DNA of 64,000 nucleotides, taken from assembly GCA_025869365.1 (NCBI GenBank), contig JAOZVV010000018.1:1-64000 (forward strand), read 5' to 3'. This document shows positions 1 through 64,000 of the stretch, one piece after another (position 1 is the first letter of the stretch; each line of letters opens with the position of its first letter). This DNA comes from Pseudonocardia sp. (GTDB lineage Bacteria > Actinomycetota > Actinomycetes > Mycobacteriales > Pseudonocardiaceae). The notes beneath the pieces are model-generated. The model made no database searches. It was given only the letters and a program-made list of their open reading frames with translations, and had not been told where the DNA came from. The position numbers and the translations under genes are program-made.

Positions 1-35
1 TGAAGGAATCCTTCATGAATGTGGCTTTCCTGAAC
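1..35. repeat. Intergenic hairpin repeat, family A (cut by window edge)
   Basis: Bases 14-35 are identical to the right arm of the complete hairpin at 54948-55002. Bases 1-2 match the end of the missing left arm and bases 3-13 form an 11-nt loop that is itself palindromic (AAGGAATCCTT), so the full element would be an almost uninterrupted palindrome. It ends about 30 nt before surE. It probably serves as a terminator for a gene to the left of the window or is a dispersed intergenic palindrome. Confidence 0.8.
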
Positions 36-51
36 CTCCCGCGGCCCCCCG

Positions 52-57
52 TACGGT
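52..57 (+). promoter_or_regulatory. -10 box of leaderless surE
   Basis: TACGGT followed by 7 nt and the GTG at 65. The same hexamer and spacing precede the response regulator at 6526. No ribosome binding site is visible, which fits a leaderless mRNA. Confidence 0.5.
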
Positions 58-64
58 GGACGCC

Positions 65-862
65 GTGAGCACTCCCCCGCGCGTCCTGATCACCAACGAC
101 GACGGCATCGACTCCCCCGGCCTGCACATCCTCGCCCGCGGGGCCCGGGACGCCGGGTTCGACGTCGTCGTCGCCGCCCCGCACGTCAACGCCAGCGGCG
201 TGGGCGCGTCGGTCCTGTCCGTCTCCCGGGAGAACCGCACCGCGGTGCACCCGCGGACGATCCCGGGTCTGGACGGGATCCCGGCCTTCGCGGTGGAGGC
301 CCATCCCGCGTTCATCGTGCACGCCGCCCGGCGCGGCTGGCTGGATCCCCTGCCGGACCTCGTGCTCTCCGGGATCAACCTCGGCTCGAACGTCGGGCAC
401 GCGGTGATCCACTCCGGGACGGTCGGCGCGATCCTGACCGGCGCCCTGCACGGGCTGAGCGGGCTCGCCGTCTCCCTGGACACCGGGGTGGAGGAGCCGG
501 CGGCGCCGCACTGGGAGAGCGTGCTGCACGTGCTCCCGGAGGTCCTGGACCTGCTCACGTCGACACCTGCCGGGACGCTGCTCTCGCTGAACGTCCCGGA
601 CCGGCCGGTGGCCGGGCTGGGCCCGCTGCGGGAGGCCGCGCTGTCGATGTTCGGCGCGGTGCAGGCGCGGGTGGACCACACCCCCGGCGTCGACGACGGG
701 CCGGGCACGCTGCTCACGACGATCTCGGACCCCGACGGGGAGTTCATCCCCGGCTCGGACCTCGAACTGCTCGCTCAGGGTCACCCCACGCTGTCCCGGC
801 TGACGATGGTGGAGTCCGTGCCCGGGATCCTCCCGCAACGATCGGTCACGTCGTCATCCTGA
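65..862 (+). CDS. surE: 5'/3'-nucleotidase SurE
   Basis: Survival protein E family, a cytoplasmic metal-dependent phosphatase that removes phosphate from nucleoside 5'- or 3'-monophosphates. The N-terminal metal site TNDDGIDSPG, the AAPHVNASGVGAS loop and the SGINLGSNVG motif are all present, matching the Asp-Asp, Ser and Asn metal ligands of the family. Length of about 265 residues is normal. I place the start at GTG 65 because a TACGGT box sits 7 nt upstream; GTG 56 in the same frame is the alternative. The gene stands alone, with no partner that suggests a special role. Confidence 0.93.
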   Translation: MSTPPRVLITNDDGIDSPGLHILARGARDAGFDVVVAAPHVNASGVGASVLSVSRENRTAVHPRTIPGLDGIPAFAVEAHPAFIVHAARRGWLDPLPDLVLSGINLGSNVGHAVIHSGTVGAILTGALHGLSGLAVSLDTGVEEPAAPHWESVLHVLPEVLDLLTSTPAGTLLSLNVPDRPVAGLGPLREAALSMFGAVQARVDHTPGVDDGPGTLLTTISDPDGEFIPGSDLELLAQGHPTLSRLTMVESVPGILPQRSVTSSS

Positions 863-975
863 CGGGTATCCCCTGGTCCGGCCGCCTCACGCATCGGGGG
901 CCGGGAGCCTGCACGGTGCGTCCACCACGGACCCCCGGATCGGGTGTGGCTGATTGCACGCCGCACACTGTCACC

Positions 976-1152
976 ATGAGTGACGGTGACGTGCGGTACG
1001 AGTGGTCCACCCGCTTCGCCCGCGCCATCGCGGAGGAGCTCCGCCATGGTGTCGCGAGCGGCGCGATGAGCCGGTTCGAGGCCGACCAGCTGCTCAACCG
1101 GGTCCGGACGGTCGTGGAGCAGGCCCTGGAACCCGCGCCGATCCTGGGGTGA
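976..1152 (+). CDS. Small hypothetical protein (58 aa)
   Basis: ATG 976 to TGA 1152 encodes 58 residues. The product is mostly helical and charged (sequence such as YEWSTRFARAIAEELRHG followed by a second helix, RFEADQLLNRVRTVVEQAL). It has no signal peptide, membrane segment or cysteines. It could be a small helix-pair protein or a fragment of a regulator fold. I do not recognise a family. The alternative start at 916 would add 20 residues of low-quality sequence. It lies between surE and a convergent small gene. Confidence 0.5.
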   Translation: MSDGDVRYEWSTRFARAIAEELRHGVASGAMSRFEADQLLNRVRTVVEQALEPAPILG

Positions 1153-1168
1153 GCCGCCCGGGCGGGAG

Positions 1169-1558
1169 CTAGTGCTCGTCCTTGCCGGTGAGCAGCTCCT
1201 CGAGCTCGTCCGCGACCTTCACGACCATGCGGAACGGCAGGTCGAACGCGGTCAGCTCGCCCTCGTTCAGCGGGATCGCGTGCCGGAACAGCGCCACGCC
1301 GTCCTCCGCCGCCACACCGCCGACGACGGACTCGGACGCCTTGGCCAGCAGCACCGGCAGGTCCAGGTCCGCGAGCCGGCCGATGGGGGACTCGATCTGG
1401 GCCCAGACGGCCCCGGCGTCGTCCGTGCGGTGCCGGACGACCACCAGCTGGGTGCGCTCGTCGGTGGTGGGCAGGTTGAACCACAGCTCGGACTCGTTCG
1501 AGCGCATGATCTCGTACCGCACCCGCACGAAGGACACGAGATCGTCCCAGCTCGCCAC
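1169..1558 (-). CDS. Hypothetical protein, YbjN/secretion-chaperone-like fold (129 aa)
   Basis: A soluble acidic protein of 129 residues starting MASWDDLVSFVRVRY. The pattern of an N-terminal helix, several beta strands (ELWFNL, RTQLVVVRH, VWAQIESPIG), then a motif like ALFRHAIPLNEGELTAF and a final helix ending ELEELLTGKDEH resembles the YbjN/type III chaperone-like fold. That is an impression from secondary structure, not a family assignment. It is transcribed towards the small gene at 976 and lies downstream of the acyl-CoA dehydrogenase operon on the opposite side of a 100-nt gap. Confidence 0.6.
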   Translation of the reverse strand: MASWDDLVSFVRVRYEIMRSNESELWFNLPTTDERTQLVVVRHRTDDAGAVWAQIESPIGRLADLDLPVLLAKASESVVGGVAAEDGVALFRHAIPLNEGELTAFDLPFRMVVKVADELEELLTGKDEH

Positions 1559-1659
1559 GTCTGATCCTCCCCCTGCACCGGCCTCTCCGGCGCGTGGGCG
1601 ACGCTACCGTGCCCGGGCCGCCCCGCGCGGGCGGAGGTCGGACGTGATCGGCCGCGGGC

Positions 1660-2805
1660 CTACAACCCGAGCTGGCGGGCGATGAGCATCCGCTGGACCT
1701 CGGACGTCCCCTCGCCGATCTCCAGGATCTTGGCGTCGCGGTAGAAGCGGCCGACGGGGTACTCGTTCATGAAGCCGTAGCCGCCGAAGATCTGGGTGGC
1801 GTCGCGGGCGTTGTCCATCGCGGCGTTGGAGGAGACCAGCTTCGCGATGGCGGCCTCCTTCTTGAAGGGCTCGCCCTTGAGCATCTTCGCCGCGGCGGCG
1901 TAGTAGGCCAGCCGCGCGGTGTGCGCCCGGACCTCCATGTCCGCGATCTTGAACTGGATCGCCTGGTACTTCCCGATCGGGCTGCCGAAGGCCTCGCGCT
2001 CGTGGGCGTAGCGCAGGGACTCGTCCACGCACCCCTGGGCGAGCCCGACGGACAGCGCGGCGATCGCGACCCGGCCCTCGTCCAGGATCGACAGGAACTG
2101 CGCGTAGCCGCGGCCCTGCGTGCCGAGCAGGTTCGCGGCCGGGACCCGCACGTCGTCGAAGAAGAGCTCGTGGGTGTCCGAGGCGAGCCAGCCGACCTTG
2201 GAGTACGGCTTCGCCACGGTGAACCCCGGCGTCCCGGACGGGACGACGATCGCCGAGATCTCCTTCTTGCCGTCGGTCTCCCCGGTGACCGCGGTGACCG
2301 TCACGATCTCGGTGATGTCCGTGCCCGAGTTGGTGATGAAGCACTTGGAGCCGTTGATCACCCACTCGTCGCCGTCGAGGCGGGCGGTGGTGCGCGTAGC
2401 GCCCGCGTCCGAGCCCCCGCCGGCCTCGGTCAGCCCGAAGGCGCCGAGCCTCTCCCCGGCCGCGAGCTGCGGCAGCCATCGCGCCTTCTGCTCGTCCGTC
2501 CCGAACCGGAAGAGGGGCATCGCGCCCAGCGAGACGCCCGCCTCGAGGGTGATCGCGACGGAGGAGTCGACCCGGGCGAGCTCCTCCAGGGCCAGGCAGA
2601 GGGCGAAGTAGTCCCCGCCCATCCCGCCGTGCTCCTCGTCGATCGGCAGGCCGAACAGGCCCATCGCGCCCATCTTGCGGACGAGCTCGTACGGGAACTC
2701 CTCGCGCTCGTAGAGGTCCCCGATGACCGGGGCGACCTCCTTCTGCGCGAAGTCCTCGACGGTGGCCCGCAGTGCGGCGTGCTCCTCGCTCAGCTCGAGG
2801 TCCAT
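1660..2805 (-). CDS. Acyl-CoA dehydrogenase of the branched-chain (methylcrotonyl) operon
   Basis: FAD-dependent acyl-CoA dehydrogenase of 381 residues that oxidises a short or branched acyl-CoA to the 2-enoyl-CoA and passes electrons to ETF. Family motifs are intact: GLTEAGGGSDAGA near residue 130, FGSPIGKYQAIQFKIADM, and IFGGYGFMNEYPVGRFYRDAK near the end. The catalytic Glu appears to be E365 in EIGEGTSEVQR, the medium/short-chain position; the position where human isovaleryl-CoA dehydrogenase has its base (LDLER) reads LDEGR here. It starts 2 nt after the biotin carboxylase stop, so it is translationally coupled. Operon context suggests isovaleryl- or another branched-chain acyl-CoA, but the residue pattern is more like short/branched-chain enzymes. 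Confidence 0.92.
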   Translation of the reverse strand: MDLELSEEHAALRATVEDFAQKEVAPVIGDLYEREEFPYELVRKMGAMGLFGLPIDEEHGGMGGDYFALCLALEELARVDSSVAITLEAGVSLGAMPLFRFGTDEQKARWLPQLAAGERLGAFGLTEAGGGSDAGATRTTARLDGDEWVINGSKCFITNSGTDITEIVTVTAVTGETDGKKEISAIVVPSGTPGFTVAKPYSKVGWLASDTHELFFDDVRVPAANLLGTQGRGYAQFLSILDEGRVAIAALSVGLAQGCVDESLRYAHEREAFGSPIGKYQAIQFKIADMEVRAHTARLAYYAAAAKMLKGEPFKKEAAIAKLVSSNAAMDNARDATQIFGGYGFMNEYPVGRFYRDAKILEIGEGTSEVQRMLIARQLGL

Positions 2806-2807
2806 GA

Positions 2808-4796
2808 TCAGTTCTCCTCGGGTGTCTCGATGATCAGCAGCGCGGCGTCCTTGGCGACGGTCCCGCCGGCGCGCGCCCGGAGCTCGCGGACCACGCCGTC
2901 GACCGGCGCGGTGAGCACGTGCTCCATCTTCATGGCCTCGACGACGACGAGCTTCTGTCCCGCCGTCACCTCCTGGCCCTCGGTGACCTCGACGACGGTC
3001 ACGGTGCCGGGCATCGGCGACAGCACCGGCCCGCCGCCGCCCAGGACGTCCGCCATCGCGGCCTCGAGGGGCTCCTGCTCCCGGATCGCCCAGGAGTGCC
3101 CGTCCCGGCCGATCCAGAGCACCCCGTCCGCACCCCGGGCGGCGCTGTACTGCCTGGTCACCCCGCCCTGCGAGTGGGAGACCCCGCCGCAGCGGGGCAC
3201 GGGGGCGGTCGACGTGCGGAACGCCTCGGCGCCGTCGATCGAGACCTCGGCGTCCGCGGCCCGGCCCCGGCTGCGGACCTCGACGGGATCGTGCCCGGAG
3301 ACCACGAGCTTGCGGGTGGTCCAGGCGGGTTCGCCGACCCGCCAGCCGCCGGGCACGTCGAACGGATCGACGATCGCGGCGGTGGGTTCGAGCTGCAGGA
3401 GGCCGCAGCCGGTCGCGGCGCCGAGGACGTCCGCCGGGAGGTCCGTGGTGGTGAGCTCGTCGACGCGGCGGCCGACCAGCCCGGTGTCCAGGTTCCCGGC
3501 GCGGACGTCCGGGTCCGCCAGCAGCGCGCGCAGGAAGCCGATGTTCGTGCCGAGGCCGAGCAGCACGGTGTCCGACAGCGCGGCGTCGAGCCGGCGCAGG
3601 GCCTCCGACCGGTCCGCCCCGTGCGCGATGATCTTGGACAGCATCGGGTCGTAGTCCGAGCCGACGACGCCGCCCTCGGCGATCCCCGAGTCCACCCGCA
3701 CGTTCTCCGGTTCGCGCAGCGCGAGGATCCGCCCGCCGGTGGGCAGGAACCCCGCCGCGGGGTCCTCGGCGTAGACGCGGACCTCGATCGCGTGCCCGTC
3801 GAGGCGCACGTCGCCCTGGGCCAGCGGGAGCTCCTCCCCCGCCGCGACCCGGAGCTGCAGCTCGACGAGGTCCAGCCCGGTCACCAGCTCGGTGACGGGG
3901 TGCTCGACCTGCAGCCGCGTGTTCATCTCCATGAAGAAGAACTCGTCCGGGCGGTCCGCACCCACGATGAACTCGACGGTCCCGGCGCCGGCGTACCCGC
4001 AGGCCCGGGCCGCCTCGCAGGCCGCGGCGCCCATCGCCTCGCGCTGCTCGGGCGTGAGCAGCGGGGACGGCGCCTCCTCGACGATCTTCTGGTGCCGTCG
4101 CTGCAGCGAGCACTCGCGCTCGCCGAGGTGGATCACCGTGCCGTGGGTGTCGGCCAGCACCTGGATCTCGATGTGCCTCGGCGTCGTCACCAGCCGTTCG
4201 ACGAGCAGCGTGTCGTCGCCGAAGGCGCCGCGCGCCACCCGGCGCGCCCCGACGATCGCGTCGGCGAGGTCCTCGGCCCGGTGCACCTCGACCATGCCCT
4301 TGCCGCCGCCGCCCGCGGACGGCTTGAGCAGGACCGGGAACCCGATCTGCTCGACGGCGAGGGCCAGGTCCGCGTCCGACAGCCCGGAGCCGTCGGACCC
4401 CGGGACGACCGGGACCCCCGCCTTCGCGACGGTCTGCTTGGCCCGGATCTTGTCGCCCATCGCCTCGATCGACGACGCGGGGGGCCCGACGAACACGATC
4501 CCCGCGGCGTCGCAGGCGGCGGCGAACGCGGTGTTCTCGCTGAGGAAGCCGTAGCCGGGGTGGATCGCCTCGGCCCCGGTGGCCTTCGCGGCCTCGATGA
4601 CGCGGTCGATGGAGAGGTAGGACTCGGCCGCGGCGGCGGGGCCGAGCCGCACGGCGACGTCCGCCGCCGCGACGTGCGGGGCGGACGCGTCGGCGTCGGA
4701 GTAGACGGCCACGGAGCGGATCCCGAGGGACCGCAGCGTGCGGATCACCCGCACCGCGATCTCCCCGCGGTTGGCGACCAGAACAGTCGAGAACAT
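2808..4796 (-). CDS. accA1: Biotin carboxylase/biotin carrier subunit of acyl-CoA (methylcrotonyl-CoA type) carboxylase
   Basis: Alpha subunit of 662 residues. The biotin carboxylase domain spans roughly residues 1-445 (start MFSTVLVANRGEIAVRVIRT, ATP-grasp loop KPSAGGGGKGM, EMNTRLQVEH). A linker follows, then a C-terminal biotinyl domain with the attachment site EAMKMEH, with Lys at about residue 623. It carboxylates its own biotin with ATP and bicarbonate; the beta subunit then transfers the carboxyl group to the acyl-CoA. It lies between the carboxyltransferase gene (5-nt gap) and the acyl-CoA dehydrogenase gene (2-nt gap), the order of the mycobacterial accD1-accA1-fadE19 and pseudomonad liu operons. 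Acetyl/propionyl-CoA carboxylase is the alternative reading. Confidence 0.93.
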   Translation of the reverse strand: MFSTVLVANRGEIAVRVIRTLRSLGIRSVAVYSDADASAPHVAAADVAVRLGPAAAAESYLSIDRVIEAAKATGAEAIHPGYGFLSENTAFAAACDAAGIVFVGPPASSIEAMGDKIRAKQTVAKAGVPVVPGSDGSGLSDADLALAVEQIGFPVLLKPSAGGGGKGMVEVHRAEDLADAIVGARRVARGAFGDDTLLVERLVTTPRHIEIQVLADTHGTVIHLGERECSLQRRHQKIVEEAPSPLLTPEQREAMGAAACEAARACGYAGAGTVEFIVGADRPDEFFFMEMNTRLQVEHPVTELVTGLDLVELQLRVAAGEELPLAQGDVRLDGHAIEVRVYAEDPAAGFLPTGGRILALREPENVRVDSGIAEGGVVGSDYDPMLSKIIAHGADRSEALRRLDAALSDTVLLGLGTNIGFLRALLADPDVRAGNLDTGLVGRRVDELTTTDLPADVLGAATGCGLLQLEPTAAIVDPFDVPGGWRVGEPAWTTRKLVVSGHDPVEVRSRGRAADAEVSIDGAEAFRTSTAPVPRCGGVSHSQGGVTRQYSAARGADGVLWIGRDGHSWAIREQEPLEAAMADVLGGGGPVLSPMPGTVTVVEVTEGQEVTAGQKLVVVEAMKMEHVLTAPVDGVVRELRARAGGTVAKDAALLIIETPEEN

Positions 4797-4801
4797 CTGC
4801 C

Positions 4802-6385
4802 TCACATCCGGAAGACGCCGAAGGCCGGCTCGGCCAGGGGCGCGTTGGCGGCGGTGGACAGGGCGAGGCCGAGGACCGTGCGGGTGTCCGCGGGGTCGAT
4901 CACGCCGTCGTCCCAGATCCGGGCGGTGGAGTAGTACGGATGGCCCTGGGTCTCGTACTGCCGGCGGATGGCGTCCGGATCGGAGCCGGAGCCGACGCTG
5001 CCGAGCACCATCGCCGCCTGCTCCCCGCCCATCACCGAGATCCGCGCGTTGGGCCACATGAACAGGAACCGCGGCGAGTACGCCCGCCCGCACATCGAGT
5101 AGTTCCCGGCGCCGAAGGAGCCGCCGATCACCACCGTCAGCTTCGGGACCCGGGTGGACGCCACGGCGGTCACCATCTTGGCGCCGTTCTTCGCGATCCC
5201 GCCGGCCTCGTACTCCCGGCCGACCATGAACCCCGAGATGTTCTGCAGGAACACCAGCGGGATGCCGCGCTGGTCGCACAGCTCGATGAAGTGCGCGCCC
5301 TTGACCGCGGACTCGGAGAACAGGATGCCGTTGTTCGCCACGATCCCGACCGGGTGCCCGTGGATGTGGGCGAACCCGGTGACCAGCGTGGTCCCGTACT
5401 CGGACTTGAACTCGTGGAACCGGGACCCGTCGACGACGCGGGCGATGACCTCGCGCACGTCGTAGGGGGTCTTCGAGTCCGTGGGCACCGCGCCGTAGAG
5501 CTCCGCCGGGTCGACGACCGGCTCCTCCACCGCGACGGTGGTCCAGGGCCGGGGCGTGCGCGGCCCGAGCGTCCCGACGATCGAGCGGACGATCTGCAGC
5601 GCGTGCGCGTCGTCGTTCGCGAGATGGTCCGTCACCCCGGAGACCTTGGAGTGCAGGTCCCCGCCGCCCAGTTCCTCGGCCGTGACGACCTCGCCGGTGG
5701 CGGCCTTCACCAGCGGCGGGCCGCCGAGGAAGATCGTGCCCTGGTTCTTCACGATGACGGCCTCGTCGCTCATCGCCGGCACGTAGGCGCCACCGGCGGT
5801 GCACGAGCCCAGGACGGCGGCGATCTGCGGGATGCCCAGCCCGGACATCTGCGCCTGGTTGTAGAAGATCCGGCCGAAGTGCTCCCGGTCCGGGAAGACC
5901 TCGTCCTGCTGCGGCAGGAACGCGCCGCCGGAGTCCACGAGGTAGAGGCAGGGCAGCCGGTTGTGCAGCGCCACCTCCTGCGCCCGGAGGTGCTTCTTCA
6001 CCGTCATCGGGTAGTAGGTGCCGCCCTTGACCGTGGCGTCGTTGGCGACGATCACGCACTCGCGCCCCGCCACCCGGCCCACCCCGGTGATCATCCCGGC
6101 GCCCGGGGCCTCGTCCCCGTACATCCCGTTCGCCGCCATCGGCGAGAGCTCCAGGAACGGCGAGGACGGGTCCACCAGGGAGTCCACCCGGTCCCGCGGC
6201 AGCAGCTTCCCGCGCTCCACGTGCCGGGCCCGGGACCGCTCGGGCCCGCCGAGCCGCGCGGCGGCCAGCTTCGCGTTCAGGTCCGCGACCAGCGACCGGT
6301 GCGACTCCGCGTTGGCGGCGAACCGCTCGTCCGCGGGATCGACACCGCTGCGCAGCCGTGACGCCTCGGTACGGGTGTCCGGCAT
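4802..6385 (-). CDS. accD1: Carboxyltransferase beta subunit, 3-methylcrotonyl-CoA carboxylase type
   Basis: 527 residues with tandem crotonase-fold halves. The stretches [60 protein letters not shown] and [17 protein letters not shown] are the hallmark sequences of methylcrotonyl-CoA carboxylase beta rather than of propionyl-CoA carboxylase beta. It moves carboxyl from biotin to the 4-position of 3-methylcrotonyl-CoA in leucine breakdown. It is the first gene of a three-gene minus-strand operon and has a good GGAGG ribosome binding site. Two copies of an 18-bp palindrome just upstream are shared with the TetR gene at 8998, implying repression by that protein. Confidence 0.93.
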
Positions 6386-6401
6386 CCGTGTCCTCCAGCC
6401 T

Positions 6402-6407
6402 GTCCTA
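6402..6407 (-). promoter_or_regulatory. Putative -10 box of the carboxylase operon
   Basis: Read on the minus strand the hexamer is TAGGAC, about 16 nt before the carboxyltransferase start. The matching -35 region would lie inside the first palindromic operator (6418-6435), so a bound repressor would block the promoter. Confidence 0.4.
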
Positions 6408-6417
6408 CGTCCGAGTC

Positions 6418-6435
6418 GGTTAGCGATCGTTAACC
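6418..6435. promoter_or_regulatory. TetR operator copy 1
   Basis: GGTTAGCGATCGTTAACC, an almost perfect 18-bp palindrome with two mismatched positions. The identical sequence occurs at 8960-8977 in front of the TetR gene at 8998. It lies between the carboxylase operon and the divergent response regulator gene. Confidence 0.85.
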
Positions 6436-6436
6436 A

Positions 6437-6454
6437 GGTTAGCGAACGTTAACC
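6437..6454. promoter_or_regulatory. TetR operator copy 2
   Basis: GGTTAGCGAACGTTAACC, one base different from copy 1. The centres of copies 1 and 2 are 19 bp apart, close to two helical turns, so two dimers could bind the same face of the DNA. Confidence 0.82.
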
Positions 6455-6512
6455 GGATGTGCCAGACCCCCGGGTGGGGTCACCCTTCGGCCCGCTCTCG
6501 CGGAGCGCGCTC

Positions 6513-6518
6513 TACGGT
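6513..6518 (+). promoter_or_regulatory. -10 box of leaderless response regulator gene
   Basis: TACGGT, then 7 nt, then GTG 6526. There is no Shine-Dalgarno sequence, so a leaderless transcript is likely. Confidence 0.5.
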
Positions 6519-6525
6519 CTGGGGC

Positions 6526-7206
6526 GTGCGTGTGCTTCTGGTCGAGGACGAACGCCCCCTGGCGGAGATGGTCCGCCGCGGACTCGCCCGCGAGGGCCAC
6601 ACCGTGGACCTGGCCCACGACGGCCCGTCGGGGCTGGACGCGGCGATCTCCGGCGGCCACGACGTCGTCATCCTGGACATCATGCTCCCGGGGCTCTCCG
6701 GCTACCGGATCCTGCAACGGCTGCGCGCCGCCGGGGTCTGGACGCCGGTCCTCATGCTCACGGCCAAGGACGGCGAGTACGACGAGGCGGACGCCTTCGA
6801 CCTCGGTGCGGACGACTACCTGACGAAGCCCTTCTCCTTCGTGGTGCTGGTGGCCCGGCTCCGCGCCCTGCAGCGCCGGGCGGGGGACTCCCGGCCGAGC
6901 GTGCTGGCCGTCGGGGACCTGCGCCTGGACCCCGCGCGGCACCGCGTCTTCCGGGGGGACACCGAGGTCACGCTGACCCCGCGCGAGTTCGGCGTCCTGG
7001 AGCACCTGATGCGGCACGCCGGGGAGGTCGTCACGAAGACGGACATCCTGCGCGCGGTCTGGGACGCGCACTACGAGGGCGAGGTCAACGTCGTCGAGGT
7101 GTACGTGGGCTACGTGCGGCGCAAGATCGACGCCCCGTTCGGGACCGCCTCGATCGAGACCCTGCGCGGGGTCGGCTACCGCATGGCGGAGCCGACCGGC
7201 GCCTAG
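6526..7206 (+). CDS. OmpR-family response regulator
   Basis: 226 residues. The receiver domain (1-115) has acidic pair E7/D8 in LVEDER, phosphoacceptor D51 in VILDIMLPG, Thr79 and Lys101 in LTKPF. The C-terminal winged-helix DNA-binding domain (about 128-222) contains TLTPREFGVLEHLMRHAGEVVTK and the usual VYVGYVRRKID stretch. It is the probable partner of the histidine kinase at 7203-8891, which is unusually encoded convergently, with the two stop codons sharing the tetranucleotide CTAG. I chose GTG 6526 over the longer in-frame extension (6457) because the receiver domain begins at MRVLLVED and a -10 box is correctly spaced. Confidence 0.93.
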   Translation: MRVLLVEDERPLAEMVRRGLAREGHTVDLAHDGPSGLDAAISGGHDVVILDIMLPGLSGYRILQRLRAAGVWTPVLMLTAKDGEYDEADAFDLGADDYLTKPFSFVVLVARLRALQRRAGDSRPSVLAVGDLRLDPARHRVFRGDTEVTLTPREFGVLEHLMRHAGEVVTKTDILRAVWDAHYEGEVNVVEVYVGYVRRKIDAPFGTASIETLRGVGYRMAEPTGA

Positions 7207-8891
7207 CGCGGGACCTGGTCCGACCGGGAGAGCGAGCCGGGCCGCACCACCGGCAGTGGTCCCGTCGGGTTCTCGTCCGCGGGCGAGTGCGCCTCGCCGA
7301 GGCGGATCGGGGTCGTGAGGTCCGGCCACGGGTCCGCCGGGACGGCCGGTGTGGGCCCGGTGGGCCGGTCGTCGCAGAGCGGGCTGCCGTCGGGCCGGGG
7401 AGCGTCCCCGCCCGGTCCGGTCCGGTCCCCACCGGCCGGTCCCGCCTCCCCGGAGTCCGGCGCGGGGGCCGCCGTGGCCGGCAACGACACCCGGAACAGG
7501 GCGCCCCCGAGCGCGGACTCGCCGACCTCCACGGTGCCGCCGTGAGCCGCCACGACCTCGGCGACGATGGCCAGGCCGAGCCCGGCGCCGCCGTCGGACC
7601 GGGCGCGGGCGGCGTCCAGGCGTACGAACCGCTCGAAGATGCGGGCGCGCTCCTCGGCCGGGACGCCCGGCCCGTCGTCCGCCACCTCGACGACCGCGAG
7701 GCCCCCCTCCTGGCGCAGCGTCACCAGCACCCGGGACGAGGCGTGCCGGCGGGCGTTGTCCACGAGGTTCCGCACGACCCGGACGAGCTGTCCGCGGTCC
7801 CCGACGACGCGCACCGGCTCCGCGCGCACCTCCGGCTGGGCCCCGCCGATGTCCGAGGGCCGGCCGCGTTCGGCCTCCACCACCTCGTCGAGGTCGATGT
7901 CGTCGCGCCGTGGCTGCAGGCCGCGCTCGTCCGCCCTGGCCAGCAGCAGCAGCCCGTCGATGAGCCGGGAGAGGCGGTCCGCCTCGGTGCGCATGGAGCG
8001 GACGGTGAGCCCGTCCGGGCTGTCCGGGTGGTGGGCCGCCGCGATCAGCTCGAGCCCGGAGGAGATCGTGGCGAGCGGGCTGCGCAGCTCGTGGCTGGCG
8101 TCCGCGACGAACCGGCGCTGGTTGGTCTGCGCCCCCTCCAGCCGGCCGAGCATCTGGTTCATCGTGGCGGCGAGCCGGCCGATCTCGTCCTGGGTGGCGG
8201 GTTCGGGGACGCGCCGGGAGAGGTCGCGGTCGGTGAGGCTGGCGACGTGCCTGCGCATCCGCTCGACCGGCCGCAGTGCCCGCCCCGAGAACAGGTAGGT
8301 GACGAAGCCGGTGACGAGCACGAGGATCGGCACCCCGATCGAGACCATCGCGGTGACGGTGTCGACCGCCTTGTGCACCGGCTCGAGCGGCTGTGCGGCG
8401 AGGACGGTGATCGTGCGGCCGAAGGGCTGGAACCCCACCGCCACCACCTCGACCTCCTCGACGGTGCCGTCCGCCAGCTGGACCTGCCGGGGCCCGACGA
8501 CCTGCGTCTCCCCCTGGTCCAGCAGGACCTCCGACATCCGCGGCATGCTCCCCAGCGGGTCCGAGGCCGCGATGATCTGGATGTCCGGGTCGTCCGGGTC
8601 GTCGTCGTTGTAGTCCGTGACGACCTGCACCAGGTCCGTGCGCTTGCCGGTGGCGTCGAGCGCGTTGTCCCTGACGTTCCCGCTGGCGGTGAAGTTGGCC
8701 GCGATCCGCTGGCCGACCTGCGTGGCCTGCTGCACACCGGCGTCGTCGAGCTGGGTCTGCAGGGACCTGTCCAGCAGCAGCACCAGGGAGAACCCCGCGA
8801 CCACGAGGACGACGGTCACCGCGGCGGCCGCCGCGAGCGCGGACACCACCCGGACACCCGTCCGGGCGCGGAGCCAGCGCAGTCCGAGCAT
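7203..8891 (-). CDS. Membrane sensor histidine kinase
   Basis: 562 residues. Two membrane helices (about 13-40 and 181-202) flank an extracytoplasmic sensor of about 140 residues. A HAMP linker (203-255), a HisKA domain with phosphorylated His267 in FVADASHELRSP, and a HATPase domain with N box (RNLVDNARRH, about 374-383), DDGPGVP (405-411) and GLGL (437-440) follow. Beyond residue 470 there is a tail of about 90 residues rich in Pro, Gly and Asp, which is unusual for the family. The gene converges on the response regulator gene, overlapping by 4 nt. It is probably the cognate kinase; the signal is unknown. Confidence 0.93.
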   Translation of the reverse strand: MLGLRWLRARTGVRVVSALAAAAAVTVVLVVAGFSLVLLLDRSLQTQLDDAGVQQATQVGQRIAANFTASGNVRDNALDATGKRTDLVQVVTDYNDDDPDDPDIQIIAASDPLGSMPRMSEVLLDQGETQVVGPRQVQLADGTVEEVEVVAVGFQPFGRTITVLAAQPLEPVHKAVDTVTAMVSIGVPILVLVTGFVTYLFSGRALRPVERMRRHVASLTDRDLSRRVPEPATQDEIGRLAATMNQMLGRLEGAQTNQRRFVADASHELRSPLATISSGLELIAAAHHPDSPDGLTVRSMRTEADRLSRLIDGLLLLARADERGLQPRRDDIDLDEVVEAERGRPSDIGGAQPEVRAEPVRVVGDRGQLVRVVRNLVDNARRHASSRVLVTLRQEGGLAVVEVADDGPGVPAEERARIFERFVRLDAARARSDGGAGLGLAIVAEVVAAHGGTVEVGESALGGALFRVSLPATAAPAPDSGEAGPAGGDRTGPGGDAPRPDGSPLCDDRPTGPTPAVPADPWPDLTTPIRLGEAHSPADENPTGPLPVVRPGSLSRSDQVPR

Positions 8892-8897
8892 CCGACC

Positions 8898-8903
8898 AGG
8901 GTA
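8898..8903 (-). promoter_or_regulatory. -10 box of leaderless histidine kinase gene
   Basis: TACCCT on the minus strand, 6 nt before ATG 8891. Confidence 0.45.
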
Positions 8904-8959
8904 GAGGGGCGGACCTGTGCCGTGGCTGAGACGGCCGGGCCGTGCGGAGCGGCGCCGGA

Positions 8960-8977
8960 GGTTAGCGATCGTTAACC
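8960..8977. promoter_or_regulatory. TetR operator copy 3 (autoregulation)
   Basis: GGTTAGCGATCGTTAACC, identical to the copy at 6418-6435. It lies directly upstream of the TAGGCT -10 box and start of the TetR gene, in the position expected for autorepression. Confidence 0.85.
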
Positions 8978-8985
8978 GATCGCGC

Positions 8986-8991
8986 TAGGCT
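8986..8991 (+). promoter_or_regulatory. -10 box of leaderless TetR gene
   Basis: TAGGCT, then 6 nt, then ATG 8998. Confidence 0.5.
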
Positions 8992-8997
8992 CGCCGG

Positions 8998-9612
8998 ATG
9001 GCCGCGCCCTCCACGGACCCGCGGACGGGCGCACCCACCCGTCGCGAGCAGATCCTCGGGGTGGCCGCTCGGCTGTTCGCCAAGCACGGCTACCACGGCG
9101 TGAGCATCACCGACCTCGGCGCGGCCGTCGGGATCAGCGGTCCGGCCCTGTACCGGCACTTCCCGGGCAAGGAGGCCCTGCTCGCGGAGATGCTGGTCCG
9201 GATCAGCGAGGACCTGCTGGCGGGCGGCCGGGCCCGGAGCACGGGCGAGCCCCGCGACGTCCTCGTCGCGCTGGTGGACTTCCAGCTGGACTTCAGCCTG
9301 CGCGAGCCGGAGCTGATCGTGGTGCAGGACCGGGACCTGGACAACCTCCCCGAGGACGCCCGGCGCCGGGTCCGCCAGCTCCAGCGCACCTATGTCGAGA
9401 TCTGGGTGGACACCCTGCGCCGGATCCACCCCGGCCTGTCCGCGGACGCCGCGCGGATCGCGGCGCACGGCACGTTCGGGCTGCTCAACTCGACCCCGCA
9501 CAGCGGCTCGCGGGCGGATCCGGGCGAGGTCGCGGCGCTGCTGCGCCGGATGGCACTCACCGCGCTGGACGGTCTCGGAGCACCGGTGGAGCGCCCGTCG
9601 AACCCCGGGTGA
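8998..9612 (+). CDS. TetR-family regulator of the carboxylase operon
   Basis: 204 residues. The N-terminal helix-turn-helix (about 17-62) contains RREQILGVAARLFAKHGYHGVSITDLGAAVGISGPALYRHFPGKEALL; the rest is the ligand-binding helical domain. The same 18-bp palindrome stands before this gene and twice before the carboxyltransferase gene, so it very likely represses both. The ligand would be an acyl-CoA or keto acid of branched-chain catabolism by analogy with the mycobacterial TetR regulator next to accA1/accD1 (BkaR); that analogy is inference. It is separated from its target operon by the two-component genes. Confidence 0.92.
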   Translation: MAAPSTDPRTGAPTRREQILGVAARLFAKHGYHGVSITDLGAAVGISGPALYRHFPGKEALLAEMLVRISEDLLAGGRARSTGEPRDVLVALVDFQLDFSLREPELIVVQDRDLDNLPEDARRRVRQLQRTYVEIWVDTLRRIHPGLSADAARIAAHGTFGLLNSTPHSGSRADPGEVAALLRRMALTALDGLGAPVERPSNPG

Positions 9613-9725
9613 GGCCCACGAGCCCCCGCGGACGCGGCGCCACCGGGACCGTCACCGCCGGGAACCCGGCCGGCAGCCTGCGGCTCGGGAACTCCCCGCG
9701 GTGCCTGCCCGCGTGGGCCGGCCGC

Positions 9726-10961
9726 TCAGCCCAGCGCCAGGATCCGCGCGCGCATCCGGTCCGTGAACGCCTCCGCCGGGAGCCGGTCCGGTCCGAGCTG
9801 GACCGCCATCCGCGGACCGCCGAGTGACGGGTCCTGCCCCACCGCGGCCTGGAACGCTGCCCGGCGGGCGATCCCGCGGGGGCTGAACGTGCAGGTCAGG
9901 TCCGTGACGACGGCAGCGGTGACCCGCAGGCGGCGCATCCTCTCGCGACGCTCGGCCACGTAGGGCCCGAACCCCTCCTCCCCGGCCAGGACCAGGTCCG
10001 CGACCAGCCGGACGTCGCGCAGGGCGATGGACAGGCCCTGCCCGATGACCGGGTCGTTCCAGCCGGCGGCGTCGCCCACGAGGACGACGCCGGGGCCCAC
10101 CGGCTCCCGCGTGGTCCACGAGTCCGTCATCGGGTAGAAGGCGCAGGGGCCGGCGGGCTCGGCGGTGCCGAACATGGCGCTGCCCGGGATGCAGTCGAGC
10201 TGGTAGGCGCGCAGGAAGTCCTTCCTGCGGTCGGGGCCGGCGAACCGGCCGCGGGCCCGGACGTCGTGCATGAGGTAGAGCCGCGCCCGGCCGCTCGCGC
10301 GGGGGAACAGCAGGTAGTAGAGGTCGCCCTCGGTGCCGAGTGAGACCTGGCCGGTGGGCCAGGCGTCCAGGCCGTCGACCAGCATCCCGCCGCCGAGCGT
10401 GCGGGGCACGCTCTCCTGCAGCTCCAGGCCGAGGGCGCGGCGCACGGCCGAGCGCCGCCCGTCCGCCCCGACGACGAGCCGGCACCGCACCTCGCGCACC
10501 CCGCCCGGCGTCTCGAACCGCACGGACGGGGGCCGACCCGGCCGGACGCCGATCCGCCCGGTTCCCCGGACGACACGCGCACCCGCGTCGCCGGCGGCCC
10601 GGGTCAGCGCCTCGCAGGCCTGCGGGTGTCCGACGTCGAGCGGCCCCGGCACGCCGGGAACCAGCCGGTCCATCGGCACCGCGGCGGCCTCGGCGCGCGC
10701 GGCGTCGACGATCTCGTCGTAGAACACCGCGCGGGTCGCGTAGCACCCGCCCGCGGCGAGGAAGGTGTCCTCCAGGCCCAGCCGCCGCATCTCCTCGACG
10801 CCCCAGATGCTCAGGGTCTCGCCGCGCACCTTGTCGCGGTAGGCCGTCTCCCGCTCCAGCAGCAGCACCGCGCGGCCCGCCCGCGCCAGCACCGTGGCCA
10901 GCGCCGATCCTGCGATCCCACCCCCGACGACCACCACGTCGGCCGTTCCGGTCTCGTCCAT
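9726..10961 (-). CDS. FAD-dependent monooxygenase/oxidoreductase (PHBH fold)
   Basis: 411 residues. The N-terminal dinucleotide fold VVVGGGIAGSALATVLARAG, the DG motif LVVGADGRRSAVRRALG near residue 165 and the GD motif VVLVGDAAGWNDPVIGQGLSIALRD near residue 295 define a group A flavoprotein of the p-hydroxybenzoate hydroxylase/geranylgeranyl-reductase superfamily. The substrate cannot be read from the sequence. Unlike many hydroxylases the GD motif is followed by GWNDPVIGQG, a variant seen in halogenase/reductase-like members. It has a GGAGGG ribosome binding site, and stands alone between the convergent TetR gene and the PTS locus. Confidence 0.85.
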   Translation of the reverse strand: MDETGTADVVVVGGGIAGSALATVLARAGRAVLLLERETAYRDKVRGETLSIWGVEEMRRLGLEDTFLAAGGCYATRAVFYDEIVDAARAEAAAVPMDRLVPGVPGPLDVGHPQACEALTRAAGDAGARVVRGTGRIGVRPGRPPSVRFETPGGVREVRCRLVVGADGRRSAVRRALGLELQESVPRTLGGGMLVDGLDAWPTGQVSLGTEGDLYYLLFPRASGRARLYLMHDVRARGRFAGPDRRKDFLRAYQLDCIPGSAMFGTAEPAGPCAFYPMTDSWTTREPVGPGVVLVGDAAGWNDPVIGQGLSIALRDVRLVADLVLAGEEGFGPYVAERRERMRRLRVTAAVVTDLTCTFSPRGIARRAAFQAAVGQDPSLGGPRMAVQLGPDRLPAEAFTDRMRARILALG

Positions 10962-11062
10962 GAGCCCTCCCTCCGGCGTTCGGGGGGAAGAGCGCGCTGA
11001 TCAAGGCGGTGATGCGCCGTGCCCCGATCCGCCGAACCGCCCTGTCCTTGTGGGGAGCCGGT

Positions 11063-12700
11063 TCACAGGGCCTGACGTGCGGAGACGGGGTCCGGTGCGG
11101 CGCAGGCGGCCGCGGCGCGGGCGCGGCACTGCTCCAGCGTGACCGACGCGAGGGACGCCCCGACGGCGGCGAGCGCCCCGGCCCCCATCGACAGCGTGGC
11201 GACGCCCAGGCCGACGAGCACCTGCGCCAGGCCCGGGTCCGCCGCCGCCTCGCCGCACACCCCGACGGGCACCCCGGTCTCCGCGGACGCCTCGCCCAGC
11301 ATCCGGATCAGCCGCAGCAGCGCGGGCTGCCACGGGTCGTTCAGGGCGGCGACGGGCCCGGACTGGCGGTCCGCCGCGAACAGGTACTGCGCCAGGTCGT
11401 TGGTGCCGACGGACACGAAGTCGACCTCGGCCATGATCTCGCGCGCGGTCAGCACGGCCGCCGGGATCTCGATCATCACCCCCGCGCTGGTGATCCCGTG
11501 CGCGCGGCAGCGACCGACGAAGAACCGGGCCTCCTCCGCGGTCGCGACCATCGGTGCCATGACCTTGAGCTCGGCCCCGGTCTCCTTCGCGGCGGCGGCC
11601 AGGCCCGCCAGCTGGCGTTCCAGCACGTCCGCGCCGTTGCCGGGGACCCGCGCGATCCGCAGGCCGCGGACGCCGAGCGCCGGGTTGGGCTCGCCGTCGA
11701 GGGTGAGGAAGGGCAGCGGCTTGTCCGCGCCCGCGTCGAGCGTCCGGGCGGTGACGGGCCTGCCGGCGAACGCCGCCAGCACGCCGTCGTAGACCTGGCG
11801 CTGGCGCAGCTCCGACGGCTCCTCCGTGGCGGAGAGGAACGCGAGCTCGGTGCGGAACAGGCCGACGCCCTGGGCCTGCTGCGCGGCCGCCTTCTCCGCG
11901 CCCGGGGCGTCCCCGACGTTGGCCAGCAGCGGGACGACGTGCCCGTCCGCGGTGCGGCCGACGCCGTCCCACTCCGCGATCTCGGCCGCCGCACCGGCGA
12001 CGGTGGCCGCCTCGGCCGTCGCGACCTCCACGACCTCGCCCGACGACCCGTCGACCACGAGGAACTGCCCGTCCGCGAAGGCCGTCGCCCCGGCGCACCC
12101 CACCACCGCCGGGATCCCGAGCGAGCGGGCGAGGATCGCGGTGTGGCTGGTCGGCCCGCCCTGCTCGGTGACGAGCGCGAGCGCGACCCCCGGCCGGAGC
12201 CCGGCGGTGTCCGCGGGCGCCAGGTCCGCGGCGACGAGCACCGCGGGGGCGTCGAGGTCCGCGACGCCCGGCGCGGGCAGGCCCAGCAGCTCGGCGACGA
12301 TCCGGTCCCGCACGTCCTCGATGTCCCGGGCGCGCTCGGCCATGTACCCGCCCATCCCCGCGAGCATCCCGGCGAAGGCGTTGCCCGCCTCCCAGACCGC
12401 CCGTGGCGCCGGGCGGCCGTTGCCGACCAGCCGGCGCGCGTTGTCCAGCAGGGCCGGGTCCCCGACCATCGCGATCGTCGCCTCGAGGACGTCCTTCGCG
12501 TCCCCGCTGACGGAGTCCGCGCGGGCCTGCAGGCGGGCGGACACCGCCTCGACGGCCGGTTCGATGCGGGCCGCGTCGGCGGCGGGGTCCGTGGGCGCCG
12601 GACCGGCCGGCGGTTCACCCGGCGCGTCCGCGACGCGGACGACGCGGCCGCCCGCGCGGCCGGGGCTGGCGGGGATGCCCTGCAAGGACTGGAGCGTCAT
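11063..12700 (-). CDS. ptsI: PTS enzyme I (phosphoenolpyruvate-protein phosphotransferase)
   Basis: 545 residues. It takes phosphate from PEP and passes it to HPr. The phosphohistidine is H186 in GGPTSHTAILARSLGIPAVVG; the C-terminal PEP-binding barrel carries FRTELAFL, VMIEIPAAV, FVSVGTNDLAQY and the conserved Cys near residue 482 in VGVCGEAAADP. It is slightly shorter than the enteric protein. It is transcribed divergently from fruR with a 98-nt shared control region, the arrangement known from Corynebacterium glutamicum. A strong AGGAG site precedes the ATG. Confidence 0.96.
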   Translation of the reverse strand: MTLQSLQGIPASPGRAGGRVVRVADAPGEPPAGPAPTDPAADAARIEPAVEAVSARLQARADSVSGDAKDVLEATIAMVGDPALLDNARRLVGNGRPAPRAVWEAGNAFAGMLAGMGGYMAERARDIEDVRDRIVAELLGLPAPGVADLDAPAVLVAADLAPADTAGLRPGVALALVTEQGGPTSHTAILARSLGIPAVVGCAGATAFADGQFLVVDGSSGEVVEVATAEAATVAGAAAEIAEWDGVGRTADGHVVPLLANVGDAPGAEKAAAQQAQGVGLFRTELAFLSATEEPSELRQRQVYDGVLAAFAGRPVTARTLDAGADKPLPFLTLDGEPNPALGVRGLRIARVPGNGADVLERQLAGLAAAAKETGAELKVMAPMVATAEEARFFVGRCRAHGITSAGVMIEIPAAVLTAREIMAEVDFVSVGTNDLAQYLFAADRQSGPVAALNDPWQPALLRLIRMLGEASAETGVPVGVCGEAAADPGLAQVLVGLGVATLSMGAGALAAVGASLASVTLEQCRARAAAACAAPDPVSARQAL

Positions 12701-12733
12701 CTGGTTCTCCTGGGGTTACTTCGGCGTGACCCG

Positions 12734-12761
12734 TTGACAAACACAGTAAAACCCACATACT
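12734..12761 (+). promoter_or_regulatory. Sigma-A promoter of fruR operon with TTTG-type repeats
   Basis: Perfect TTGACA at 12734-12739, a 16-nt spacer and CATACT at 12756-12761. The surrounding region is unusually A-rich for this genome. On the minus strand it contains repeated TTTG/CTTG units (for example TTTGTTTG near 12790 and TGCTTGCTTGTG near 12770), the kind of direct repeat bound by DeoR-family sugar regulators. FruR autoregulation here is inference. Confidence 0.65.
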
Positions 12762-12798
12762 CGGACACAAGCAAGCACAAAGCCGGGAGCAAACAAAG

Positions 12799-13560
12799 AT
12801 GTATGCAGCGGAGCGACAGCAGTGGCTGCTCACCCGGACCCGCGAAGCGGGTCGGGTGGACGTGGCCGCCACGGCCGAGGAGCTCGACGTCACGCCCGAG
12901 ACCATCAGGCGGGACCTCGGCACCCTCGAGCGCCAGGGCCTCGTCCGGCGGGTGCACGGCGGCGCCATCCCCGCCGACCGGCTGGACTTCGAGCCCGCCA
13001 TCGGCCAGCGCGACGCGGTCGCCGGTGCGGAGAAGGAGCGGATCGCCAAGGCCGCACTCGCCGAGCTCGAGGGCTGCCTGACCGTCCTGCTCGACGCGGG
13101 CACCACCACCGCCCGGCTCGCCGCGCTGCTCCCGCACGACCGCGAGCTCACCGTCGTCACCAACTCGCTCTCGATCGCCTCGATGCTCGCGACCAGGCCG
13201 AACGTCGTCCTGCGCCTGCTCGGCGGCCGGGTCCGGGGCACCACGATGGCGGCGGTGGACGACTGGGTGGTCGACACGCTCGCCACCCTCACCGTGGACG
13301 TCGCCTTCCTGGGCACCAACGGCTTCTCCCCCGACCGGGGGCTCACGACGCCGGACCCGGCCGAGGCCGCCGCCAAGCGGGCCATGATCGGCGCCGCCCG
13401 GCGCTCGGTCGTCCTCGCCGACGCCGCCAAGTACGGCGCGGACCAGTTCGTCCGCTTCGCCCGGCTGGACCAGGTGGAAGCGGTCGTCACCGACACCGGG
13501 CTCGACGCCGCCGCGGCGGCATCGGTCGAGGCCGCAGGCCCGAGAGTGGTCCGCGCATGA
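12799..13560 (+). CDS. fruR: DeoR-family regulator of the fructose PTS
   Basis: 253 residues. The N-terminal winged helix (about 4-57) has ERQQWLLTRTREAGRVDVAATAEELDVTPETIRRDLGTLERQGLVRRVHGGA, the DeoR signature. The C-terminal sugar-phosphate sensor domain contains LLDAGTTT and the ADAAKYG motif. It probably senses fructose 1-phosphate or another sugar phosphate. Its stop overlaps the fruK start in ATGA, so regulator and enzymes are co-translated. Confidence 0.93.
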   Translation: MYAAERQQWLLTRTREAGRVDVAATAEELDVTPETIRRDLGTLERQGLVRRVHGGAIPADRLDFEPAIGQRDAVAGAEKERIAKAALAELEGCLTVLLDAGTTTARLAALLPHDRELTVVTNSLSIASMLATRPNVVLRLLGGRVRGTTMAAVDDWVVDTLATLTVDVAFLGTNGFSPDRGLTTPDPAEAAAKRAMIGAARRSVVLADAAKYGADQFVRFARLDQVEAVVTDTGLDAAAAASVEAAGPRVVRA

Positions 13561-14504
13561 TCATCACTGTGACGCCCAACCCCAGCCTCGACCGCACCGT
13601 CGAGCTCACCGAACTGCACCGCGGCGAGGTCAACCGGGCCCTGTCCGGCCGGCTCGACCCCGGCGGCAAGGGCGTCAACGTCGCCCGCGCGCTCACCAGG
13701 GCGGGCATCGAGACCCTCGCGGTGCTGCCCTCCGGCCGCGCCCCCGGCGGGCGCCTCAACGGCCTGCTGGCCAACCTGGGCGTCCGCGCGGTGACCGTGC
13801 CGATCCACGGCGCGACCCGCTCGAACATCACCCTCGTCGAGCCCGACGGGACCACCACCAAGATCAACGAGCCGGGGCCCGTGCTGACCACGGACGAGGT
13901 GGAGGAGATCACCGAGCAGGCCGTCGCCCGGGCCCGGGGCGCGTCCTGGCTGGTCACCTGCGGGTCCCTGCCCGAGGGGATGCCGGGGAGCTTCCACGGG
14001 GACCTGGTGCGGCGCGGCCACGGGGCGGGTACCCGGGTGGCCGTGGACACCAGCGGCGCGCCCCTGGTCGCGGCGGTCGCCGCCGGACCGGACCTGATCA
14101 AGCCCAACCACGAGGAGCTGGCCGAACTTCTCGGCAGGCCCCTCGACTGCCTCGGCGACGTGCTCGCCGCGGCCCGCGAACTCCGTGCCGGCGGTGTCGG
14201 TGCGGTCCTGGTCAGCCTCGGCGCCGGTGGCGCCCTGCTGGTCGAGGAGTCCGGCGAGTACCACGCCATGGCCCCTCCCGTCGCCGTGCGGAGCACGGTC
14301 GGCGCCGGGGATGCGACCCTGGCCGGCTTCCTGGCCGCGGGTGGCGCCGGACCGGACGCCCTGCGCCGCGCGGTCGCCTACGGCGCCGCCGCGTGCCGCC
14401 TGCCGGGAAGTGCGATGCCCGGCCCGCACGACCTCCCGCTCGCCGACGTCCGACTCGTCGCCAGGCCCGACAGCACCCTCGTTCTCACCGGAGATGCAGC
14501 ATGA
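13557..14504 (+). CDS. fruK: 1-phosphofructokinase
   Basis: 315 residues, PfkB sugar-kinase fold. It phosphorylates fructose 1-phosphate, the product of PTS uptake, to fructose 1,6-bisphosphate. The N-terminal TPNPSLDRTVEL, the first signature GRLDPGGKGVNVARALTRAG and the ATP/catalytic signature RSTVGAGDATLAGFLAAGG (base Asp in GAGD) are present. It overlaps fruR at its 5' end and the EIIA gene at its 3' end by ATGA junctions. Confidence 0.95.
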   Translation: MIITVTPNPSLDRTVELTELHRGEVNRALSGRLDPGGKGVNVARALTRAGIETLAVLPSGRAPGGRLNGLLANLGVRAVTVPIHGATRSNITLVEPDGTTTKINEPGPVLTTDEVEEITEQAVARARGASWLVTCGSLPEGMPGSFHGDLVRRGHGAGTRVAVDTSGAPLVAAVAAGPDLIKPNHEELAELLGRPLDCLGDVLAAARELRAGGVGAVLVSLGAGGALLVEESGEYHAMAPPVAVRSTVGAGDATLAGFLAAGGAGPDALRRAVAYGAAACRLPGSAMPGPHDLPLADVRLVARPDSTLVLTGDAA

Positions 14505-14953
14505 GCGAACCCCTGATCACCGTCGATCTCGTGGACCTCGACCTTCCCTCGGACGACCGTCGCACCGCGGTCCGGGCCCTGGCCGAGCGCCTGGTCAAGG
14601 CCGGTCGGGTCACCGACATCGACCTGTTCCTCGCCGACATCGAGGCCCGGGAGGCCCAGATGCCCACCGGTCTCGAGGGCGGGATCGGGATCCCGCACTG
14701 CCGCTCCGCCGCCGTCACCGTGCCGAGCCTGGCGTTCGGCCGCAGCACGGACGGCGTGGACTTCGGCGCCGAGGACGGCCCCGCCCGGCTGATCTTCATG
14801 ATCGCCGCGCCCGAGGGCGGCAACACCGACCACATGACCGTGCTGGCCGCGCTCGCGCGCCGGCTGGTCCGCAAGGCCTTCAAGAACGAGCTGCTCGGCG
14901 CGACCGACGCCGCGCACGTCGCCGACTACGTCCAGAAGGAGGTCGCGGGATGA
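14501..14953 (+). CDS. PTS fructose EIIA component
   Basis: 150 residues, single-domain fructose/mannitol-type EIIA. The phosphorylated residue is H66 in GIGIPHCRS; the later AAPEGGNTDHMTVLAAL motif is typical of the family. It receives phosphate from HPr and passes it to EIIB. In many actinobacteria EIIA is fused to EIIBC; here it is a separate gene joined by overlapping ATGA codons to fruK and EIIBC. Confidence 0.95.
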   Translation: MSEPLITVDLVDLDLPSDDRRTAVRALAERLVKAGRVTDIDLFLADIEAREAQMPTGLEGGIGIPHCRSAAVTVPSLAFGRSTDGVDFGAEDGPARLIFMIAAPEGGNTDHMTVLAALARRLVRKAFKNELLGATDAAHVADYVQKEVAG

Positions 14954-16440
14954 AACTCCTCGCCGTGACCGCGTGCCCCACCGGCATCGCCCACACCTAC
15001 ATGGCCGCCGAGGCCCTCGAGGTCGCCGCCGAGGAGGCGGGCCACGAGATCGTCGTCGAGACGCAGGGTTCGGCCGGCTCGACACCGTTCACGCCCGAGC
15101 AGCTCGCCGAGGCGGACGCGATCATCCTGGCCGCGGACGTCGAGGTCCGGGACAAGGATCGGTTCGCGCACCTGCCGACCGTCACCAGCGGGGTCAAGAA
15201 GGCCATCGGCGGCGCCGACGGGCTGATCGAGCAGGCCGTGGCGGCCGCCGAGGCCGCCCCCCGGGGATCCACCGCCCCCGCGCTCGCCGTCGAGCAGTCC
15301 GGCCCCGGAACCGCGTCAGGGCTGATGGCCGGCTCCGCCAGCTCCGCCTCCAAGGTCCGGGGCTGGCTCATGACCGGCGTCTCCTACGTCATCCCGTTCG
15401 TCGCCGCGGGCGGCCTGCTGATCGCCCTCGGCTTCGCGATCGGCGGCTACCAGATCACCGACGCGCCGTCCGTCACCACGGGCTTCGACTGGGGCTCCTC
15501 GACCAGCTGGGCCGCGCTCATGTTCCAGCTCGGCTCGCTGGCGTTCGGGCTGCTCGTGCCGGTCCTGGCCGGGTTCATCGCCTACGCGATCGCGGACCGG
15601 CCCGCGCTGGTCCCCGGCTTCGTCGGCGGCCTGGTGGCCGTCGAGACCGGCGCCGGCTTCCTGGGCGGCCTCGTCGCCGGCCTGCTCGCCGGTGGGCTGA
15701 TCTTCTGGATGAAGAGGTGGAGGGCACCCAGGGCGCTGGCCGGGATCATGCCGGTGCTGGTGCTTCCGCTCGTCGGCACCGCCGTCGTCGGCACGATCAT
15801 GTTCGTGGTCGTCGGCGGTCCGCTCGCCGCGGCGACGACCGGGCTCACCAGCTGGCTCAACGGCCTGTCCGGCAGCAACGCGATCCTGCTCGGCGCGCTG
15901 CTCGGCCTGATGATGGCCTTCGACATGGGCGGGCCGGTCAACAAGGCCGCCTACGCCTTCGCCGTCGCCGGGCTGTCCACCCAGTCCCAGACCGCGCTGC
16001 TGATCATGGCCGCGGTGATGGCGGCCGGCATGACCCCGCCGCTCGCGCTGGCGCTGGCGTCGACCGTGCGGAAGAAGCTGTTCACCGAGGCCGAGCGGGA
16101 GAACGGGCGCGCCGCCTGGCTGCTGGGCGCCTCCTTCATCACCGAGGGCGCGATCCCGTTCGCGGCGGGCGACCCGCTGCGCGTCATCCCGTCGATCATG
16201 GTGGGCTCCGCGATCACCGGTTCGCTGTCGATGGCGTTCGGGTCCACCCTGCGGGCCCCGCACGGCGGCATCTTCGTCGTCCCGCTGATCGGCAACCCGT
16301 TCGGCTACCTGGTGGCGATCCTCGCGGGGACGGTCGTGTCCGCCGCGCTCGTCATCGCCCTCAAGTCCGTCGGCCGGCGCACGCAGGCCGGCACCGTCGC
16401 CGGGTCCGCGCCGGCACCCCGCGCCGCCGCCACCGTCTGA
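14950..16440 (+). CDS. fruA: PTS fructose EIIBC permease
   Basis: 496 residues. The EIIB domain (1-100) has the phosphocysteine C9 in VTACPTGIAHTYMAAEAL. An Ala/Pro linker (about 100-135) leads to the EIIC membrane domain with about nine to ten hydrophobic helices and the family loops FDMGGPVNKAAYAF and ITEGAIPFAAGDPLRVIPS. It imports fructose while phosphorylating it at C1. Its start overlaps the EIIA stop (ATGA), and the HPr gene follows 42 nt later. Confidence 0.96.
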   Translation: MKLLAVTACPTGIAHTYMAAEALEVAAEEAGHEIVVETQGSAGSTPFTPEQLAEADAIILAADVEVRDKDRFAHLPTVTSGVKKAIGGADGLIEQAVAAAEAAPRGSTAPALAVEQSGPGTASGLMAGSASSASKVRGWLMTGVSYVIPFVAAGGLLIALGFAIGGYQITDAPSVTTGFDWGSSTSWAALMFQLGSLAFGLLVPVLAGFIAYAIADRPALVPGFVGGLVAVETGAGFLGGLVAGLLAGGLIFWMKRWRAPRALAGIMPVLVLPLVGTAVVGTIMFVVVGGPLAAATTGLTSWLNGLSGSNAILLGALLGLMMAFDMGGPVNKAAYAFAVAGLSTQSQTALLIMAAVMAAGMTPPLALALASTVRKKLFTEAERENGRAAWLLGASFITEGAIPFAAGDPLRVIPSIMVGSAITGSLSMAFGSTLRAPHGGIFVVPLIGNPFGYLVAILAGTVVSAALVIALKSVGRRTQAGTVAGSAPAPRAAATV

Positions 16441-16482
16441 TCGTCCGCCCCGGATTCGTCCACTGCCAGAAGGAGAGCAACC

Positions 16483-16761
16483 ATGGCCGAGCGCCGCGTC
16501 AAGGTCGGATCGTCCGTGGGGCTGCACGCCCGCCCCGCCAACCTGTTCTGCAAGGCCGCCGGGCAGCAGCCCGCGAAGGTCACCATCGCCGCGGGCGACC
16601 GCGGCCCGGTCGACGCCCGCAGCATCCTCTCGGTCCTCGGGCTCGGCGTGAACTGCGGCGAGGAGGTCGTGCTGACCAGCTCCGACGACCTCGACGGCGA
16701 GTCCTCCCTGGACGTCCTGGCCCAGCTGTTGGAGTCGGACCTGGACGCCGTCCCGAGCTAG
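16483..16761 (+). CDS. ptsH: PTS phosphocarrier protein HPr
   Basis: 92 residues. Active-site His15 lies in VGLHARPANLFCKAA. The region around ARSILSVLGLGV corresponds to the segment that carries regulatory Ser46 in Firmicutes; whether it is phosphorylated here is unknown. It has a strong AGAAGGAGAGC ribosome binding site, which fits the need for more HPr than permease. It is the last gene of the fru operon and converges with the CoA-transferase genes, whose stop begins 1 nt after the ptsH stop. Confidence 0.96.
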   Translation: MAERRVKVGSSVGLHARPANLFCKAAGQQPAKVTIAAGDRGPVDARSILSVLGLGVNCGEEVVLTSSDDLDGESSLDVLAQLLESDLDAVPS

Positions 16762-16762
16762 C

Positions 16763-17977
16763 TCACGGTCCCGGCACCTCGGCGTCGTGCTCCCCCACCA
16801 GGGGGGCACGGCGCCGGATCGCCCAGGGCGTCGCCCCCATCAGGAACGGCGCCCCCGGGTAGGTGACCGGGCGGCCGAGCTGCGGATGATCGACCTCGAC
16901 GGGGAAGCCGCGGGCGACGAGGTGCGGGTCCGCCAGGGCCTCGTCCGGCGTGTGGACGATCCCGCTCTGGTAGTCCCGCTCCTGCGCGGCGACGAAGAAC
17001 GGGTACGCCTCCATCCGGGTCGCGAGGAACACCATCGCGTCCCGCCCGGTGCGGTAGATCTCCTCCGCCAGCGGGTCGCCGAGGTCCGCGCGCGGGTCGA
17101 CGCCACCGCGCTCGACGCCCATCTCGAGGAACGGGTGGGCGTCGAACTCCTCGAGCAGGCCCAGCTCGGCCAGCCAGTCCAGCAGGACCCGGAAGTCCGT
17201 GGCCGACGTCGGCGGGAACCCCGTGGTGACGTACCGGCCGTCCGCGGCGAGCACCTGGACGTCCGTCGTCGGCAGGACCGCGGCGTGGCGGCCGGTCTGC
17301 CGCTGCACCGTCTGCTGCGCGACGAGCCAGGTGACCGACGAGCCCTCGGTGGTCACGTTGAGCGCCGCGTGCATGCTGACGTCGATGTGCTGGCCGACGC
17401 CCGTCGCGTCCCGGTGCAGCACCGCGACGAGGGCGGCGTTCGCCGCGAACGCCCCCGCGACGTGCATCGCCTGGTTCCCGCCGCCGCGCACCGGCGCCAC
17501 GGTGTGGTCGTCGTAGCCGCAGCTCCAGACCGGGCCCGCCCCGGCGAGCAGCGTCAGGTCCGTCGCCTCCTCGTGCGCCCGCGGGCCGGTGCGCCCGAAC
17601 GGTGTCACCGAGACCCAGATCAGCGCGTCGTGCCGCAGGTCGGGATGGTCCAGCCCGAGTGCCGCGAGCGCGCCGGGACGCTCGCCCTCGAGCACGATGT
17701 CCGCGGTCCGCACCAGCTCCCGGAACGCGTCCGGGGCGGCGGCCAGATCGATCGTCACCGAGCGCTTGGACGTGTTGTAGTACCACCACCAGAGGCTGTG
17801 CTCCGGGTCCCGGCGGTCCCCGGCGAACGGCCCGATCGCCCGGGTGGCCGCCCCGCCCGGCGGCTCGACGACGATGACGTCCGCACCGAGGTCCCCGAGC
17901 ACCTTGCCGGCCGAGGCGGCGTTCTCGCTCGCGAGCTCGACGACCCGCAGCCCGGCCAGTGGCCCGGCCGGGCTCAT
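16763..17977 (-). CDS. Family III CoA-transferase subunit, apparently non-catalytic
   Basis: 404 residues, CaiB/BaiF fold (LRVVELASENAASAGKVLGDLGADVIVVEPP at the N terminus; NTSKRSVTIDL; TGVGQHIDVSMHAALN). The residue that aligns with the catalytic Asp of formyl-CoA transferase is not Asp: the segment reads VRGGGNQAMHVAGAF (about 163-177). Its start overlaps the stop of the upstream CoA-transferase gene (ATGA). By analogy with BbsE/BbsF of benzylsuccinate CoA-transferase, this is probably the inactive partner of a heteromer. The substrate is unknown. Confidence 0.85.
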   Translation of the reverse strand: MSPAGPLAGLRVVELASENAASAGKVLGDLGADVIVVEPPGGAATRAIGPFAGDRRDPEHSLWWWYYNTSKRSVTIDLAAAPDAFRELVRTADIVLEGERPGALAALGLDHPDLRHDALIWVSVTPFGRTGPRAHEEATDLTLLAGAGPVWSCGYDDHTVAPVRGGGNQAMHVAGAFAANAALVAVLHRDATGVGQHIDVSMHAALNVTTEGSSVTWLVAQQTVQRQTGRHAAVLPTTDVQVLAADGRYVTTGFPPTSATDFRVLLDWLAELGLLEEFDAHPFLEMGVERGGVDPRADLGDPLAEEIYRTGRDAMVFLATRMEAYPFFVAAQERDYQSGIVHTPDEALADPHLVARGFPVEVDHPQLGRPVTYPGAPFLMGATPWAIRRRAPLVGEHDAEVPGP

Positions 17978-19239
17978 ACGACGCCCTCCTCGGCCAGCTC
18001 CGCGAGCTCGTCCCGGCGCAGCCCCAGCAGGCCGCAGAACACCCGCTCGTTGTGCTCGCCCAGGCAGGGGCCGCCGCGTTCGATGCGCCAGTCCGTCTCC
18101 GAGAGGTGCGCCGGGACGCCGTCGACCCGGACCCGCCCCATCGCGGTGTGCTCGACCTCCGGCCACAGGCCCCAGCCGGCGGTGGCCGGGTCGTCGTCGA
18201 CCCGGTCCTGCGGGGTCGCCACCCGGTCCGCCGGGACCCCGGCGGCCTGCAGCGCCTTCACCGTCTCGTCCCGCCCGCGGCGCCGCGTCCAGCCGCCCAC
18301 CAGGCCGTCGAGCCGGTCCTGCTCCGCGAGCCTGGCGGCGGCCGCGGAGAAGTCCGCGGTCCACGGCTCGTCGATGAGCTCGGCGATCCGCCGCCACTCG
18401 TCGTCGCAACGGCAGGCGAGCGCCACCCAGCGGTCCTCGCCCGCGGCGGGGTAGATGCCGTGCGGGGCCCACTCACCGCGCTCGTCCCGGTTGGAGTGCC
18501 GCGGCCCGGCGGTGCGCTGCGGCCGGCCGTTGACCGTCGCGTCCAGGAGGCCGGGCCCCGTGAACCCGACCGCGGCCTCGGCGCAGGCCATGTCCACCCA
18601 CTGCCCCTCGCCGGTGCGGTTGCGGTGGACCAGCGCGGCGAGGATCGCCGTCGCCATGACGTTGCCGCCCATGTGGTCCATGTAGGAGTACCCCCAGCCC
18701 GCGGGCGGGCGGCCGGGCAGGCCGGAGAGGAAGGTCAGCCCTGAGACGGCCTGCACGATCGGCCCGAACGTCTTGTACCGGACGTACGGCCCGGTGTGCC
18801 CGAACCCGCTGTTGGAGACGTACACGACGTCCTCGCGCAGCTCCCGGAGCCGCGCGTAGCCGAAGCCGAGGCGCTCCATGACCCCGGCCGAGAAGTTCTC
18901 CGTGACGACGTCCGAGACGGCCACGAGCCGCTCCAGCAGCTCCCTGCCGCGGGCCGTCCGCAGGTTCAGCGTGACGCCCAGCTTCTCCACGTTGTGGTTG
19001 TTGAACGCCCCACCGAGGTCGTTGCCCTGCCTGCCGTCCACGTAGGGCGGTCCGCCGCGGATGATGTCCCACCGGCCCTGGTCGACCGGGTCCTCGATCC
19101 GGATCACCTCCGCGCCGAAGGCCGCCAGGAACCGGGTCGCCCCGGCCCCCGCGAGCTGGCCGCTGAGGTCGCAGACCCGGATCGCGGAGAGGGCGCCGGG
19201 AGCCCGGGTGGTCAGCGGACCGGGTGATACGTCGGGCAC
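17974..19239 (-). CDS. Family III CoA-transferase subunit, catalytic
   Basis: 421 residues, CaiB/BaiF family. The likely nucleophile is Asp188 in GYSYMDHMGG, which lies the same distance before the HRNRTGEGQ motif as the Asp of formyl-CoA transferase. It would move CoA between carboxylic acids through an aspartyl-CoA thioester. I chose GTG 19239 because GGAGG stands just upstream and the fold starts at about residue 17 (LSAIRVCDLSGQLAGAGATR). It overlaps the second subunit by 4 nt. No dehydrogenase or other substrate clue lies nearby. Confidence 0.86.
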   Translation of the reverse strand: MPDVSPGPLTTRAPGALSAIRVCDLSGQLAGAGATRFLAAFGAEVIRIEDPVDQGRWDIIRGGPPYVDGRQGNDLGGAFNNHNVEKLGVTLNLRTARGRELLERLVAVSDVVTENFSAGVMERLGFGYARLRELREDVVYVSNSGFGHTGPYVRYKTFGPIVQAVSGLTFLSGLPGRPPAGWGYSYMDHMGGNVMATAILAALVHRNRTGEGQWVDMACAEAAVGFTGPGLLDATVNGRPQRTAGPRHSNRDERGEWAPHGIYPAAGEDRWVALACRCDDEWRRIAELIDEPWTADFSAAAARLAEQDRLDGLVGGWTRRRGRDETVKALQAAGVPADRVATPQDRVDDDPATAGWGLWPEVEHTAMGRVRVDGVPAHLSETDWRIERGGPCLGEHNERVFCGLLGLRRDELAELAEEGVV

Positions 19240-19483
19240 GGGGCCTCCGTCGTCGTCGACGTCGTCACCCGGCCTGCCGGCCAGGCGATCTTCGGACGGT
19301 AGCTCCGGAACCGGCCCGGGTCCACGGCCGGTCGGGGGTGGGGGGACGCGTATTACCCCGCGGTTACAACCCTCGCCAGCCGTGGCCCCCACCCCCGCCA
19401 GGGACGACGATGGCCGGTAGCCCGTTCCCAGTGCCGCGAGCGGAGACCCGAGAACGACGCCGACCCGGACGGAGCCCACCACG

Positions 19484-22255
19484 GTGACTGCGAGCGCCCA
19501 TCGCACCGAACTCCTCGCCCCGGACTCGCTGGCCGCGCACTCCGGGGTCGTCTCCGAGTCCGAGCACGACGCCCTGCGCGCGGACATCCGCCGGCTCTCG
19601 ACGATGCTCGGGCGGACGGTCGCGCACCAGGCCGGGGACGAGCTGCTGGAGCTGGTCGAGGAGGTCCGCAAGCTCGCCAGGGACGCGACGACGGGCGGCG
19701 GGGACCCGGACGCGGTGACGCGGCGGCTCGCCGGCCTGGACACCGGCACCGCCGTCACCCTGGCGCGGGCGTTCTCCCAGTACTTCCAGCTCGCGAACGT
19801 CGCCGAGCAGCTGCACCGCTCCCGCGAGCTGCGCACCCTGCGCCCGCTCGACGCCCGCCCGCTGCACACGGTGATGGAGCGCCTCGCCGAGGAGGCGGAC
19901 CGCGCCGCGGTCCAGGACGTGCTCGCCCGCGCCCAGCTGCGGCCCGTCTTCACCGCGCATCCCACCGAGTCCTCCCGGCAGTCCGTGCTGGCGATCCTGC
20001 GCCGGGTCGCGGACGGCCTGGACCACGGCGTCTCCGACGACGAGCTGGGCGCGCTGGTCGACCTGCTCTGGCAGACCGACGAGATCCGCCCCGGCAAGCC
20101 GACGGTCGCGGACGAGGCGCGGGCCATCGGCTGGTTCATGGAGCAGCTGGGCTCGCGGACGGTGCCGGACCTGATCGGCGAGTTCGCGGCCGAGGCGAGG
20201 GCCCACGGCTTCGACGTCCCGGCGGACTCCCGCCCGTTGACGCTCGGGGTCTGGGTCGGCGGGGACCGTGACGGCAACCCCAACGTCACCCCGCAGGTCA
20301 CCCGGGACACCCTCGAGCTCTACGCGGACCGCGCGTTGAAGATCCACGGCGCGCTGGTGGAGCAGCTGATCCAGGAACTGTCGATCTCGACGAAGGTCGT
20401 GGGCGTCTCCGAGGAGCTGCGCGGCGCGCTGGCCCGGGACCGGCGCAGCCTGCCGGAGATCCACGAGCGCTTCATCCGGCTCAACGCGAACGAGCCGTAC
20501 CGGCTCACGCTCTCCTACATCCAGGCCCGGCTCGAGAACACCCGCACCCGGATCGCCGAGCGGGGTCGGCACGTCCCGGGGCGGGACTACCAGGGCTCGA
20601 CGGAGTATCTCGCCGATCTCGGGGTCCTGGACCGCTCGCTGCGCGGGCACCTCGGCGCCCGGATCGCGGCGGGCACCCTCGCCCGGACGATCCGGGCCGG
20701 TCAGGCCCTCGGGCTGCACCTCGCCGAGCTGGACATCCGCGAGCACTCCCAGCGCCACCACGACGCCCTCGGCGCGATCTACGACAGCCTCGGCGAGCTG
20801 GACAGGCCGTACGCGGAGCTCACCCGCGAGGAGCGCCGGGGGCTGCTGTCGCGGGAGCTGCAGGGCGGGCGGCCACTGATCCGCCGGCACTACGGCGTCC
20901 CGGCCGAGGCCGCGCAGGTCGTCGAGACGTTCGACATGCTGCACGAGGTCCAGCACTCCTTCGCCCCGGAGGTCGCGCAGACCTACATCGTCTCCATGGC
21001 CCGCGACGTCGACGACATCCTCGCCGTGACGGTGCTGGCGCGGGAGTCCTACATGGTCGAGCTGAGGACGGATCCGCGCTCGTCGGTGGACCTGGTGCCG
21101 CTGTTCGAGACGGTCGAGGAGCTCTCCCGGGCCGGGGCGCTGCTCGACGGGCTGCTGTCCGACCCCGGCTACCGCCGGCAGGTGCGCAACCGCGGGGACC
21201 TGCAGGAGATCATGCTGGGCTACTCGGACTCCAACAAGGGCGCCGGGATCACCAGCTCGCAGTGGGAGATCCATCGCGCCCAGCGCCAGCTCCGGGACGT
21301 CGCCGCGCAGCACGGCGTCCGGCTGCGCCTGTTCCACAGCCGCGGCGGCTCGGTCGGCCGCGGCGGCGGCCCCGCCGGTGAGGCGATCGCGTCCGCCCCG
21401 TACGGCAGCGTCGACGCCACGATGAAGCTCACCGAGCAGGGCGAGGTCATCTCGGACAAGTACTCGCTGCCGACGCTGGCGCACGACAACCTGGAGATCC
21501 TGCTCGCCTCGGTGCTCGACGCCAGCGTGCTGCACCAGGCGTCGCGCTGGCCGGACGAGACCCTCGCCCGCTGGGACGAGGTCATGACCTGCGTGTCCGA
21601 GGCGTCGAAGACGGCCTATCGCACGCTCGTCGGGGACCCGGACCTGCCGGAGTTCTTCACCTCGGCCACCCCGGTCGACGAGCTGGGCCGGCTCAACGTG
21701 GGCTCCCGGCCGTCGAAGCGCCCGGGCAGGGGCGCCCCGTCGCTCGACGACCTGCGGGCGATCCCGTGGGTGTTCGGCTGGACGCAGACCCGGATGGTCG
21801 TGCCCGGCTGGTACGGCCTGGGCAGCGGGCTCGAGGCCGCCCGCGAGGCCGGGTACGGCGAGACCCTGGACGAGATGCGGGACTGGGCGTTCTTCTCCAA
21901 CCTGCTCGGCAACGTCGAGATGACCCTGGCGAAGACGGACCTGCGGATCGCGTCGTACTACGTGTCCGCGCTGGTCGACCCGGCGCAGCAGGGCCTGTTC
22001 GAGCTCATCCGCGCCGAGCACGAGCGGACCCTGCGGGAGCTGCTGCGCCTCACCGGGGACGCCACCCTGCTGGAGCACCACCCCGTCCTGCGCAACACCC
22101 TCGCCGTCCGCAACGTCTACCTGGAGCCGCTGCACCACCTGCAGGTCGAGCTGCTGGGCCAGCGCCGCGGGGCGGGCGAGGCGGATCCCGACCTGGAGCG
22201 GGCCCTGCTCCTGACGATCAACGGGATCGCGGCGGGCATGAAGAACACGGGGTAG
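19484..22255 (+). CDS. ppc: Phosphoenolpyruvate carboxylase
   Basis: 923 residues, full length. It forms oxaloacetate from PEP and bicarbonate, refilling the TCA cycle. Signatures present are VFTAHPTESSRQS with catalytic H159, VWVGGDRDGNPNVT, GYSDSNKGAGITSSQWEIHRAQ, the glycine-rich FHSRGGSVGRGGGPAGEA loop, and the C-terminal LLTINGIAAGMKNTG. The GTG start is preceded by a GGAG site. The 244-nt region before it is shared with the divergent CoA-transferase genes and shows no clear promoter or operator. Confidence 0.97.
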   Translation: MTASAHRTELLAPDSLAAHSGVVSESEHDALRADIRRLSTMLGRTVAHQAGDELLELVEEVRKLARDATTGGGDPDAVTRRLAGLDTGTAVTLARAFSQYFQLANVAEQLHRSRELRTLRPLDARPLHTVMERLAEEADRAAVQDVLARAQLRPVFTAHPTESSRQSVLAILRRVADGLDHGVSDDELGALVDLLWQTDEIRPGKPTVADEARAIGWFMEQLGSRTVPDLIGEFAAEARAHGFDVPADSRPLTLGVWVGGDRDGNPNVTPQVTRDTLELYADRALKIHGALVEQLIQELSISTKVVGVSEELRGALARDRRSLPEIHERFIRLNANEPYRLTLSYIQARLENTRTRIAERGRHVPGRDYQGSTEYLADLGVLDRSLRGHLGARIAAGTLARTIRAGQALGLHLAELDIREHSQRHHDALGAIYDSLGELDRPYAELTREERRGLLSRELQGGRPLIRRHYGVPAEAAQVVETFDMLHEVQHSFAPEVAQTYIVSMARDVDDILAVTVLARESYMVELRTDPRSSVDLVPLFETVEELSRAGALLDGLLSDPGYRRQVRNRGDLQEIMLGYSDSNKGAGITSSQWEIHRAQRQLRDVAAQHGVRLRLFHSRGGSVGRGGGPAGEAIASAPYGSVDATMKLTEQGEVISDKYSLPTLAHDNLEILLASVLDASVLHQASRWPDETLARWDEVMTCVSEASKTAYRTLVGDPDLPEFFTSATPVDELGRLNVGSRPSKRPGRGAPSLDDLRAIPWVFGWTQTRMVVPGWYGLGSGLEAAREAGYGETLDEMRDWAFFSNLLGNVEMTLAKTDLRIASYYVSALVDPAQQGLFELIRAEHERTLRELLRLTGDATLLEHHPVLRNTLAVRNVYLEPLHHLQVELLGQRRGAGEADPDLERALLLTINGIAAGMKNTG

Positions 22256-22264
22256 GGCGCACGC

Positions 22265-22270
22265 TACCCT
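22265..22270 (+). promoter_or_regulatory. -10 box of leaderless DICT/GGDEF gene
   Basis: TACCCT, then 7 nt, then GTG 22278, only 9 nt after the ppc stop. The gene therefore probably has its own start point despite being right behind ppc. Confidence 0.5.
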
Positions 22271-22277
22271 CCGTCGA

Positions 22278-23363
22278 GTGACGATCACCGCTCGTGACGA
22301 CTCGCCGCGCCTCCACGGCAAGCGGCTCCTGGTGGAGCTCTCGCACGCGATCGAGCGGTTCGCCCTCGCCGGACCGCCCGGAGAGCCGCTGGTGGTGATC
22401 GCGATGTTCCAGAAGCTCTCCTACTTCCTGCGCGAGGTCGAGGTCTACCGGGCGATCGCCGCATCGGGCGCGGTCACGATCGTCGGTCTCGCGGAGGACC
22501 TGCCCCCGACGCTCCCGCCCGGGGTGCGGCACGCGCTCGTCGGCGCGGACGACCCGCTGGCCCGCGAGTGGAGCGTGACGGTGCTCGGCCCCCACGGCGG
22601 CGCGACGCTCGCCGCCGTCGACCAGGAGACCGTCGCCACCGGCGCCGGGAGCCTCGAGGGCGGGCGGCAGTTCCTCGGCCAGTGGTCGTTCCGCCGCGAC
22701 GACGCCTACCGGCAGGTCCTGCGGCTGCGCTCGCAGCTCCCCCTGCCCCCGGACACCGTCGCCGCCGTCGACCGCGTCCTCGGCGCGGTCGTCGCCGTGC
22801 CCGAGCCCCGCGCGCAGGCCTGGTGGGACGCGCCGCTGCGGTTCCTCGCCGACCGGGTGCAGACCGCGGACCGCGCCCGCCTGGGTGCCGAGGAGCGGCT
22901 GACGGACGTGCTCGAGGAGGGCACCGACCGGGACCCGCGGACGGGCCTGCACACCGTCGCCTTCCTGGACCGCTGGACCCGGGGGCTCGGCGAGGGCACG
23001 CTCCCGATCGGGCTCTGCCTGCTCCGCGTCGTGGGGGTCGCCGAGGTGCGCACGCGGCACGGACTCCGCGCGGAGATCGCCGCGCTGCAGGGCGTCGCGG
23101 ACTCGGTCCGGGACATGCTCGGGGACGTGGACCGGGTCGTCCGGACCGGCCAGGAGGACTTCCTCGCCGTCCTGCCCTCGTGGTCCCCGGACGACGTGCT
23201 GCGCTTCGGTGAGCAGGCCTGCCACCGCCTCGGCGACCTCGCCCGGCAGTACCCGTTCGTGAAGCTGCCGGGGGTGGCGGCCGCGACCGTCACCCGCGCC
23301 CGCCCGCTGCCGATCCGGCGCCTCGAGCTGCAGGTGGCGACCCAGCTCTCGGTGAACGCGTAG
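22278..23363 (+). CDS. DICT sensory domain - degenerate GGDEF protein
   Basis: 361 residues, soluble. The N-terminal part (about 16-140) matches the DICT domain: LSHAIERFALAG, an FQKLSYF segment, AITIVGLAED-like strand and GVRHALVGADDPLAREWSVTVLGPHG. The C-terminal part (about 217-355) looks like GGDEF (DPRTGLHTVAFLDRW, then RTGQEDFLAVLP). The signature is GQEDF at 291-295 instead of GGDEF, and the nucleotide-binding region is poor, so it is probably a non-catalytic sensor or GTP-binding domain. DICT domains are known from actinobacterial and cyanobacterial signalling proteins, often with GGDEF. It converges on the adenylate cyclase gene. Confidence 0.8.
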   Translation: MTITARDDSPRLHGKRLLVELSHAIERFALAGPPGEPLVVIAMFQKLSYFLREVEVYRAIAASGAVTIVGLAEDLPPTLPPGVRHALVGADDPLAREWSVTVLGPHGGATLAAVDQETVATGAGSLEGGRQFLGQWSFRRDDAYRQVLRLRSQLPLPPDTVAAVDRVLGAVVAVPEPRAQAWWDAPLRFLADRVQTADRARLGAEERLTDVLEEGTDRDPRTGLHTVAFLDRWTRGLGEGTLPIGLCLLRVVGVAEVRTRHGLRAEIAALQGVADSVRDMLGDVDRVVRTGQEDFLAVLPSWSPDDVLRFGEQACHRLGDLARQYPFVKLPGVAAATVTRARPLPIRRLELQVATQLSVNA

Positions 23364-23382
23364 GCCCCACGCCGCCGCGCCG

Positions 23383-24906
23383 TCAGCAGGGGGTGGCGAT
23401 GCGGGTGGGTTCGCTGCGCCCGCGGAGCTGCACCGAGTCCCCGAGGCGCCACCGGGCAGCCTCGCGCGCGCCGGCGAGGGCGACCGCCGCCCCGGAACCG
23501 ACGACGCGGCCCGGCTCGGCCTTGGCCAGCTCGGTGAGCCGGGCGGCCTCGTTCACCGGGTCGCCGATCACCGTGTACTCGTAGCGCCGGACACCGCCGA
23601 CGTTGCCCGCGACGGCGTCCCCCGCGGACACCCCGATCCCCGCGGTGACGTCCGGGAGCTCCGCGGCGAGGCGTCCGGCGAGTTCGCGGCCGGCGGCGAG
23701 GGCGCACCCGGCCGCGTCCGGGAGGTGGTTCGGGGCGCCGAAGACGGCCAGCGCGGCGTCGCCCTCGAACTTGTTGATCCAGCCGCCGTTCCGCTCGACC
23801 ACCTCCACGACGACGCCGAAGAACGCGTTGAGCACGCCGACGACCTCGGTCGCGGGCCGCTCGGCCGCCATTGCCGTCGATCCGACGAGATCCACGAACA
23901 GCACCGCCACCTGCCGGATCTCGCCGCCGAGCTCCACCTCCTCCGACGCCGTCGCCGCCGTCGCGACCTCCTCGCCGACGTGGCGGCCGAACAGGTCCCG
24001 GATGCGTTCCCGCTCGGCGAGCCCCTCGGCCATCGTGTTGAACCCGGCCTGCAGCCGGCCGAGCTCGGTGTTGTCGTAGACCGGCACCCGCACGGCGAAA
24101 TCGCCCTGCTCGACCCGGTGCATCGCCCGCCGCACGGCGACGACGGGGTCCGACGTCGCCCGCGCCGCACCGATCGTCGTCAGCACCCCCGCCAGCAGCG
24201 CGGCGCCGCCGATCGCCAGCACCATCACCGCGAGCCGCTCGGCGGTCACGTCGCCGAACACGAGGGCGGCGATGCCCGCGAGCAGCAGGCCCCCGACGGG
24301 GACCGCGGTGCCCAGCGCCCAGAACAGCACCGCCCGCATCAGCACGCCGGGGACGAACCGCCGGCGCCGGGGCGGGGCGCCGGAGAGCACCCGCGAGGCC
24401 GGGCCGCGGAGGATCCGCTCGGTGAGCAGGTAGGACAGGGAGCAGGTCGCGATGCCGCCGATGATGATCGTCTCGGCGATCTGCATCGCGAGGCGCCCCG
24501 AGAACTGCAGGTTGAGCAGCCCGAACAGCGCGACGGCACCGAGCCACAGGGTCGCGAGGATCGTGACGATCCGGATGGGGCCGTAGAGCACGAGATGTCG
24601 GGCCCGGCGCTCCGGGTCCGTGCGGGCCGCCCGGCCGAACAGCCTGAAGCGCAGGCTGCCCCAGCCGAACCCGACGGGGAGCGCGACGAGCAGGTACCCG
24701 GCGAACACCAGCACGTTGGCCAGCCGGACGCGGCCGGGGTCCGCCAGTCCGGACGCCGGCAGCACCCACGCGCCGAGCGCGAAGACGATCAGCGCGCCGC
24801 CGAGGTTCGCCACCGCGACGACCACCGCGAGCAGCACCAGGAGCGGCCACCCGAGGACGGACCGGCCCGGTCGGGTGGCACGGTCGCGGGGGAGCGCTTC
24901 CGCCAT
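23383..24906 (-). CDS. Membrane-bound class III adenylate cyclase with HAMP domain
   Basis: 507 residues: six predicted membrane helices (about 20-245), a HAMP linker (246-300) and a C-terminal cyclase domain (about 333-500), the layout of mycobacterial Rv1318c/Rv3645-type enzymes. Key residues are visible: metal-binding D339 (LFVDLVGST) and D383, substrate-selecting K379 (NKFEGD) and D449 (VIGDPVNEA), and transition-state N452 and R456. All are consistent with active, ATP-specific cyclase making cAMP. It has a leaderless promoter and an array of 40-bp repeats further upstream. Confidence 0.92.
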   Translation of the reverse strand: MAEALPRDRATRPGRSVLGWPLLVLLAVVVAVANLGGALIVFALGAWVLPASGLADPGRVRLANVLVFAGYLLVALPVGFGWGSLRFRLFGRAARTDPERRARHLVLYGPIRIVTILATLWLGAVALFGLLNLQFSGRLAMQIAETIIIGGIATCSLSYLLTERILRGPASRVLSGAPPRRRRFVPGVLMRAVLFWALGTAVPVGGLLLAGIAALVFGDVTAERLAVMVLAIGGAALLAGVLTTIGAARATSDPVVAVRRAMHRVEQGDFAVRVPVYDNTELGRLQAGFNTMAEGLAERERIRDLFGRHVGEEVATAATASEEVELGGEIRQVAVLFVDLVGSTAMAAERPATEVVGVLNAFFGVVVEVVERNGGWINKFEGDAALAVFGAPNHLPDAAGCALAAGRELAGRLAAELPDVTAGIGVSAGDAVAGNVGGVRRYEYTVIGDPVNEAARLTELAKAEPGRVVGSGAAVALAGAREAARWRLGDSVQLRGRSEPTRIATPC

Positions 24907-24912
24907 GGCCGG

Positions 24913-24918
24913 AGTCTA
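24913..24918 (-). promoter_or_regulatory. -10 box of leaderless adenylate cyclase gene
   Basis: TAGACT on the minus strand, 6 nt before ATG 24906. Confidence 0.5.
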
Positions 24919-24938
24919 GGGACGGAGATCCGCACCAT

Positions 24939-25075
24939 GGAGCCACAACGCGCTTTTCCAGCCCCACGAGTCACGTTGTGGAGCCACAACGCGCTCTTCA
25001 GGCCCGGAAGGCGCGTTGTGGAGCCTTGACGCGCTTTTCAGGCCCCGACGGTCGCGTTGTGGCTCCATGACGCGG
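24939..25075. repeat. Intergenic repeat array, family B (about 3.5 units)
   Basis: Units beginning with GGAGCC or its complement at 24939, 24980, 25020 and 25061, giving a 40-41 bp period. Each holds a palindromic core like GTTGTGGAGCCACAAC followed by CGCGC and a GGCCCGGAA-type spacer. The same family, in the opposite orientation, forms three 41-bp tandem units at 50488-50610. Here it separates two genes of the same strand, the MaoC gene (stop 25080) and the adenylate cyclase. Confidence 0.85.
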
Positions 25076-25079
25076 AGGG

Positions 25080-25901
25080 TCAGGTGACGGTCGCGGTCAG
25101 GTGGGTGGTCCCCGCTCCGGCGCGGACCGTGAGGGTCCAGGACGCGCCCGGGTGCGCCGTCACCAGTTCCACGGTGGACGGCAGCAGCAGCGGCCTGCGG
25201 AACAGCACCTCGTACCTGGCCGCGTCCGGCACCCTGCCCTGCAGGGCGGCGAATGCCCGCGCGGCCGTCCACATCCCGTGCGCGATCGCCCGGGGGAAGC
25301 CGAAGGCCTTGGCGGCCAGCGGGTTCAGGTGGATCGGGTTCACGTCCCCGCTCACCGCGGCGTAGCGACGGCCGGTGTCCTTCGGCACCCGCCACACCGC
25401 GGCCGCCGGGCCGTCCACATCGGACAGATCCGGCAGCGTGCCGGCGAGGCCGGTGGGCGCCGAGGCGCCGCGGGCGAGATAGGTGCTCCGCCCGTCCCAC
25501 ACGGGTTCGCCGGCCACGGAGACGGCGGCGACCAGGTCCACCTGGGCCCCCTTCGGGTGCGCGGCGAACCGCTCGGCCCGCACCCTGAGGTCCAGCGCCT
25601 CGCCGACCCGGACCGCCCGGTGCGTGGTGATCGCGTTCGCGACGTGCACGAGCCCCGGCAGCGGCAGCGGGAAGGCCCGTGCCGCCATCAGCTCCAGCTG
25701 CAGCCCGAACGCAAGGACGTGCGGGTAGGTCGGCGGCAGGATGTCGCCGAGCCCGAACCCACAGACCCGCGCGTAGTCCGCCAGGTGCCCGAGATCGACG
25801 GCGACACCCTCGCGCACGATCTCGCCGTCCGGCAGGGTCTTCCCGCGGCCGGGCAGCACTGCCCCGACCGCGGCCTTCGCGTACAGCGCGCCCAGTGCCA
25901 T
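25080..25901 (-). CDS. MaoC-like (R)-enoyl-CoA hydratase, double hotdog
   Basis: 273 residues with two hotdog halves. The active-site signature of R-specific hydratases, YAAVSGDVNPIHLNPLAAKAFGFPRAIAHGMW (about 187-218), is intact with the Asp and His. It hydrates 2-enoyl-CoA to 3R-hydroxyacyl-CoA or works in reverse. It starts right after the FabG4-type reductase stop, in the order thiolase, reductase, hydratase, like M. tuberculosis Rv0243, Rv0242c and Rv0241c (HtdX). A cycle of R-hydroxyacyl intermediates, either breakdown or short-chain elongation, is the likely role. Confidence 0.88.
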   Translation of the reverse strand: MALGALYAKAAVGAVLPGRGKTLPDGEIVREGVAVDLGHLADYARVCGFGLGDILPPTYPHVLAFGLQLELMAARAFPLPLPGLVHVANAITTHRAVRVGEALDLRVRAERFAAHPKGAQVDLVAAVSVAGEPVWDGRSTYLARGASAPTGLAGTLPDLSDVDGPAAAVWRVPKDTGRRYAAVSGDVNPIHLNPLAAKAFGFPRAIAHGMWTAARAFAALQGRVPDAARYEVLFRRPLLLPSTVELVTAHPGASWTLTVRAGAGTTHLTATVT

Positions 25902-27257
25902 CTACGCCCCCAGGATCGACTGGCCGCAGACCCGCACGACCTGCCCGTTCACCCCGCCGCTCGAGGACTGCCCGAGCCAGCCGATCGTCTCCGCGACGTC
26001 CACGGGCAGGCCGCCCTGGCGCAGGCTGTTCACCCGGCGTCCCGCCTCCCGGGTGCCGATCGGCATCGCCGCGGTCATCTCGGTCTCGATGAACCCGGGC
26101 GCCACGGCGTTGATCGTGGCCCCGCGCTCGGCGAACCGCGGCGCGTAGGCCCGCACCATGCCGATGATCCCGGCCTTGGACGCGGAGTAGTTCGTCTGCC
26201 CCCGGTTGCCCGCGATGCCGCTCTGCGACGAGACGCAGACGATCCGGCCGGCCTCGTGCAGCACCCCGTCCGCCGCGAGCAGGGCGTCGTTGATCCGCAG
26301 CTGGGCGCCCAGGTTGACGGCGAGCACCGAGTCCCAGCGCGCGGCGTCCATGTTGGCCAGCAGCTTGTCCCGGGTGATCCCGGCGTTGTGCACCACCAGG
26401 TCCACCCCGCCGTGCCGCTCGCGCAGATGCTCCAGGAGCCGCTGCGGAGCCTCCGGCGTGGTGATGTCCAGCGCCACCGCGACACCCGCGGTGCGGTTCG
26501 CGACCGCCGCCAGGCCCTCCCCCGCCGCCGGGATGTCCACGGCCACGATCGACGCGCCGTCGCGGGCCAGGGTGTCCGCGATCGCGGCCCCGATCCCGCG
26601 CGCGGCCCCGGTGACCACCGCGACCCGCCCGGCCAGCGGCCGGTCCGGGTCGATCGGGTCGTCCATCCCGGTGGGGTCCTGCGGCTCGCCGACGGGCACC
26701 CCGACGTGCACGACCTGTCCGTCCACGTACGCGGAGCGGGACGACAGGAAGAACCGCACCGAGCTGTCGACGGCGGCGGGCACCGCCTCCGCGGCCACGA
26801 CCAGCAGGTTCGCGGTCGCGCCCGCGCGAAGCTCCTTGGCGATCGAGCGCACCAGCCCGTCGAGGGCCTGCGCGACGGCGGCGGCCTCCGCGGAGCTCGC
26901 CTCGGCCGGTTCCGGCCCGAGCACCAGCAACCGGCCGGACGGCGCGATCTTCCGCACCGCCGGAGTCAGGATCTGCTGCGCCGCAGCGAGATCGGCGAGG
27001 GTGGCGGCGGCCGTCAGGTCCAGGACGACGGCGGCGAGCCTCTCGTCCCCGACGCCCTCGACGGCCTTCTGGCCGGACTCCTCGACCAGCGCACCGACCG
27101 GCTTCGCGAACCGGCCCGCGCCGACGGCGGTGACCAGCGCGGGCCCCGGGAGCAGGGCCTGACCCGGCTCGTACCGGCGGAGCACCGGGACCCGGGGAAC
27201 CCCGAGCCGCCCGGCGATCATCGAGTTGGAGAGGTCCCGGAGCCTGTCGTTACTCAT
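25902..27257 (-). CDS. fabG: 3-oxoacyl-(ACP/CoA) reductase, FabG4 type
   Basis: 451 residues, much longer than ordinary FabG (about 245). The first 200 residues form a degenerate flavodoxin/Rossmann-like domain without a nucleotide motif. The second half is a classical SDR with VTGAARGIGAAIA, NAGIT, Ser344 and YSASK (Tyr357, Lys361). This is the high-molecular-weight FabG4 architecture described in mycobacteria, which reduces 3-oxoacyl-CoA with NADH. Its start overlaps the thiolase stop by ATGA. Confidence 0.92.
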   Translation of the reverse strand: MSNDRLRDLSNSMIAGRLGVPRVPVLRRYEPGQALLPGPALVTAVGAGRFAKPVGALVEESGQKAVEGVGDERLAAVVLDLTAAATLADLAAAQQILTPAVRKIAPSGRLLVLGPEPAEASSAEAAAVAQALDGLVRSIAKELRAGATANLLVVAAEAVPAAVDSSVRFFLSSRSAYVDGQVVHVGVPVGEPQDPTGMDDPIDPDRPLAGRVAVVTGAARGIGAAIADTLARDGASIVAVDIPAAGEGLAAVANRTAGVAVALDITTPEAPQRLLEHLRERHGGVDLVVHNAGITRDKLLANMDAARWDSVLAVNLGAQLRINDALLAADGVLHEAGRIVCVSSQSGIAGNRGQTNYSASKAGIIGMVRAYAPRFAERGATINAVAPGFIETEMTAAMPIGTREAGRRVNSLRQGGLPVDVAETIGWLGQSSSGGVNGQVVRVCGQSILGA

Positions 27258-28573
27258 TCGGCCGCCTCCAGGATCGCGACGACACCCTGCCCACCCGCGG
27301 CGCAGATGGAGATCAGCCCGCGGCCCGAGCCCTTCTCGTGGAGCTGTGTGGCCAGCGACGCCACGATCCGCCCGCCCGTCGCGGCGAAGGGGTGCCCGGC
27401 GGCGAGCGAGGAGCCGTTGACGTTGAGCTTCGCGCGGTCGATCGGGCCGAGCGGCGTGTCGAGTCCCAGCCGTTCCTTGCTGAAGGCCGGGTCCTCCCAG
27501 GCCTTCAGCGTCGCGAGCACGGTGGACGCGAACGCTTCGTGGATCTCGTAGAAGTCGAAGTCCTGCAACGTGAGCCCGTTGCGCGCCAGCAGCCGCGGGA
27601 CGGCGTGGACGGGCGCGGTGAGCAGCCCGTCGCGACCGTACCGATCGTCGGCTCCGCCTCCGTGCACGTAGTCCACGGCCGCGGTCTCGGCGTCCACGAA
27701 GTGCGCCAGGACCGGGAGCCGGTGCTCGGCGGCCCACTCGTCGGACCCGAGGAGGACGAGCGCGGAGCCGTCCGTCAGCGGGGTCGAGTTGCCCGCCGTC
27801 ATCGTCGCCCCCTCGCCCTTCCCGAAGACGGGTGTCAGGCGGGCGAGCTTCTCCACCGAGGAGTCCGGGCGCACGTTGTCGTCCCGGGTCAGACCCAGGT
27901 AGGGGGTGACCAGGTCGTCGAAGAAGCCGCGATCGTAGGCAGCGGCGAGGTGCTGGTGGCTGGCCGCGGCCAGCTCGTCCTGCGCCTCGCGGGACACGCC
28001 CCACTCCTTGGCGGTGATCGCCGCGTGCTCGCCCATCGACAGCCCGGTGCGCGGCTCGGAGTTCTGCGGGATCTCGGGCACGATCTGCCCGGGCCGCAGC
28101 TTGCCGAGCAGCTTCAGCCGGGCGCCGGCACTCCGGGCGGCGCCCAGGGCCACCAGGATCCGGCGCAGGTCCTCGTTGACGGCGATCGGCGCGTCGCTCG
28201 CGGTGTCCACGCCGCCGGCGACACCGCTGTCGATCTGCCCGAGCTTGATCTTGTTCGAGACGGCGATCGCCGCCTCCAGGCCGGTTCCGCACGCCTGCTG
28301 GACGTCGTAGGCCGGGGTCGAGGCCGCGAGCCGGCTACCGAGCACCGCCTCACGGGTGAGGTTGAAGTCCCGGGAGTGCTTGAGCACCGCGCCGGCGACC
28401 ACCTCCCCGAGGCGCTCGCCGGCGAGGCCGTAGCGGGCCACCAGCCCGTCGAGCGTGGCGGTGAGCATGTCCAGGTTCGACGCCCGCGCGTACCTCCCGT
28501 TGGCACGCGCGAACGGGATCCGGTTGCCCCCGATGACGGCGGCCTGCCGGACCGAGCTCTTCTTCGGGGCCAT
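27254..28573 (-). CDS. Thiolase (acetyl-CoA acyltransferase, FadA2-like)
   Basis: 439 residues. Nucleophile C95 in VQQACGTGLEA, the GNSTPLTDGSA segment, the His in NGSSLAAGHPFAATGGR and the second Cys in ISICAAGGQGV make a complete thiolase active site; FYEIHEAFA is also typical. It cleaves 3-ketoacyl-CoA with CoA or condenses two acyl-CoA. It heads the minus-strand operon thiolase-reductase-hydratase and faces a divergent TetR gene across a 93-nt region holding two palindromes. Confidence 0.93.
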   Translation of the reverse strand: MAPKKSSVRQAAVIGGNRIPFARANGRYARASNLDMLTATLDGLVARYGLAGERLGEVVAGAVLKHSRDFNLTREAVLGSRLAASTPAYDVQQACGTGLEAAIAVSNKIKLGQIDSGVAGGVDTASDAPIAVNEDLRRILVALGAARSAGARLKLLGKLRPGQIVPEIPQNSEPRTGLSMGEHAAITAKEWGVSREAQDELAAASHQHLAAAYDRGFFDDLVTPYLGLTRDDNVRPDSSVEKLARLTPVFGKGEGATMTAGNSTPLTDGSALVLLGSDEWAAEHRLPVLAHFVDAETAAVDYVHGGGADDRYGRDGLLTAPVHAVPRLLARNGLTLQDFDFYEIHEAFASTVLATLKAWEDPAFSKERLGLDTPLGPIDRAKLNVNGSSLAAGHPFAATGGRIVASLATQLHEKGSGRGLISICAAGGQGVVAILEAAE

Positions 28574-28619
28574 GGGCCCTCCTCCTGTGCGCTGACGACG
28601 TCACTGCCGGGTGAGGTGA

Positions 28620-28633
28620 CTACCCGCGAGTAG
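28620..28633. promoter_or_regulatory. Candidate operator palindrome 1
   Basis: CTACCCGCGAGTAG is a 14-bp palindrome apart from one pair of positions. It lies midway between the thiolase gene and the divergent TetR gene. Confidence 0.55.
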
Positions 28634-28635
28634 CT

Positions 28636-28650
28636 TGTACTCAAGGTACA
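28636..28650. promoter_or_regulatory. Candidate operator palindrome 2
   Basis: TGTACTCAAGGTACA, perfect 5-bp arms TGTAC/GTACA around a 5-nt centre. It lies just before the TACTCT -10 box of the TetR gene; a further GGTAC follows at 28652. Confidence 0.55.
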
Positions 28651-28653
28651 CGG

Positions 28654-28659
28654 TACTCT
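28654..28659 (+). promoter_or_regulatory. -10 box of leaderless TetR gene
   Basis: TACTCT, then 7 nt, then ATG 28667. Confidence 0.5.
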
Positions 28660-28666
28660 GAGTTCC

Positions 28667-29341
28667 ATGAAGACCCGAGACCGTCGGGACAGCCGGTGGG
28701 ACACCCACCGGGAGCAGCGGCGTGTCGAGCTGGTCACCGCCACCATCACCGCGGTCCGCCGGCACGGTGCCGGAGTCGGCATGGACGACATCGCCGCTGC
28801 GGCCGGCACCAGCAAGACCGCCGTCTACCGTCACTTCCGCGACCGCACCGGCCTGTACGAGGCCGTGTGCGAGACCGTCGCGAAGGTCCTGGTCGGACAG
28901 ATCCGCAAGGCCACGGACCGGGAGCTGGGTGCAACCGGCCGCGGGCCGCGCTTCGCCGTCTCCGAAGGTATCGACGCCTACCTGCGCCTGATCGAGTCGG
29001 ACCGGGAGGTGTACCTGTTCGTGGTACACCGACCACTCCTCGGTCCCGGCGCCCCCGCGGCGGGCGAGCCGGCGGCGGACCCGGTCACGGACCTCGTGAC
29101 CATGATCGGGGACCACGTCACCGACGTCATCGGGAAGCAGTTCCGCCGCAACGGTCTCACCGCCGCCCCCGCCCGCGCCCGCCCCGGGGGCCCCGGGCCC
29201 GCCGGCCCCCCCCGCCCCCCCCCCCACGACTGGATGTCCCGCCCCGACGGCACCACCCGGGACGAGCTCACCGCCCGTCTCACCGACCTCGCCTGGACCG
29301 GACTCGCCGGCCAGGCATCCTCCCCGGAGGTGACCGCATGA
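28667..29341 (+). CDS. TetR-family regulator of the beta-oxidation cluster, with abnormal low-complexity stretch
   Basis: 224 residues. The DNA-binding part (about 20-70) contains MDDIAAAAGTSKTAVYRHFRDRTGLYEAV. The ligand domain is normal up to about residue 163. It then becomes a Pro/Gly/Ala run (about 165-187) encoded by a very C-rich segment with an 8-C and an 11-C homopolymer (29206-29225). Normal helical sequence resumes at DWMSRPDGTTRDELTARLTDLAW. Homologues have a tryptophan-containing helix here, so this stretch may be an assembly error or a real expansion. The stop overlaps the acyl-CoA oxidase start (ATGA). It probably controls both divergent units. Confidence 0.83.
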   Translation: MKTRDRRDSRWDTHREQRRVELVTATITAVRRHGAGVGMDDIAAAAGTSKTAVYRHFRDRTGLYEAVCETVAKVLVGQIRKATDRELGATGRGPRFAVSEGIDAYLRLIESDREVYLFVVHRPLLGPGAPAAGEPAADPVTDLVTMIGDHVTDVIGKQFRRNGLTAAPARARPGGPGPAGPPRPPPHDWMSRPDGTTRDELTARLTDLAWTGLAGQASSPEVTA

Positions 29342-31314
29342 CCGCCGCCCCGAAGAACGACGCTGCGAAGAACGACACGGCTCCCTCGCTCGACGCACTC
29401 CGCACGACCCTCGACGGCCGGTGGGCCGACGTCCGCCAGGACGTCCGTTCCCGGATGGGCTCGTTCCGCCCGGCCAGCCCGGACCTGAGCACCGAGGACT
29501 ACCGCGCCCGCGTCCTCGAACTGGTGCGCGAGCTCGCGAGGACCGGACGGCCGCACACCGGCTTCGCCGAGGAGTACGGCGGTAAGGGGGACGTCGGCGG
29601 GGTCGTCGTGGCGTTCCAGGCGCTCGGTTACGGGGACCTGTCCCTGCTGGTCAAGGCCGGTGTGCAGTGGGGCCTGTTCGGCGGCGCGGTCCAGGTGCTC
29701 GGCACCTCCCGTCACCATGACGAGTACCTGCGCAGGATCATGGACGGCGAACTGCTCGGCTGCTTCGCGATGACCGAGACCGGGCACGGCTCGGACGTCC
29801 AGCACCTGCGCACGACCGCGACCTACGACCCGGCCACGCGCGAGTTCGTCATCGACACCCCCGAGCCCGGCGCGCGCAAGGACTACATCGGCAACGCCGC
29901 GCGGGACGGGCGGATGGCTGTCGTGTTCGCACAGCTGGTCACCGGGGGGACGTCGCACGGTGTGCACGCCTTCCTCACCCCCATCCGGGACGACGCGGGT
30001 GCGCCGATGCCCGGCATCGACATCGGGGACTGCGGGCACAAGGCCGGGCTGAACGGCGTGGACAACGGGCGCCTGACCTTCGACCACGTGCGCGTGCCCC
30101 GCGAAGCACTGCTCAACCGGTTCGCCGACGTCGCGGAGGACGGCACGTACTCCAGTTCGATCGACAACGAGAACCGCCGGTTCTTCACGATGCTCGGCAC
30201 GCTCGTCCGCGGCCGGATCAGCGTCGCGGGCGGGGCGGGCAGCGCCGCGCAGAAGGCGCTGGCGATCGCGATCCGCTACGGCGAGCGGCGCCGGCAGTTC
30301 AGCGACCCGGCGACCGGCGAGGAGGTGGTGGTCCTGGACTACCGCGCCCACCAGCGCAAGCTGCTCCCGGCGCTCGCCACGACCTACGCGCTGCAGTTCG
30401 CCCAGGACGACCTGGTCTCGCAGATGCACCGGCTGCAGTCCCCCGGCGCCGGGCCGGTCGACGAGGCCGCCCAACGCGACCTGGAGAACCGCGCGGCCGG
30501 GCTCAAGGCCGTCGGGACCTGGCACGCGACGGCGACGATCCAGACCTGCCGCGAGGCCTGCGGGGGCGCGGGTTACCTGTCCGAGAACCTGATCCCGCAG
30601 CTCAAGGCGGACACGGACGTCTTCACCACGTTCGAGGGCGACAACACCGTCCTGCTGCAGCTGGTCGGCAAGGGGATCATCGCGGACTACGGCAAGCGGG
30701 TCGGGGCACTGGGCCCGCTCGGCACGGTGCGCTTCGCGGGTGCGCAGGTGCTCGGCTCGGTCGTCGAGCGGACCGGCGTCAACAAGCTCCCGAGCCGGCT
30801 GCCGGGGCGCGGCTTCGCGCCGCGGGACCGCGCGCAGCAGCGCAGGCTGATCACGGACCGCGCCGAGCACCTGCTGGCGGGGGTGGCCCGCCGGTTGCGG
30901 CCCGCGCTGAAGAAGGGCGCGGACCAGTTCGGGATCTTCAACGCCGCGCAGGACCACATGCTCGCCGCCGCCCGCGCCCACGTCGACGCGCTGGTGCTGG
31001 AGTCCTTCGTGGACGCGATCGACCGGGTCGCGGACCCGGCGGTGAAGGCGCTGCTGGACACGGTGTGCGACCTGCACGCGCTCGCGGTGATCGAGCGGGA
31101 CCGGGCCTGGTTCCTGGAGCACGGCCGGCTCACCGCCGCGGAGAGCCGCGCGGTCACCGGCGCCGTCAACGACCTCTGCGCCGAGCTGCGCCCGCACGCC
31201 CGGTTGCTGGTCGACGCCTTCGGGATCCCGGAGGGCTGGCTCGCCTGCCCGATCCTGGAGGACCGGGCACCGACCGAGGCCGACTCCGAGCCCGTCCCCT
31301 CCCTCGTGGGCTGA
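29338..31314 (+). CDS. Acyl-CoA oxidase (peroxisomal ACOX type)
   Basis: 658 residues, far longer than acyl-CoA dehydrogenases (about 380). ACOX-type sequences are clear: FAMTETGHGSDVQHLRTTATYDPATREFVIDTP, GRISVAGGAGSAAQKALAIAIRYGERRRQF and ACGGAGYLSENLIPQLKADTDVFTTFEGDNTVLLQ, where the Glu in TFEGDN is the likely base. A C-terminal ACOX domain follows (about 475-640). It would oxidise acyl-CoA with O2, giving 2-enoyl-CoA and hydrogen peroxide. It is co-translated with the TetR gene and divergent from the thiolase operon, supplying the first beta-oxidation step. Confidence 0.92.
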   Translation: MTAAPKNDAAKNDTAPSLDALRTTLDGRWADVRQDVRSRMGSFRPASPDLSTEDYRARVLELVRELARTGRPHTGFAEEYGGKGDVGGVVVAFQALGYGDLSLLVKAGVQWGLFGGAVQVLGTSRHHDEYLRRIMDGELLGCFAMTETGHGSDVQHLRTTATYDPATREFVIDTPEPGARKDYIGNAARDGRMAVVFAQLVTGGTSHGVHAFLTPIRDDAGAPMPGIDIGDCGHKAGLNGVDNGRLTFDHVRVPREALLNRFADVAEDGTYSSSIDNENRRFFTMLGTLVRGRISVAGGAGSAAQKALAIAIRYGERRRQFSDPATGEEVVVLDYRAHQRKLLPALATTYALQFAQDDLVSQMHRLQSPGAGPVDEAAQRDLENRAAGLKAVGTWHATATIQTCREACGGAGYLSENLIPQLKADTDVFTTFEGDNTVLLQLVGKGIIADYGKRVGALGPLGTVRFAGAQVLGSVVERTGVNKLPSRLPGRGFAPRDRAQQRRLITDRAEHLLAGVARRLRPALKKGADQFGIFNAAQDHMLAAARAHVDALVLESFVDAIDRVADPAVKALLDTVCDLHALAVIERDRAWFLEHGRLTAAESRAVTGAVNDLCAELRPHARLLVDAFGIPEGWLACPILEDRAPTEADSEPVPSLVG

Positions 31315-31316
31315 CG

Positions 31317-31362
31317 ACCGTGCGCGGAGATCGTGGCCAGGGCGACGATCTCCGCGCACGGT
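31317..31362. terminator. Bidirectional hairpin terminator
   Basis: Two perfect 18-nt arms (31317-31334 and 31345-31362, beginning ACCGTGCGCGGAG) around a 10-nt loop. It lies 3 nt after the acyl-CoA oxidase stop and before the convergent TPR gene. There is no U tract, as usual in high-GC actinobacteria. Confidence 0.8.
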
Positions 31363-31384
31363 GTCGTTCGAGTTCCGGCTGCCG

Positions 31385-31741
31385 TCAGGCGGCGGAAACC
31401 CGCGCCTCACAGGAATCGCGGTCCTCCGCGTACCCCGGGTCCAGGGCGGCGGCCAGCCGCAGGTGCGGCAGGGCGTCGGCGTGCCGGCTCTGCCGCTGCA
31501 GGGTGCGGCCGAGCAGGGCGCGCGCGTAGGCGTCCGTGGGCGCGAGCTCGACCGCGCGGGTCAGCTCCTCCTCGGCGCGGCGCAGCTGCGCGGAGCGGTA
31601 GTAGGCGCGGGCCAGCAGCAGGCTGCCCGCGGCGCCGTCCCGCAGCTCGTCCGCGAGCGGCTCCAGCAGCGCCAGGGCGTCCAGGGGCCGGCCGCTCTCG
31701 AGTTGTCCCTCCGCGAGCCGGTAGATCAGAGCGGTGTCCAT
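31385..31741 (-). CDS. Small TPR-repeat protein
   Basis: 118 residues made of about three tetratricopeptide-like helix pairs (LIYRLAEGQLESGRPLDALALLEPL; AAGSLLLARAYYRSAQLRRAEEELTRAVELAPTDAYARALLG; then QSRHADALPHLRLAAALDPGYAE). Such modules mediate protein-protein contacts. The partner is unknown. An identical general layout occurs in a common family of small actinobacterial TPR proteins. A purine-rich GGGAGGGGG lies upstream; translation from further upstream is possible but adds no domain. Confidence 0.82.
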   Translation of the reverse strand: MDTALIYRLAEGQLESGRPLDALALLEPLADELRDGAAGSLLLARAYYRSAQLRRAEEELTRAVELAPTDAYARALLGRTLQRQSRHADALPHLRLAAALDPGYAEDRDSCEARVSAA

Positions 31742-31783
31742 ACCCACCCCAACCACATACCCCCTCCCGGTATTTCCACGCCC

Positions 31784-31789
31784 TATCGT
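31784..31789 (+). promoter_or_regulatory. -10 box of leaderless HAD gene
   Basis: TATCGT, then 7 nt, then GTG 31797. Confidence 0.5.
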
Positions 31790-31796
31790 GGGCCCC

Positions 31797-32423
31797 GTGA
31801 CCGATCTCGACACCGTGCGTCTCGACACCGTGCGCGCCGTGCTGTTCGACATGGACGGCACGCTCGTCGACTCCGACGCGGCCGTGGACCGGTCCTGGCG
31901 CACCTGGGCCGCCGAGTACGGCGCCGATGCCGAGCGCGCGATCCTGCTCGGGCACGGACGGCCGTCCGGGGACACGATCCGGGAGGTCCGCCCGGACCTC
32001 GACGAGGCGCAGACGCGCCGGGCGGCGGCCCGCCAGCTCGAGCTGCAGTACACGGACCTCGCCGACGTCGTCGCGGCTCCGGGGGCGCACCGGCTGCTCG
32101 CGGCGCTGCGCCTGCCCTGGGCGATCGTCACCAGCGCCGACCTCAGGCTGACCACGGCGCGGCTCGACGCCGCCGGGATCACCCCGCCCGAGGTCGTGAT
32201 CACCAGCGAGGACATCGTGCGGGGCAAGCCGGACCCGGACGGCTACCTGCAGGCCGCCGCCGCGCTGGGTGTCCGGCCGGAGGACTGCCTGGTCGTCGAG
32301 GACGCCGCCGCCGGACTCGAGGCGGCCCGCGCGGCCGGGGCGCGCACCGCGGCGTTGCGGGGCCTCGACGGCGACGTCCCGATCGCGACGCTCGACGATC
32401 TCCTCCCGCTGCTCGCCCCGTGA
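31797..32423 (+). CDS. HAD-family sugar-phosphate phosphatase (GPP/PGMB-like)
   Basis: 208 residues. Motif I FDMDGTLVDSD has nucleophile D18 and D20; motif II is VTSAD; motif III/IV are GKPDPDGY and VVEDAAAGLEAARAAG. A helical cap lies between motifs I and II (about 30-85). This is the subfamily I fold of phosphoglucomutase-like and 2-deoxyglucose-6-phosphate/glycerol-phosphate phosphatases. Substrate is not deducible. GTG 31797 is preferred to the longer frame starting at 31734 because of the correctly placed -10 box and fit to family length. Confidence 0.88.
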   Translation: MTDLDTVRLDTVRAVLFDMDGTLVDSDAAVDRSWRTWAAEYGADAERAILLGHGRPSGDTIREVRPDLDEAQTRRAAARQLELQYTDLADVVAAPGAHRLLAALRLPWAIVTSADLRLTTARLDAAGITPPEVVITSEDIVRGKPDPDGYLQAAAALGVRPEDCLVVEDAAAGLEAARAAGARTAALRGLDGDVPIATLDDLLPLLAP

Positions 32424-32433
32424 GCCCGCCGGG

Positions 32434-32805
32434 TCACCCCCGGGCCTCGACGACGTCCGGCACCCGGTCGTTGATCCAGCCGATCAGCCCGGCGAGGTGC
32501 TCGGTGAGGTCCCGGCCGAGCGCGGTGAGGCTGTAGGTCACCTGCGGCGGTGTCGTCGGGGCGACCGTGCGGTCCACGAAGCCGTCGGACTCGAGCGTCC
32601 GGAGCGTCTGGGCGAGCATCTTCTCGCTGACCCCGCCGACCTCCCGGCGCAGGGCGCTGAAGCGCCGCGCGTCCCGGGACAGCGCGACGAGCACGAGCAC
32701 CGCCCACTTGGACGTCACGTGGTCCAGGACGGTGCGTGCCGGACAGTTCTCGTCGAACGCGTCACCCGGGCCGGGCCAGCGGACCGTCTCCACCTGCGTG
32801 CTCAC
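32434..32805 (-). CDS. HxlR-family transcriptional regulator (QorR/YtfH-like)
   Basis: 123 residues, a winged-helix protein with CPARTVLDHVTSKWAVLVLVALSRDARRFSALRREVGGVSEKMLAQTLRTLESDGFVDR, the HxlR signature. The Cys near residue 21 is the conserved redox-sensing cysteine of many family members. It is divergent from an NmrA/QorB-like oxidoreductase gene, the same pairing as ytfH/ytfG (qorB) in E. coli and qorR/qor2 in Corynebacterium, so it likely represses both and responds to quinones or disulfide stress. GTG start. Confidence 0.9.
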   Translation of the reverse strand: MSTQVETVRWPGPGDAFDENCPARTVLDHVTSKWAVLVLVALSRDARRFSALRREVGGVSEKMLAQTLRTLESDGFVDRTVAPTTPPQVTYSLTALGRDLTEHLAGLIGWINDRVPDVVEARG

Positions 32806-32821
32806 GCCCGCCCCCTGTCCT

Positions 32822-32843
32822 TACCGAAAGGTATGTACTTACC
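32822..32843. promoter_or_regulatory. Candidate HxlR operator
   Basis: Two overlapping inverted repeats: TACCGAAAGGTA (32822-32833) and GGTATGTACTTACC (32830-32843). They lie in the divergent region between the HxlR gene and the oxidoreductase gene and stand out as AT-rich in a GC-rich background. Confidence 0.6.
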
Positions 32844-32914
32844 AAGAGTGAATACAACACCCTAGCGTCGTCCCGGCAACGAGGACGACGAGAACGACGA
32901 AGGGGAACACTGTG

Positions 32915-33730
32915 ATGATCGTGGTGACCGGCGTGACCGGCAGACTCGGGCGGGTCGTCGTGGAGGAGCTGCTGACGCGGGTCCCCGCGGGCGGGCTCGC
33001 CGCCGTGGCGCGGACCCCCGAGAAGGCCGCCGATCTGGCCGACCGCGGGGTCGACGTCCGCCGCGGGGACTACGAGGACCGGGCGAGCCTGGACGCGGCG
33101 TTCGCCGGTGCGGACGTCGTCCTGCTCGTCTCGTCGCCGGACGTCACCCCGGGCGCCCGGGCGCGGCAGCACGGGACGGCGATCGACGCGGCGAAGGCCG
33201 CGGGCGTCGGGCGGATCGTCTACACCAGCGCGATCAACGCGGACACCGGCCCGAGCTTCCTCGCGGACCACGCGACGACCGAGGCGTTGCTGCGGGACTC
33301 CGGCCTGGTGAGCACGGTCCTGCGCAACACCTTCTACTCGGACCTCTTCGTCAACCCGGGCACGGTGGCGGCGGCGGTCGACACCGGCGAGATCGTCTAC
33401 GCGGACGGCGGCCGGAGCCTCAACACCGCGACGATCCGGGACCTCGGGCTCGCCGCCGCCGTGGTGCTCACCGGCCGCGGCCACGAGGGCGCCCGCTACG
33501 AGCTGCGCGGCTCGCTCTGGACCTACGACGAGCTGGCCGCCGCGATCTCGGCGGAGTCCGGGAAGCCCGTCGTGCACCGGGAGATCCCGCTGTCCGAGGC
33601 CGGGGACGGGGCGTTCGTGGCCCAGCTGGTGAGCGGCGGGTTCTTCAGCGAGCCGTCCGAGGACCTGGAGAAGCTGCTCGGTCGCCCCGCGACGGGGATC
33701 CGGGAGCTCGTCCGGGCCGCGCTCGCCTGA
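32915..33730 (+). CDS. NmrA/QorB-like NAD(P)H-dependent quinone oxidoreductase
   Basis: 271 residues, atypical SDR. The glycine-rich VTGVTGRLGRVVVEELL motif is at the N terminus, followed by RGDYEDRASLDAAFAGADVVLLVSS and the family's STVLRNTFYSDLF and YADGGRSLNTATIRDLG segments. There is no classical YxxxK pair in the usual place, as in QorB and NmrA. It probably reduces quinones, in agreement with the divergent redox regulator. ATG 32915 is preferred; GTG 32912 is directly in front in frame. Ribosome binding site AAGGGGA. Confidence 0.88.
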   Translation: MIVVTGVTGRLGRVVVEELLTRVPAGGLAAVARTPEKAADLADRGVDVRRGDYEDRASLDAAFAGADVVLLVSSPDVTPGARARQHGTAIDAAKAAGVGRIVYTSAINADTGPSFLADHATTEALLRDSGLVSTVLRNTFYSDLFVNPGTVAAAVDTGEIVYADGGRSLNTATIRDLGLAAAVVLTGRGHEGARYELRGSLWTYDELAAAISAESGKPVVHREIPLSEAGDGAFVAQLVSGGFFSEPSEDLEKLLGRPATGIRELVRAALA

Positions 33731-33796
33731 CCGCGGCCCCGCCCCGGACACCGCCGGCGGGTTCGGGACGGACGGCGAGCCGGTCGGTGACGGGCA

Positions 33797-33825
33797 TTGC
33801 ACGGAAAGTGCGACAGGGATATACA
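33797..33825 (+). promoter_or_regulatory. Consensus-like sigma-A promoter of the GNAT gene
   Basis: TTGCAC at 33797-33802, a 17-nt spacer and TATACA at 33820-33825. This predicts transcription from about 33832 and a 5' leader of about 60 nt. The region 33780-33860 is much richer in A/T than its surroundings. Confidence 0.65.
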
Positions 33826-33892
33826 GGGCGAAGCACTCCTGTAAGACAAATCACCCTAATCGGACCGCGCGGGTGGGCCCTGGAGATCGTGC

Positions 33893-34906
33893 ATGCTGAC
33901 GCCACTCCCCTTCGCACCCCCGCCGGTCCGGACACCGGCAACCGGCACCCGCACCGTGGAACTGCTGGAGGACGGAGGCGCCGCCGCTGCCGACGCACAC
34001 TTCTTCCGCTCCGGGAGCTACCTCCGCGCGGAGGAGGTCACGCACACCCTGACCCTCCGGGCGGACGACGGATGGGCGGCCGTCCCGCTCGTCGTCCGGC
34101 CGATCGACGGGACCGGGCTCCGCGACGCCAGGTCGCCGTACGGCTACCCCGGGGGTCGCCGCGGCGGCGCGCAGCTCACGATCACACCGTCGGACCTCGC
34201 CCGGACCGGGCTGGTCTCGATCTTCCTCAGGGAGCGCGCCGTCGTCGGCACCTTCCGCGGCGGCCGGCCCGGTGGCCGGATCCACCTGCACGATCCGATG
34301 ATCGATCGATCGGTGGGCAAGAGCTTCCGGCGGGCGGTGCGGCGGTTGGAGGGCGCGGGCTTCGTCGCGACCCTCGTCGACGGGACGGACGTGAGTGCCG
34401 AACTCCTCGCCGCGTTCCGGGAGGTGTACCTGCAGACCATGCGCAGGCGGGGCGCCGCACCCCGGTTCCTGCACGATCTCGGCTACCTCCGGCTGTGTCT
34501 GGACAGCGCGGACACGTGGCTGACCTGCGTGCACTCCCCGGACGGCCGCCTCGCGGCGGCCGATCTCCTGGTCCGCAGCGACGACGTGCTGCACTCCTTC
34601 CTCTTCGGCACGGCGGACGAGTTCTGCGCGGACTCTCCCGGCAAGGTGGCGACGATCCGGGCGATGGACCTGGCCGACACCTTGCGGATCCCGTTCAACG
34701 TCGGCGGTGGCCTCACCCCGGGCGACGGCGTGGAACAGTCGAAACGGCAGTACTGCAACGTCGTGTCCGAGTTCCGCTGTCACGAAATCATCTGCGATCC
34801 GGACGCCTACCACTCCCTCCCCGCCGCGGCGGGGAGGGACGGCTTCTTCCCGCGCTACCGCGCGCCTGCTCTCGTCGCGACCGGCGCGGCGCCGGCAGGC
34901 GGCTGA
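33893..34906 (+). CDS. GNAT_6/FemAB-like acyltransferase domain protein
   Basis: 337 residues, soluble. The C-terminal half (about 145-300) has the features of the acetyltransferase/FemAB fold: SVGKSFRRAVRRLEGAGF, FREVYLQTMRRRGAAPRFL, RLAAADLLVRSDDVLHSFLFGTADEF, and RIPFNVGGGLTPGDGVEQSKRQY. Proteins of this type occur in exopolysaccharide, peptidoglycan and glycolipid decoration loci, but none lies here. The gene is alone, with its own near-consensus promoter and an AT-richer leader. The substrate is unknown. It may be laterally acquired. Confidence 0.75.
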   Translation: MLTPLPFAPPPVRTPATGTRTVELLEDGGAAAADAHFFRSGSYLRAEEVTHTLTLRADDGWAAVPLVVRPIDGTGLRDARSPYGYPGGRRGGAQLTITPSDLARTGLVSIFLRERAVVGTFRGGRPGGRIHLHDPMIDRSVGKSFRRAVRRLEGAGFVATLVDGTDVSAELLAAFREVYLQTMRRRGAAPRFLHDLGYLRLCLDSADTWLTCVHSPDGRLAAADLLVRSDDVLHSFLFGTADEFCADSPGKVATIRAMDLADTLRIPFNVGGGLTPGDGVEQSKRQYCNVVSEFRCHEIICDPDAYHSLPAAAGRDGFFPRYRAPALVATGAAPAGG

Positions 34907-34934
34907 CCGACCTCGGTCCGGCCCCGGCCCGGGA

Positions 34935-36464
34935 TCAGCGGTACAGGTCGACCACCGCGCGCTTGACCAGCTTGCCCGTCGGCGTGCGGGGCAGCGACTC
35001 GACGAAGTCCACCGTGCGGGGGCTCTTGTAGTGCGCGATCCGGTCCCGGACGAACGCGAGCAGCTCGGCCTCGAGGTCGGGGCTCCCGTCCCGACCCGGC
35101 GCCGGCACGACCACCGCCTTGACCTGTTCGCCCATCTCCTCGTCCGGCACCCCGATCACGGCGATGTCGTGCACCGCGGGGTGCAGGGCGAGGCAGTCCT
35201 CGATCTCCTGCGGGTAGATGTTCACCCCGCCCGAGATGATCATGAAGGACTTCCGGTCCGTGAGGAACAGCCAGCCGTCCTCGTCGACGTAGCCGATGTC
35301 CCCGGTCGTCGTCCAGGTCGGATGGTCCGGGTGCTGCGCGGAGCGGGTCTTCGCCTCGTCCCCGTGGTACCGGAAGGGCACCTCGTCGCGCTCGAAGTAG
35401 ATCGTGCCGATGCCCCCGGGCGGGAGCTCGACACCGTCGTCGTCGCAGATCCGCAGGACGCCGACGGCGGCCTGCCCGACCGAGCCGGGGTGCTCCAGCC
35501 ACTGCGCGGAGCTGATCCGGGTGGAGCCGATGGACTCGGTGGAGCTGTAGTACTCCTCGAGCACCGGGCCCCACCACTCGATCATCGCCCGCTTGACCTC
35601 CACCGGGCAGGGCGCGGCGGCGTGCACCGCGACCTTCAGGCTGGACAGGTCGTAGCGCTCGCGCACCTCCTCGGGCAGCTTGAGCATGCGGACGAACATC
35701 GTCGGCACCCACTGGCTGTGCGTGATCCGGAAGCGCTCGATGTCCGCCAGCGCCTGCTCGGCGTCGAACCGGTCCGCGATGACCAGCGTGCCGCCGAGAA
35801 CGTGGATCATGGCCCCGAACCGCAGCGGGGCGGAGTGGTACTGCGGCGCGGGTGAGTAGTAGACGGTGTCCGGCCCGAACCCGTAGGCCGGCCCGAACGC
35901 CGCGACGACGGTGTTGCCCGCCTCGTCGACGCGACGCTCCGGCAGCGCGGACTCGATCCCCTTGGGACGCCCGGTGGTGCCGGAGGAGTACAGCATGTCC
36001 GCGCCGCACGGCTCCTCGTCCAGCACGCCCGCGGGCTGTGTGGCGAGCGCGGCCTCGTAGTCCTCGTGCCCCTCGACGGCACCGCCGACGGCCAGCCGCC
36101 GCTCCACCTTCGGGGTCAGCGGGACGACCGCCTCCGCCGCCGCGGCGAGGCCGGCGCTCACCACGAGCACCCGCGCCTCGCAGTCGTCGACGATGTAGGC
36201 GATCTCCGGCGGCGACAGGTGGTGGTTGACGGCGGTGACGTAGAGCCCGGAGCGCAGCGCCGCCCAGTAGACCTCGAACACCTCAGGCGAGTTCTCCAGG
36301 ACCATCGCGATGTGGTCCCCGCGGCGCAGTCCGTGGGCCGCGAGCACCCGCGCGAGCTGCGACGACCGGTCGTCGAGCTCGCGGTAGGTGCGGACGCGGC
36401 CGTCTCCCGCCATCACGATCGCGGGCTTGTCCGGCGTGAGGCGGGCGAAGGTACCGGGGTACAT
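34935..36464 (-). CDS. AMP-forming acyl-CoA synthetase (FadD-like)
   Basis: 509 residues of the ANL superfamily. It activates a carboxylic acid to acyl-AMP and then acyl-CoA. Motifs are A3 LYSSGTTGRPKGI, A5-like YYSSTES, A8 TTGDIGYVDEDGWLFLTDRKSFMIISGGVNIYPQEIE and A10 PRTPTGKLVKRAVV with the catalytic Lys. I chose ATG 36464 (MYPGTFARLTPDKPAI), the normal start of this subfamily. An 11-codon frame with GTG 36499 ends in a TGA that overlaps this ATG. The gene lies downstream of the amidohydrolase/DUF59/alcohol dehydrogenase genes and could activate their product. Confidence 0.92.
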   Translation of the reverse strand: MYPGTFARLTPDKPAIVMAGDGRVRTYRELDDRSSQLARVLAAHGLRRGDHIAMVLENSPEVFEVYWAALRSGLYVTAVNHHLSPPEIAYIVDDCEARVLVVSAGLAAAAEAVVPLTPKVERRLAVGGAVEGHEDYEAALATQPAGVLDEEPCGADMLYSSGTTGRPKGIESALPERRVDEAGNTVVAAFGPAYGFGPDTVYYSPAPQYHSAPLRFGAMIHVLGGTLVIADRFDAEQALADIERFRITHSQWVPTMFVRMLKLPEEVRERYDLSSLKVAVHAAAPCPVEVKRAMIEWWGPVLEEYYSSTESIGSTRISSAQWLEHPGSVGQAAVGVLRICDDDGVELPPGGIGTIYFERDEVPFRYHGDEAKTRSAQHPDHPTWTTTGDIGYVDEDGWLFLTDRKSFMIISGGVNIYPQEIEDCLALHPAVHDIAVIGVPDEEMGEQVKAVVVPAPGRDGSPDLEAELLAFVRDRIAHYKSPRTVDFVESLPRTPTGKLVKRAVVDLYR

Positions 36465-36558
36465 CAGGCCGTCCGGGCGAGATCGTCGTCGATGCGCACG
36501 ACCCATTCTTAACAAACGATCGACCGGTTCGGAACGGGCGCGGGCCCGCGTCACGGCA

Positions 36559-36597
36559 GGGGTCAGGGCACGGGGTCAGGGCACGGGGTCAGGGCAC
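36559..36597. repeat. Three perfect 13-bp tandem repeats over the end of the alcohol dehydrogenase gene
   Basis: The unit GGGGTCAGGGCAC is repeated exactly at 36559, 36572 and 36585. The third unit contains the stop codon of the minus-strand alcohol dehydrogenase (36589-36591) and its last codons. The other two copies are non-coding duplicates of the gene's end. Confidence 0.9.
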
Positions 36598-37614
36598 GAG
36601 GATCGCCCGGCCGCGCACCCGCCCCGCGTCCAGGTCGTCGATCGCGTCCTGGAACTTCTCCAGCGGGTAGGTGCTGGTGTGCAGGGTGACCAGCCCGCGG
36701 GCGGCGAGCTCCATCAGGTCGCACAGGTCGTTGTAGCTGCCGACCAGGTTCCCGACCACGGTGATCTCGCTGGAGACCAGGTCGATCGTCGGGACGTCGA
36801 GGTTCTCCCCGTAGCCGACGACGTGGTAGTCCCCGGCCTGTGTGAGCATCCGCAGGCCCTCGGCCGTGCTGCCGCCCTCGCCCACGAAGTCGACCACGAC
36901 CTCCGCGCCTTCGCCGCGGGTGAGCTCCAGGACCCGCTCCACCTGCCCGCCGTCGGCGACGATCCCCTCGTCCGCCCCGATCTCCGCGGCCAGCGCCACG
37001 GCGTCCGGGTTGCGGTCCAGCACCACGATCCGGGCGGCGGTGCTCGCCTTGAGCACCTGGATCCCGATGTGTCCCAGCCCGCCCGCGCCGATCACGACGC
37101 AGGTGTCCCGGGGCCCGAGCCGCCGCGCCGCCTTCGCCGCCGCGTGGTAGGCGGTGAGGCCGGCGTCGGCGAGCGCGGCGACGTCCGCGGGTTCCAGCGA
37201 GTCGTCCAGCTTGACCACGCTGCGGGCCGAGGTCCGCAGGTACTCCGCGTACCCACCGTTCGTGTCGATGCCCGGGAACTGCGAGCGGGTGCAGTGCACG
37301 TCGTCGCCGGACCGGCAGGCACGGCACAGCCCGCAGGTGATCAGCGGGTGCACGATCACCTTGTCGCCCTCGGCGACGTTGGTGACGGCGCTGCCGACGG
37401 CCGTCACCCAGCCCGCGTTCTCGTGGCCGATCGTGTACGGCAGCGTGACGCCGGACTTCTGCTCCCACTGACCTTCGAGGATGTGCAGGTCCGTCCGGCA
37501 CACCCCCGCGCCGCCGATCCGCACGATCACGTCGTGCGGCTCGACGACCGTCGGCACGGGGAGCTCGGTCAGCTCCAGGTTCCGGTGGTAGCCGACGACC
37601 TGCACGGCCCTCAC
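36589..37614 (-). CDS. Zinc-dependent alcohol dehydrogenase of the propane/acetone monooxygenase-associated type
   Basis: 341 residues, medium-chain dehydrogenase. Catalytic-zinc ligands are in GVCRTDLHILEGQW and TIGHENAGW, the structural-zinc site in CGLCRACRSGDDVHC, and the NAD site in VVIGAGGLGHIGIQVLK followed by an acidic residue (VLDRN), suggesting NAD. Its sequence closely follows the alcohol dehydrogenases encoded in mimABCD/prmABCD clusters, which oxidise the alcohol made by the monooxygenase. The GTG start overlaps the DUF59 gene stop by 4 nt. Its 3' end lies in a 13-bp triplication. Confidence 0.92.
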   Translation of the reverse strand: MRAVQVVGYHRNLELTELPVPTVVEPHDVIVRIGGAGVCRTDLHILEGQWEQKSGVTLPYTIGHENAGWVTAVGSAVTNVAEGDKVIVHPLITCGLCRACRSGDDVHCTRSQFPGIDTNGGYAEYLRTSARSVVKLDDSLEPADVAALADAGLTAYHAAAKAARRLGPRDTCVVIGAGGLGHIGIQVLKASTAARIVVLDRNPDAVALAAEIGADEGIVADGGQVERVLELTRGEGAEVVVDFVGEGGSTAEGLRMLTQAGDYHVVGYGENLDVPTIDLVSSEITVVGNLVGSYNDLCDLMELAARGLVTLHTSTYPLEKFQDAIDDLDAGRVRGRAILVP

Positions 37615-38324
37615 GAGGCGGCTTCCTTCATGACGGGGTCTCCTCCACGGGACGGCTCGTCGGGGTAGCGGGTGGCCAGCAGGCCGCGGCAGAAATGCGC
37701 GTTGCCGTCGATCGAGATGCGGGTGGCGCGGGCCATCCGCAGCCGCAGCGGGACCTCCTCGGCCCGGTAGGTCGTGCCCGCGTGGTCGACGAGCACCGGG
37801 AGCCCGGGCCCGGCGCCCAGCCCGATCGCCGCCCGACGGCGGAGCAGGGCCCGGGTGGCGTCGTCGTCCGGGAGATCGCCGAGGGTGACGTCGCCCAGGT
37901 CCGCCTCGGCGAGCCCGGCGCGGAGCATCCGGGTCAGCACCCGTTCCATCGCCGCCGTGTGGGCCTTGCGGCGGAAGGTCTCCCGCAGCCCGTCGAGGCT
38001 GTCCTCCGCCTCGTGGGCGAAGGTGCCGCGGTAGCCGGCGTCGGCGGCCAGGCCCCGGTTGATCAGCTCGGAGTCGTGGTGGTCGTCCAGCTCGACGACC
38101 ACCTCACGGGTCCACGGGAGCGCGACGAGCGCGTCCTTGCTGTCGGAGGCCATGAGGTAGGCGAAGTTCGGCGAGCAGAAGCTGGTCGGCAGCCGCAGGT
38201 GCACGGTGACCCGGCCGCCGTCGACGTCGAGGGACCGCACGAAACCGAGCTCGGTGATCGGCTCGTCCAGCTCGGGGTCGATCACGGCGTCCAGCGCGGC
38301 CAGGGCCTGCTCACGGCTCCCCAT
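37611..38324 (-). CDS. DUF59 (MIP18/PaaD-like) protein of the monooxygenase accessory set
   Basis: 237 residues. The N-terminal 90 residues are the MIP18/DUF59 fold (ALAALDAVIDPELDEPITELGFVRSLDVDGGRVTVHLRLPTSFCSPNFAYLM), with the Cys of SFCSPN conserved as in iron-sulfur assembly proteins. The C-terminal 140 residues are family-specific and contain two further Cys-poor helical regions. A homologue always accompanies the amidohydrolase and alcohol dehydrogenase in propane/acetone monooxygenase clusters, where it may help metal-centre assembly. It is coupled on both sides: TGATG with the amidohydrolase, GTGA with the dehydrogenase. Confidence 0.85.
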   Translation of the reverse strand: MGSREQALAALDAVIDPELDEPITELGFVRSLDVDGGRVTVHLRLPTSFCSPNFAYLMASDSKDALVALPWTREVVVELDDHHDSELINRGLAADAGYRGTFAHEAEDSLDGLRETFRRKAHTAAMERVLTRMLRAGLAEADLGDVTLGDLPDDDATRALLRRRAAIGLGAGPGLPVLVDHAGTTYRAEEVPLRLRMARATRISIDGNAHFCRGLLATRYPDEPSRGGDPVMKEAAS

Positions 38325-39337
38325 CAGGCCACCGCCGCGGCCTGCGGCTCCTCGCGCGGGAGCTGCAGCTCGGCGGGGACCGGGATGTCGTACATCGCGG
38401 CGGCGTTGAGGCCGAGGATCTTCTTCTTCTGCTGGGTGGTCAGCGGCGCGTACTCGGAGAGCTCCTCGGGGATCTGGAAGTCCACGAAGCGCTCGACGAG
38501 CCAGCGCGGGGTCCAGATCGCGTAGTCGCTGGAGAACTGGATCCGGTCCTCGCCGATCCAGTACAGCAGCTCGCCGATGATCTGGCCGAAGTACTTGGGC
38601 CGGGTGTGGATGAACGGCATCGCGACCGCGAGCCCGGCGTGCACGTTGGGTTCCTGGGTGGCGATCCAGCAGAAGTCCTCGAGGCGCGGTAGCCCGCAGT
38701 GCTCGACGACGAAGTTGAGGTCGGTGAAGTCGGTGGCGACCTTGTCGACGTCGGCGACGTCGAAGGCGTCGCGGTCGAGCGGGCGGATGGTGGGGCCCTT
38801 GTGGATGTGGATGTTCTTGATGCCCAGTTCCTGGGCGGCCTCGAGGTAGCGGTAGGACCAGATGTCGTCGAGTTTCCAGCCGCGGGAGTCCCCGTGCCAC
38901 TCCGCGGTGTAGAGCTTGGCGCCCTTGAGGTCGAAGCGTTTCGCGTCCTCGCGCAGTTGCTTGAGGCCCTGCTCGCCGAAGCGGGGGTCCCAGTTGTGGT
39001 TGTAGGTCAGCTTGTCGGGGTGGGCCTGGGCGAGGGCGAAGGCCTCCTCGGTCTGGCCGAACCCGTTGAGGTAGAACTCGCCGAGCGCGGCCGGTTGGAA
39101 GATCGCGTGGTCGACGTGGCCCTCGTCGAAGATGTCCTTCATCAGCCGGTCCCCGCCCTGGTAGAGGTAGTCCTCGTAGGACCAGACCTCGGACTCGGGG
39201 CTGAGGTTGCGGTGGTAGTCGTAGAAGCAGTCGATGAACTGCTTGCCGTGGATGTTGCGCAGGTTCTGCGGCCGCGCGTCCCACAGGGCGATGTGGGCAT
39301 CGACGATGAAGTAGTTCTCGTCGTCCTTCGAATACAT
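38324..39337 (-). CDS. Amidohydrolase-2 family protein of the monooxygenase accessory set
   Basis: 337 residues, TIM-barrel amidohydrolase. The stretches IKNIHIHKGPTIRPLDRDAFDVADVD, LNFVVEHCGLPRLEDFCWIATQEPNVHAGL, and GEDRIQFSSDYAIWTPRW are nearly those of the amidohydrolases encoded beside mimABCD/prmABCD. The first metal motif, normally DxHxH, reads VDAHIALWD with Ala17 in place of the second His, which may change or abolish metal binding. It is first in a minus-strand operon with a ribosome binding site AAGGGAG. In the known clusters its exact function is unresolved. Confidence 0.88.
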   Translation of the reverse strand: MYSKDDENYFIVDAHIALWDARPQNLRNIHGKQFIDCFYDYHRNLSPESEVWSYEDYLYQGGDRLMKDIFDEGHVDHAIFQPAALGEFYLNGFGQTEEAFALAQAHPDKLTYNHNWDPRFGEQGLKQLREDAKRFDLKGAKLYTAEWHGDSRGWKLDDIWSYRYLEAAQELGIKNIHIHKGPTIRPLDRDAFDVADVDKVATDFTDLNFVVEHCGLPRLEDFCWIATQEPNVHAGLAVAMPFIHTRPKYFGQIIGELLYWIGEDRIQFSSDYAIWTPRWLVERFVDFQIPEELSEYAPLTTQQKKKILGLNAAAMYDIPVPAELQLPREEPQAAAVA

Positions 39338-39505
39338 GAGGGCTCCCTTGCGTGGCGGTCGTCGGCACGTCGTGTCCGGCGGAGACGCTAGGCAGCGCGC
39401 GAGCCGCGCGGGGACGATCAGGGTCTCAACCTGAGACGCGGGTCTCCCCAGCTCACGCGGCTCCTGTGTCAGAGTCGGGTCACGAGCGCTCGAGGAGGTG
39501 CGCAG

Positions 39506-40927
39506 ATGGACGAGCTCCAGCGAACCGGGGTCGCGACGCCGCGGCTCTCCGCGTCCTGGCGCCGCAGCGAGAGCTACGGGATCCCGCTGGACACGATCAA
39601 CCCGGCGTTCAGCGGCGGCGTCGACGACCAGTCCCTGTTCTACGAGTGCGGCCAGGAGGTCCTGCGCGGGCTGCGGGACACCCTCGCCGGCGAACCCGTC
39701 AGCCTCATGCTCACCGATCACGACGGCCTCGTCCTGAGCCGGGTGTGCGACGAGGACGCGCTGGTCAAGGCCCTGGACCGCACCTACCTCGCCCCCGGCT
39801 TCGCCTTCTCCGAGCGCGAGGTCGGCACCACCGGCCTCGGCCTCGCGCTGGCGGACCGCACCGCGTCCCTCGTCCGCGGCGACGAGCACTACTGCACCGG
39901 CCTGTGGGGCTACACCTGCGCCGCGGTGCCGGTGATGGACCCCGTGCACGGACGGTTGCTCGGCAGCGTCAACCTCACGACCTGGTCGCAGAAGTCCGAC
40001 GGCCTGCTGCTCGCCCTCGCGCAGATGGCGGCCGGGCACACCTCGGCGCTGATGCTGGCGCGCGGGCGGGGCGCCGAGCCACGCCCGACCGCCCGCGGCG
40101 AGGTGTTCCGGGTCTTCACCGCGCCCGGCGAACCGGCGCCGCCACCGGAGCTCGGCGGCCCGTGGGAGAGCGCACTGGCCGAGGTCGTGGAGGCGTTGCG
40201 CGCCGAGCACGCCGTCTGCGTCGTCGGGGAGCCCGGCGCCGGCAAGGCCGCGCTGCTGGCCACCGCCCTGCGCCGGGTGCGGCGGGAGCACCGCATCCTC
40301 AACGCCCGCCCCCCGGCCCCGAGCGACGCGGAGTCCTGGCTCGCGCTCTGGACCCCCGAGCTCGCCAAGGAACGCACCAGCGTCATCGCCTGCGGGGTGG
40401 ACACGCTGCCGTCCTGGGCCGCCACCGAGCTCGCGGAGATCGTCACCGCGGCCCCGCACGCGTCGCTCTCGGTCACCGCCGCCGAGGCCGGGGCGATCCC
40501 GGAACCGCTCGCCCGGCTCGTCGACGTCGTGGTGGAGGTGGCGCCGCTGCGTCAGCGCCCGGACGACGTCCTCCCGCTCGCCGAGCACCTCGGCCGCCGG
40601 GCCCGGGGGCGCGCGGTCCGGTTCACCCCCGCGGCGGTCAGGGCGATGCGCAGCTACGCCTGGCCGGGCAACGTCGAACAGCTCCGCCGCGTCGTCCGGG
40701 AGGCCGTGACCAGGAGCGACGTGATCGACGCCAGGCACCTCGCCCCCGAGGTGCTGTGCGGCCCGACGCACACCCTGACCCGGCTCGAGGTGCTCGAACG
40801 GGACGAGATCGCCCGCTGCCTCGCCGCACCGGGCATGACCGTCACCCGGGCCGCGGAGATCCTGGGCGCGAGCCGGGCCACGCTCTACCGCAAGATCGAC
40901 CGCTACGGGATCCCGCTGCCGCAGTAG
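39506..40927 (+). CDS. GAF-Fis transcriptional activator (MimR/AcoR-like) with degenerate AAA domain
   Basis: 473 residues. The N-terminal GAF-type sensor region (about 40-190) includes FSEREVGTTGLGLALADRTASLVRGDEHYCTGLWGYTCAAVPV, typical of AcoR/MimR proteins. The central ATPase-like domain keeps a Walker A (GEPGAGKA, Lys247) but is shortened and lacks the GAFTGA loop that contacts sigma-54. The C terminus has LRQRPDDVLPLAEHL, YAWPGNVEQLRRVV and a Fis-type HTH (VTRAAEILGASRATLYRKIDRYGI). It is divergent from the amidohydrolase operon across 168 nt and probably activates it. GAGGAGG ribosome binding site. Confidence 0.9.
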   Translation: MDELQRTGVATPRLSASWRRSESYGIPLDTINPAFSGGVDDQSLFYECGQEVLRGLRDTLAGEPVSLMLTDHDGLVLSRVCDEDALVKALDRTYLAPGFAFSEREVGTTGLGLALADRTASLVRGDEHYCTGLWGYTCAAVPVMDPVHGRLLGSVNLTTWSQKSDGLLLALAQMAAGHTSALMLARGRGAEPRPTARGEVFRVFTAPGEPAPPPELGGPWESALAEVVEALRAEHAVCVVGEPGAGKAALLATALRRVRREHRILNARPPAPSDAESWLALWTPELAKERTSVIACGVDTLPSWAATELAEIVTAAPHASLSVTAAEAGAIPEPLARLVDVVVEVAPLRQRPDDVLPLAEHLGRRARGRAVRFTPAAVRAMRSYAWPGNVEQLRRVVREAVTRSDVIDARHLAPEVLCGPTHTLTRLEVLERDEIARCLAAPGMTVTRAAEILGASRATLYRKIDRYGIPLPQ

Positions 40928-40940
40928 GCCCGCTCACGGG

Positions 40941-40988
40941 GGTCCGGCCCGGGGCGGTTCCGCGGCGTGCGGCCGGCGGGGCCGGACC
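40941..40988. terminator. Inverted repeat between convergent genes
   Basis: Arms GGTCCGGCCC (40941-40950) and GGGCCGGACC (40979-40988) with a 28-nt GC-rich loop. It lies between the activator stop (40927) and the convergent acyl-CoA ligase stop (41041), the position of a bidirectional terminator. Confidence 0.5.
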
Positions 40989-41040
40989 TGCGACCGGGGC
41001 GGCGCAGCCGGAGTGGCGTCACCGCCGAACCGTCACGGCC

Positions 41041-42657
41041 TCAGGAGGCGAGGTCCGCGTGCTGAACACGGAGGTCCTTCTTCAGGATCTTGCCGCTGGG
41101 GTTCTTGGGCAGGGACTCGGCGAACACGACGTACTTGGGCCGCTTGTAGCCCGCGAGGACCTCCCGGGCGTGCGCGTTCACCTGCTCCTCGGTGAGCGTC
41201 ACCCCCTTCCTGGCCACGACGACCGCGGTGACGGCCTCGATCCAGTGCGGGTGACTGATCCCGAACACCGCGACCTCGGCCACGCCGTCGAGCAGGTAGA
41301 GGGCCTCCTCCACCTCGCGGGAGGCCACGTTCTCACCGCCCGTCTTGATCATGTCCTTCTTGCGGTCGACGACGGCGAGGTAGCCGTTCTCGTCGATGAC
41401 CCCGAGGTCCCCGGAGTGGAACCAGCCGTTCCGGAAGGCCCCGGCCGTCTTCTCCTCGTCGTTGTAGTAGCCGAGCGCGGCGTGCGGGCTGCGGTGCACG
41501 ATCTCGCCGACCTCACCGGACGGGAGCTCCGCGTCCTCGTCGTCGACGACGCGGGTCTCGACGTTCAACGACGCCCGGCCCGCGGATCCGGCGTGCGGCA
41601 GCTGCTCGTCCGGGCGCAGGATCGTGGCGAGCGGCGCCATCTCGGTCTGGCCGTAGAAGTTCCAGAACCGGACGTCCGGGAGCCGGCGGGAGAGCTCGCG
41701 CAGCACCTCGACGGGCATCGCGGACGCCCCGTAGTAGCCCTTGCGCAGGCTTGAGAGGTCCCGGGTGTCGAAGTCCGGGTGGCGCAGCAGGGAGATCCAC
41801 ACCGTGGGCGGGCAGAAGAGCTTGGTGACCTTCTCCCGCTCGACCGTGGCCAGCAGGGTCGCCGGGTCCGGCCCGGGCAGGATGATGCTCGTCGCGCCCA
41901 GGTAGACGTCGACCGAGAAGAAGCAGTCCAGCTGCGCGCAGTGGTACATCGGCAGCGTGTGCACCTCGACGTCGTCGGCGCTCATCCCGCCGTCGATGGT
42001 GCACGAGACGTACTGCGCGATCAGCGACCGGCTGGAGAGCATGACGCCCTTCGGCCGGGACTCGGTGCCGGAGGTGTACATCAGGCGCAAGGGGTCGTCG
42101 TCCGCGACGAGGACCTCCGGCGAGGCGGCGTCACCGGCATCGATCCAGGAGTCGACGTCCTCCCAGCCCTGCGGCGCCGCACCACCGGCCGCCGTGACGA
42201 CCCCGCGCACGCCGCCCTGCACCCCCGCCGAGGCGAGGGCCTTCTCCGCAGTGGGGACCAGTGCGTCCTCCGAGACCATCCCTACCGCACCGGAGTGCCC
42301 GAGGATGAAGGCGATCTCCTCCGCGCCGAGCATGAAGTTCACCGGCACCAGCACCACGCCCAGCTTCGCGGTGGCGAAGGCCAGCACCGCGAACTGCCAG
42401 GAGTTGTGCGAGAGCAGCGCCAGCCGGTCGCCCTTCGCCAGGCCCTTCCCGGCCAGCGTGTTCGCGCAGCGGTTCACCGCGGCGTCGAACTCGGCGAACG
42501 TGGCCCGGCGCTCCCCCGCGACCACGGCAAGCTTGTCCGGGTACCGCAGGGCGGTGCGGCGCAGGAGGTCACCGACCGAGTGCTGGCGCGCACGGGCGAT
42601 CGACTCGGCGGTCTCGGGCGTGAAGGGCGTGGGGTCGGACACCTGCGCATCCTGCAC
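41041..42657 (-). CDS. AMP-forming acyl-CoA synthetase
   Basis: 538 residues, ANL superfamily. Motifs are LMYTSGTESRPKGVMLSSR (A3, with Glu where many have Thr), NFYGQTEMAP (A5), WFHSGDLGVIDENGYLAVVDRKKDMIKTGGENVASREVEEAL (A7/A8) and PKNPSGKILKKDLR with the catalytic Lys (A10). It belongs to the medium/long-chain fatty or aryl acid ligases. The TSGTES variant is frequent in a subgroup of actinobacterial FadD proteins. The GTG start lacks a strong ribosome binding site. It converges on the activator gene and may belong to the same catabolic region. Confidence 0.9.
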   Translation of the reverse strand: MQDAQVSDPTPFTPETAESIARARQHSVGDLLRRTALRYPDKLAVVAGERRATFAEFDAAVNRCANTLAGKGLAKGDRLALLSHNSWQFAVLAFATAKLGVVLVPVNFMLGAEEIAFILGHSGAVGMVSEDALVPTAEKALASAGVQGGVRGVVTAAGGAAPQGWEDVDSWIDAGDAASPEVLVADDDPLRLMYTSGTESRPKGVMLSSRSLIAQYVSCTIDGGMSADDVEVHTLPMYHCAQLDCFFSVDVYLGATSIILPGPDPATLLATVEREKVTKLFCPPTVWISLLRHPDFDTRDLSSLRKGYYGASAMPVEVLRELSRRLPDVRFWNFYGQTEMAPLATILRPDEQLPHAGSAGRASLNVETRVVDDEDAELPSGEVGEIVHRSPHAALGYYNDEEKTAGAFRNGWFHSGDLGVIDENGYLAVVDRKKDMIKTGGENVASREVEEALYLLDGVAEVAVFGISHPHWIEAVTAVVVARKGVTLTEEQVNAHAREVLAGYKRPKYVVFAESLPKNPSGKILKKDLRVQHADLAS

Positions 42658-42701
42658 GACCGCGAGTCCGGTTAGCCAGACCCCGCCCGGATGCGCGCCG
42701 C

Positions 42702-42744
42702 GGAGCCATGACGCGGTTCCCCGCGCCGTTTTCCCACGTCGTGG
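42702..42744. repeat. Possible degenerate family B repeat
   Basis: GGAGCCATGACGCGG near 42702 and CCCACGTCGTGG near 42733 resemble one decayed 41-43 bp unit of the repeats at 24939-25075 and 50488-50610. It lies between divergent genes. The match is partial. Confidence 0.35.
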
Positions 42745-42863
42745 GGCGATGACGGGGATCCGTCGGCGCTGCGCGACACGGCGGGGGGGCGCCGCTGCGC
42801 GGGAACCTAGACTCTGGGGTCAGGTGGCCCACGGGCCCCGGACCGCGACTCACGGAGGCTCGT

Positions 42864-45164
42864 GTGCCCAGCTCTTCCCTCGAACCGCCGGTGGACGCCG
42901 CGGAGACCGCACTCGAGGTCGGCAAGCAGAAGAACTACGCCGCCGGCCTCCCTGCCGTACGCGTGAGCCTGGCGCTGGCGGTCAGGGAGATGGGCGTCGC
43001 GAAGACCGCCAGGAACCTGCTCCAGCTCAACCAGGTCGACGGCTTCGACTGCATGAGCTGCGCGTGGCCGGACCCGTCCCCGGAGCACCGGCACACCGCC
43101 GAGTTCTGCGAGAACGGCGCCAAGGCCGTCGCGTGGGAGGGCACCCGGTCCCGGGTGGACCGCGAGTTCTTCCGGGCGCATTCGGTGGCGGACCTGCAGA
43201 CGCGCACCGGGCACTGGCTGGAGAAGCAGGGCAGGCTCACCGAGCCGATGGTCCTGCGGCCCGGCGGCACCCACTACGAGCCGCTGAGCTGGGCGGACGC
43301 GTTCTCCCTCGTCGGCGCCGAGCTCACCGGGCTCGCGAGCCCGGACGAGGCGCTGTTCTACACCTCGGGCCGCGCGTCGAACGAGGCCGCGTTCGCCTAC
43401 CAGCTCCTCGCCCGCGCGTTCGGCACGAACAACCTGCCGGACTGCTCGAACATGTGCCACGAGTCGACGTCGCTGGGACTCGCCGAGACGATCGGCATCG
43501 GGAAGGGCTCGGTCTCGCTGCAGGACCTGCACGAGGCCGAGCTGATCGTCATCTCCGGGCAGAACCCGGGCACGAACCACCCGCGCATGCTCTCCGCGCT
43601 CGAGATCGCCAAGAGGAACGGCGCGAAGATCCTCGCGATCAACCCCCTGCGCGAGGCGGGCCTGCTCAAGTTCGACAACCCGCAGACCCCGCGCGGGCTC
43701 AGCGGCATCGGCACCGAGCTCGCGGACCGGTTCCTGCAGATCCGCTCGGACGGGGACCTCGCGCTGTGGCAGGCGTTCGGGCTGCTCCTGCTGGAGGCCG
43801 AGGACCGGAACCCGGGCACGGTCGCGGACCGGGACTTCATCTCCCGCCACACCCACGGCTTCACCGAGTGGGAGGAGAACATCCGGAACCTGGACAGGCA
43901 GAAGGTCCTGGCCGCCACCGGGCTCGAGTGGGCCGAGATCGAGGCGGCCGCGGAGATGCTCATCGCGTCGAAGAAGACCGTGAACTGCTGGTCGATGGGC
44001 ATCACCCAGCACCGCAACGCCGTCGCGACGATCAAGGAGTTCGTGAACGTCGCGCTGTTCCAGGGCATGATCGGCAAGCCCGGCGCCGGGCTGTGCCCCG
44101 TCCGGGGGCACTCCAACGTCCAGGGCGACCGGACGATGGGCATCTGGGAGAAGTCCCCGGACAGCTTCCTGGACGCCCTCGGCACCGAGTTCGGCTTCGA
44201 CCCGCCCCGGGAGCACGGCCACGATGCCGTCGCCTCCGTCCAGGCACTCCGGGACGGGACGGCCAAGGTCTTCATCGGCCTGGGTGGCAACTTCGTCTCG
44301 TCGATGTCGGACACCGGGGTCACCGAGGCGGCCATGCGCAAGGCATCGCTGACCGTGCAGATCTCGACGAAGCTCAACCGCTCGCACCTCGTCACCGGCA
44401 CGACCGCGCTGATCCTCCCGACCCTGGGCCGCACCGAGCGGGACCTGACCGGCGGCCGCGAGCAGCGCGTCACCGTCGAGGACTCGATGTCCGCGGTGCA
44501 CTCCTCCCGCGGCCGGGCGGCGCCGGCGAGCGGGTCGCTGCGCTCCGAGGTGGACATCGTCTGCGGGATCGCCCGAGCCACCCTCGGGGAGCGCTACGCG
44601 ATCCCCTGGGCCGAGTTCGCGCAGGACTACGACGCCATCCGGGAGCGGATCGGCCGCGTCGTACCGGGCTGCGAGGCCTACGCGGACAAGATCCGGCGGC
44701 GTGGCGGGTTCGTCCTGCCGCACCCGCCACGAGACACCCGCACGTTCCCCACCGAGGAGCAGAAGGCGATCTTCTCCACCAGCCCGGTCGAGGTCACCTC
44801 GGTGCCCGAGGGCCGGCTGGTCCTGCAGAGCCTGCGCAGCCACGACCAGTTCAACACCACTATCTACGGCCTGGACGACCGCTACCGCGGCATCGCATCC
44901 GGGCGGCGGGTCGTGTTCGTCTCGGCCGCGGACCTGCACGAGCTGGGCTTCCGGGACGGGGACACGGTCGACCTGGTCAGCGAGTGGGAGGACGGGGTGA
45001 CCCGGCGGGCGGACGCGTTCCGGCTCGTCGAGTACTCCACGCCGAAGGGCTGCGTGGCCGCCTACTACCCGGAGACGAACCCGCTGGTCCCGCTCGAGTC
45101 CCAGGCGATCGGCAGCGGCACCCCGACGTCGAAATGGGTGGTCGTCCGGTTCGAACGCGCCTGA
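42864..45164 (+). CDS. FdhF/YdeP-family molybdopterin oxidoreductase
   Basis: 766 residues. The protein has the molybdopterin oxidoreductase core and molydopterin-dinucleotide binding C terminus (LVLQSLRSHDQFNTTIYGLDDRYRG). The N-terminal cysteines C63, C66 (DCMSCAWPD) and C82 (EFCENG) match the YdeP pattern, as does the CSNMCHESTSLGLAETIG segment, whose Cys198 could ligate molybdenum. The family is formate-dehydrogenase-like, but its reaction is not established; E. coli YdeP is linked to acid resistance. A TAGACT box at 42808 and GGAGG before GTG 42864 suggest a 43-nt leader. No FdhD or electron-transfer subunit gene is adjacent. Confidence 0.9.
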   Translation: MPSSSLEPPVDAAETALEVGKQKNYAAGLPAVRVSLALAVREMGVAKTARNLLQLNQVDGFDCMSCAWPDPSPEHRHTAEFCENGAKAVAWEGTRSRVDREFFRAHSVADLQTRTGHWLEKQGRLTEPMVLRPGGTHYEPLSWADAFSLVGAELTGLASPDEALFYTSGRASNEAAFAYQLLARAFGTNNLPDCSNMCHESTSLGLAETIGIGKGSVSLQDLHEAELIVISGQNPGTNHPRMLSALEIAKRNGAKILAINPLREAGLLKFDNPQTPRGLSGIGTELADRFLQIRSDGDLALWQAFGLLLLEAEDRNPGTVADRDFISRHTHGFTEWEENIRNLDRQKVLAATGLEWAEIEAAAEMLIASKKTVNCWSMGITQHRNAVATIKEFVNVALFQGMIGKPGAGLCPVRGHSNVQGDRTMGIWEKSPDSFLDALGTEFGFDPPREHGHDAVASVQALRDGTAKVFIGLGGNFVSSMSDTGVTEAAMRKASLTVQISTKLNRSHLVTGTTALILPTLGRTERDLTGGREQRVTVEDSMSAVHSSRGRAAPASGSLRSEVDIVCGIARATLGERYAIPWAEFAQDYDAIRERIGRVVPGCEAYADKIRRRGGFVLPHPPRDTRTFPTEEQKAIFSTSPVEVTSVPEGRLVLQSLRSHDQFNTTIYGLDDRYRGIASGRRVVFVSAADLHELGFRDGDTVDLVSEWEDGVTRRADAFRLVEYSTPKGCVAAYYPETNPLVPLESQAIGSGTPTSKWVVVRFERA

Positions 45165-45179
45165 CCACCGGTCCGCGGC

Positions 45180-46091
45180 TCACGGGAGCCGGAGCGCCAC
45201 CTTTCCCAGCGCGTGCCCGTTCTCGACGATCGCGAGGGCGGCCGCCGCGTCGGTGAACGGGCGAACGTCCGTGACGTGCGGGTCCAGGGCGCCCTCGGCG
45301 ACCAGGCGGGCCAGCTCGGTGAGGACGGCGGTGCTCCGGTCCCGGACGACCTCGCCGCCGCCCAGCTCCTTCGCCAGCTCCTTGTCCGCCACCGACCGCA
45401 CGCGGGACCGGTCCGCCAGGAGCCCGGCGACGATGCGCAGCGCCTCCCCTCCCACCAGGTCGAACACCGCGTCGACGCCCTGCGGCGCGGCGGTGCGGAT
45501 CCGCTCCGCGACGCCCTCGCCGTAGGCGACGGGCACGGCACCGTAGGAGGCGATCAGCTCGTGCTTGCCCGGGCTCGCGGTGCCGACGACGGCGATCCCG
45601 CGGGCGCGGGCGAGCTGCACCGTCACGATGCCGACCCCGCCGCCGGCGCCGTTGACCAGCAGCGTCGCCCCGGCCGGGAGATCCAGGGCTGTCAGCGCGT
45701 CGAAGGCGGTCCCGGCGGCGACGGGCAGGACCGCCGCGTCCTCGGGGGACACGCCGTCCGGCCGGTGCGCGGCGAACGAGGCCGTGACGACCGCGAGCTC
45801 CGCCCAGCCGCCGACCATCCCGGGGCAGCCGCCGAACACCTCGTCGCCCACCGCGAAGGCGCCGAGGTCCACTCCGGGGCCGACCTGCTCGACGGTCCCC
45901 GCGACCTCCCTGCCGAGCACCGCCTGGCCGTGCGTGCCGTAGGAACCGTCACGGAGCTTCCAGTCCCCGGGGTTCACCCCGGCGGCCCGCACCCGGACCA
46001 GCAGCTCGCCTTCGCCGGGGGTGGGCACCGGCACGTCGAGGAACGCCTCGTTCTCCGGCCCGCCGGCCCGCGTGAACCCGTACGCCCTCAT
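45180..46091 (-). CDS. Zinc-free medium-chain (quinone-oxidoreductase-like) NADP oxidoreductase
   Basis: 303 residues. The N-terminal GroES-like domain (VPVPTPGEGELLVRVRAAGVNPGDWKLRDG) and the Rossmann motif LLVNGAGGGVGIVTVQLARARG near residue 140 place it among zinc-free MDR proteins such as quinone or enone reductases. It has no zinc-binding Cys cluster. The start ATG lies inside the last part of the upstream aminotransferase frame, so the two overlap by 143 nt in different frames. The canonical N terminus (MRAYGFTRAGGPENEAFLDV) argues that this start is right. Confidence 0.88.
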   Translation of the reverse strand: MRAYGFTRAGGPENEAFLDVPVPTPGEGELLVRVRAAGVNPGDWKLRDGSYGTHGQAVLGREVAGTVEQVGPGVDLGAFAVGDEVFGGCPGMVGGWAELAVVTASFAAHRPDGVSPEDAAVLPVAAGTAFDALTALDLPAGATLLVNGAGGGVGIVTVQLARARGIAVVGTASPGKHELIASYGAVPVAYGEGVAERIRTAAPQGVDAVFDLVGGEALRIVAGLLADRSRVRSVADKELAKELGGGEVVRDRSTAVLTELARLVAEGALDPHVTDVRPFTDAAAALAIVENGHALGKVALRLP

Positions 46092-47277
46092 GCCAGTTCC
46101 CCTTCAGGCCCGCGAGCCGGGAGACCGCCTCGACGAGCACCTCGTCCTTCTTGCAGAACGCGAAACGCACCAGCGTGCGGCCCAGGTCCGGATCCGCGCA
46201 GAACACGGACACCGGGACCGCCGCCACGCCGACGAGCTCGGGCAGCCGCCAGCAGAACTCCGCGCCGTCCGCCACGCCCAGCGGGGCGACGTCGGTGACC
46301 ACGAAGTACGTGCCGGACGACGGGTGGACCGTCAGCCCCGCCGCGCGCAGCCCCTCCGAGAGCAGGTCCCGCTTGCCCTGCAGGCTCGACGCGAGGTCGT
46401 CGTAGAAGGAGTCCGGCAACGCCAGCGCGGTCGCCAGCGCGGGCTGGAACGGCGCGCCGCTCACGTAGGTCAGGAACTGCTTGGCGGCCCGGACGGACGC
46501 GAGCAGCTCCGCCGGCCCGTGGATCCAGCCGACCTTCCACCCCGTCACGGAGAAGGTCTTGCCCGCGGACGAGATCGTCAGCGTGCGGTCCGCGAGGCTC
46601 GGCAGCGTCGCCATCGGGATGTGCTCACCGCCGTCGTAGAGCATGTGCTCGTAGACCTCGTCGGTGACGATCACGGCGTCGAACTCCACGGCCAGCTCGC
46701 CGAGGAGGGTGAGCTGCGCCCGGTCCAGGACGGTGCCGGTGGGGTTGTGCGGGGTGTTGACCAGCACGACCCGGGTGCGCTCGGAGAACGCGGCCCGGAG
46801 CTCGTCGGGATCGAAGGCGAAGGGCTGCCCGGACGGCACCGGCACCGGCACCGGCCGCAGCGGCACGGCCCGCAGCGTGGCCCCGGCCAGCGCGATCGTG
46901 GCGGCGTAGGAGTCGTAGTACGGCTGGAACGTGACGACCTCGTCCCCCGGCTCGCACAGCGCGAGGATCGCGGAGGCGATCGCCTCCGTCGCGCCGGTCG
47001 TGACCAGCACCTGCTCCGGGTCGACCTCCTGGCCGTAGAAGCGGCGCTGATGCTCCGCGACGGCGGTGCGCAGCGCGGGGATGCCGGGCCCCGGTGGGTA
47101 CTGGTTGACCCCGCCGGTGATGTTCGCGGCGACGTCGGCGAGCAGCGACGGCGGGCCGTCGGTGTCCGGGAAGCCCTGGCCGAGGTTGATGGCACCGGTC
47201 CGAAGGGCCAGCGCCGACATCTCGGCGAAGATCGTGGAGGTGAACGGCGTCATCCGTGCCGCCATGGGTTCGCGCAC
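45949..47277 (-). CDS. PLP aminotransferase, class I/II (DapC/kynurenine-type)
   Basis: 442 residues. Fold-type I aminotransferase with INLGQGFPDTDGPP, the NTPHNPTG motif, DEVYEHMLYDG and the PLP Lys in SSAGKTFSVTGWKVGW, the set typical of actinobacterial N-succinyldiaminopimelate aminotransferase (DapC, Rv0858c) and kynurenine-type transaminases. The family normally ends near RLAGLKGN, but the frame continues about 48 residues of Arg/Gly-rich sequence that overlap the next gene. Starts at GTG 47277, ATG 47265 or ATG 47253 are possible; the fold begins at TPFTSTIFAEMSALA. Confidence 0.9.
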   Translation of the reverse strand: MREPMAARMTPFTSTIFAEMSALALRTGAINLGQGFPDTDGPPSLLADVAANITGGVNQYPPGPGIPALRTAVAEHQRRFYGQEVDPEQVLVTTGATEAIASAILALCEPGDEVVTFQPYYDSYAATIALAGATLRAVPLRPVPVPVPSGQPFAFDPDELRAAFSERTRVVLVNTPHNPTGTVLDRAQLTLLGELAVEFDAVIVTDEVYEHMLYDGGEHIPMATLPSLADRTLTISSAGKTFSVTGWKVGWIHGPAELLASVRAAKQFLTYVSGAPFQPALATALALPDSFYDDLASSLQGKRDLLSEGLRAAGLTVHPSSGTYFVVTDVAPLGVADGAEFCWRLPELVGVAAVPVSVFCADPDLGRTLVRFAFCKKDEVLVEAVSRLAGLKGNWHEGVRVHAGRRAGERGVPRRAGAHPRRRRAAGPGAGRRGEPRGLEAP

Positions 47278-47305
47278 GGCACCACCCTGACACGAGCGCG
47301 CGCCG

Positions 47306-49018
47306 TCAGCGCCCCCCGGTGACGCTGCTGACCCGGTTCAGGTCCGTCCGCGCCGCCGCGGCCCGCAGGAGACCCGGGGTGAGCCGGGACAGGGCGAGCG
47401 CGACGTGGGCCTCCGGGGTGACCGGGGCGAGCGCGACGTCCCGCTCCACCGCCCGCACCACCAGCTCGGCGACCTTCGGCAGCGGGTAGTTGCGGCGCTC
47501 GATCATCGCGTTCGCGGAGCGCCGCTGGGCACCCGCGGTCGCCTCGTCGACGCCGGTCATCCGGGCGGACGTCACGATGTTCGTCGGGACGAAGGCCGGG
47601 CACAGCGCCGTCACCCCGATGCCCTGGCCCGCGAGCTCCGCACGCAGGCACTCCGACAACATCAGCACCGCGGCCTTGGTGGTGCAGTAGGCCGGCAGGG
47701 CCGCGACCGGCGTGAACGCCGCCGCCGACGCCACGTTCACGATGTGCCCGCCCTCGCCGTGCCCGCGCAGCCGGTCCCCGAAGACCCGGCAGCCGTGGAT
47801 CACACCCCAGAGGTTGACGTCCAGGATCGCCTCCCAGTCCGGCACGCCGGTGTCCGCGAACGAACCGGACACGGCGATCCCGGCGTTGTTCACCACGACG
47901 TCCGGCACGCCCGCCCGCGCCACGACCCAGTCGGCGAAGGCCGCCATCGCGCCCGCGTCGGACACGTCGACCTCGTAGGCGAGTCCCCCGGTCTCGAAGG
48001 CGGTCTCCTTCGCCGTCACCGGGTTCCGGTCCGCGGCGACGACCAGCGCCCCGCGCCGCCCGAACGCCAGGCAGACGGCGCGGCCGATCCCGCTCCCGGC
48101 CCCCGTCACGACGACGACACGGCCGGCCCACCGGCCCCCTCCCGCCGCGACGGTCCGGGCCTTGCGCAGCGACGGCGTCTCGGGGCCGCCGTCGACGTGC
48201 GCCGCGAGCTCGCGGACGCACCGGGCGATCACGTCCGGCCGTTCGCGGGGCAGCCAGTGCCCGCCCGGCACGGTCCGGACCCGCAGGTCGTCGACGTAGG
48301 GGGCGATCGACGTGGCCAGCGCCGGGGTGACGTACGGGTCGTCGAGGGGGGCGAGGACCTGCACCGGGACGTCCGTGCGGACGGGGGCGCCGACGGGGCC
48401 ACGGATGTTCTCCCGGTACAGCTCGAGCCCGCGCACGGCGTCCGCGACCCGCGGCCGGGGGACACCCGCCTTCCGGGAGAGCACCGCGCCGATCAGGCCG
48501 GAGCGCCAGCCGAGCTCCGGGAGCCGCGGGAGCGAGAACAGGCCCATGTACCAGGACGCGATCCCCTGGCGGAGGCGATCACGGCGGCGCGCCCGGCGGT
48601 AGAACGCCGCGACGTGCTCGCGGGCCGGACCGGAGATCGAGGTGAACGACGCGACGCGGCCGTCGAGCGCGCCGTGCTGGACGGCGTGCCAGGCCTGGGT
48701 GGAGCCCCAGTCGTGGGCGAGCAGGTGCACGGGCGTCCCCGGCGACACCGCGTCGACGACGGCGCGCAGGTCCGCGGCGAGCTGCTCGATCCCGTACCCG
48801 CTGCGCCCACCGGGCGCGTCCGAGGCGCCCGCGCCGCGGACGTCGTAGGTCACCACCCGGTGCGTGCGCGACAGATCCGCGACGACGCCGTCCCACACCG
48901 TGTGGTCGTCCGGGTAGCCGTGCGCCGCGACCACGACGGGGGCGTCCTCCGGGCCGTTGACCTGCACCGCGAGCCGCAGCCCGTCCGTCGTGGTGATCCC
49001 TGTCGCATTACTCGGCAT
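47306..49018 (-). CDS. ephD: EphD-like fusion: alpha/beta hydrolase plus short-chain dehydrogenase
   Basis: 570 residues in two domains. Residues 1-285 are an epoxide-hydrolase-type alpha/beta hydrolase: oxyanion-hole HGYPDDH, nucleophile Asp in LLAHDWGSTQAW, acid in PLDDPYVT, and His in VPGGHWLPRERP. Residues about 300-545 are an SDR: VTGAGSGIGRAV, NNAGIA, Ser in NVASAAAF and YCTTK. The same fusion exists in M. tuberculosis EphD (about 590 residues), which is reported to act on oxygenated mycolic acids. This organism's equivalent lipid is unknown. A leaderless promoter precedes it. Confidence 0.92.
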   Translation of the reverse strand: MPSNATGITTTDGLRLAVQVNGPEDAPVVVAAHGYPDDHTVWDGVVADLSRTHRVVTYDVRGAGASDAPGGRSGYGIEQLAADLRAVVDAVSPGTPVHLLAHDWGSTQAWHAVQHGALDGRVASFTSISGPAREHVAAFYRRARRRDRLRQGIASWYMGLFSLPRLPELGWRSGLIGAVLSRKAGVPRPRVADAVRGLELYRENIRGPVGAPVRTDVPVQVLAPLDDPYVTPALATSIAPYVDDLRVRTVPGGHWLPRERPDVIARCVRELAAHVDGGPETPSLRKARTVAAGGGRWAGRVVVVTGAGSGIGRAVCLAFGRRGALVVAADRNPVTAKETAFETGGLAYEVDVSDAGAMAAFADWVVARAGVPDVVVNNAGIAVSGSFADTGVPDWEAILDVNLWGVIHGCRVFGDRLRGHGEGGHIVNVASAAAFTPVAALPAYCTTKAAVLMLSECLRAELAGQGIGVTALCPAFVPTNIVTSARMTGVDEATAGAQRRSANAMIERRNYPLPKVAELVVRAVERDVALAPVTPEAHVALALSRLTPGLLRAAAARTDLNRVSSVTGGR

Positions 49019-49025
49019 TTGCGCA

Positions 49026-49031
49026 ACTCTA
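49026..49031 (-). promoter_or_regulatory. -10 box of leaderless ephD-like gene
   Basis: TAGAGT on the minus strand, 7 nt before ATG 49018. Confidence 0.5.
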
Positions 49032-49175
49032 GGTCGGCAGGCTCACACCGCCGCCACGGCGGGAACATCGCCCGGACGGGGGACCTTGAAGTCTGCGGTG
49101 GGTCGCGCCGTGGGGGAGCGACGACGTCGGCCAGGAGCCGGCCCCACCACAACCGAGAACCGAAGGTGCCGCGCG

Positions 49176-50474
49176 TTGACCACCACCCCTGATCGCATCG
49201 ACAAGAGGACCCAGGCCGTCGCCGCCCCGGCCACCGGTACGACCGCCACCGGTACGAGCTCCCGGGCCACCCCCGGCCGGCTCCGCACCGCGCTGCTGCT
49301 CGGCGCGCTGATCGCGCTCGGGCCGCTCACCATCGACATGTACCTGCCGGCCCTGCCGACGCTGAGCGCGGACATGCAGGCCACCGCCTCGGCCGTGCAG
49401 CTGACGCTCACCGGCACGCTGGTGGGCCTCGCGCTCGGCCAGCTGGTGCTCGGCCCGCTCGCGGACTCCCTCGGCCGCCGCCGCCCGCTGCTCGCCGGGA
49501 CCGCGCTGCACGTGCTGGCCTCGCTGCTGATCGTGTTCGCGCCGAACATCGAGGTGCTGGGGGCGCTGCGCGTGCTCCAGGGTGTCGGAGCCGCCGCGGG
49601 TGCGGTGATCGCGCTCGCCGTCGTCCGGGACCTGTTCTCCGGCCGCGCCGGGGCCACCCTGCTCTCCCGGCTGATGCTGGTGATGGGCGCCGCGCCCGTG
49701 CTCGCGCCGACGATCGGCGGAGAGCTGCTGCGCTTCACGGACTGGCGCGGCGTCTTCGTGCTGCTCGCCGTGTACGGCGTCGCGCTCATCGTGCTGCTCT
49801 CGATCATGCTCGGCGAGACGCTCCCGCCGGAGCGCCGCCGCAAGGCCGGCGTCGCCAGCACCCTGCGCACCTACGGCGGGCTGTTCCGGGACCGCACCTA
49901 CGTCGGGCTGGTCCTCGTGGCCGGGCTGGTGATGGCCGGGATGTTCGCCTACGTCTCCGGCAGCTCGTTCGTCTACCAGGAGCAGTTCGGCCTGAACGAG
50001 CAGCAGTTCGGCCTGCTCTTCGGGGCCGGCGCGATCTGGCTGATCGCCGGGACCCAGCTCAACGCCGCGCTGCTGCGCAAGTTCGATCCGCGGCAGATCC
50101 TGCCGGCGGCCGTCGCCGGTTCGATGCTGGCCGGGTTGGCGCTGCTGCTCCTGTCCTCCGGTGGAACGGGTGGGCTCGTCGGGGTCGTCGCACCCCTGTG
50201 GGTCGCGCTGTTCTTCTGCGGGATCTCCCTGCCCAACGGCCCGGCGCTCGCGCTCGCCCGGCACGGGGAGTCCGCCGGCACCGCCGCCGCGCTCCTCGGC
50301 GCCGTGCAGTTCGGCGTCGGTGCGCTGATCTCGCCGGTGGTGGGGCTGCTGGGCAACAACGCGCCCGCGATGGGCGCGGTGATCTTCTCGGCGCTACTGC
50401 TAGCGCTGGTGGTGCTGATGACGGTCGTCCGGCCGTGGCAGCTCGCGGACCTGACCGAGGACGCCCCCGCCTGA
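49176..50474 (+). CDS. MFS drug exporter, Bcr/CflA family
   Basis: About 432 residues with 12 membrane helices. The Bcr/CflA signature is clear: GPLTIDMYLPALPTLSADM at helix 1, LGQLVLGPLADSLGRRRPLLAG after helix 2, VRDLFSGRAGATLLSRLMLVMGAAPVLAPTIGG and the DWRGVFVLLAVYG segment. It exports drugs or small metabolites using the proton gradient. The start is uncertain: TTG 49176 with GAAGG upstream gives a hydrophilic lead of about 40 residues. A longer frame from 48957 would run into the divergent gene's promoter and is rejected. Confidence 0.88.
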   Translation: MTTTPDRIDKRTQAVAAPATGTTATGTSSRATPGRLRTALLLGALIALGPLTIDMYLPALPTLSADMQATASAVQLTLTGTLVGLALGQLVLGPLADSLGRRRPLLAGTALHVLASLLIVFAPNIEVLGALRVLQGVGAAAGAVIALAVVRDLFSGRAGATLLSRLMLVMGAAPVLAPTIGGELLRFTDWRGVFVLLAVYGVALIVLLSIMLGETLPPERRRKAGVASTLRTYGGLFRDRTYVGLVLVAGLVMAGMFAYVSGSSFVYQEQFGLNEQQFGLLFGAGAIWLIAGTQLNAALLRKFDPRQILPAAVAGSMLAGLALLLLSSGGTGGLVGVVAPLWVALFFCGISLPNGPALALARHGESAGTAAALLGAVQFGVGALISPVVGLLGNNAPAMGAVIFSALLLALVVLMTVVRPWQLADLTEDAPA

Positions 50475-50487
50475 GCACCCGCACTCT

Positions 50488-50610
50488 GACCGCCCGGAAA
50501 CGCGCGTTGTGGCTCCATAGCGCGGTCTGACGGCTCGGAAACTCGCGTTGTGGCTCCACAGCGCGGTCTGAAGGCCCGGAAACTCGCGTTGTGGCTCCAT
50601 GGCGCGGTCC
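50488..50610. repeat. Three tandem 41-bp units, family B
   Basis: Units at 50488-50528, 50529-50569 and 50570-50610 are exactly 41 bp each and differ at a few positions. Each contains CGCGTTGTGGCTCCA followed by a CGCGGTCT-type block and a CGGAAACTC-like spacer. They fill the gap between the convergent MFS (stop 50474) and PadR (stop 50616) genes. The array at 24939-25075 belongs to the same family in the opposite orientation. Confidence 0.92.
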
Positions 50611-50615
50611 GGGAG

Positions 50616-51158
50616 TCATGTGCGGGAGCGGTCGAGCTCCTTCTCCAGGCGCTCGATCGCCCAGAGCGCCCAGCTGTGCACGGCGTCGTACTGGCGGATG
50701 CCGTACTCCGCGGCGAGCAGGCCGAACCCCTCCGGGCTGGTGAACGGGACGTCGTCGGTCTCCACCCGGATCGCGCGCAGCTCGCCCGCCCGCTCCCCGG
50801 TGTGCCCGGCGATGCCCCGGAGCAGGACGAGCGCGTCCTTCGGGTCCAGCGCGGAGATCAGGAACATCCGCAGCACCTGCTCGTTGCGGACGCGACCTCC
50901 GCGAGGCGGGGCCATCAGCCATTCGCGCAGCTCGGCGCGGCCCTCCGTCGTGATCGCGTAGGTCCGGCTCCCCCGGGCCCCCTCGTGCGCGACCTCGACG
51001 AGCCCGCGCTCGGCGAGCTTGGTCAGCTCCGGGTAGATGCTCGTGTGCCCGGCCTGCCAGGCGTAGCGACCCAGGTCGCCCTCGAACGACCGCGTCAGCT
51101 CGTACCCGCTCGAGGGCCGGACCGCGAGCAGGCCCAGCAACGCGTGCGTCAGCGACAT
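50616..51158 (-). CDS. PadR-family regulator
   Basis: 180 residues. The N-terminal winged helix (LTHALLGLLAVRPSSGYELTRSFEGDLGRYAWQAGHTSIYPELTKLAERGLVEVAHEG...RTYAITTEGRAELREWL) is the PadR signature, followed by a helical dimerisation domain (Vir_C-like, about 90-180). It is divergent from the carotenoid oxygenase gene, with an inverted repeat between them, and is the likely repressor of that pair. A TAGGAT box 6 nt before the ATG suggests leaderless expression. Confidence 0.92.
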   Translation of the reverse strand: MSLTHALLGLLAVRPSSGYELTRSFEGDLGRYAWQAGHTSIYPELTKLAERGLVEVAHEGARGSRTYAITTEGRAELREWLMAPPRGGRVRNEQVLRMFLISALDPKDALVLLRGIAGHTGERAGELRAIRVETDDVPFTSPEGFGLLAAEYGIRQYDAVHSWALWAIERLEKELDRSRT

Positions 51159-51164
51159 GGGCGG

Positions 51165-51170
51165 ATCCTA
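51165..51170 (-). promoter_or_regulatory. -10 box of leaderless PadR gene
   Basis: TAGGAT on the minus strand, 6 nt before ATG 51158. Confidence 0.5.
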
Positions 51171-51183
51171 GCTTCCGAACTCG

Positions 51184-51203
51184 ACATGTCACTATTGACA
51201 CGT
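51184..51203. promoter_or_regulatory. Candidate PadR operator
   Basis: ACATGTCACTATTGACACGT: 8-bp arms with 7 of 8 matches around a 4-nt centre. It overlaps the expected -35 region of the PadR gene and lies 52 nt before the carotenoid oxygenase start. Confidence 0.6.
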
Positions 51204-51255
51204 CACGGGCAGCGGGTGGACAGTCGTCGTCATCACCGACGGAGGGACGGAAACG

Positions 51256-52641
51256 ATGACGACCGGAACCGCACCGCTCTACCTGACGGGCAACTTCGCC
51301 CCCGTCCCGGACGAGATCGAGGCCCGGGACCTCACCGTCGCCGGCACGCTGCCGCCCGAGCTGACGGGCAGGTACTTCCGCAACGGCCCCAACCCGCTGC
51401 CCGGCCAGGACCCCGGCCACTGGTTCGCCGGCGCCGGGATGCTGCACGGCATCCGGCTGCGGGACGGCCGCGCCGAGTGGTACCGCAACCGCTGGGTCCG
51501 CACCGGCGCGCTCGAGGGGCGGCGGTTCATACGGCCGGACGGCACGTTCGACCGCACCGCCGTCGTCGCGAACACCCACGTCGTCGAGCACGCCGGGAAG
51601 ATCATGGCGCTGGTCGAGAACGGCTTCCCGTACGTGGTGGACCGCGAGCTGGCCACGGTCGGGCCGGACGACTTCGACGGCCGGCTGACCACCGCGATGA
51701 CCGCGCACCCCAAGACGGACCCGGCCACCGGGGACCTGCACTTCTTCGGCTACGGCGCGCTGCCGCCGTACCTCACCTACCACCGGCTCGACGCCGCCGG
51801 GACGCTCGTGCGGAGCGCCGAGATCGAGGTGCCGGGGCCGACGATGATGCACGACTTCGCGATCACCTCCCACCACGCCGTGTTCCTGGACCTGCCGATG
51901 ACCTTCCGGCTCGAGCGCGCGATGGCCGGCGGCCGCATGCCCTACGCCTGGGACGAGGGCTACGGCGCACGGCTCGGCGTCATGCCGCTGGACCGGCCCG
52001 GCGAGGTCCGCTGGTTCGAGATCGATCCCTGCTTCGTCTTCCACGTCGGCAACGCCCACGAGGACGCGGCCGGACGGATCGTGCTGGACGTCGCGCGGTA
52101 CGCGCCCGCGGACGTCCCCGTCATGTGGGACTCGATCGGCCCGAACCCGGCCGGCCACGCGTCGGCCGCCGCGGCCACCGGGCTCGCCCGGCTGCACCGC
52201 TGGACCATCGACCCCGCTGCCGGCACGGTCGCGGAGACCCTGCTCGCCGAGCGCGGATGCGAGTTCCCGACACTGGACGACGAGCGCCTCGGCCGCCCCG
52301 CCCGCTACCTCTACGCGGTGGCGGACCCGGGCCGCACGGCGGGCGAGAGCGCGATCCTGCGCTACGACGCGGAGCAGGGCAGCACGTCCGCGCACACCCT
52401 GGGCCGCGACGTCGTCGCCGGGGAGGCCGTGTTCGTGCCGAGCGCGGCGCCGGGCCGGGGCGAGGACGAGGGCTGGCTGCTCTCCATCACCACGACGCGG
52501 GACGGGAAGGCGTCCGAGCTGCTGGTGCTGGACGCGTCGGACGTCCAGGGCCCGCCGGTCGCGACCGTCACGCTGCCGCGCGGTGTGCCCGCGGGCTTCC
52601 ACGGGTCCTGGATCCCGGACGTCGCCGGCGGGGGATCGTGA
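51256..52641 (+). CDS. Carotenoid cleavage oxygenase
   Basis: 461 residues, seven-bladed propeller oxygenase of the RPE65/apocarotenoid/lignostilbene dioxygenase family. The four iron-ligand histidines can be seen in MTAHPKTDP, MMHDFAITS, FVFHVGNAHED and GFHGSWIPD. FRNGPNPLPGQD near the N terminus is also typical. It cleaves a double bond of a carotenoid, apocarotenoid or stilbene with O2. Start ATG with GGAGGGACG upstream. The next gene begins inside its stop codon (GTGA), and a PadR gene is divergent; PadR proteins often answer phenolic acids, which would suit a stilbene or phenolic substrate. Confidence 0.92.
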   Translation: MTTGTAPLYLTGNFAPVPDEIEARDLTVAGTLPPELTGRYFRNGPNPLPGQDPGHWFAGAGMLHGIRLRDGRAEWYRNRWVRTGALEGRRFIRPDGTFDRTAVVANTHVVEHAGKIMALVENGFPYVVDRELATVGPDDFDGRLTTAMTAHPKTDPATGDLHFFGYGALPPYLTYHRLDAAGTLVRSAEIEVPGPTMMHDFAITSHHAVFLDLPMTFRLERAMAGGRMPYAWDEGYGARLGVMPLDRPGEVRWFEIDPCFVFHVGNAHEDAAGRIVLDVARYAPADVPVMWDSIGPNPAGHASAAAATGLARLHRWTIDPAAGTVAETLLAERGCEFPTLDDERLGRPARYLYAVADPGRTAGESAILRYDAEQGSTSAHTLGRDVVAGEAVFVPSAAPGRGEDEGWLLSITTTRDGKASELLVLDASDVQGPPVATVTLPRGVPAGFHGSWIPDVAGGGS

Positions 52642-53276
52642 GCGGGGTGGCGGAGCGAGTACCGGGGACGCGGCGCGCGTACGGGCCGGCGACGATCGTC
52701 CGGGGCCTCGCCTGGGACGTCGGCCTGCCGGTGGTGGCGTACTACGCACTGCACCTGCTCGGCGCGTCGGACTGGGTGGCGCTGCTCGCCGCCACCGGGG
52801 TCGCGGGCCTGCGGCTCGGCTGGAGCGCGCTGCGGCACCGCTCGCTCAACGCCTTCGCGCTGGTGATGCTGATCGTCTACGGGATCGGGCTCGTGCTGGC
52901 GCTCGCCACCGGGGACCCGCGCACGCTGCTGCTCCGCAGCTCGATCACCACGGCCGCCGTCGGCGTGGCGTTCCTGGTCAGCGTCGTCGTGGGGCGCCGG
53001 CCGCTGACGCTGGCGGCGCAGCAGAGCTTCTCCCCCGCGCGCGCGGCGGAGCTCGCCGAGCGGTACCGGACCGAGCCGCTCGTGCGCCGCGGCCACCGGG
53101 TCAGCTCGACGGTGTGGGGCGTCGGGCTGGTCGCCGAGTCCGTCGCGCGGCTCCCGATCGTGTTCCTGCTGCCCGTCGACGTCGCGGTGGGGCTGTCCGA
53201 GGCCCTGCTCGTCGCGGCGTTCGCCCTGCTGATCCTCTGGAACGGCTGGTACATCCGCCGGCTCACCCGCTCGTGA
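52638..53276 (+). CDS. VC0807-like integral membrane protein
   Basis: 212 residues with about six membrane segments: two hydrophobic pairs near 20-60 and 70-115, a cytoplasmic loop (LTLAAQQSFSPARAAELAERYR) and a terminal pair (about 155-205). The pattern DVGLPVVAYYALHLLGASDWVALLAATGVAGLRLGWSALRHRSLNAFAL is that of the VC0807/DUF3159-like family of unknown function. It is translationally coupled to the carotenoid oxygenase (GTGA) and overlaps the convergent YczE-like gene by 14 nt. A role in handling the lipophilic substrate is possible but unproven. Confidence 0.78.
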   Translation: MSGVAERVPGTRRAYGPATIVRGLAWDVGLPVVAYYALHLLGASDWVALLAATGVAGLRLGWSALRHRSLNAFALVMLIVYGIGLVLALATGDPRTLLLRSSITTAAVGVAFLVSVVVGRRPLTLAAQQSFSPARAAELAERYRTEPLVRRGHRVSSTVWGVGLVAESVARLPIVFLLPVDVAVGLSEALLVAAFALLILWNGWYIRRLTRS

Positions 53277-53910
53277 CGCAGCCGGTGGGCTCCGGCTGCC
53301 GGATCACGAACAGCGGCAGGAAGAGCTGGGTCAACGGGCCGATCGCCAGCGCGTAGAGGACCGTGCCGACCCCGACGGTCCCGCCGAGCAGCCAGCCCGT
53401 CCCGAGCACGACGATCTCGATCGCCGTCCGCACCAACCTGATCGACCGGCCGGTGCGGGCGGCGAGGCCGGTCATCAGGCCGTCGCGGGGACCGGGGCCG
53501 AGCCGGGCGCCGACGTACGCGGCGGACGCGACGCCGTTGAGCACGATCCCGCCGGCCATCATCGCGATCCGCGCGGGGAGGCCGACGGGGGCGGGCAGCA
53601 CGGCGAGGGCGGCGTCGACCGCGAACGCGATGACCACGACGTTGGCCACCGTCCCGATCCCCGGGCGTTGCCGCAGCGGGATCCACAGCAGCAGCACGAC
53701 GACGCCGGTCACCGCGGTGATCGCACCGAAGCTGAGCGGGATCTTCGTCGCCAGGCCCTGGTGCAGCACGTCCCACGGGTTGAGGCCGAGCCCGCCGCGG
53801 ATCTGCATCGCCATCGACGTCCCGTAGAGCGCGAGCCCCGCGACGAGCTGGGGCAGGCGACGGAGAGGGGCGTGGGTGACGGGGAGCGGGCGGAGGTCGA
53901 CGGGGGCCAT
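53263..53910 (-). CDS. YczE/YitT-like membrane protein
   Basis: 215 residues with five to six membrane helices. GLALYGTSMAMQIRGGLGLNPWDVLHQGLA, the GVASAAYVGARLGPGPRDGLMTGLAARTGRSIRLVRTAIE loop and VGVGTVLYALAIGPLTQLFLPLF are typical of the YczE/YyaS family. Its function is not well established; in Bacillus YczE affects antibiotic synthesis. The 3' end overlaps the VC0807-like gene by 14 nt. Its 5' end faces the folD leader. Confidence 0.88.
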   Translation of the reverse strand: MAPVDLRPLPVTHAPLRRLPQLVAGLALYGTSMAMQIRGGLGLNPWDVLHQGLATKIPLSFGAITAVTGVVVLLLWIPLRQRPGIGTVANVVVIAFAVDAALAVLPAPVGLPARIAMMAGGIVLNGVASAAYVGARLGPGPRDGLMTGLAARTGRSIRLVRTAIEIVVLGTGWLLGGTVGVGTVLYALAIGPLTQLFLPLFVIRQPEPTGCVTSG

Positions 53911-53971
53911 GATCAGAGATCCTGCGCCCGATCGGGACGCGGACCGATGGCCAATCCGCACGACGTGGCAT

Positions 53972-54060
53972 CCTGGGGTCCGAGCGACTGGCGGCAGTCC
54001 GAGGATGGCACGGACCATCGGGGAGCCTTCGTCGTGGGAGTCGACCGCCTGGGCGCCCAC
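53972..54060 (+). promoter_or_regulatory. ZTP riboswitch (pfl motif) controlling folD
   Basis: The conserved core of the pfl RNA is readable: CGACTGGCGG at 53984-53993, a GATGG/CCATC hairpin (54004-54008 with 54015-54019) followed by CGGGGAGCC, and the 3' block GACCGCCTGGGC at 54043-54054. GGTC at 53977-53980 can pair with GACC at 54043-54046, and GGCGG with CCGCC gives the known pseudoknot. It senses ZTP/ZMP, the signal of 10-formyl-THF shortage, and usually turns on one-carbon genes such as folD. The aptamer ends about 20 nt before the folD start, so translational control is likely. Confidence 0.9.
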
Positions 54061-54078
54061 GAACACCTGGAGTCGCGC

Positions 54079-54939
54079 ATGTCCGCACGCCTGTTGCCCG
54101 GCAAGCCCGTCGCCGAGAGGGTCCTGGCGGACGTCACCGCCCGCGCCTCGGCGCTGCGCGAGCGCGGGATCACCCCCAGCCTGGCCACGATCCTCGTCGG
54201 GGACGACGACGCCAGCGCCGGCTACATCGGGATCAAGCAGAAGCAGGCCGCCGCGCTCGGCATCGACTCGCCGCACACCCACCTCCCCGCGGACGCCACG
54301 CAGGAGGACCTGGTCGGGGCCATCACCGGCTACAACGACGACCCCGCCGTCCACGGCCTGCTGATCCAGTACCCGGTGCCCGGACACCTGGACTACGACG
54401 CCGCGCTGTCGGTGATGGACCCGGACAAGGACGTCGACGGCATGCACCCGGTGAACATGGGCCGCCTCGCCGTCGGCCTGCCGGGGCCGCTGCCCTGCAC
54501 CCCGGCGGGGATCGAGGAGCTGCTCGCCTTCCACGAGATCCCGGTGTCCGGCCGCGAGGTGGTCATCCTGGGCCGTGGCGCGACGCTCGGCCGCCCGCTC
54601 GCCATGCTGCTCACCCAGAAGCGCCCCACCGCCAACGCCGCGGTGACGGTCGTGCACACCGGCGTCCCGGACTGGGATCGCTACACGAGGCGCGCGGACA
54701 TCCTGATCGCCGCCGCGGGCGTGCCGGGGATCATCCAGCCGGAGCACGTGAAGCCCGGCGCGACGGTCGTCGGGGGCGGGGTCCGGTACTCGGGCAAGAA
54801 GCTCCTCCCGGACGTCGACGAGCGCTGCGAGGAGGTCGCGGGCGCGATCACCCCGCGGGTCGGCGGCGTGGGCCCCACGACGGTGGCGATGCTCTTCCGG
54901 AACGTGATCGCGGCGGCGGAGAAGGCCACCTCCGCCTGA
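54079..54939 (+). CDS. folD: Methylenetetrahydrofolate dehydrogenase/cyclohydrolase FolD
   Basis: 286 residues. A bifunctional cytosolic enzyme converting 5,10-methylene-THF to 10-formyl-THF with NADP. The catalytic Lys is in SAGYIGIKQKQAAALGI. Signatures VHGLLIQYPVPGHLD, MDPDKDVDGMHPVNMGRL, PCTPAGIEELL, VILGRGATLGRPLAMLLTQK and GGVGPTTVAMLFRNVI are intact. The second Rossmann motif is GRGATLGRP rather than the common GRSxxVGxP. ATG 54079 lies just after the ZTP aptamer, with CTGGAG as ribosome binding site. Confidence 0.95.
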   Translation: MSARLLPGKPVAERVLADVTARASALRERGITPSLATILVGDDDASAGYIGIKQKQAAALGIDSPHTHLPADATQEDLVGAITGYNDDPAVHGLLIQYPVPGHLDYDAALSVMDPDKDVDGMHPVNMGRLAVGLPGPLPCTPAGIEELLAFHEIPVSGREVVILGRGATLGRPLAMLLTQKRPTANAAVTVVHTGVPDWDRYTRRADILIAAAGVPGIIQPEHVKPGATVVGGGVRYSGKKLLPDVDERCEEVAGAITPRVGGVGPTTVAMLFRNVIAAAEKATSA

Positions 54940-54947
54940 TCCCCGAC

Positions 54948-55002
54948 GTTCAGGAAAGCCACATTCATGTAAGGATTTTTCATGAATGTGGCTTTCCTGA
55001 AC
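54948..55002. repeat. Intergenic hairpin repeat, family A (complete)
   Basis: Two perfectly complementary 22-nt arms (54948-54969 and 54981-55002, containing CAGGAAAGCCACATTC and its complement) around an 11-nt loop TAAGGATTTTT. The right arm is identical to bases 14-35. It sits between the convergent folD and hydrolase genes, 8 and 11 nt from their stops, and can act as a terminator in both directions. It is AT-richer than its surroundings. Confidence 0.9.
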
Positions 55003-55013
55003 CGGTCGGAGGG

Positions 55014-55919
55014 TCAGCTGCCGAGATGCTCGACGAACCAGTCCCGCGCGGCGGGGCCCGCCCTGTCGAGGTCCTTCGTGTACGCGTCGAAGTGGCCGCC
55101 CGGGAGCAGCACCAGCTTCTTCGGCTCCCGCGCCCGCTCGTAGGCGTCGATCGCGAGGTGCGCCGGGGTGAGATGGTCCCCCCGCGCCACGATGAGCAGC
55201 AGCGGCGTGGGACTGATCCGGCTGATGTAGCTCCCCGGCTCGTACTCGCCGAGCATCTCCACCGTCCGCAGCGTGACCTGGTTCTCCCAGGCGGGCGCGC
55301 GGAGCTTGGCCGTCTCGGTGAACCAGGCGTAGGAGTCCGGCGTCGGGAGCGCCGAGGGTGCCAGCGGGTTCTCGTCGACGACCGGCACCATCGCCGGCGG
55401 GTCCCCCGCGTAGCGGGCGACGCGGTCGGCGTCGAACATGTCCCGGTAGCCCCCCCGGAAGTCCGCGCGCACCAGTTCGTTGATGTTCGCCGAGCCGCTG
55501 ACCAGCGGGACCTGTGAGACGACCGCCTTGACCCGGCGGTCGATCGCCCCGACGACCAGCACGTGCCCACCCGAGTAGCTGGACCCCCAGATGCCGATCC
55601 GGGTGGCGTCGACCTCGTCCAGGGTGCCGGCGTAGGTGATCGCGTGCCGGTAGTCCCGCACCTGCTGCCAGGGGTCGATCTCGAAGCGCGGCACGCCGTC
55701 GCTCGCGCCGAAGTTGCGGTTGTCGAACACCAGCGCGTTGAGCCCCGCGGCGGCGAGGACCTCCGCGACGGAGTCCAGGTACATCTCCTTCACCGCCGAG
55801 AACCCGTGCGCCATGACGACGGTCGGCGCACGCCCGCTCGCCCCCTCACCGCGGTAGAACCAGCCCCGCAGCGTCGTGCCCTCCGCGTCGAACTCGACGT
55901 CGCGCCGCGTTCCGCTCAT
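55014..55919 (-). CDS. Alpha/beta hydrolase (dienelactone/X-Pro-peptidase-like)
   Basis: 301 residues. Oxyanion HGFSAVKEMY, nucleophile Ser in IGIWGSSYSGGHVL, acid in VARGDHLTPA and His in LPGGHFDAYTKDL. It belongs to the group of uncharacterised hydrolases related to acetyl xylan esterase/dienelactone hydrolases. Substrate unknown. The ribosome binding site is GAGGAGG. It is adjacent to and downstream of the AraC gene on the same strand (32-nt gap), so it may be regulated together with it. Confidence 0.88.
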   Translation of the reverse strand: MSGTRRDVEFDAEGTTLRGWFYRGEGASGRAPTVVMAHGFSAVKEMYLDSVAEVLAAAGLNALVFDNRNFGASDGVPRFEIDPWQQVRDYRHAITYAGTLDEVDATRIGIWGSSYSGGHVLVVGAIDRRVKAVVSQVPLVSGSANINELVRADFRGGYRDMFDADRVARYAGDPPAMVPVVDENPLAPSALPTPDSYAWFTETAKLRAPAWENQVTLRTVEMLGEYEPGSYISRISPTPLLLIVARGDHLTPAHLAIDAYERAREPKKLVLLPGGHFDAYTKDLDRAGPAARDWFVEHLGS

Positions 55920-55951
55920 CCGTCCTCCTCAGGTCTCGTGTGACCCGAGTC

Positions 55952-56953
55952 TCACCCGACGGTCGACCGCGCGGCTTGAACCGCCGCGCCAGCTTCCGGC
56001 CGGTTCGCGCCACCGCGGTAGTCCGACGGCGAGCAGCCGTAGAGCGCCCGGAACGCGCGGCTGAAGTGGCTGCCGTCCGCGAAGCCCCAGCGGTGCGCGA
56101 TCGCCGTGATCGGGGCCGCCGGGTCGGCGAGGTCCTCCCGGGCCCTGGCCAGGCGCCGGACGCGCACGACCTCGCCGACGGTGTGCCCGGTCGCGCTGAA
56201 CGTGCGGTTGACGGTCCGGACGGACACGCCGTGGGCACGCGCGAGGGCCGCCGGGGTGAGCAGCGCGGCGTCCCCGAGCAGGTGCCGGTCGATCCAGCGT
56301 TCCATCGACGCCCGCAGGGCCGGCGCCGCGGACCGTCCCTCCACCACGGCCGAGTCCGCCCGCGCGGCCCCGACCAGCAGTTCCAGGGTCGCGTTCCGCG
56401 CCGCGGCCACCGCGGAGGGCCCCAGCGTGGGCAGGATCTCCCGGAGCGTGTCCAGGTAGCTCCGCAGTAGCCGGACGGCGGGCGCGCCGCCGTCGAGGAC
56501 CGTCCCGGCCCCCGTCCAGGCCCTGCCGCCGACCTCCTCCAGGGCCGCGCGCGGCACGAGCAGGCTGCGCTTGGCGAGCCGCTCGTGCACGGTGAACGCG
56601 GCGGGGACCGCGCTGTCCCAGAGCACGGCGTCACCCGGTTTCAGCTCGCCCCCGGCGCCACCCTGCTCGACGGACTCGCGCCCGGCGAGCGTCATCAGCA
56701 CCACGACGAACTCGCCGTCCGTGGCCGCGATCTCGCCGCGCCCGCGCACCCCCGAGCACGGTCCGCACTCGCAGTCCACCAGCGCCAGATCGTCGATCCA
56801 CCAGCGCCGGGCCCAGGCCGTGAACGGCCGTCCCGGTTCCTCCGGCAGGCGGACCCGCCAGGGCAGGTGCGTCTCGGCGAGCAGTGACGCCCAGCCCTCG
56901 GTCCCGCCGCCGGAGCGCGCGGCATCGGTCGTCCAGTACTCGGCAGCCGTCAC
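55952..56953 (-). CDS. AraC-family transcriptional regulator
   Basis: 333 residues. The N-terminal AraC_binding_2-type cupin domain (about 30-190) contains LPWRVRLPEEPGRPFTAWARRWWIDDLALVDCECGPCSGVRGRGE and ELKPGDAVLWDS. The C-terminal double HTH (about 225-325) has LARAHGVSVRTVNRTFSATG and ITAIAHRWGFADGSHFSRAFRALYGCSPSDYR. GTG 56953 is the likely start; the reading frame is open further upstream but that sequence is GC-rich without domain. It may control the downstream hydrolase or the divergent catabolic operon. Confidence 0.9.
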   Translation of the reverse strand: MTAAEYWTTDAARSGGGTEGWASLLAETHLPWRVRLPEEPGRPFTAWARRWWIDDLALVDCECGPCSGVRGRGEIAATDGEFVVVLMTLAGRESVEQGGAGGELKPGDAVLWDSAVPAAFTVHERLAKRSLLVPRAALEEVGGRAWTGAGTVLDGGAPAVRLLRSYLDTLREILPTLGPSAVAAARNATLELLVGAARADSAVVEGRSAAPALRASMERWIDRHLLGDAALLTPAALARAHGVSVRTVNRTFSATGHTVGEVVRVRRLARAREDLADPAAPITAIAHRWGFADGSHFSRAFRALYGCSPSDYRGGANRPEAGAAVQAARSTVG

Positions 56954-57086
56954 GGCACACCCCTGTCGTCCGACGTCGGCGGCGAACGCCCCGACCGTAG
57001 CGACGATCCGGGCCCGCGACGAGCCCCGCCGCCCGTCGGCACCGCGTCCCGCACCCGGGCCCGCCCGCATCCGCCGCTGTGGTCGA

Positions 57087-57593
57087 ATGGGCGACGTGCG
57101 AAGCGTGGCGGGCCGTGACCTCGGCGAGCGGGACGAGGGCCCCGAACTGCTGCCGCCACCCCCCGCGCTGCTCGCCGCGCCCGGCTACGTCGCCCGGCGC
57201 CTGCACCACGCCTACACCGCCGTCTGGGTGCGGCACGTGGACCCGTTGCTCACCGGCCCCCAGTTCGCCGTCCTGACGGCCGTCGACGCCTATCCGGGCG
57301 TCGAGCAGGGGTCGCTCGCCCGGGCCGTCGCGCTCGACAGGTCCACCATGGGGAGCATCGTGCGACGGCTCGAGGACCGCGGGTTCATCACCCGGGTCCG
57401 CCCGCCCGAGGACGGCCGCAAGCGCCTGCTGCACCTCACCGAGGCGGGTGGGGAGATGTTGCGCGTGGCGGATCGCCGAGCGCGCGAACTCGATCGGCTG
57501 TTGATGCGCGACATCGACGCCGAGACCCAGGACATCCTCCTGACCAGGCTCAACGGCATCGCCGAGCACTGGGAGAGCCTCGTCGAGGACTGA
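57087..57593 (+). CDS. MarR-family regulator
   Basis: 168 residues. The winged-helix region (about 55-125) includes LTGPQFAVLTAVDAYPGVEQGSLARAVALDRSTMGSIVRRLEDRGFITRVRPPEDGRKRLLHLTEAG, the MarR signature with DGRKR wing. MarR proteins usually answer aromatic acids. It is located directly before, and on the same strand as, the monooxygenase-transporter-molybdenum hydroxylase operon, with a 171-nt gap containing a weak inverted repeat, so it likely regulates that operon. ATG 57087 or GTG 57096 could be the start. Confidence 0.9.
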   Translation: MGDVRSVAGRDLGERDEGPELLPPPPALLAAPGYVARRLHHAYTAVWVRHVDPLLTGPQFAVLTAVDAYPGVEQGSLARAVALDRSTMGSIVRRLEDRGFITRVRPPEDGRKRLLHLTEAGGEMLRVADRRARELDRLLMRDIDAETQDILLTRLNGIAEHWESLVED

Positions 57594-57654
57594 GACCCGA
57601 CCCCGCCCGGCCGCGTTTCTTGTGCGTTACAGGTCCCGCCAGCCCTTGCGCTCA

Positions 57655-57680
57655 GAGATAGTCAGTGTTCGGATTATCTC
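57655..57680. promoter_or_regulatory. Possible MarR operator
   Basis: GAGATA (57655-57660) and TATCTC (57675-57680) form an inverted repeat with a 14-nt centre in an AT-rich part of the region before the monooxygenase gene. The arms are short, so this is tentative. Confidence 0.35.
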
Positions 57681-57764
57681 CGTCGCCGGGTCTGCACCAC
57701 CCGCGGCGCACCACTTCGCCGGTGCCCGTCCCGGGCCCGGCAGCCGTTCCGGGGAGGGATCCGC

Positions 57765-59033
57765 GTGCCCGCCAGCCAGTCGTTCACCGTCACCGTCGTC
57801 GGGGGAGGCCTCGGTGGTCTGACCGCCGCTCTCGCCCTGCGCCGCCGGGGGCTGCGCACCGTCGTCCTCGAGCAGGCAGCCCAGCTCGGCGAGGTCGGTG
57901 CCGGCATCCAGACCGCACCCAATGCCAGCCGGATCCTGTTCGGGCTCGGGTTGCGCCGCCCACTCGAGACGATCCGCACCGAGCCGCTGGACCAGGTCCG
58001 GCGGCGGTGGTCCGACGGGGCGATCATCGCGTCGCTGCCGCTCGCGGACCGGGTCAAGCGCGAGTACGGCGCCCCGTACTGGCACTACCACCGCGCCGAC
58101 CTGCACAAGGTCCTGCTCGACGCCTGCCTGGACCCCGAGGGGCCTGGACCGGTCGCCGAGGTGCACACCTCCTCCGGCGTCTCGGAGATCGACCGGACCG
58201 ATCCCACCCGGCCCGTCGCGATCACCGCGGACGGGCGCCGCTTCGCCGGCGACGTCCTGATCGGCGCCGACGGCATCCGCTCGGCGGTCCGGGACGCCGC
58301 GGGTTTCGACGACACCCTCGTGTTCTCCGGGGAGATGTGCTTCCGCGCGCTGATCCCGGGCGACAAGATCGCGGCGGATCCGGCCACCCGCTTCCTGCTG
58401 GACCGCTACCACTCCACGATCTGGTACGGCCCGGACCGCCACCTCGTGCACTACTGCATCCGCGGCGGGGAGTTCCTCAACGTCGTCGCCGTCGTCCCGA
58501 ACACCCTCGACACCACGGATGCGTGGGCCCTGCCCGCGACGGCCGACGAGCTGGTCGAGGCCTTCCCCGGCTGGGACGACCGGGTCGCGGCGATGCTGTC
58601 CAAGGCCGAGGGGGACGCGTCGAAGTGGGCGCTGTTCCGCCGCCGCCGGGACCCCGTGTGGGTCGACGGCCGCGTCGCCCTGCTCGGCGACGCCTGCCAT
58701 GCCATGCTGCCCTACCAGGCCCAGGGCGCGTCCCAGGCCATGGAGGACGCGGCGGTACTCGCCGAGGAGCTGGGTGCGGTGACCCGCGACGAAATCGACG
58801 GCGCGCTGGTCCGCTACGTGTCCCGGCGCGCGACGCACGCCGGGATGGTCCAGGACGCCTCGCTGGAGAACATGCGCTTCTACCACCTGCCCGACGGCCC
58901 CGAACAGCGGCGACGCGACGCGGTCCTGCGTGACTTCCGGGGCGAGTCCGACCTCTCCTACGACTGGCTCTGGCGCGGCACACCGTTGAACGACCCGGAC
59001 ACCGAGTCCCACTCCTACCCGCTCGCACGCTGA
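57765..59033 (+). CDS. FAD-dependent aromatic hydroxylase (salicylate/3-hydroxybenzoate/6-hydroxynicotinate hydroxylase-like)
   Basis: 422 residues, group A flavin monooxygenase. GxGxxG in VTVVGGGLGGLTAALALRRRG, the LGEVGAGIQTAPNASRIL segment, DG motif DVLIGADGIRSAVRDAAG and GD motif VALLGDACHAMLPYQAQGASQAMEDAAVLAEEL are all present. The GAGIQ and YQAQGASQAMEDA features are shared by salicylate 1-hydroxylase, 3-hydroxybenzoate 6-hydroxylase and 6-hydroxynicotinate 3-monooxygenase. It hydroxylates an aromatic acid using NAD(P)H and O2. The linked molybdenum hydroxylase genes make an N-heteroaromatic substrate such as a hydroxylated pyridine acid plausible. Confidence 0.9.
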   Translation: MPASQSFTVTVVGGGLGGLTAALALRRRGLRTVVLEQAAQLGEVGAGIQTAPNASRILFGLGLRRPLETIRTEPLDQVRRRWSDGAIIASLPLADRVKREYGAPYWHYHRADLHKVLLDACLDPEGPGPVAEVHTSSGVSEIDRTDPTRPVAITADGRRFAGDVLIGADGIRSAVRDAAGFDDTLVFSGEMCFRALIPGDKIAADPATRFLLDRYHSTIWYGPDRHLVHYCIRGGEFLNVVAVVPNTLDTTDAWALPATADELVEAFPGWDDRVAAMLSKAEGDASKWALFRRRRDPVWVDGRVALLGDACHAMLPYQAQGASQAMEDAAVLAEELGAVTRDEIDGALVRYVSRRATHAGMVQDASLENMRFYHLPDGPEQRRRDAVLRDFRGESDLSYDWLWRGTPLNDPDTESHSYPLAR

Positions 59034-59053
59034 GACCCCCCAGGGAGCACACG

Positions 59054-60469
59054 ATGCAGACATTGCGCACGGGCGACCAGGTCGTCCAGGACCTCCCGTG
59101 GAAGTGGGGGGTGCAGGGAAAGATCTTCCTCATCGGCGGGCTCGGGTACATGTTCGACGCCTGGGACGTCGCCCTCAACGGCTTCCTCACCCCGCTGCTG
59201 GGCACCGAGTTCGGCCTCTCCACCGGCCAGCGCGGCTTCGTCGCGACGGCCAACCTGATCGGCATGGCGGTCGGCGCGATCGCCTGGGGCACCATCGCGG
59301 ACCGGATGGGCCGCAAGAAGGCCTTCTCGCTCACCCTGATGATCTTCGCCCTGTTCTCCGTGCTGGGCGCCCTGTCGCCGAGCTGGGAGATCTTCCTGCT
59401 GCTGCGCTTCCTGGCGGGCTTCGGGCTGGGCGGCTGCATCCCGGTGGACTACGCGATCGTCAGCGAGTTCAGCCCCCGCAAGCAGCGCGGCCGGGTGCTG
59501 GCGGCGATGGACGGCTGGTGGCCGATCGGCACGACGCTGGCCGGGCTCAGCGCGACCCTGCTCGTGCCGGTCACCGGCAACTGGCGCTGGATGCTCGCGA
59601 TGATGGTGCTGCCGGCGCTGCTGCTGTTCTGGGTCCGCCGCGGCGTCCCGGAGTCCCCGATCTACCTGGCGCGCACCGGTCGTGAGGCCGAGGCCCGCGC
59701 CGTCATCGACGACATGGTGAAGCGGACGGGCGCGGCCCACGAGCCCTACGACATCCCGGTCGTCGTGCCGGAGCCCGTCGCGTCCCGCAAGCGGGGGCTG
59801 GGCGCCGCGCTCGAGCAGCTGCGGCTGGTGTGGGCGTTCAACCCCCGGGTCACCGGCGTGGCCTGGGCACTGTTCATCTCGGTGATGGTCGTCTACTACG
59901 CCGCGCTGAGCTGGATGCCGTCGATCCTGCGGGCCCAGGGCATGGGCGAGGTGGCCGCGTTCGGCTCGACGACGGTCATGAACGCGGTCGGCATCCTCGG
60001 CGTGCTCACCTCGGTCCTGCTGGTCGAGACGCTCGGACGCAAGTGGGTCATCGGCCTGGCCGCCCCGCTCGCCGCGGTGTCCCTGCTGGTGTTCTCCCTG
60101 GTCCTGGAGTCGTCGACCGCGGCGATCGTGATGATCGCGGTGTTCGGCTTCTTCGCCCTCGTCGTCATCCCGGTCATGTACGCCTACGTCTCCGAGCTCT
60201 ACCCGACGGAGCTGCGCGCGAGCGGGTTCGGCTGGGCGTCGTCGATGAGCCGCGCCGTCACCGGGTTCGTCCCGCTGGTCTTCGGCACGGTCCTCTGGCC
60301 GGTGCTGGGCCTGCCGCTGACCTTCGCGCTGATGGGCCTGGTCGTGCTCGGCGCGGTGGCGTACATGGCCTTCGGCGCGCCCGAGACCAAGGGTCGCGAG
60401 CTGGACCGGATCGTCGGGTCCGACGGGGCCGCCGGGCCGGACCGGGCGACGGAGGCCCGGTCGGTATGA
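59054..60469 (+). CDS. MFS transporter (aromatic acid/sugar porter-like)
   Basis: 471 residues with 12 membrane helices. The N-terminal IGGLGYMFDAWDVALNGFLTPLLG places an Asp in helix 1 as in the AAHS aromatic acid porters; the A-like motif GTIADRMGRKKAF and the later LVETLGRKWVIG and VSELYPTELRASGFGWASSMSR follow. It is likely the importer of the operon's aromatic substrate. It starts 20 nt after the monooxygenase and its stop overlaps the FAD-subunit start (ATGA). Confidence 0.9.
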   Translation: MQTLRTGDQVVQDLPWKWGVQGKIFLIGGLGYMFDAWDVALNGFLTPLLGTEFGLSTGQRGFVATANLIGMAVGAIAWGTIADRMGRKKAFSLTLMIFALFSVLGALSPSWEIFLLLRFLAGFGLGGCIPVDYAIVSEFSPRKQRGRVLAAMDGWWPIGTTLAGLSATLLVPVTGNWRWMLAMMVLPALLLFWVRRGVPESPIYLARTGREAEARAVIDDMVKRTGAAHEPYDIPVVVPEPVASRKRGLGAALEQLRLVWAFNPRVTGVAWALFISVMVVYYAALSWMPSILRAQGMGEVAAFGSTTVMNAVGILGVLTSVLLVETLGRKWVIGLAAPLAAVSLLVFSLVLESSTAAIVMIAVFGFFALVVIPVMYAYVSELYPTELRASGFGWASSMSRAVTGFVPLVFGTVLWPVLGLPLTFALMGLVVLGAVAYMAFGAPETKGRELDRIVGSDGAAGPDRATEARSV

Positions 60470-61275
60470 AACCCGCCGCCTTCTCCTACCACCGCGCCCA
60501 CTCCGTCGCCGGCGCGGTGGGGCTGCTCACCGAGCTGGGCGAGGACGCGAAGGTCATCGCGGGCGGGCAGAGCCTGGTCGCGATGATGAACTTCCGGCTC
60601 GCCCGCCCGGAGCACCTGATCGACATCACCCACGTCGACGGGCTGTCCGGGATCCGCCGGGACGGCGCCGCGCTGCACCTCGGCGCCCTGGTCACGCACC
60701 GGGCCGTCGAGCGGGCGGACCTGGGCCCGGAGTTCCGGGTGCTGTCCGAGGCCATGGCCTGGGTGGGGCACCTGCCGATCCGCACCCGCGGGACGGTCGG
60801 CGGGAGCATCGCGCACTCGGACGCGACGGCCGAGTGGTGCCTGCTCGCGGTGCTCCTGGACGCCCGGATCGTGGCCGAGGGCCCGGCCGGGCGCCGGGAG
60901 ATCGCGGCCGGGGAGTTCTTCCTCGGCCCGTACACGACCGCGCTGGAGCCGGACGAGCTGATCGTCGAGATCGTGTTCCCCCGGCCCGCGCCGCGGGCGG
61001 CGCTCACCGAGTACGCGGACCGCAAGGGGGACTTCGCGATCGTCGCCGCCGCGGTGGACCTCGACGCCCCCGGGGGGCCGCGGGTCGTCCTCGGCGGGGT
61101 CGCGCCCACCCCGGTGAGCGTGGCCCCGCGGACCGGCGCGGGTTCCCGCTCACCCGGGGAGATCGTCGCCGCGGCCGTCGAGGTCCGGGACGAGCCCGGG
61201 ATCAGCGCGCACTACCGGCGCGGGCTGGTGCGGACCCTCGTCGACCGCGCCTGGGCGGAGGCGGCCGCCCGATGA
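60466..61275 (+). CDS. Molybdenum hydroxylase FAD-binding (medium) subunit
   Basis: 269 residues, CoxM/CutM/xanthine-dehydrogenase-type FAD domain. The FAD motifs KVIAGGQSLVAMMNFRLARPEHLIDI and IRTRGTVGGSIAHSDATAEW are well preserved. It takes electrons from the iron-sulfur subunit and passes them to an acceptor. It overlaps both neighbours by ATGA. The order M-L-S is that of many heteroaromatic hydroxylases and of CO dehydrogenase; active-site features of the large subunit argue against CO dehydrogenase. Confidence 0.93.
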   Translation: MKPAAFSYHRAHSVAGAVGLLTELGEDAKVIAGGQSLVAMMNFRLARPEHLIDITHVDGLSGIRRDGAALHLGALVTHRAVERADLGPEFRVLSEAMAWVGHLPIRTRGTVGGSIAHSDATAEWCLLAVLLDARIVAEGPAGRREIAAGEFFLGPYTTALEPDELIVEIVFPRPAPRAALTEYADRKGDFAIVAAAVDLDAPGGPRVVLGGVAPTPVSVAPRTGAGSRSPGEIVAAAVEVRDEPGISAHYRRGLVRTLVDRAWAEAAAR

Positions 61276-63623
61276 ACGAAGCCGCTTTCCGCAAGGACGG
61301 CGCGTGGGTCGGCGCGTCCGTCCCCCGCCGTGAGGACCCCCGGCTGCTGGCCGGGCGCGGCCGCTTCGTCGACGACATCACCCTGCCCGGCATGCTGCAC
61401 GCCCAGTTCGTCCGCAGCACCGAGGCGCACGCCGAGATCCGGTCCGTCGATCTCGCCGAGGTCCGCGCGGTCCCCGGCGTCGTCGCCGCGTTCGACGCCG
61501 CGGACCTGGACCTGCGCGACATCACCGCGCTGCTGGACCGGCCCGCGGCGGAGTTCGTCCCGACCGCGATGCCGGTGCTCGCCCGGGACCGGGTGCGCTA
61601 TGTCGGGGAGCCGGTCGCGATCGTCGTCGCGCGGGACCCGTACGCCGCCGAGGACGGGCTGGAGGCGGCCGTCGTCGAGTACGCACCGCTCGAACCGGTC
61701 GTCTCCGACACCGCCGCGCTGGCCCCCGGCGCCCCCCTCGTGCACGCCGAGGCGGCGGCGAACACCCTGGTGGACGTCTCGATGTTCGCCACCGAGGGCA
61801 TCGAGGAGACCTTCGCCGAGGCGCACACCGTGGTCCGGGTGCAGACCCGGACCGGCCGGCAGAACGCGCTCCCGCTGGAGACCCGCGGTGTCGTCGCGGA
61901 CTGGGACGACCGCGACGAGCAACTGCGCGTGCAGACCTGTTCGCAGGTCCCGCACCAGGTGCGCACCGTGCTCGCGCGCTGCGTCGGGCTCGACGAGAAA
62001 CGGGTCCGGGTCACCGTGCCGGACATGGGCGGCGGGTTCGGGCAGAAGTGCGTGGTCGGCCGCGAGGAGATCGCCGCCGCGGCCGCCGCGCTGCGGTTGC
62101 GCAGGCCCGTCAAGTGGATCGAGGACCGGCGCGACGCGCTCACCGCGTCCTTCCTCGCCCGCGAGCAGCGCTACGACGTGCGCGCCGCGTTCTCCGCCGA
62201 CGGCGAGATCCTCGGGATCGACGCCGACGTCGTCTGCGACATGGGCGCCTACTCCTGCTACCCGTTCACGGCCGGGATCGAGCCGCTGATGGCGTCCGCG
62301 GAGATGCCGTCGGTCTACACGGTCCCCGCCTACCGGGTGCGGGCCCGCGCGGTCACCACGAACAAGGCGCCGACCGCCCCGTACCGCGGGGTGAGCAGGC
62401 CGCAGTACGTGATGGTCGTCGAGCGGCTGTTCGAGAAGGCGGCCCGCGCCCTGGGCCTCGACGCCGTGGAGCTGCGGCGGCGCAACCTGATCACGACCTT
62501 CCCCTACACCGGCGTCAACGCCGTCACCTACGACCCGGGGTCCTACCTGGAGTCGCTGGACCTCTGCGAGGCGACGCTGCGCGAGGAGGGCTGGTTCGAC
62601 CGCCGTGCGGAGCCCGGGAGGGTCGTCGGCATCGGCTTCGCCTGCTTCTCCGAGCGCACCGGCTACGGCTCGGGTGCGTTCGCGCAGCGCAGGATGGCGG
62701 TCGTCCCCGGCTTCGACCTCTCGCAGATCACGATGGACCTCGACGGCACCGTCGCCGTCACCACCGGCACGCTCTCCCACGGGCAGAGCCACGAGACGAC
62801 GATGGCGCAGATCGTGGCGGACCGGCTCGGCCTCCCCTACGAGCGCGTCAAGATCGTCCAGGGGGACACTGACCGGATCACCTACGGCTGGGGCTCCTTC
62901 GCGTCGCGGTCGATCACCATCGGCGGCAGCGCGGTCGCGGCCGCGTCGGTGAAGCTGGGCGAGCGGCTCCGGGAGATCGCCGCGCACCTGCTGGGCACCG
63001 ACCTCGACTCCACCGCCCTCGACGGCGACGGCGGGGTCCGCGCCGGGGACCGGCGGCTGTCCTACGCCGAGCTGGCCGACGTCGCCTACCTGCGCTCCCA
63101 CCTGCTGCCCAAGGGCCTCGACCCGGGGCTCTCGGCCACCGCGAGCTTCGACGTCGACGGGGACGGGACCTTCTCCAACGCCACCCACGGCGTGGTCGTC
63201 GAGCTGGACCCGGGCACCGGGGGCGTGCGGATCCTGCGCTACGTCTGCGTGGAGGACTGCGGGGTCGCGATCCACCCGCAGGTCGTCGAGGGCCAGGCAC
63301 GCGGGGGAATCGCCCAGGGGATCGCGGGCGCCCTGTTCGAGCAGGTCACCTACGACGAGGCGGGCCAGCCCCAGGCCCCCAGCTTCATGGAGTACAAGGT
63401 GCCGACGGCCGCGGAGATCCCGGACGTGCGCATCGAGCACCTGGAGACGCCCTGCGCGTTCACCGAGAGCGGGGCCAAGGGGGCGGGCGAGGGCGGCACC
63501 ATCGGCGCGCCCGCCGCCGTGCTCAACGCGGTGAACGACGCGCTGCGGCACACCGGGACCGAGCTCGACGACACCCCGATCCCCCGGGAGTCGATCTTCC
63601 GAGCCCTGGAGGTGGGCAGATGA
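61272..63623 (+). CDS. Molybdenum hydroxylase large (molybdopterin-binding) subunit
   Basis: 783 residues. The N-terminal a/b hammerhead domain (about 20-140; GASVPRREDPRLLAGRGRFVDDI) precedes the molybdopterin domain. MGGGFGQKC and PYRGVSRPQ contact the cofactor, and the catalytic Glu is expected in SGAKGAGEGGTIGAPAA near the C terminus. The CO dehydrogenase signature AYRCSFR is absent. It therefore hydroxylates an organic substrate, probably an N-heteroaromatic ring or aldehyde, with water as oxygen source. It overlaps both neighbours by ATGA junctions. Confidence 0.93.
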   Translation: MNEAAFRKDGAWVGASVPRREDPRLLAGRGRFVDDITLPGMLHAQFVRSTEAHAEIRSVDLAEVRAVPGVVAAFDAADLDLRDITALLDRPAAEFVPTAMPVLARDRVRYVGEPVAIVVARDPYAAEDGLEAAVVEYAPLEPVVSDTAALAPGAPLVHAEAAANTLVDVSMFATEGIEETFAEAHTVVRVQTRTGRQNALPLETRGVVADWDDRDEQLRVQTCSQVPHQVRTVLARCVGLDEKRVRVTVPDMGGGFGQKCVVGREEIAAAAAALRLRRPVKWIEDRRDALTASFLAREQRYDVRAAFSADGEILGIDADVVCDMGAYSCYPFTAGIEPLMASAEMPSVYTVPAYRVRARAVTTNKAPTAPYRGVSRPQYVMVVERLFEKAARALGLDAVELRRRNLITTFPYTGVNAVTYDPGSYLESLDLCEATLREEGWFDRRAEPGRVVGIGFACFSERTGYGSGAFAQRRMAVVPGFDLSQITMDLDGTVAVTTGTLSHGQSHETTMAQIVADRLGLPYERVKIVQGDTDRITYGWGSFASRSITIGGSAVAAASVKLGERLREIAAHLLGTDLDSTALDGDGGVRAGDRRLSYAELADVAYLRSHLLPKGLDPGLSATASFDVDGDGTFSNATHGVVVELDPGTGGVRILRYVCVEDCGVAIHPQVVEGQARGGIAQGIAGALFEQVTYDEAGQPQAPSFMEYKVPTAAEIPDVRIEHLETPCAFTESGAKGAGEGGTIGAPAAVLNAVNDALRHTGTELDDTPIPRESIFRALEVGR

Positions 63624-64000
63624 TCCAGCTGATCGAACTGACCGTGAACGGGGAACGGCACGACCTCGCGGTCGAGCCCCGCCGCACCCTCGTCGACGTG
63701 CTGCGCCACGACCTGGGGCTGACCGGCACGCACGTCGGCTGCGAGCACGGGATCTGCGGCGCGTGCACCGTGCTCGTCGACGGCGCCCCGGTCCGCGCGT
63801 GCCTGATGTTCCCCGCCCAGGTCGAGGGCGCCGACATCCGGACCGTGGAGTCCCTGGCGGCGCCGGACGGGACGCTGAACGACCTGCAGCAGTGCTTCTC
63901 CGCCCATCACGGCCTGCAGTGCGGGTTCTGCACCCCCGGGTTCCTCATGCTGGCCGAGGGCTACCTCGCCGAGGAGCCGGACGCGACGAAGGAGGAGATC
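63620..64000 (+). CDS. Molybdenum hydroxylase [2Fe-2S] (small) subunit, cut by the window edge
   Basis: The first 127 residues are visible. The plant-ferredoxin-like cluster site has GCEHGICGACTVLVDGAPVRAC and the second cluster begins with LQCGFCTPGFLML; the last Cys pair (usually CRCT) would be beyond the window. The usual length is about 160 residues. It relays electrons from molybdenum to FAD. It overlaps the large-subunit stop by ATGA. The gene is incomplete only because the window ends. Confidence 0.94.
   Translation, partial: MIQLIELTVNGERHDLAVEPRRTLVDVLRHDLGLTGTHVGCEHGICGACTVLVDGAPVRACLMFPAQVEGADIRTVESLAAPDGTLNDLQQCFSAHHGLQCGFCTPGFLMLAEGYLAEEPDATKEEI

Follow-up and report, generated by a model that had tools for sequence, protein, structure and literature searches.

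Within the 64,000-nt stretch of Pseudonocardia sp. DNA analysed here (the window), three overlapping genes on the (-) strand encode an amidohydrolase (Amidohydro_2; 38324-39337; PF04909, E 1.3e-48), a DUF59/FeS_assembly_P protein (37611-38324; PF01883, E 1.2e-17) and a Zn-dependent medium-chain alcohol dehydrogenase (36589-37614; PF08240 and PF00107), the last with a GTG start that overlaps the DUF59 gene. Neighbouring genes overlap by 1 and 4 nt. Diverging from this trio across a gap of exactly 168 nt is the gene of a 473-aa activator of a short GAF-Fis subfamily (39506-40927, (+) strand), with Pfam matches to GAF, AAA_lid_14 and HTH_8, and additionally to HTH_23 and AAA_16. The shared promoter region holds a palindrome, GTCTCA-NNN-TGAGAC (GTCTCANNNTGAGAC; 39423-39437), regarded as an operator from its conservation and its site count in the own genome, and a candidate -10 element of the (-) strand, TAGCGT (39385-39390), which lies 32 nt downstream of the palindrome and may serve as a promoter element. 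Following the dehydrogenase gene in the same orientation, after 124 nt, is a gene that NCBIfam and Pfam identify as a FadD4-like AMP-binding acyl-CoA ligase (34935-36464).

The order amidohydrolase-DUF59-dehydrogenase is that of mim/prm monooxygenase clusters (canonical comparison L148; canonical clusters were picked by an amidohydrolase near PF02332 matches), and the locus shares with them the divergent GAF-Fis activator and a putative GTCTCANNNTGAGAC site in the promoter. It lacks their mimA-type alpha and mimC-type beta genes and the downstream GroEL (MimG): no match to mimA, mimB, mimC or GroEL was found at window positions 28001-50000. Thus, the initial annotation was right about a coupled accessory trio in mim/prm order with no oxygenase alongside, the 168-nt spacing to a divergent activator, and the ligase after the dehydrogenase. 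The span it gave, 38324-40927, takes in the amidohydrolase and activator genes only; those of the DUF59 protein and the dehydrogenase (36589-38324) come immediately beyond it. Its description of the activator as MimR-like also stands, except that the protein is shorter than two canonical ones (473 versus 596 and 627 aa). Pfam returned no sigma-54 interaction domain (PF00158), the mark of sigma-54 activators, at E ≤ 0.001, and NCBIfam sigma-54 regulator models matched far below cut-off.

Conservation of the locus and its operator

The initial annotation had proposed looking for the oxygenase-free arrangement in other genomes. We examined the best 80 of 434 related loci by identity, some of them cut by contig ends. 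In 75, the fetched flanks were free of oxygenase genes; mimA/mimC matches occurred in the other five. Among the same 80 loci, the DUF59 gene was present in 79 and the dehydrogenase gene in 74, and the activator gene was adjacent in 72 and divergent in 71. The oxygenase-free order recurs across many actinobacterial genera and is therefore not due to chance. Because some genomes carry both G and L handles (e.g. L016/L181, L068/L183 and G005/G163), these counts are of loci, not of independent events. Rather than a damaged remnant, this is an operon found widely in bacteria and under separate control.

Exact copies of GTCTCANNNTGAGAC were found in 76 of the 80 divergent intergenic regions (best 80 of 434 loci), 43 of which have TA[GC]CGT 32-33 nt past the operator. 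In the mimA promoters of 19 monooxygenase clusters, the site was exact in 11 and present with at most one mismatch in 16. The own genome has six sites, versus none for a reversed control pattern; one of them adjoins an SDR/alpha-beta hydrolase operon having its own GAF-Fis gene. Other GAF-Fis operons thus carry the operator too, so having it in common does not establish co-regulation, which weakens its use as proof of common control. The operator can be used to search for operons with a potential response to MimR-type activators.

The monooxygenase in this and other genomes

The initial annotation had also considered that the oxygenase might lie elsewhere. PF02332 (monooxygenase alpha/beta subunits) had no match in the 5.27 Mb draft genome. 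The search is able to find the family, as it was positive in 35 of 100 genomes of the taxonomic family and, among the matches listed, in 58 of 62 of the genus; it was positive in 0 of 14 named control genomes. The operator search, by contrast, reached the edge of contig C123, which carries the 5' end of mimA (its first 23 codons) together with a MimR-type gene and a copy of the operator. For this genome, that supports an oxygenase located elsewhere, and we dropped the reading that it has no monooxygenase. Judging from these 23 codons at a contig end, the own genome probably keeps its monooxygenase in an assembly gap.

To describe linkage in other genomes, we called 'mimA-type' those PF02332 alpha matches of ∼187-206 bits, an assignment by score only that may include a few other types; all linkage counts are lower bounds owing to contig ends. 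Among the mimA-type loci of Pseudonocardia, 13 of 62 had an amidohydrolase gene within 12 kb (6 of 22 in same-genus genomes of ≤ 10 contigs), compared with 27 of 31 for the remaining genera sampled from the family. From the latter count, the oxygenase is the trio's ordinary partner outside the genus. Within the genus, mimABC-groEL clusters also occur without an adjoining trio.

Of 50 carrier genomes searched, chosen from the 80 loci, of unstated completeness and mostly from isolates outside Pseudonocardia, 30 had no PF02332 oxygenase. Absence here concerns the PF02332 family, as distinct from P450, AlkB, copper and Baeyer-Villiger oxygenases. The 50 include L043 and L054, in which the amidohydrolase gene sits inside a monooxygenase cluster. 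The operator was present in 27 of the 30 PF02332-free genomes, as a single copy in 21 of these, and between activator and amidohydrolase genes in 25 of 27 fetched loci. For these other carriers, the suggestion that the module has 'a job on its own' is thus supported. In the family sample, PF02332 was found in 11 of 20 module carriers (12 with the C123 fragment) versus 24 of 80 other genomes, a weak association uncorrected for kinship; one of the nine carriers without PF02332 is the own genome, and another (G012) holds only a remnant.

Properties of the proteins and a proposed function

The PF04909 match and a predicted TIM-barrel fold (pLDDT 91.5) place the amidohydrolase in the amidohydrolase superfamily. 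The HxH on strand 1, which we take to be the metal motif of this superfamily, reads HxA in the window protein and in 91 of 120 compared sequences (window included), and HxH in the other 29; by alignment, the protein has lost one histidine of its metal motif. It is 83, 84, 73, 75 and 71% identical to the monooxygenase-linked L043, L054, L146, L147 and L148 proteins, respectively, and 52-66% identical to most other monooxygenase-linked sequences aligned. Its clade nests among monooxygenase-linked sequences, and the dehydrogenase tree is alike among the rows listed (midpoint roots; row labels follow distance rules except for L081, which was assigned manually, and L080 is labelled oxygenase-free without an activator). 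The kinship with mim/prm accessory genes claimed at the outset is therefore borne out by the identity to the five linked loci and by the nesting. No PDB sequence matched at E ≤ 0.001. Foldseek comparison showed a TIM-barrel fold in common with LigW, LigJ, LigY and 2,6-dihydroxybenzoate decarboxylase. Relative to such Amidohydrolase_2 decarboxylases and hydratases (12-18% identity in 50 listed matches), the window protein keeps the strand 5 and 6 histidines and the strand 8 aspartate, presumably metal ligands, but has lost the second histidine of the first motif. These matches are too distant to name the reaction from the fold.

The DUF59/FeS_assembly_P protein carries, besides PF01883, a conserved Cys50 that is invariant in 39 of 39 aligned sequences. 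Its C-terminal part of ∼150 residues is mostly helical in the fold model, and Foldseek matches at E ≤ 0.001 were to DUF59-type structures only. In the DUF59 tree (55 rows, quick method, midpoint root), the L043 and L054 genes fall outside the module group although their amidohydrolases fall inside; the trees are not fully congruent. The solved chain nearest to the dehydrogenase is 1h2b, followed by alcohol dehydrogenases including the secondary alcohol dehydrogenase ADH-A of R. ruber (2xaa), which would fit activity on secondary alcohols.

We favour, with moderate confidence, a stand-alone operon that descended from the accessory genes of a mim/prm-type soluble di-iron monooxygenase, keeping the alcohol-processing part and leaving out the oxygenase and its dedicated GroEL. 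This reading is based on the conserved order, the own activator gene, the operator in common with monooxygenase promoters, the nesting, the changed metal motif and the PF02332-free carriers. The mimA start on C123, the same-genus mimABC-groEL clusters lacking an adjoining trio, the kinship of the dehydrogenase with ADH-A and the protein levels of an Actinomycetospora Mim cluster (below) also favour it. Counting against it are the presence of the operator beside another GAF-Fis operon, the linkage of trio and oxygenase outside the genus and the incomplete agreement of the trees. A small alcohol or ketone (the inducer is a guess) would bind the GAF domain of the activator, which would then bind GTCTCANNNTGAGAC and switch on the three genes. 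The dehydrogenase may convert a short-chain secondary alcohol (or hydroxyketone) to the corresponding ketone and back, the DUF59 partner may help the amidohydrolase into its metal-bound form, and the amidohydrolase would perform a further step on the dehydrogenase product; the substrate is likewise a guess. In the window organism, the module probably operates alongside a monooxygenase, the one with the mimA start at the C123 end; where a genome has no PF02332 oxygenase, the module would use alcohols or ketones supplied by other routes. More tentatively, and with the odds somewhat against it, the module may be a one-operon regulon, widespread among actinobacteria, that no longer depends on the monooxygenase. 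Its amidohydrolase would first have gained His114 (strand 3) and later lost the HxH ligand at position 17, and the resulting new active site would catalyse a new step in the metabolism of short alcohols or ketones.

DUF59 proteins of other systems act in Fe-S and metal assembly. This family role (PF01883) lends some plausibility to the view that amidohydrolase and DUF59 protein are maturation factors that supply a di-iron oxygenase with metal or repair it, acting here in trans on the monooxygenase encoded elsewhere. Two counts also speak for this view. Outside the genus, 27 of 31 mimA-type loci are linked to an amidohydrolase gene; within it, 45 genomes have an unlinked mimA-type locus, and 41 of these also have an amidohydrolase relative that is itself unlinked, in most cases one of the other (53-66%) type. 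However, the 30 carriers without a PF02332 oxygenase would have nothing to mature. In the split clusters L226 and L227 and in that of Mycobacterium sp. AT1 (PMC6849523), GroEL, which the AT1 text cites as the maturation factor, stays with the oxygenase and the trio lies elsewhere. Moreover, in the available part of an Actinomycetospora proteome study, levels of the Mim-cluster amidohydrolase (3.2%) and Adh1 (6.1%) were similar to those of the hydroxylase subunits MimA (1.8%) and MimC (3.8%), and the amidohydrolase level is high for a helper; a second Adh1-related dehydrogenase, WP_018331648.1, was induced alongside the cluster (PMC7176365). We consider a maturation role rather unlikely.

Much less probable still is that the module makes an acid which the FadD4-like ligase activates to a CoA ester, as the initial annotation had offered. 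The ligase gene is suitably placed, close behind the dehydrogenase gene on its strand, but a comparable ligase gene occurs ≤ 4.5 kb downstream in only 1 of 80 loci (best 80 of 434), on the opposite strand, and none was seen in the fetched flanks, some of them short, of eight Pseudonocardia loci (L007-L013 and L015). As it is not conserved among related loci, we reject the ligase as a pathway partner; it is probably not part of the module. A recent ancestral deletion of the oxygenase genes that left a relic here would match the gene content, a canonical cluster minus oxygenase and GroEL, but is most improbable and was rejected on conservation: 75 of the 80 closest loci (best 80 of 434), from many genera, have the oxygenase-free order, and it comes with the operator and a distinct activator.

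Strains that carry the module under its own activator and operator but have no PF02332 oxygenase make it possible to study the amidohydrolase and the DUF59 protein separately from the oxygenase, and the split between trio and oxygenase shows that oxygenase-centred annotation can miss accessory genes.

Relation to known systems

The closest described system is the prm/mim propane (acetone/phenol) monooxygenase cluster of SDIMO group 5, e.g. MSMEG_1970-1979 (PMC5445863, PMC4428276). According to the available portions of these reports, it has the Fis-type activator, amidohydrolase, DUF59-type protein and dehydrogenase in common with the module, in the same order, as well as ABM, whose gene is found in 36 of the 80 closest module relatives (best 80 of 434). 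The module operator is also present in most mimA promoters examined. In contrast, the module is without mimABCD and GroEL, has a shorter activator and carries HxA instead of HxH in its amidohydrolase.

A second oxygenase-free arrangement, ADH-amido-DUF59 (L162-L165, L170 and L172-L176), comprises the same three families with no adjoining oxygenase, but has a different gene order and keeps HxH. None of 10 fetched loci of this kind has the exact operator; L175 has one single-mismatch site. Contig C53 of the own genome appears to start such a locus. Regarding expression of an oxygenase-free module, we found no paper in the open-access literature searched.

A separation of the trio from its oxygenase was described in 2017 for Mycobacterium sp. 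AT1, where the genes of an amidohydrolase, an unknown protein and a dehydrogenase are separated from prmABCD-GroEL (PMC6849523). That report concerns one strain, which has the oxygenase, and its available text does not mention activator, operator, oxygenase-free carriers or the metal-motif change. In our comparison, the AT1 locus (L032) carries the same module type as the window.

Gene order at the locus

The amidohydrolase gene (38324-39337) overlaps the gene of a DUF59/FeS_assembly_P protein (37611-38324), which in turn overlaps that of a Zn-alcohol dehydrogenase (36589-37614), all on the minus strand. A GAF-Fis activator of 473 aa (39506-40927) is divergent from this trio, 168 nt from the amidohydrolase, and a FadD4-like ligase gene (34935-36464) lies beyond the dehydrogenase. 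The initial annotation took the trio for accessory genes of a propane/acetone monooxygenase (mim/prm) cluster whose oxygenase was deleted or located elsewhere, or for an independent module feeding an acid to the ligase. A genome-collection scan yielded 434 encoded amidohydrolase relatives, of which the best 80 (79-89% identity) were retained; genera named among them include Pseudonocardia, Amycolatopsis, Mycolicibacterium, Nocardioides, Streptomyces, Kribbella and Herbiconiux. In these best 80 of 434 loci, the DUF59 gene was next to the amidohydrolase in 79, the dehydrogenase was present in 74, the activator adjoined in 72 (divergently in 71), and an ABM gene occurred in 36; contig ends account for some absent genes (L012, L036, L071, L083). 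mimA/mimC matches lay inside the fetched flank at five loci (L031, L043, L054, L067, L081), and GroEL matched anywhere in the locus at seven, i.e. these five and Kribbella L052 and L074. The oxygenase-free arrangement is the rule, not a scar, and its conservation makes a deletion at this locus very unlikely. A comparable ligase within 4.5 kb downstream was found in one of the best 80 loci (L021), on the opposite strand, which argues against the ligase as recipient of an acid.

Reading-frame clustering, queried from 22 loci with clusters listed down to 12 loci, revealed no additional conserved neighbour, just module genes, the ABM gene, dehydrogenase-relative matches and opposite-strand shadows. 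Nocardioides L027 has an extra small membrane-protein-like frame (12915-13440) between the dehydrogenase and ABM genes, and a comparable gap separates these two genes in several relatives.

Independence of the module from the oxygenase is supported by other carriers: among 50 carrier genomes chosen from the best 80, PF02332 (the alpha/beta subunit family) was present in 20 and absent from 30. Likewise, 9/20 module carriers of the family sample lacked it, including the own genome and the remnant-only G012.

A common operator and the oxygenase in Pseudonocardia

The divergent promoter region contains GTCTCANNNTGAGAC, exact in 76/80 intergenic regions (the window and 79 fetched loci, near-duplicates among them) and with 1-2 mismatches in the other four; TA[GC]CGT follows 32-33 nt past it in 43 regions. 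The exact operator occurred in 27 of the 30 PF02332-free carriers (once per genome in 21, twice in 6), and lay between activator and amidohydrolase in 25 of the 27 fetched loci of such carriers. At L275 it is at the activator's far end and at L274 away from the module; by coordinates, both genomes have another site at the module. Upstream of mimA, the operator was exact in 11/19 promoters examined and had ≤ 1 mismatch in 16/19; it was not found at L149, L161 and L168, and the upstream sequence is absent at L154. Ten ADH-amido-DUF59 loci lacked an exact match, L175 having one site with a mismatch. In the family sample, 38/100 genomes contained the operator, vs 3/100 for a reversed control pattern.

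Six operator sites occur in the own genome. One is beside an SDR/hydrolase operon with its own GAF-Fis gene (L225, G000:C128, 128-5123): GTCTCANNNTGAGAC separates an SDR gene from an alpha/beta hydrolase and luciferase-like pair, and the MimR-like GAF-Fis gene lies downstream. This locus may be a further operon under the same family of activators. Another exact site is on the window's contig, past the window's end (G000:C18:73819-73833; L221 10820), flanked by an SDR gene on one side and a short gene on the other; further sites are at C75:20800 and C114:7740. Given the SDR/hydrolase operon, the site belongs to a family of activators, and module and monooxygenase may, but need not, be co-regulated via it. 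At prmA, conserved palindromes have been described (PMC4428276), which may or may not be the same as GTCTCANNNTGAGAC.

A PF02332 profile search of the own genome, a 90.2% complete draft of 5.27 Mb in 200 contigs, gave no match. The search is able to detect this family, with matches in 35/100 family genomes and 58/62 genus genomes, although in 0/14 named control genomes. Nevertheless, contig C123 (6846 nt) begins inside mimA, its first 71 nt (minus strand) being the first 23 codons. This end matches the mimA region of the same-genus genomes G050 (93/97 nt) and G082 (110/127 nt), and the operator, then a MimR-type gene, are next to the mimA 5′ end, in keeping with the annotation's proposal of an oxygenase elsewhere in the genome. 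The rest of mimA would lie past the C123 end. In G050 and G082, the C123-like cluster comprises mimA, B, C and GroEL; the amidohydrolase there reaches just 23-25%, and no DUF59 or dehydrogenase match was found in it. Elsewhere in G050 (L166, 9037-9706), a DUF59 gene matches as two adjacent pieces, possibly a frameshift or sequencing error.

An amidohydrolase lay ≤ 12 kb from mimA-type loci in 13/62 cases in the genus (6/22 in genus genomes of ≤ 10 contigs) vs 27/31 in the family sample outside the genus, and 41/45 genus genomes with an unlinked mimA-type locus had an unlinked amidohydrolase relative. On these counts the split arrangement is the usual one in Pseudonocardia. Most such relatives are of a 53-66% type; the window's type occurs in 20/62 genus genomes. 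The own genome also holds the start of a second relative, one of the other type (G000:C53:1-1234, L005; 49% over 47 residues, HxH, dehydrogenase before it, ending at the contig edge), which looks like the ADH-amido-DUF59 type common in the genus, so that the window's module is one of two candidate partners. A split cluster was reported for one strain, Mycobacterium sp. AT1 (PMC6849523; L032 in the present set).

Metal-motif change and possible function

Among 120 amidohydrolases compared, the strand-1 metal motif was HxA in 91 and HxH in 29. HxA was present in all 83 with a window-type activator ≤ 3 kb away, in three located within monooxygenase clusters or next to them (L043, L054, L067), and in five more. 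The other expected ligands H15, H177, H213 and D271, whose metal-binding roles we assume from the superfamily, were invariant in 120/120. His114 accompanied HxA in 91/91 proteins vs 3/29 with HxH; these three form the sister group L146-L148, which suggests that His114 was gained before the HxH histidine was lost. In its predicted fold (pLDDT 91.5), the enzyme resembles decarboxylases and hydratases of the amidohydrolase_2 family, with 12-18% identity. For an additional C-terminal part of the DUF59 partner, a predicted-structure search gave no convincing PDB match. Solved relatives of the dehydrogenase, 1h2b first, include the Rhodococcus ruber secondary alcohol dehydrogenase. No profile, structure or sequence comparison assigned a reaction.

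We somewhat favour an alcohol/ketone-handling operon, which would be used alongside the monooxygenase where present and alone where absent. In A. chiangmaiensis, presumably Actinomycetospora chiangmaiensis, abundances are listed of 3.2% for the amidohydrolase of the Mim cluster and 6.1% for Adh1, similar to those of MimA (1.8%) and MimC (3.8%), and the cluster is strongly induced on 2-hydroxyisobutyrate and on acetone alike (PMC7176365). We read these abundances as pointing to a catabolic enzyme rather than a helper; a role of the amidohydrolase and the DUF59 protein in maturation of the di-iron oxygenase is less likely. Because trio and oxygenase are tightly linked outside the genus (the 27/31 loci), the maturation role was given slightly more weight, and the alcohol/ketone-handling operon slightly less.

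Relation to monooxygenase clusters

The amidohydrolase tree, built from 67 rows and rooted at the midpoint, places the window in a clade of 38 rows (support 100/97): 34 module-type, the monooxygenase-linked L043, L054 and L067, and L080 (activator not detected). This clade joins the monooxygenase-linked L146-L148 (100/98), then L149 (100/99). In the listed part of the dehydrogenase tree, 33/34 module rows are within a 39-row group (100/99) holding five monooxygenase-linked rows; the dehydrogenase of the outlier, L085, sits on the activator's far side. In a quick DUF59 tree, the 22 module rows, L146-L148 and the two L067 genes form one group (support 99) with no resolution inside it, and the L043 and L054 genes fall outside, contrary to the other trees, so that these two clusters look mosaic. 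Oxygenase-free rows of other types (13, including L080) are scattered in the amidohydrolase tree, forcing at least five changes; the trio therefore seems to have parted from the oxygenase more than once. Module and monooxygenase cluster are close together at L067, L081, L031, L152 and L153; at L067, a mimABC-DUF59-GroEL cluster is divergent from the module, in the activator's usual place.

The complete cluster L148, searched for mimA/B/C, reads activator, mimA, mimB, mimC, amidohydrolase, DUF59, dehydrogenase and GroEL, and published gene lists (PMC4428276, PMC5445863) further include an ABM gene and a regulator of the Fis type. Compared with these, the module is the cluster minus the oxygenase and its chaperonin.
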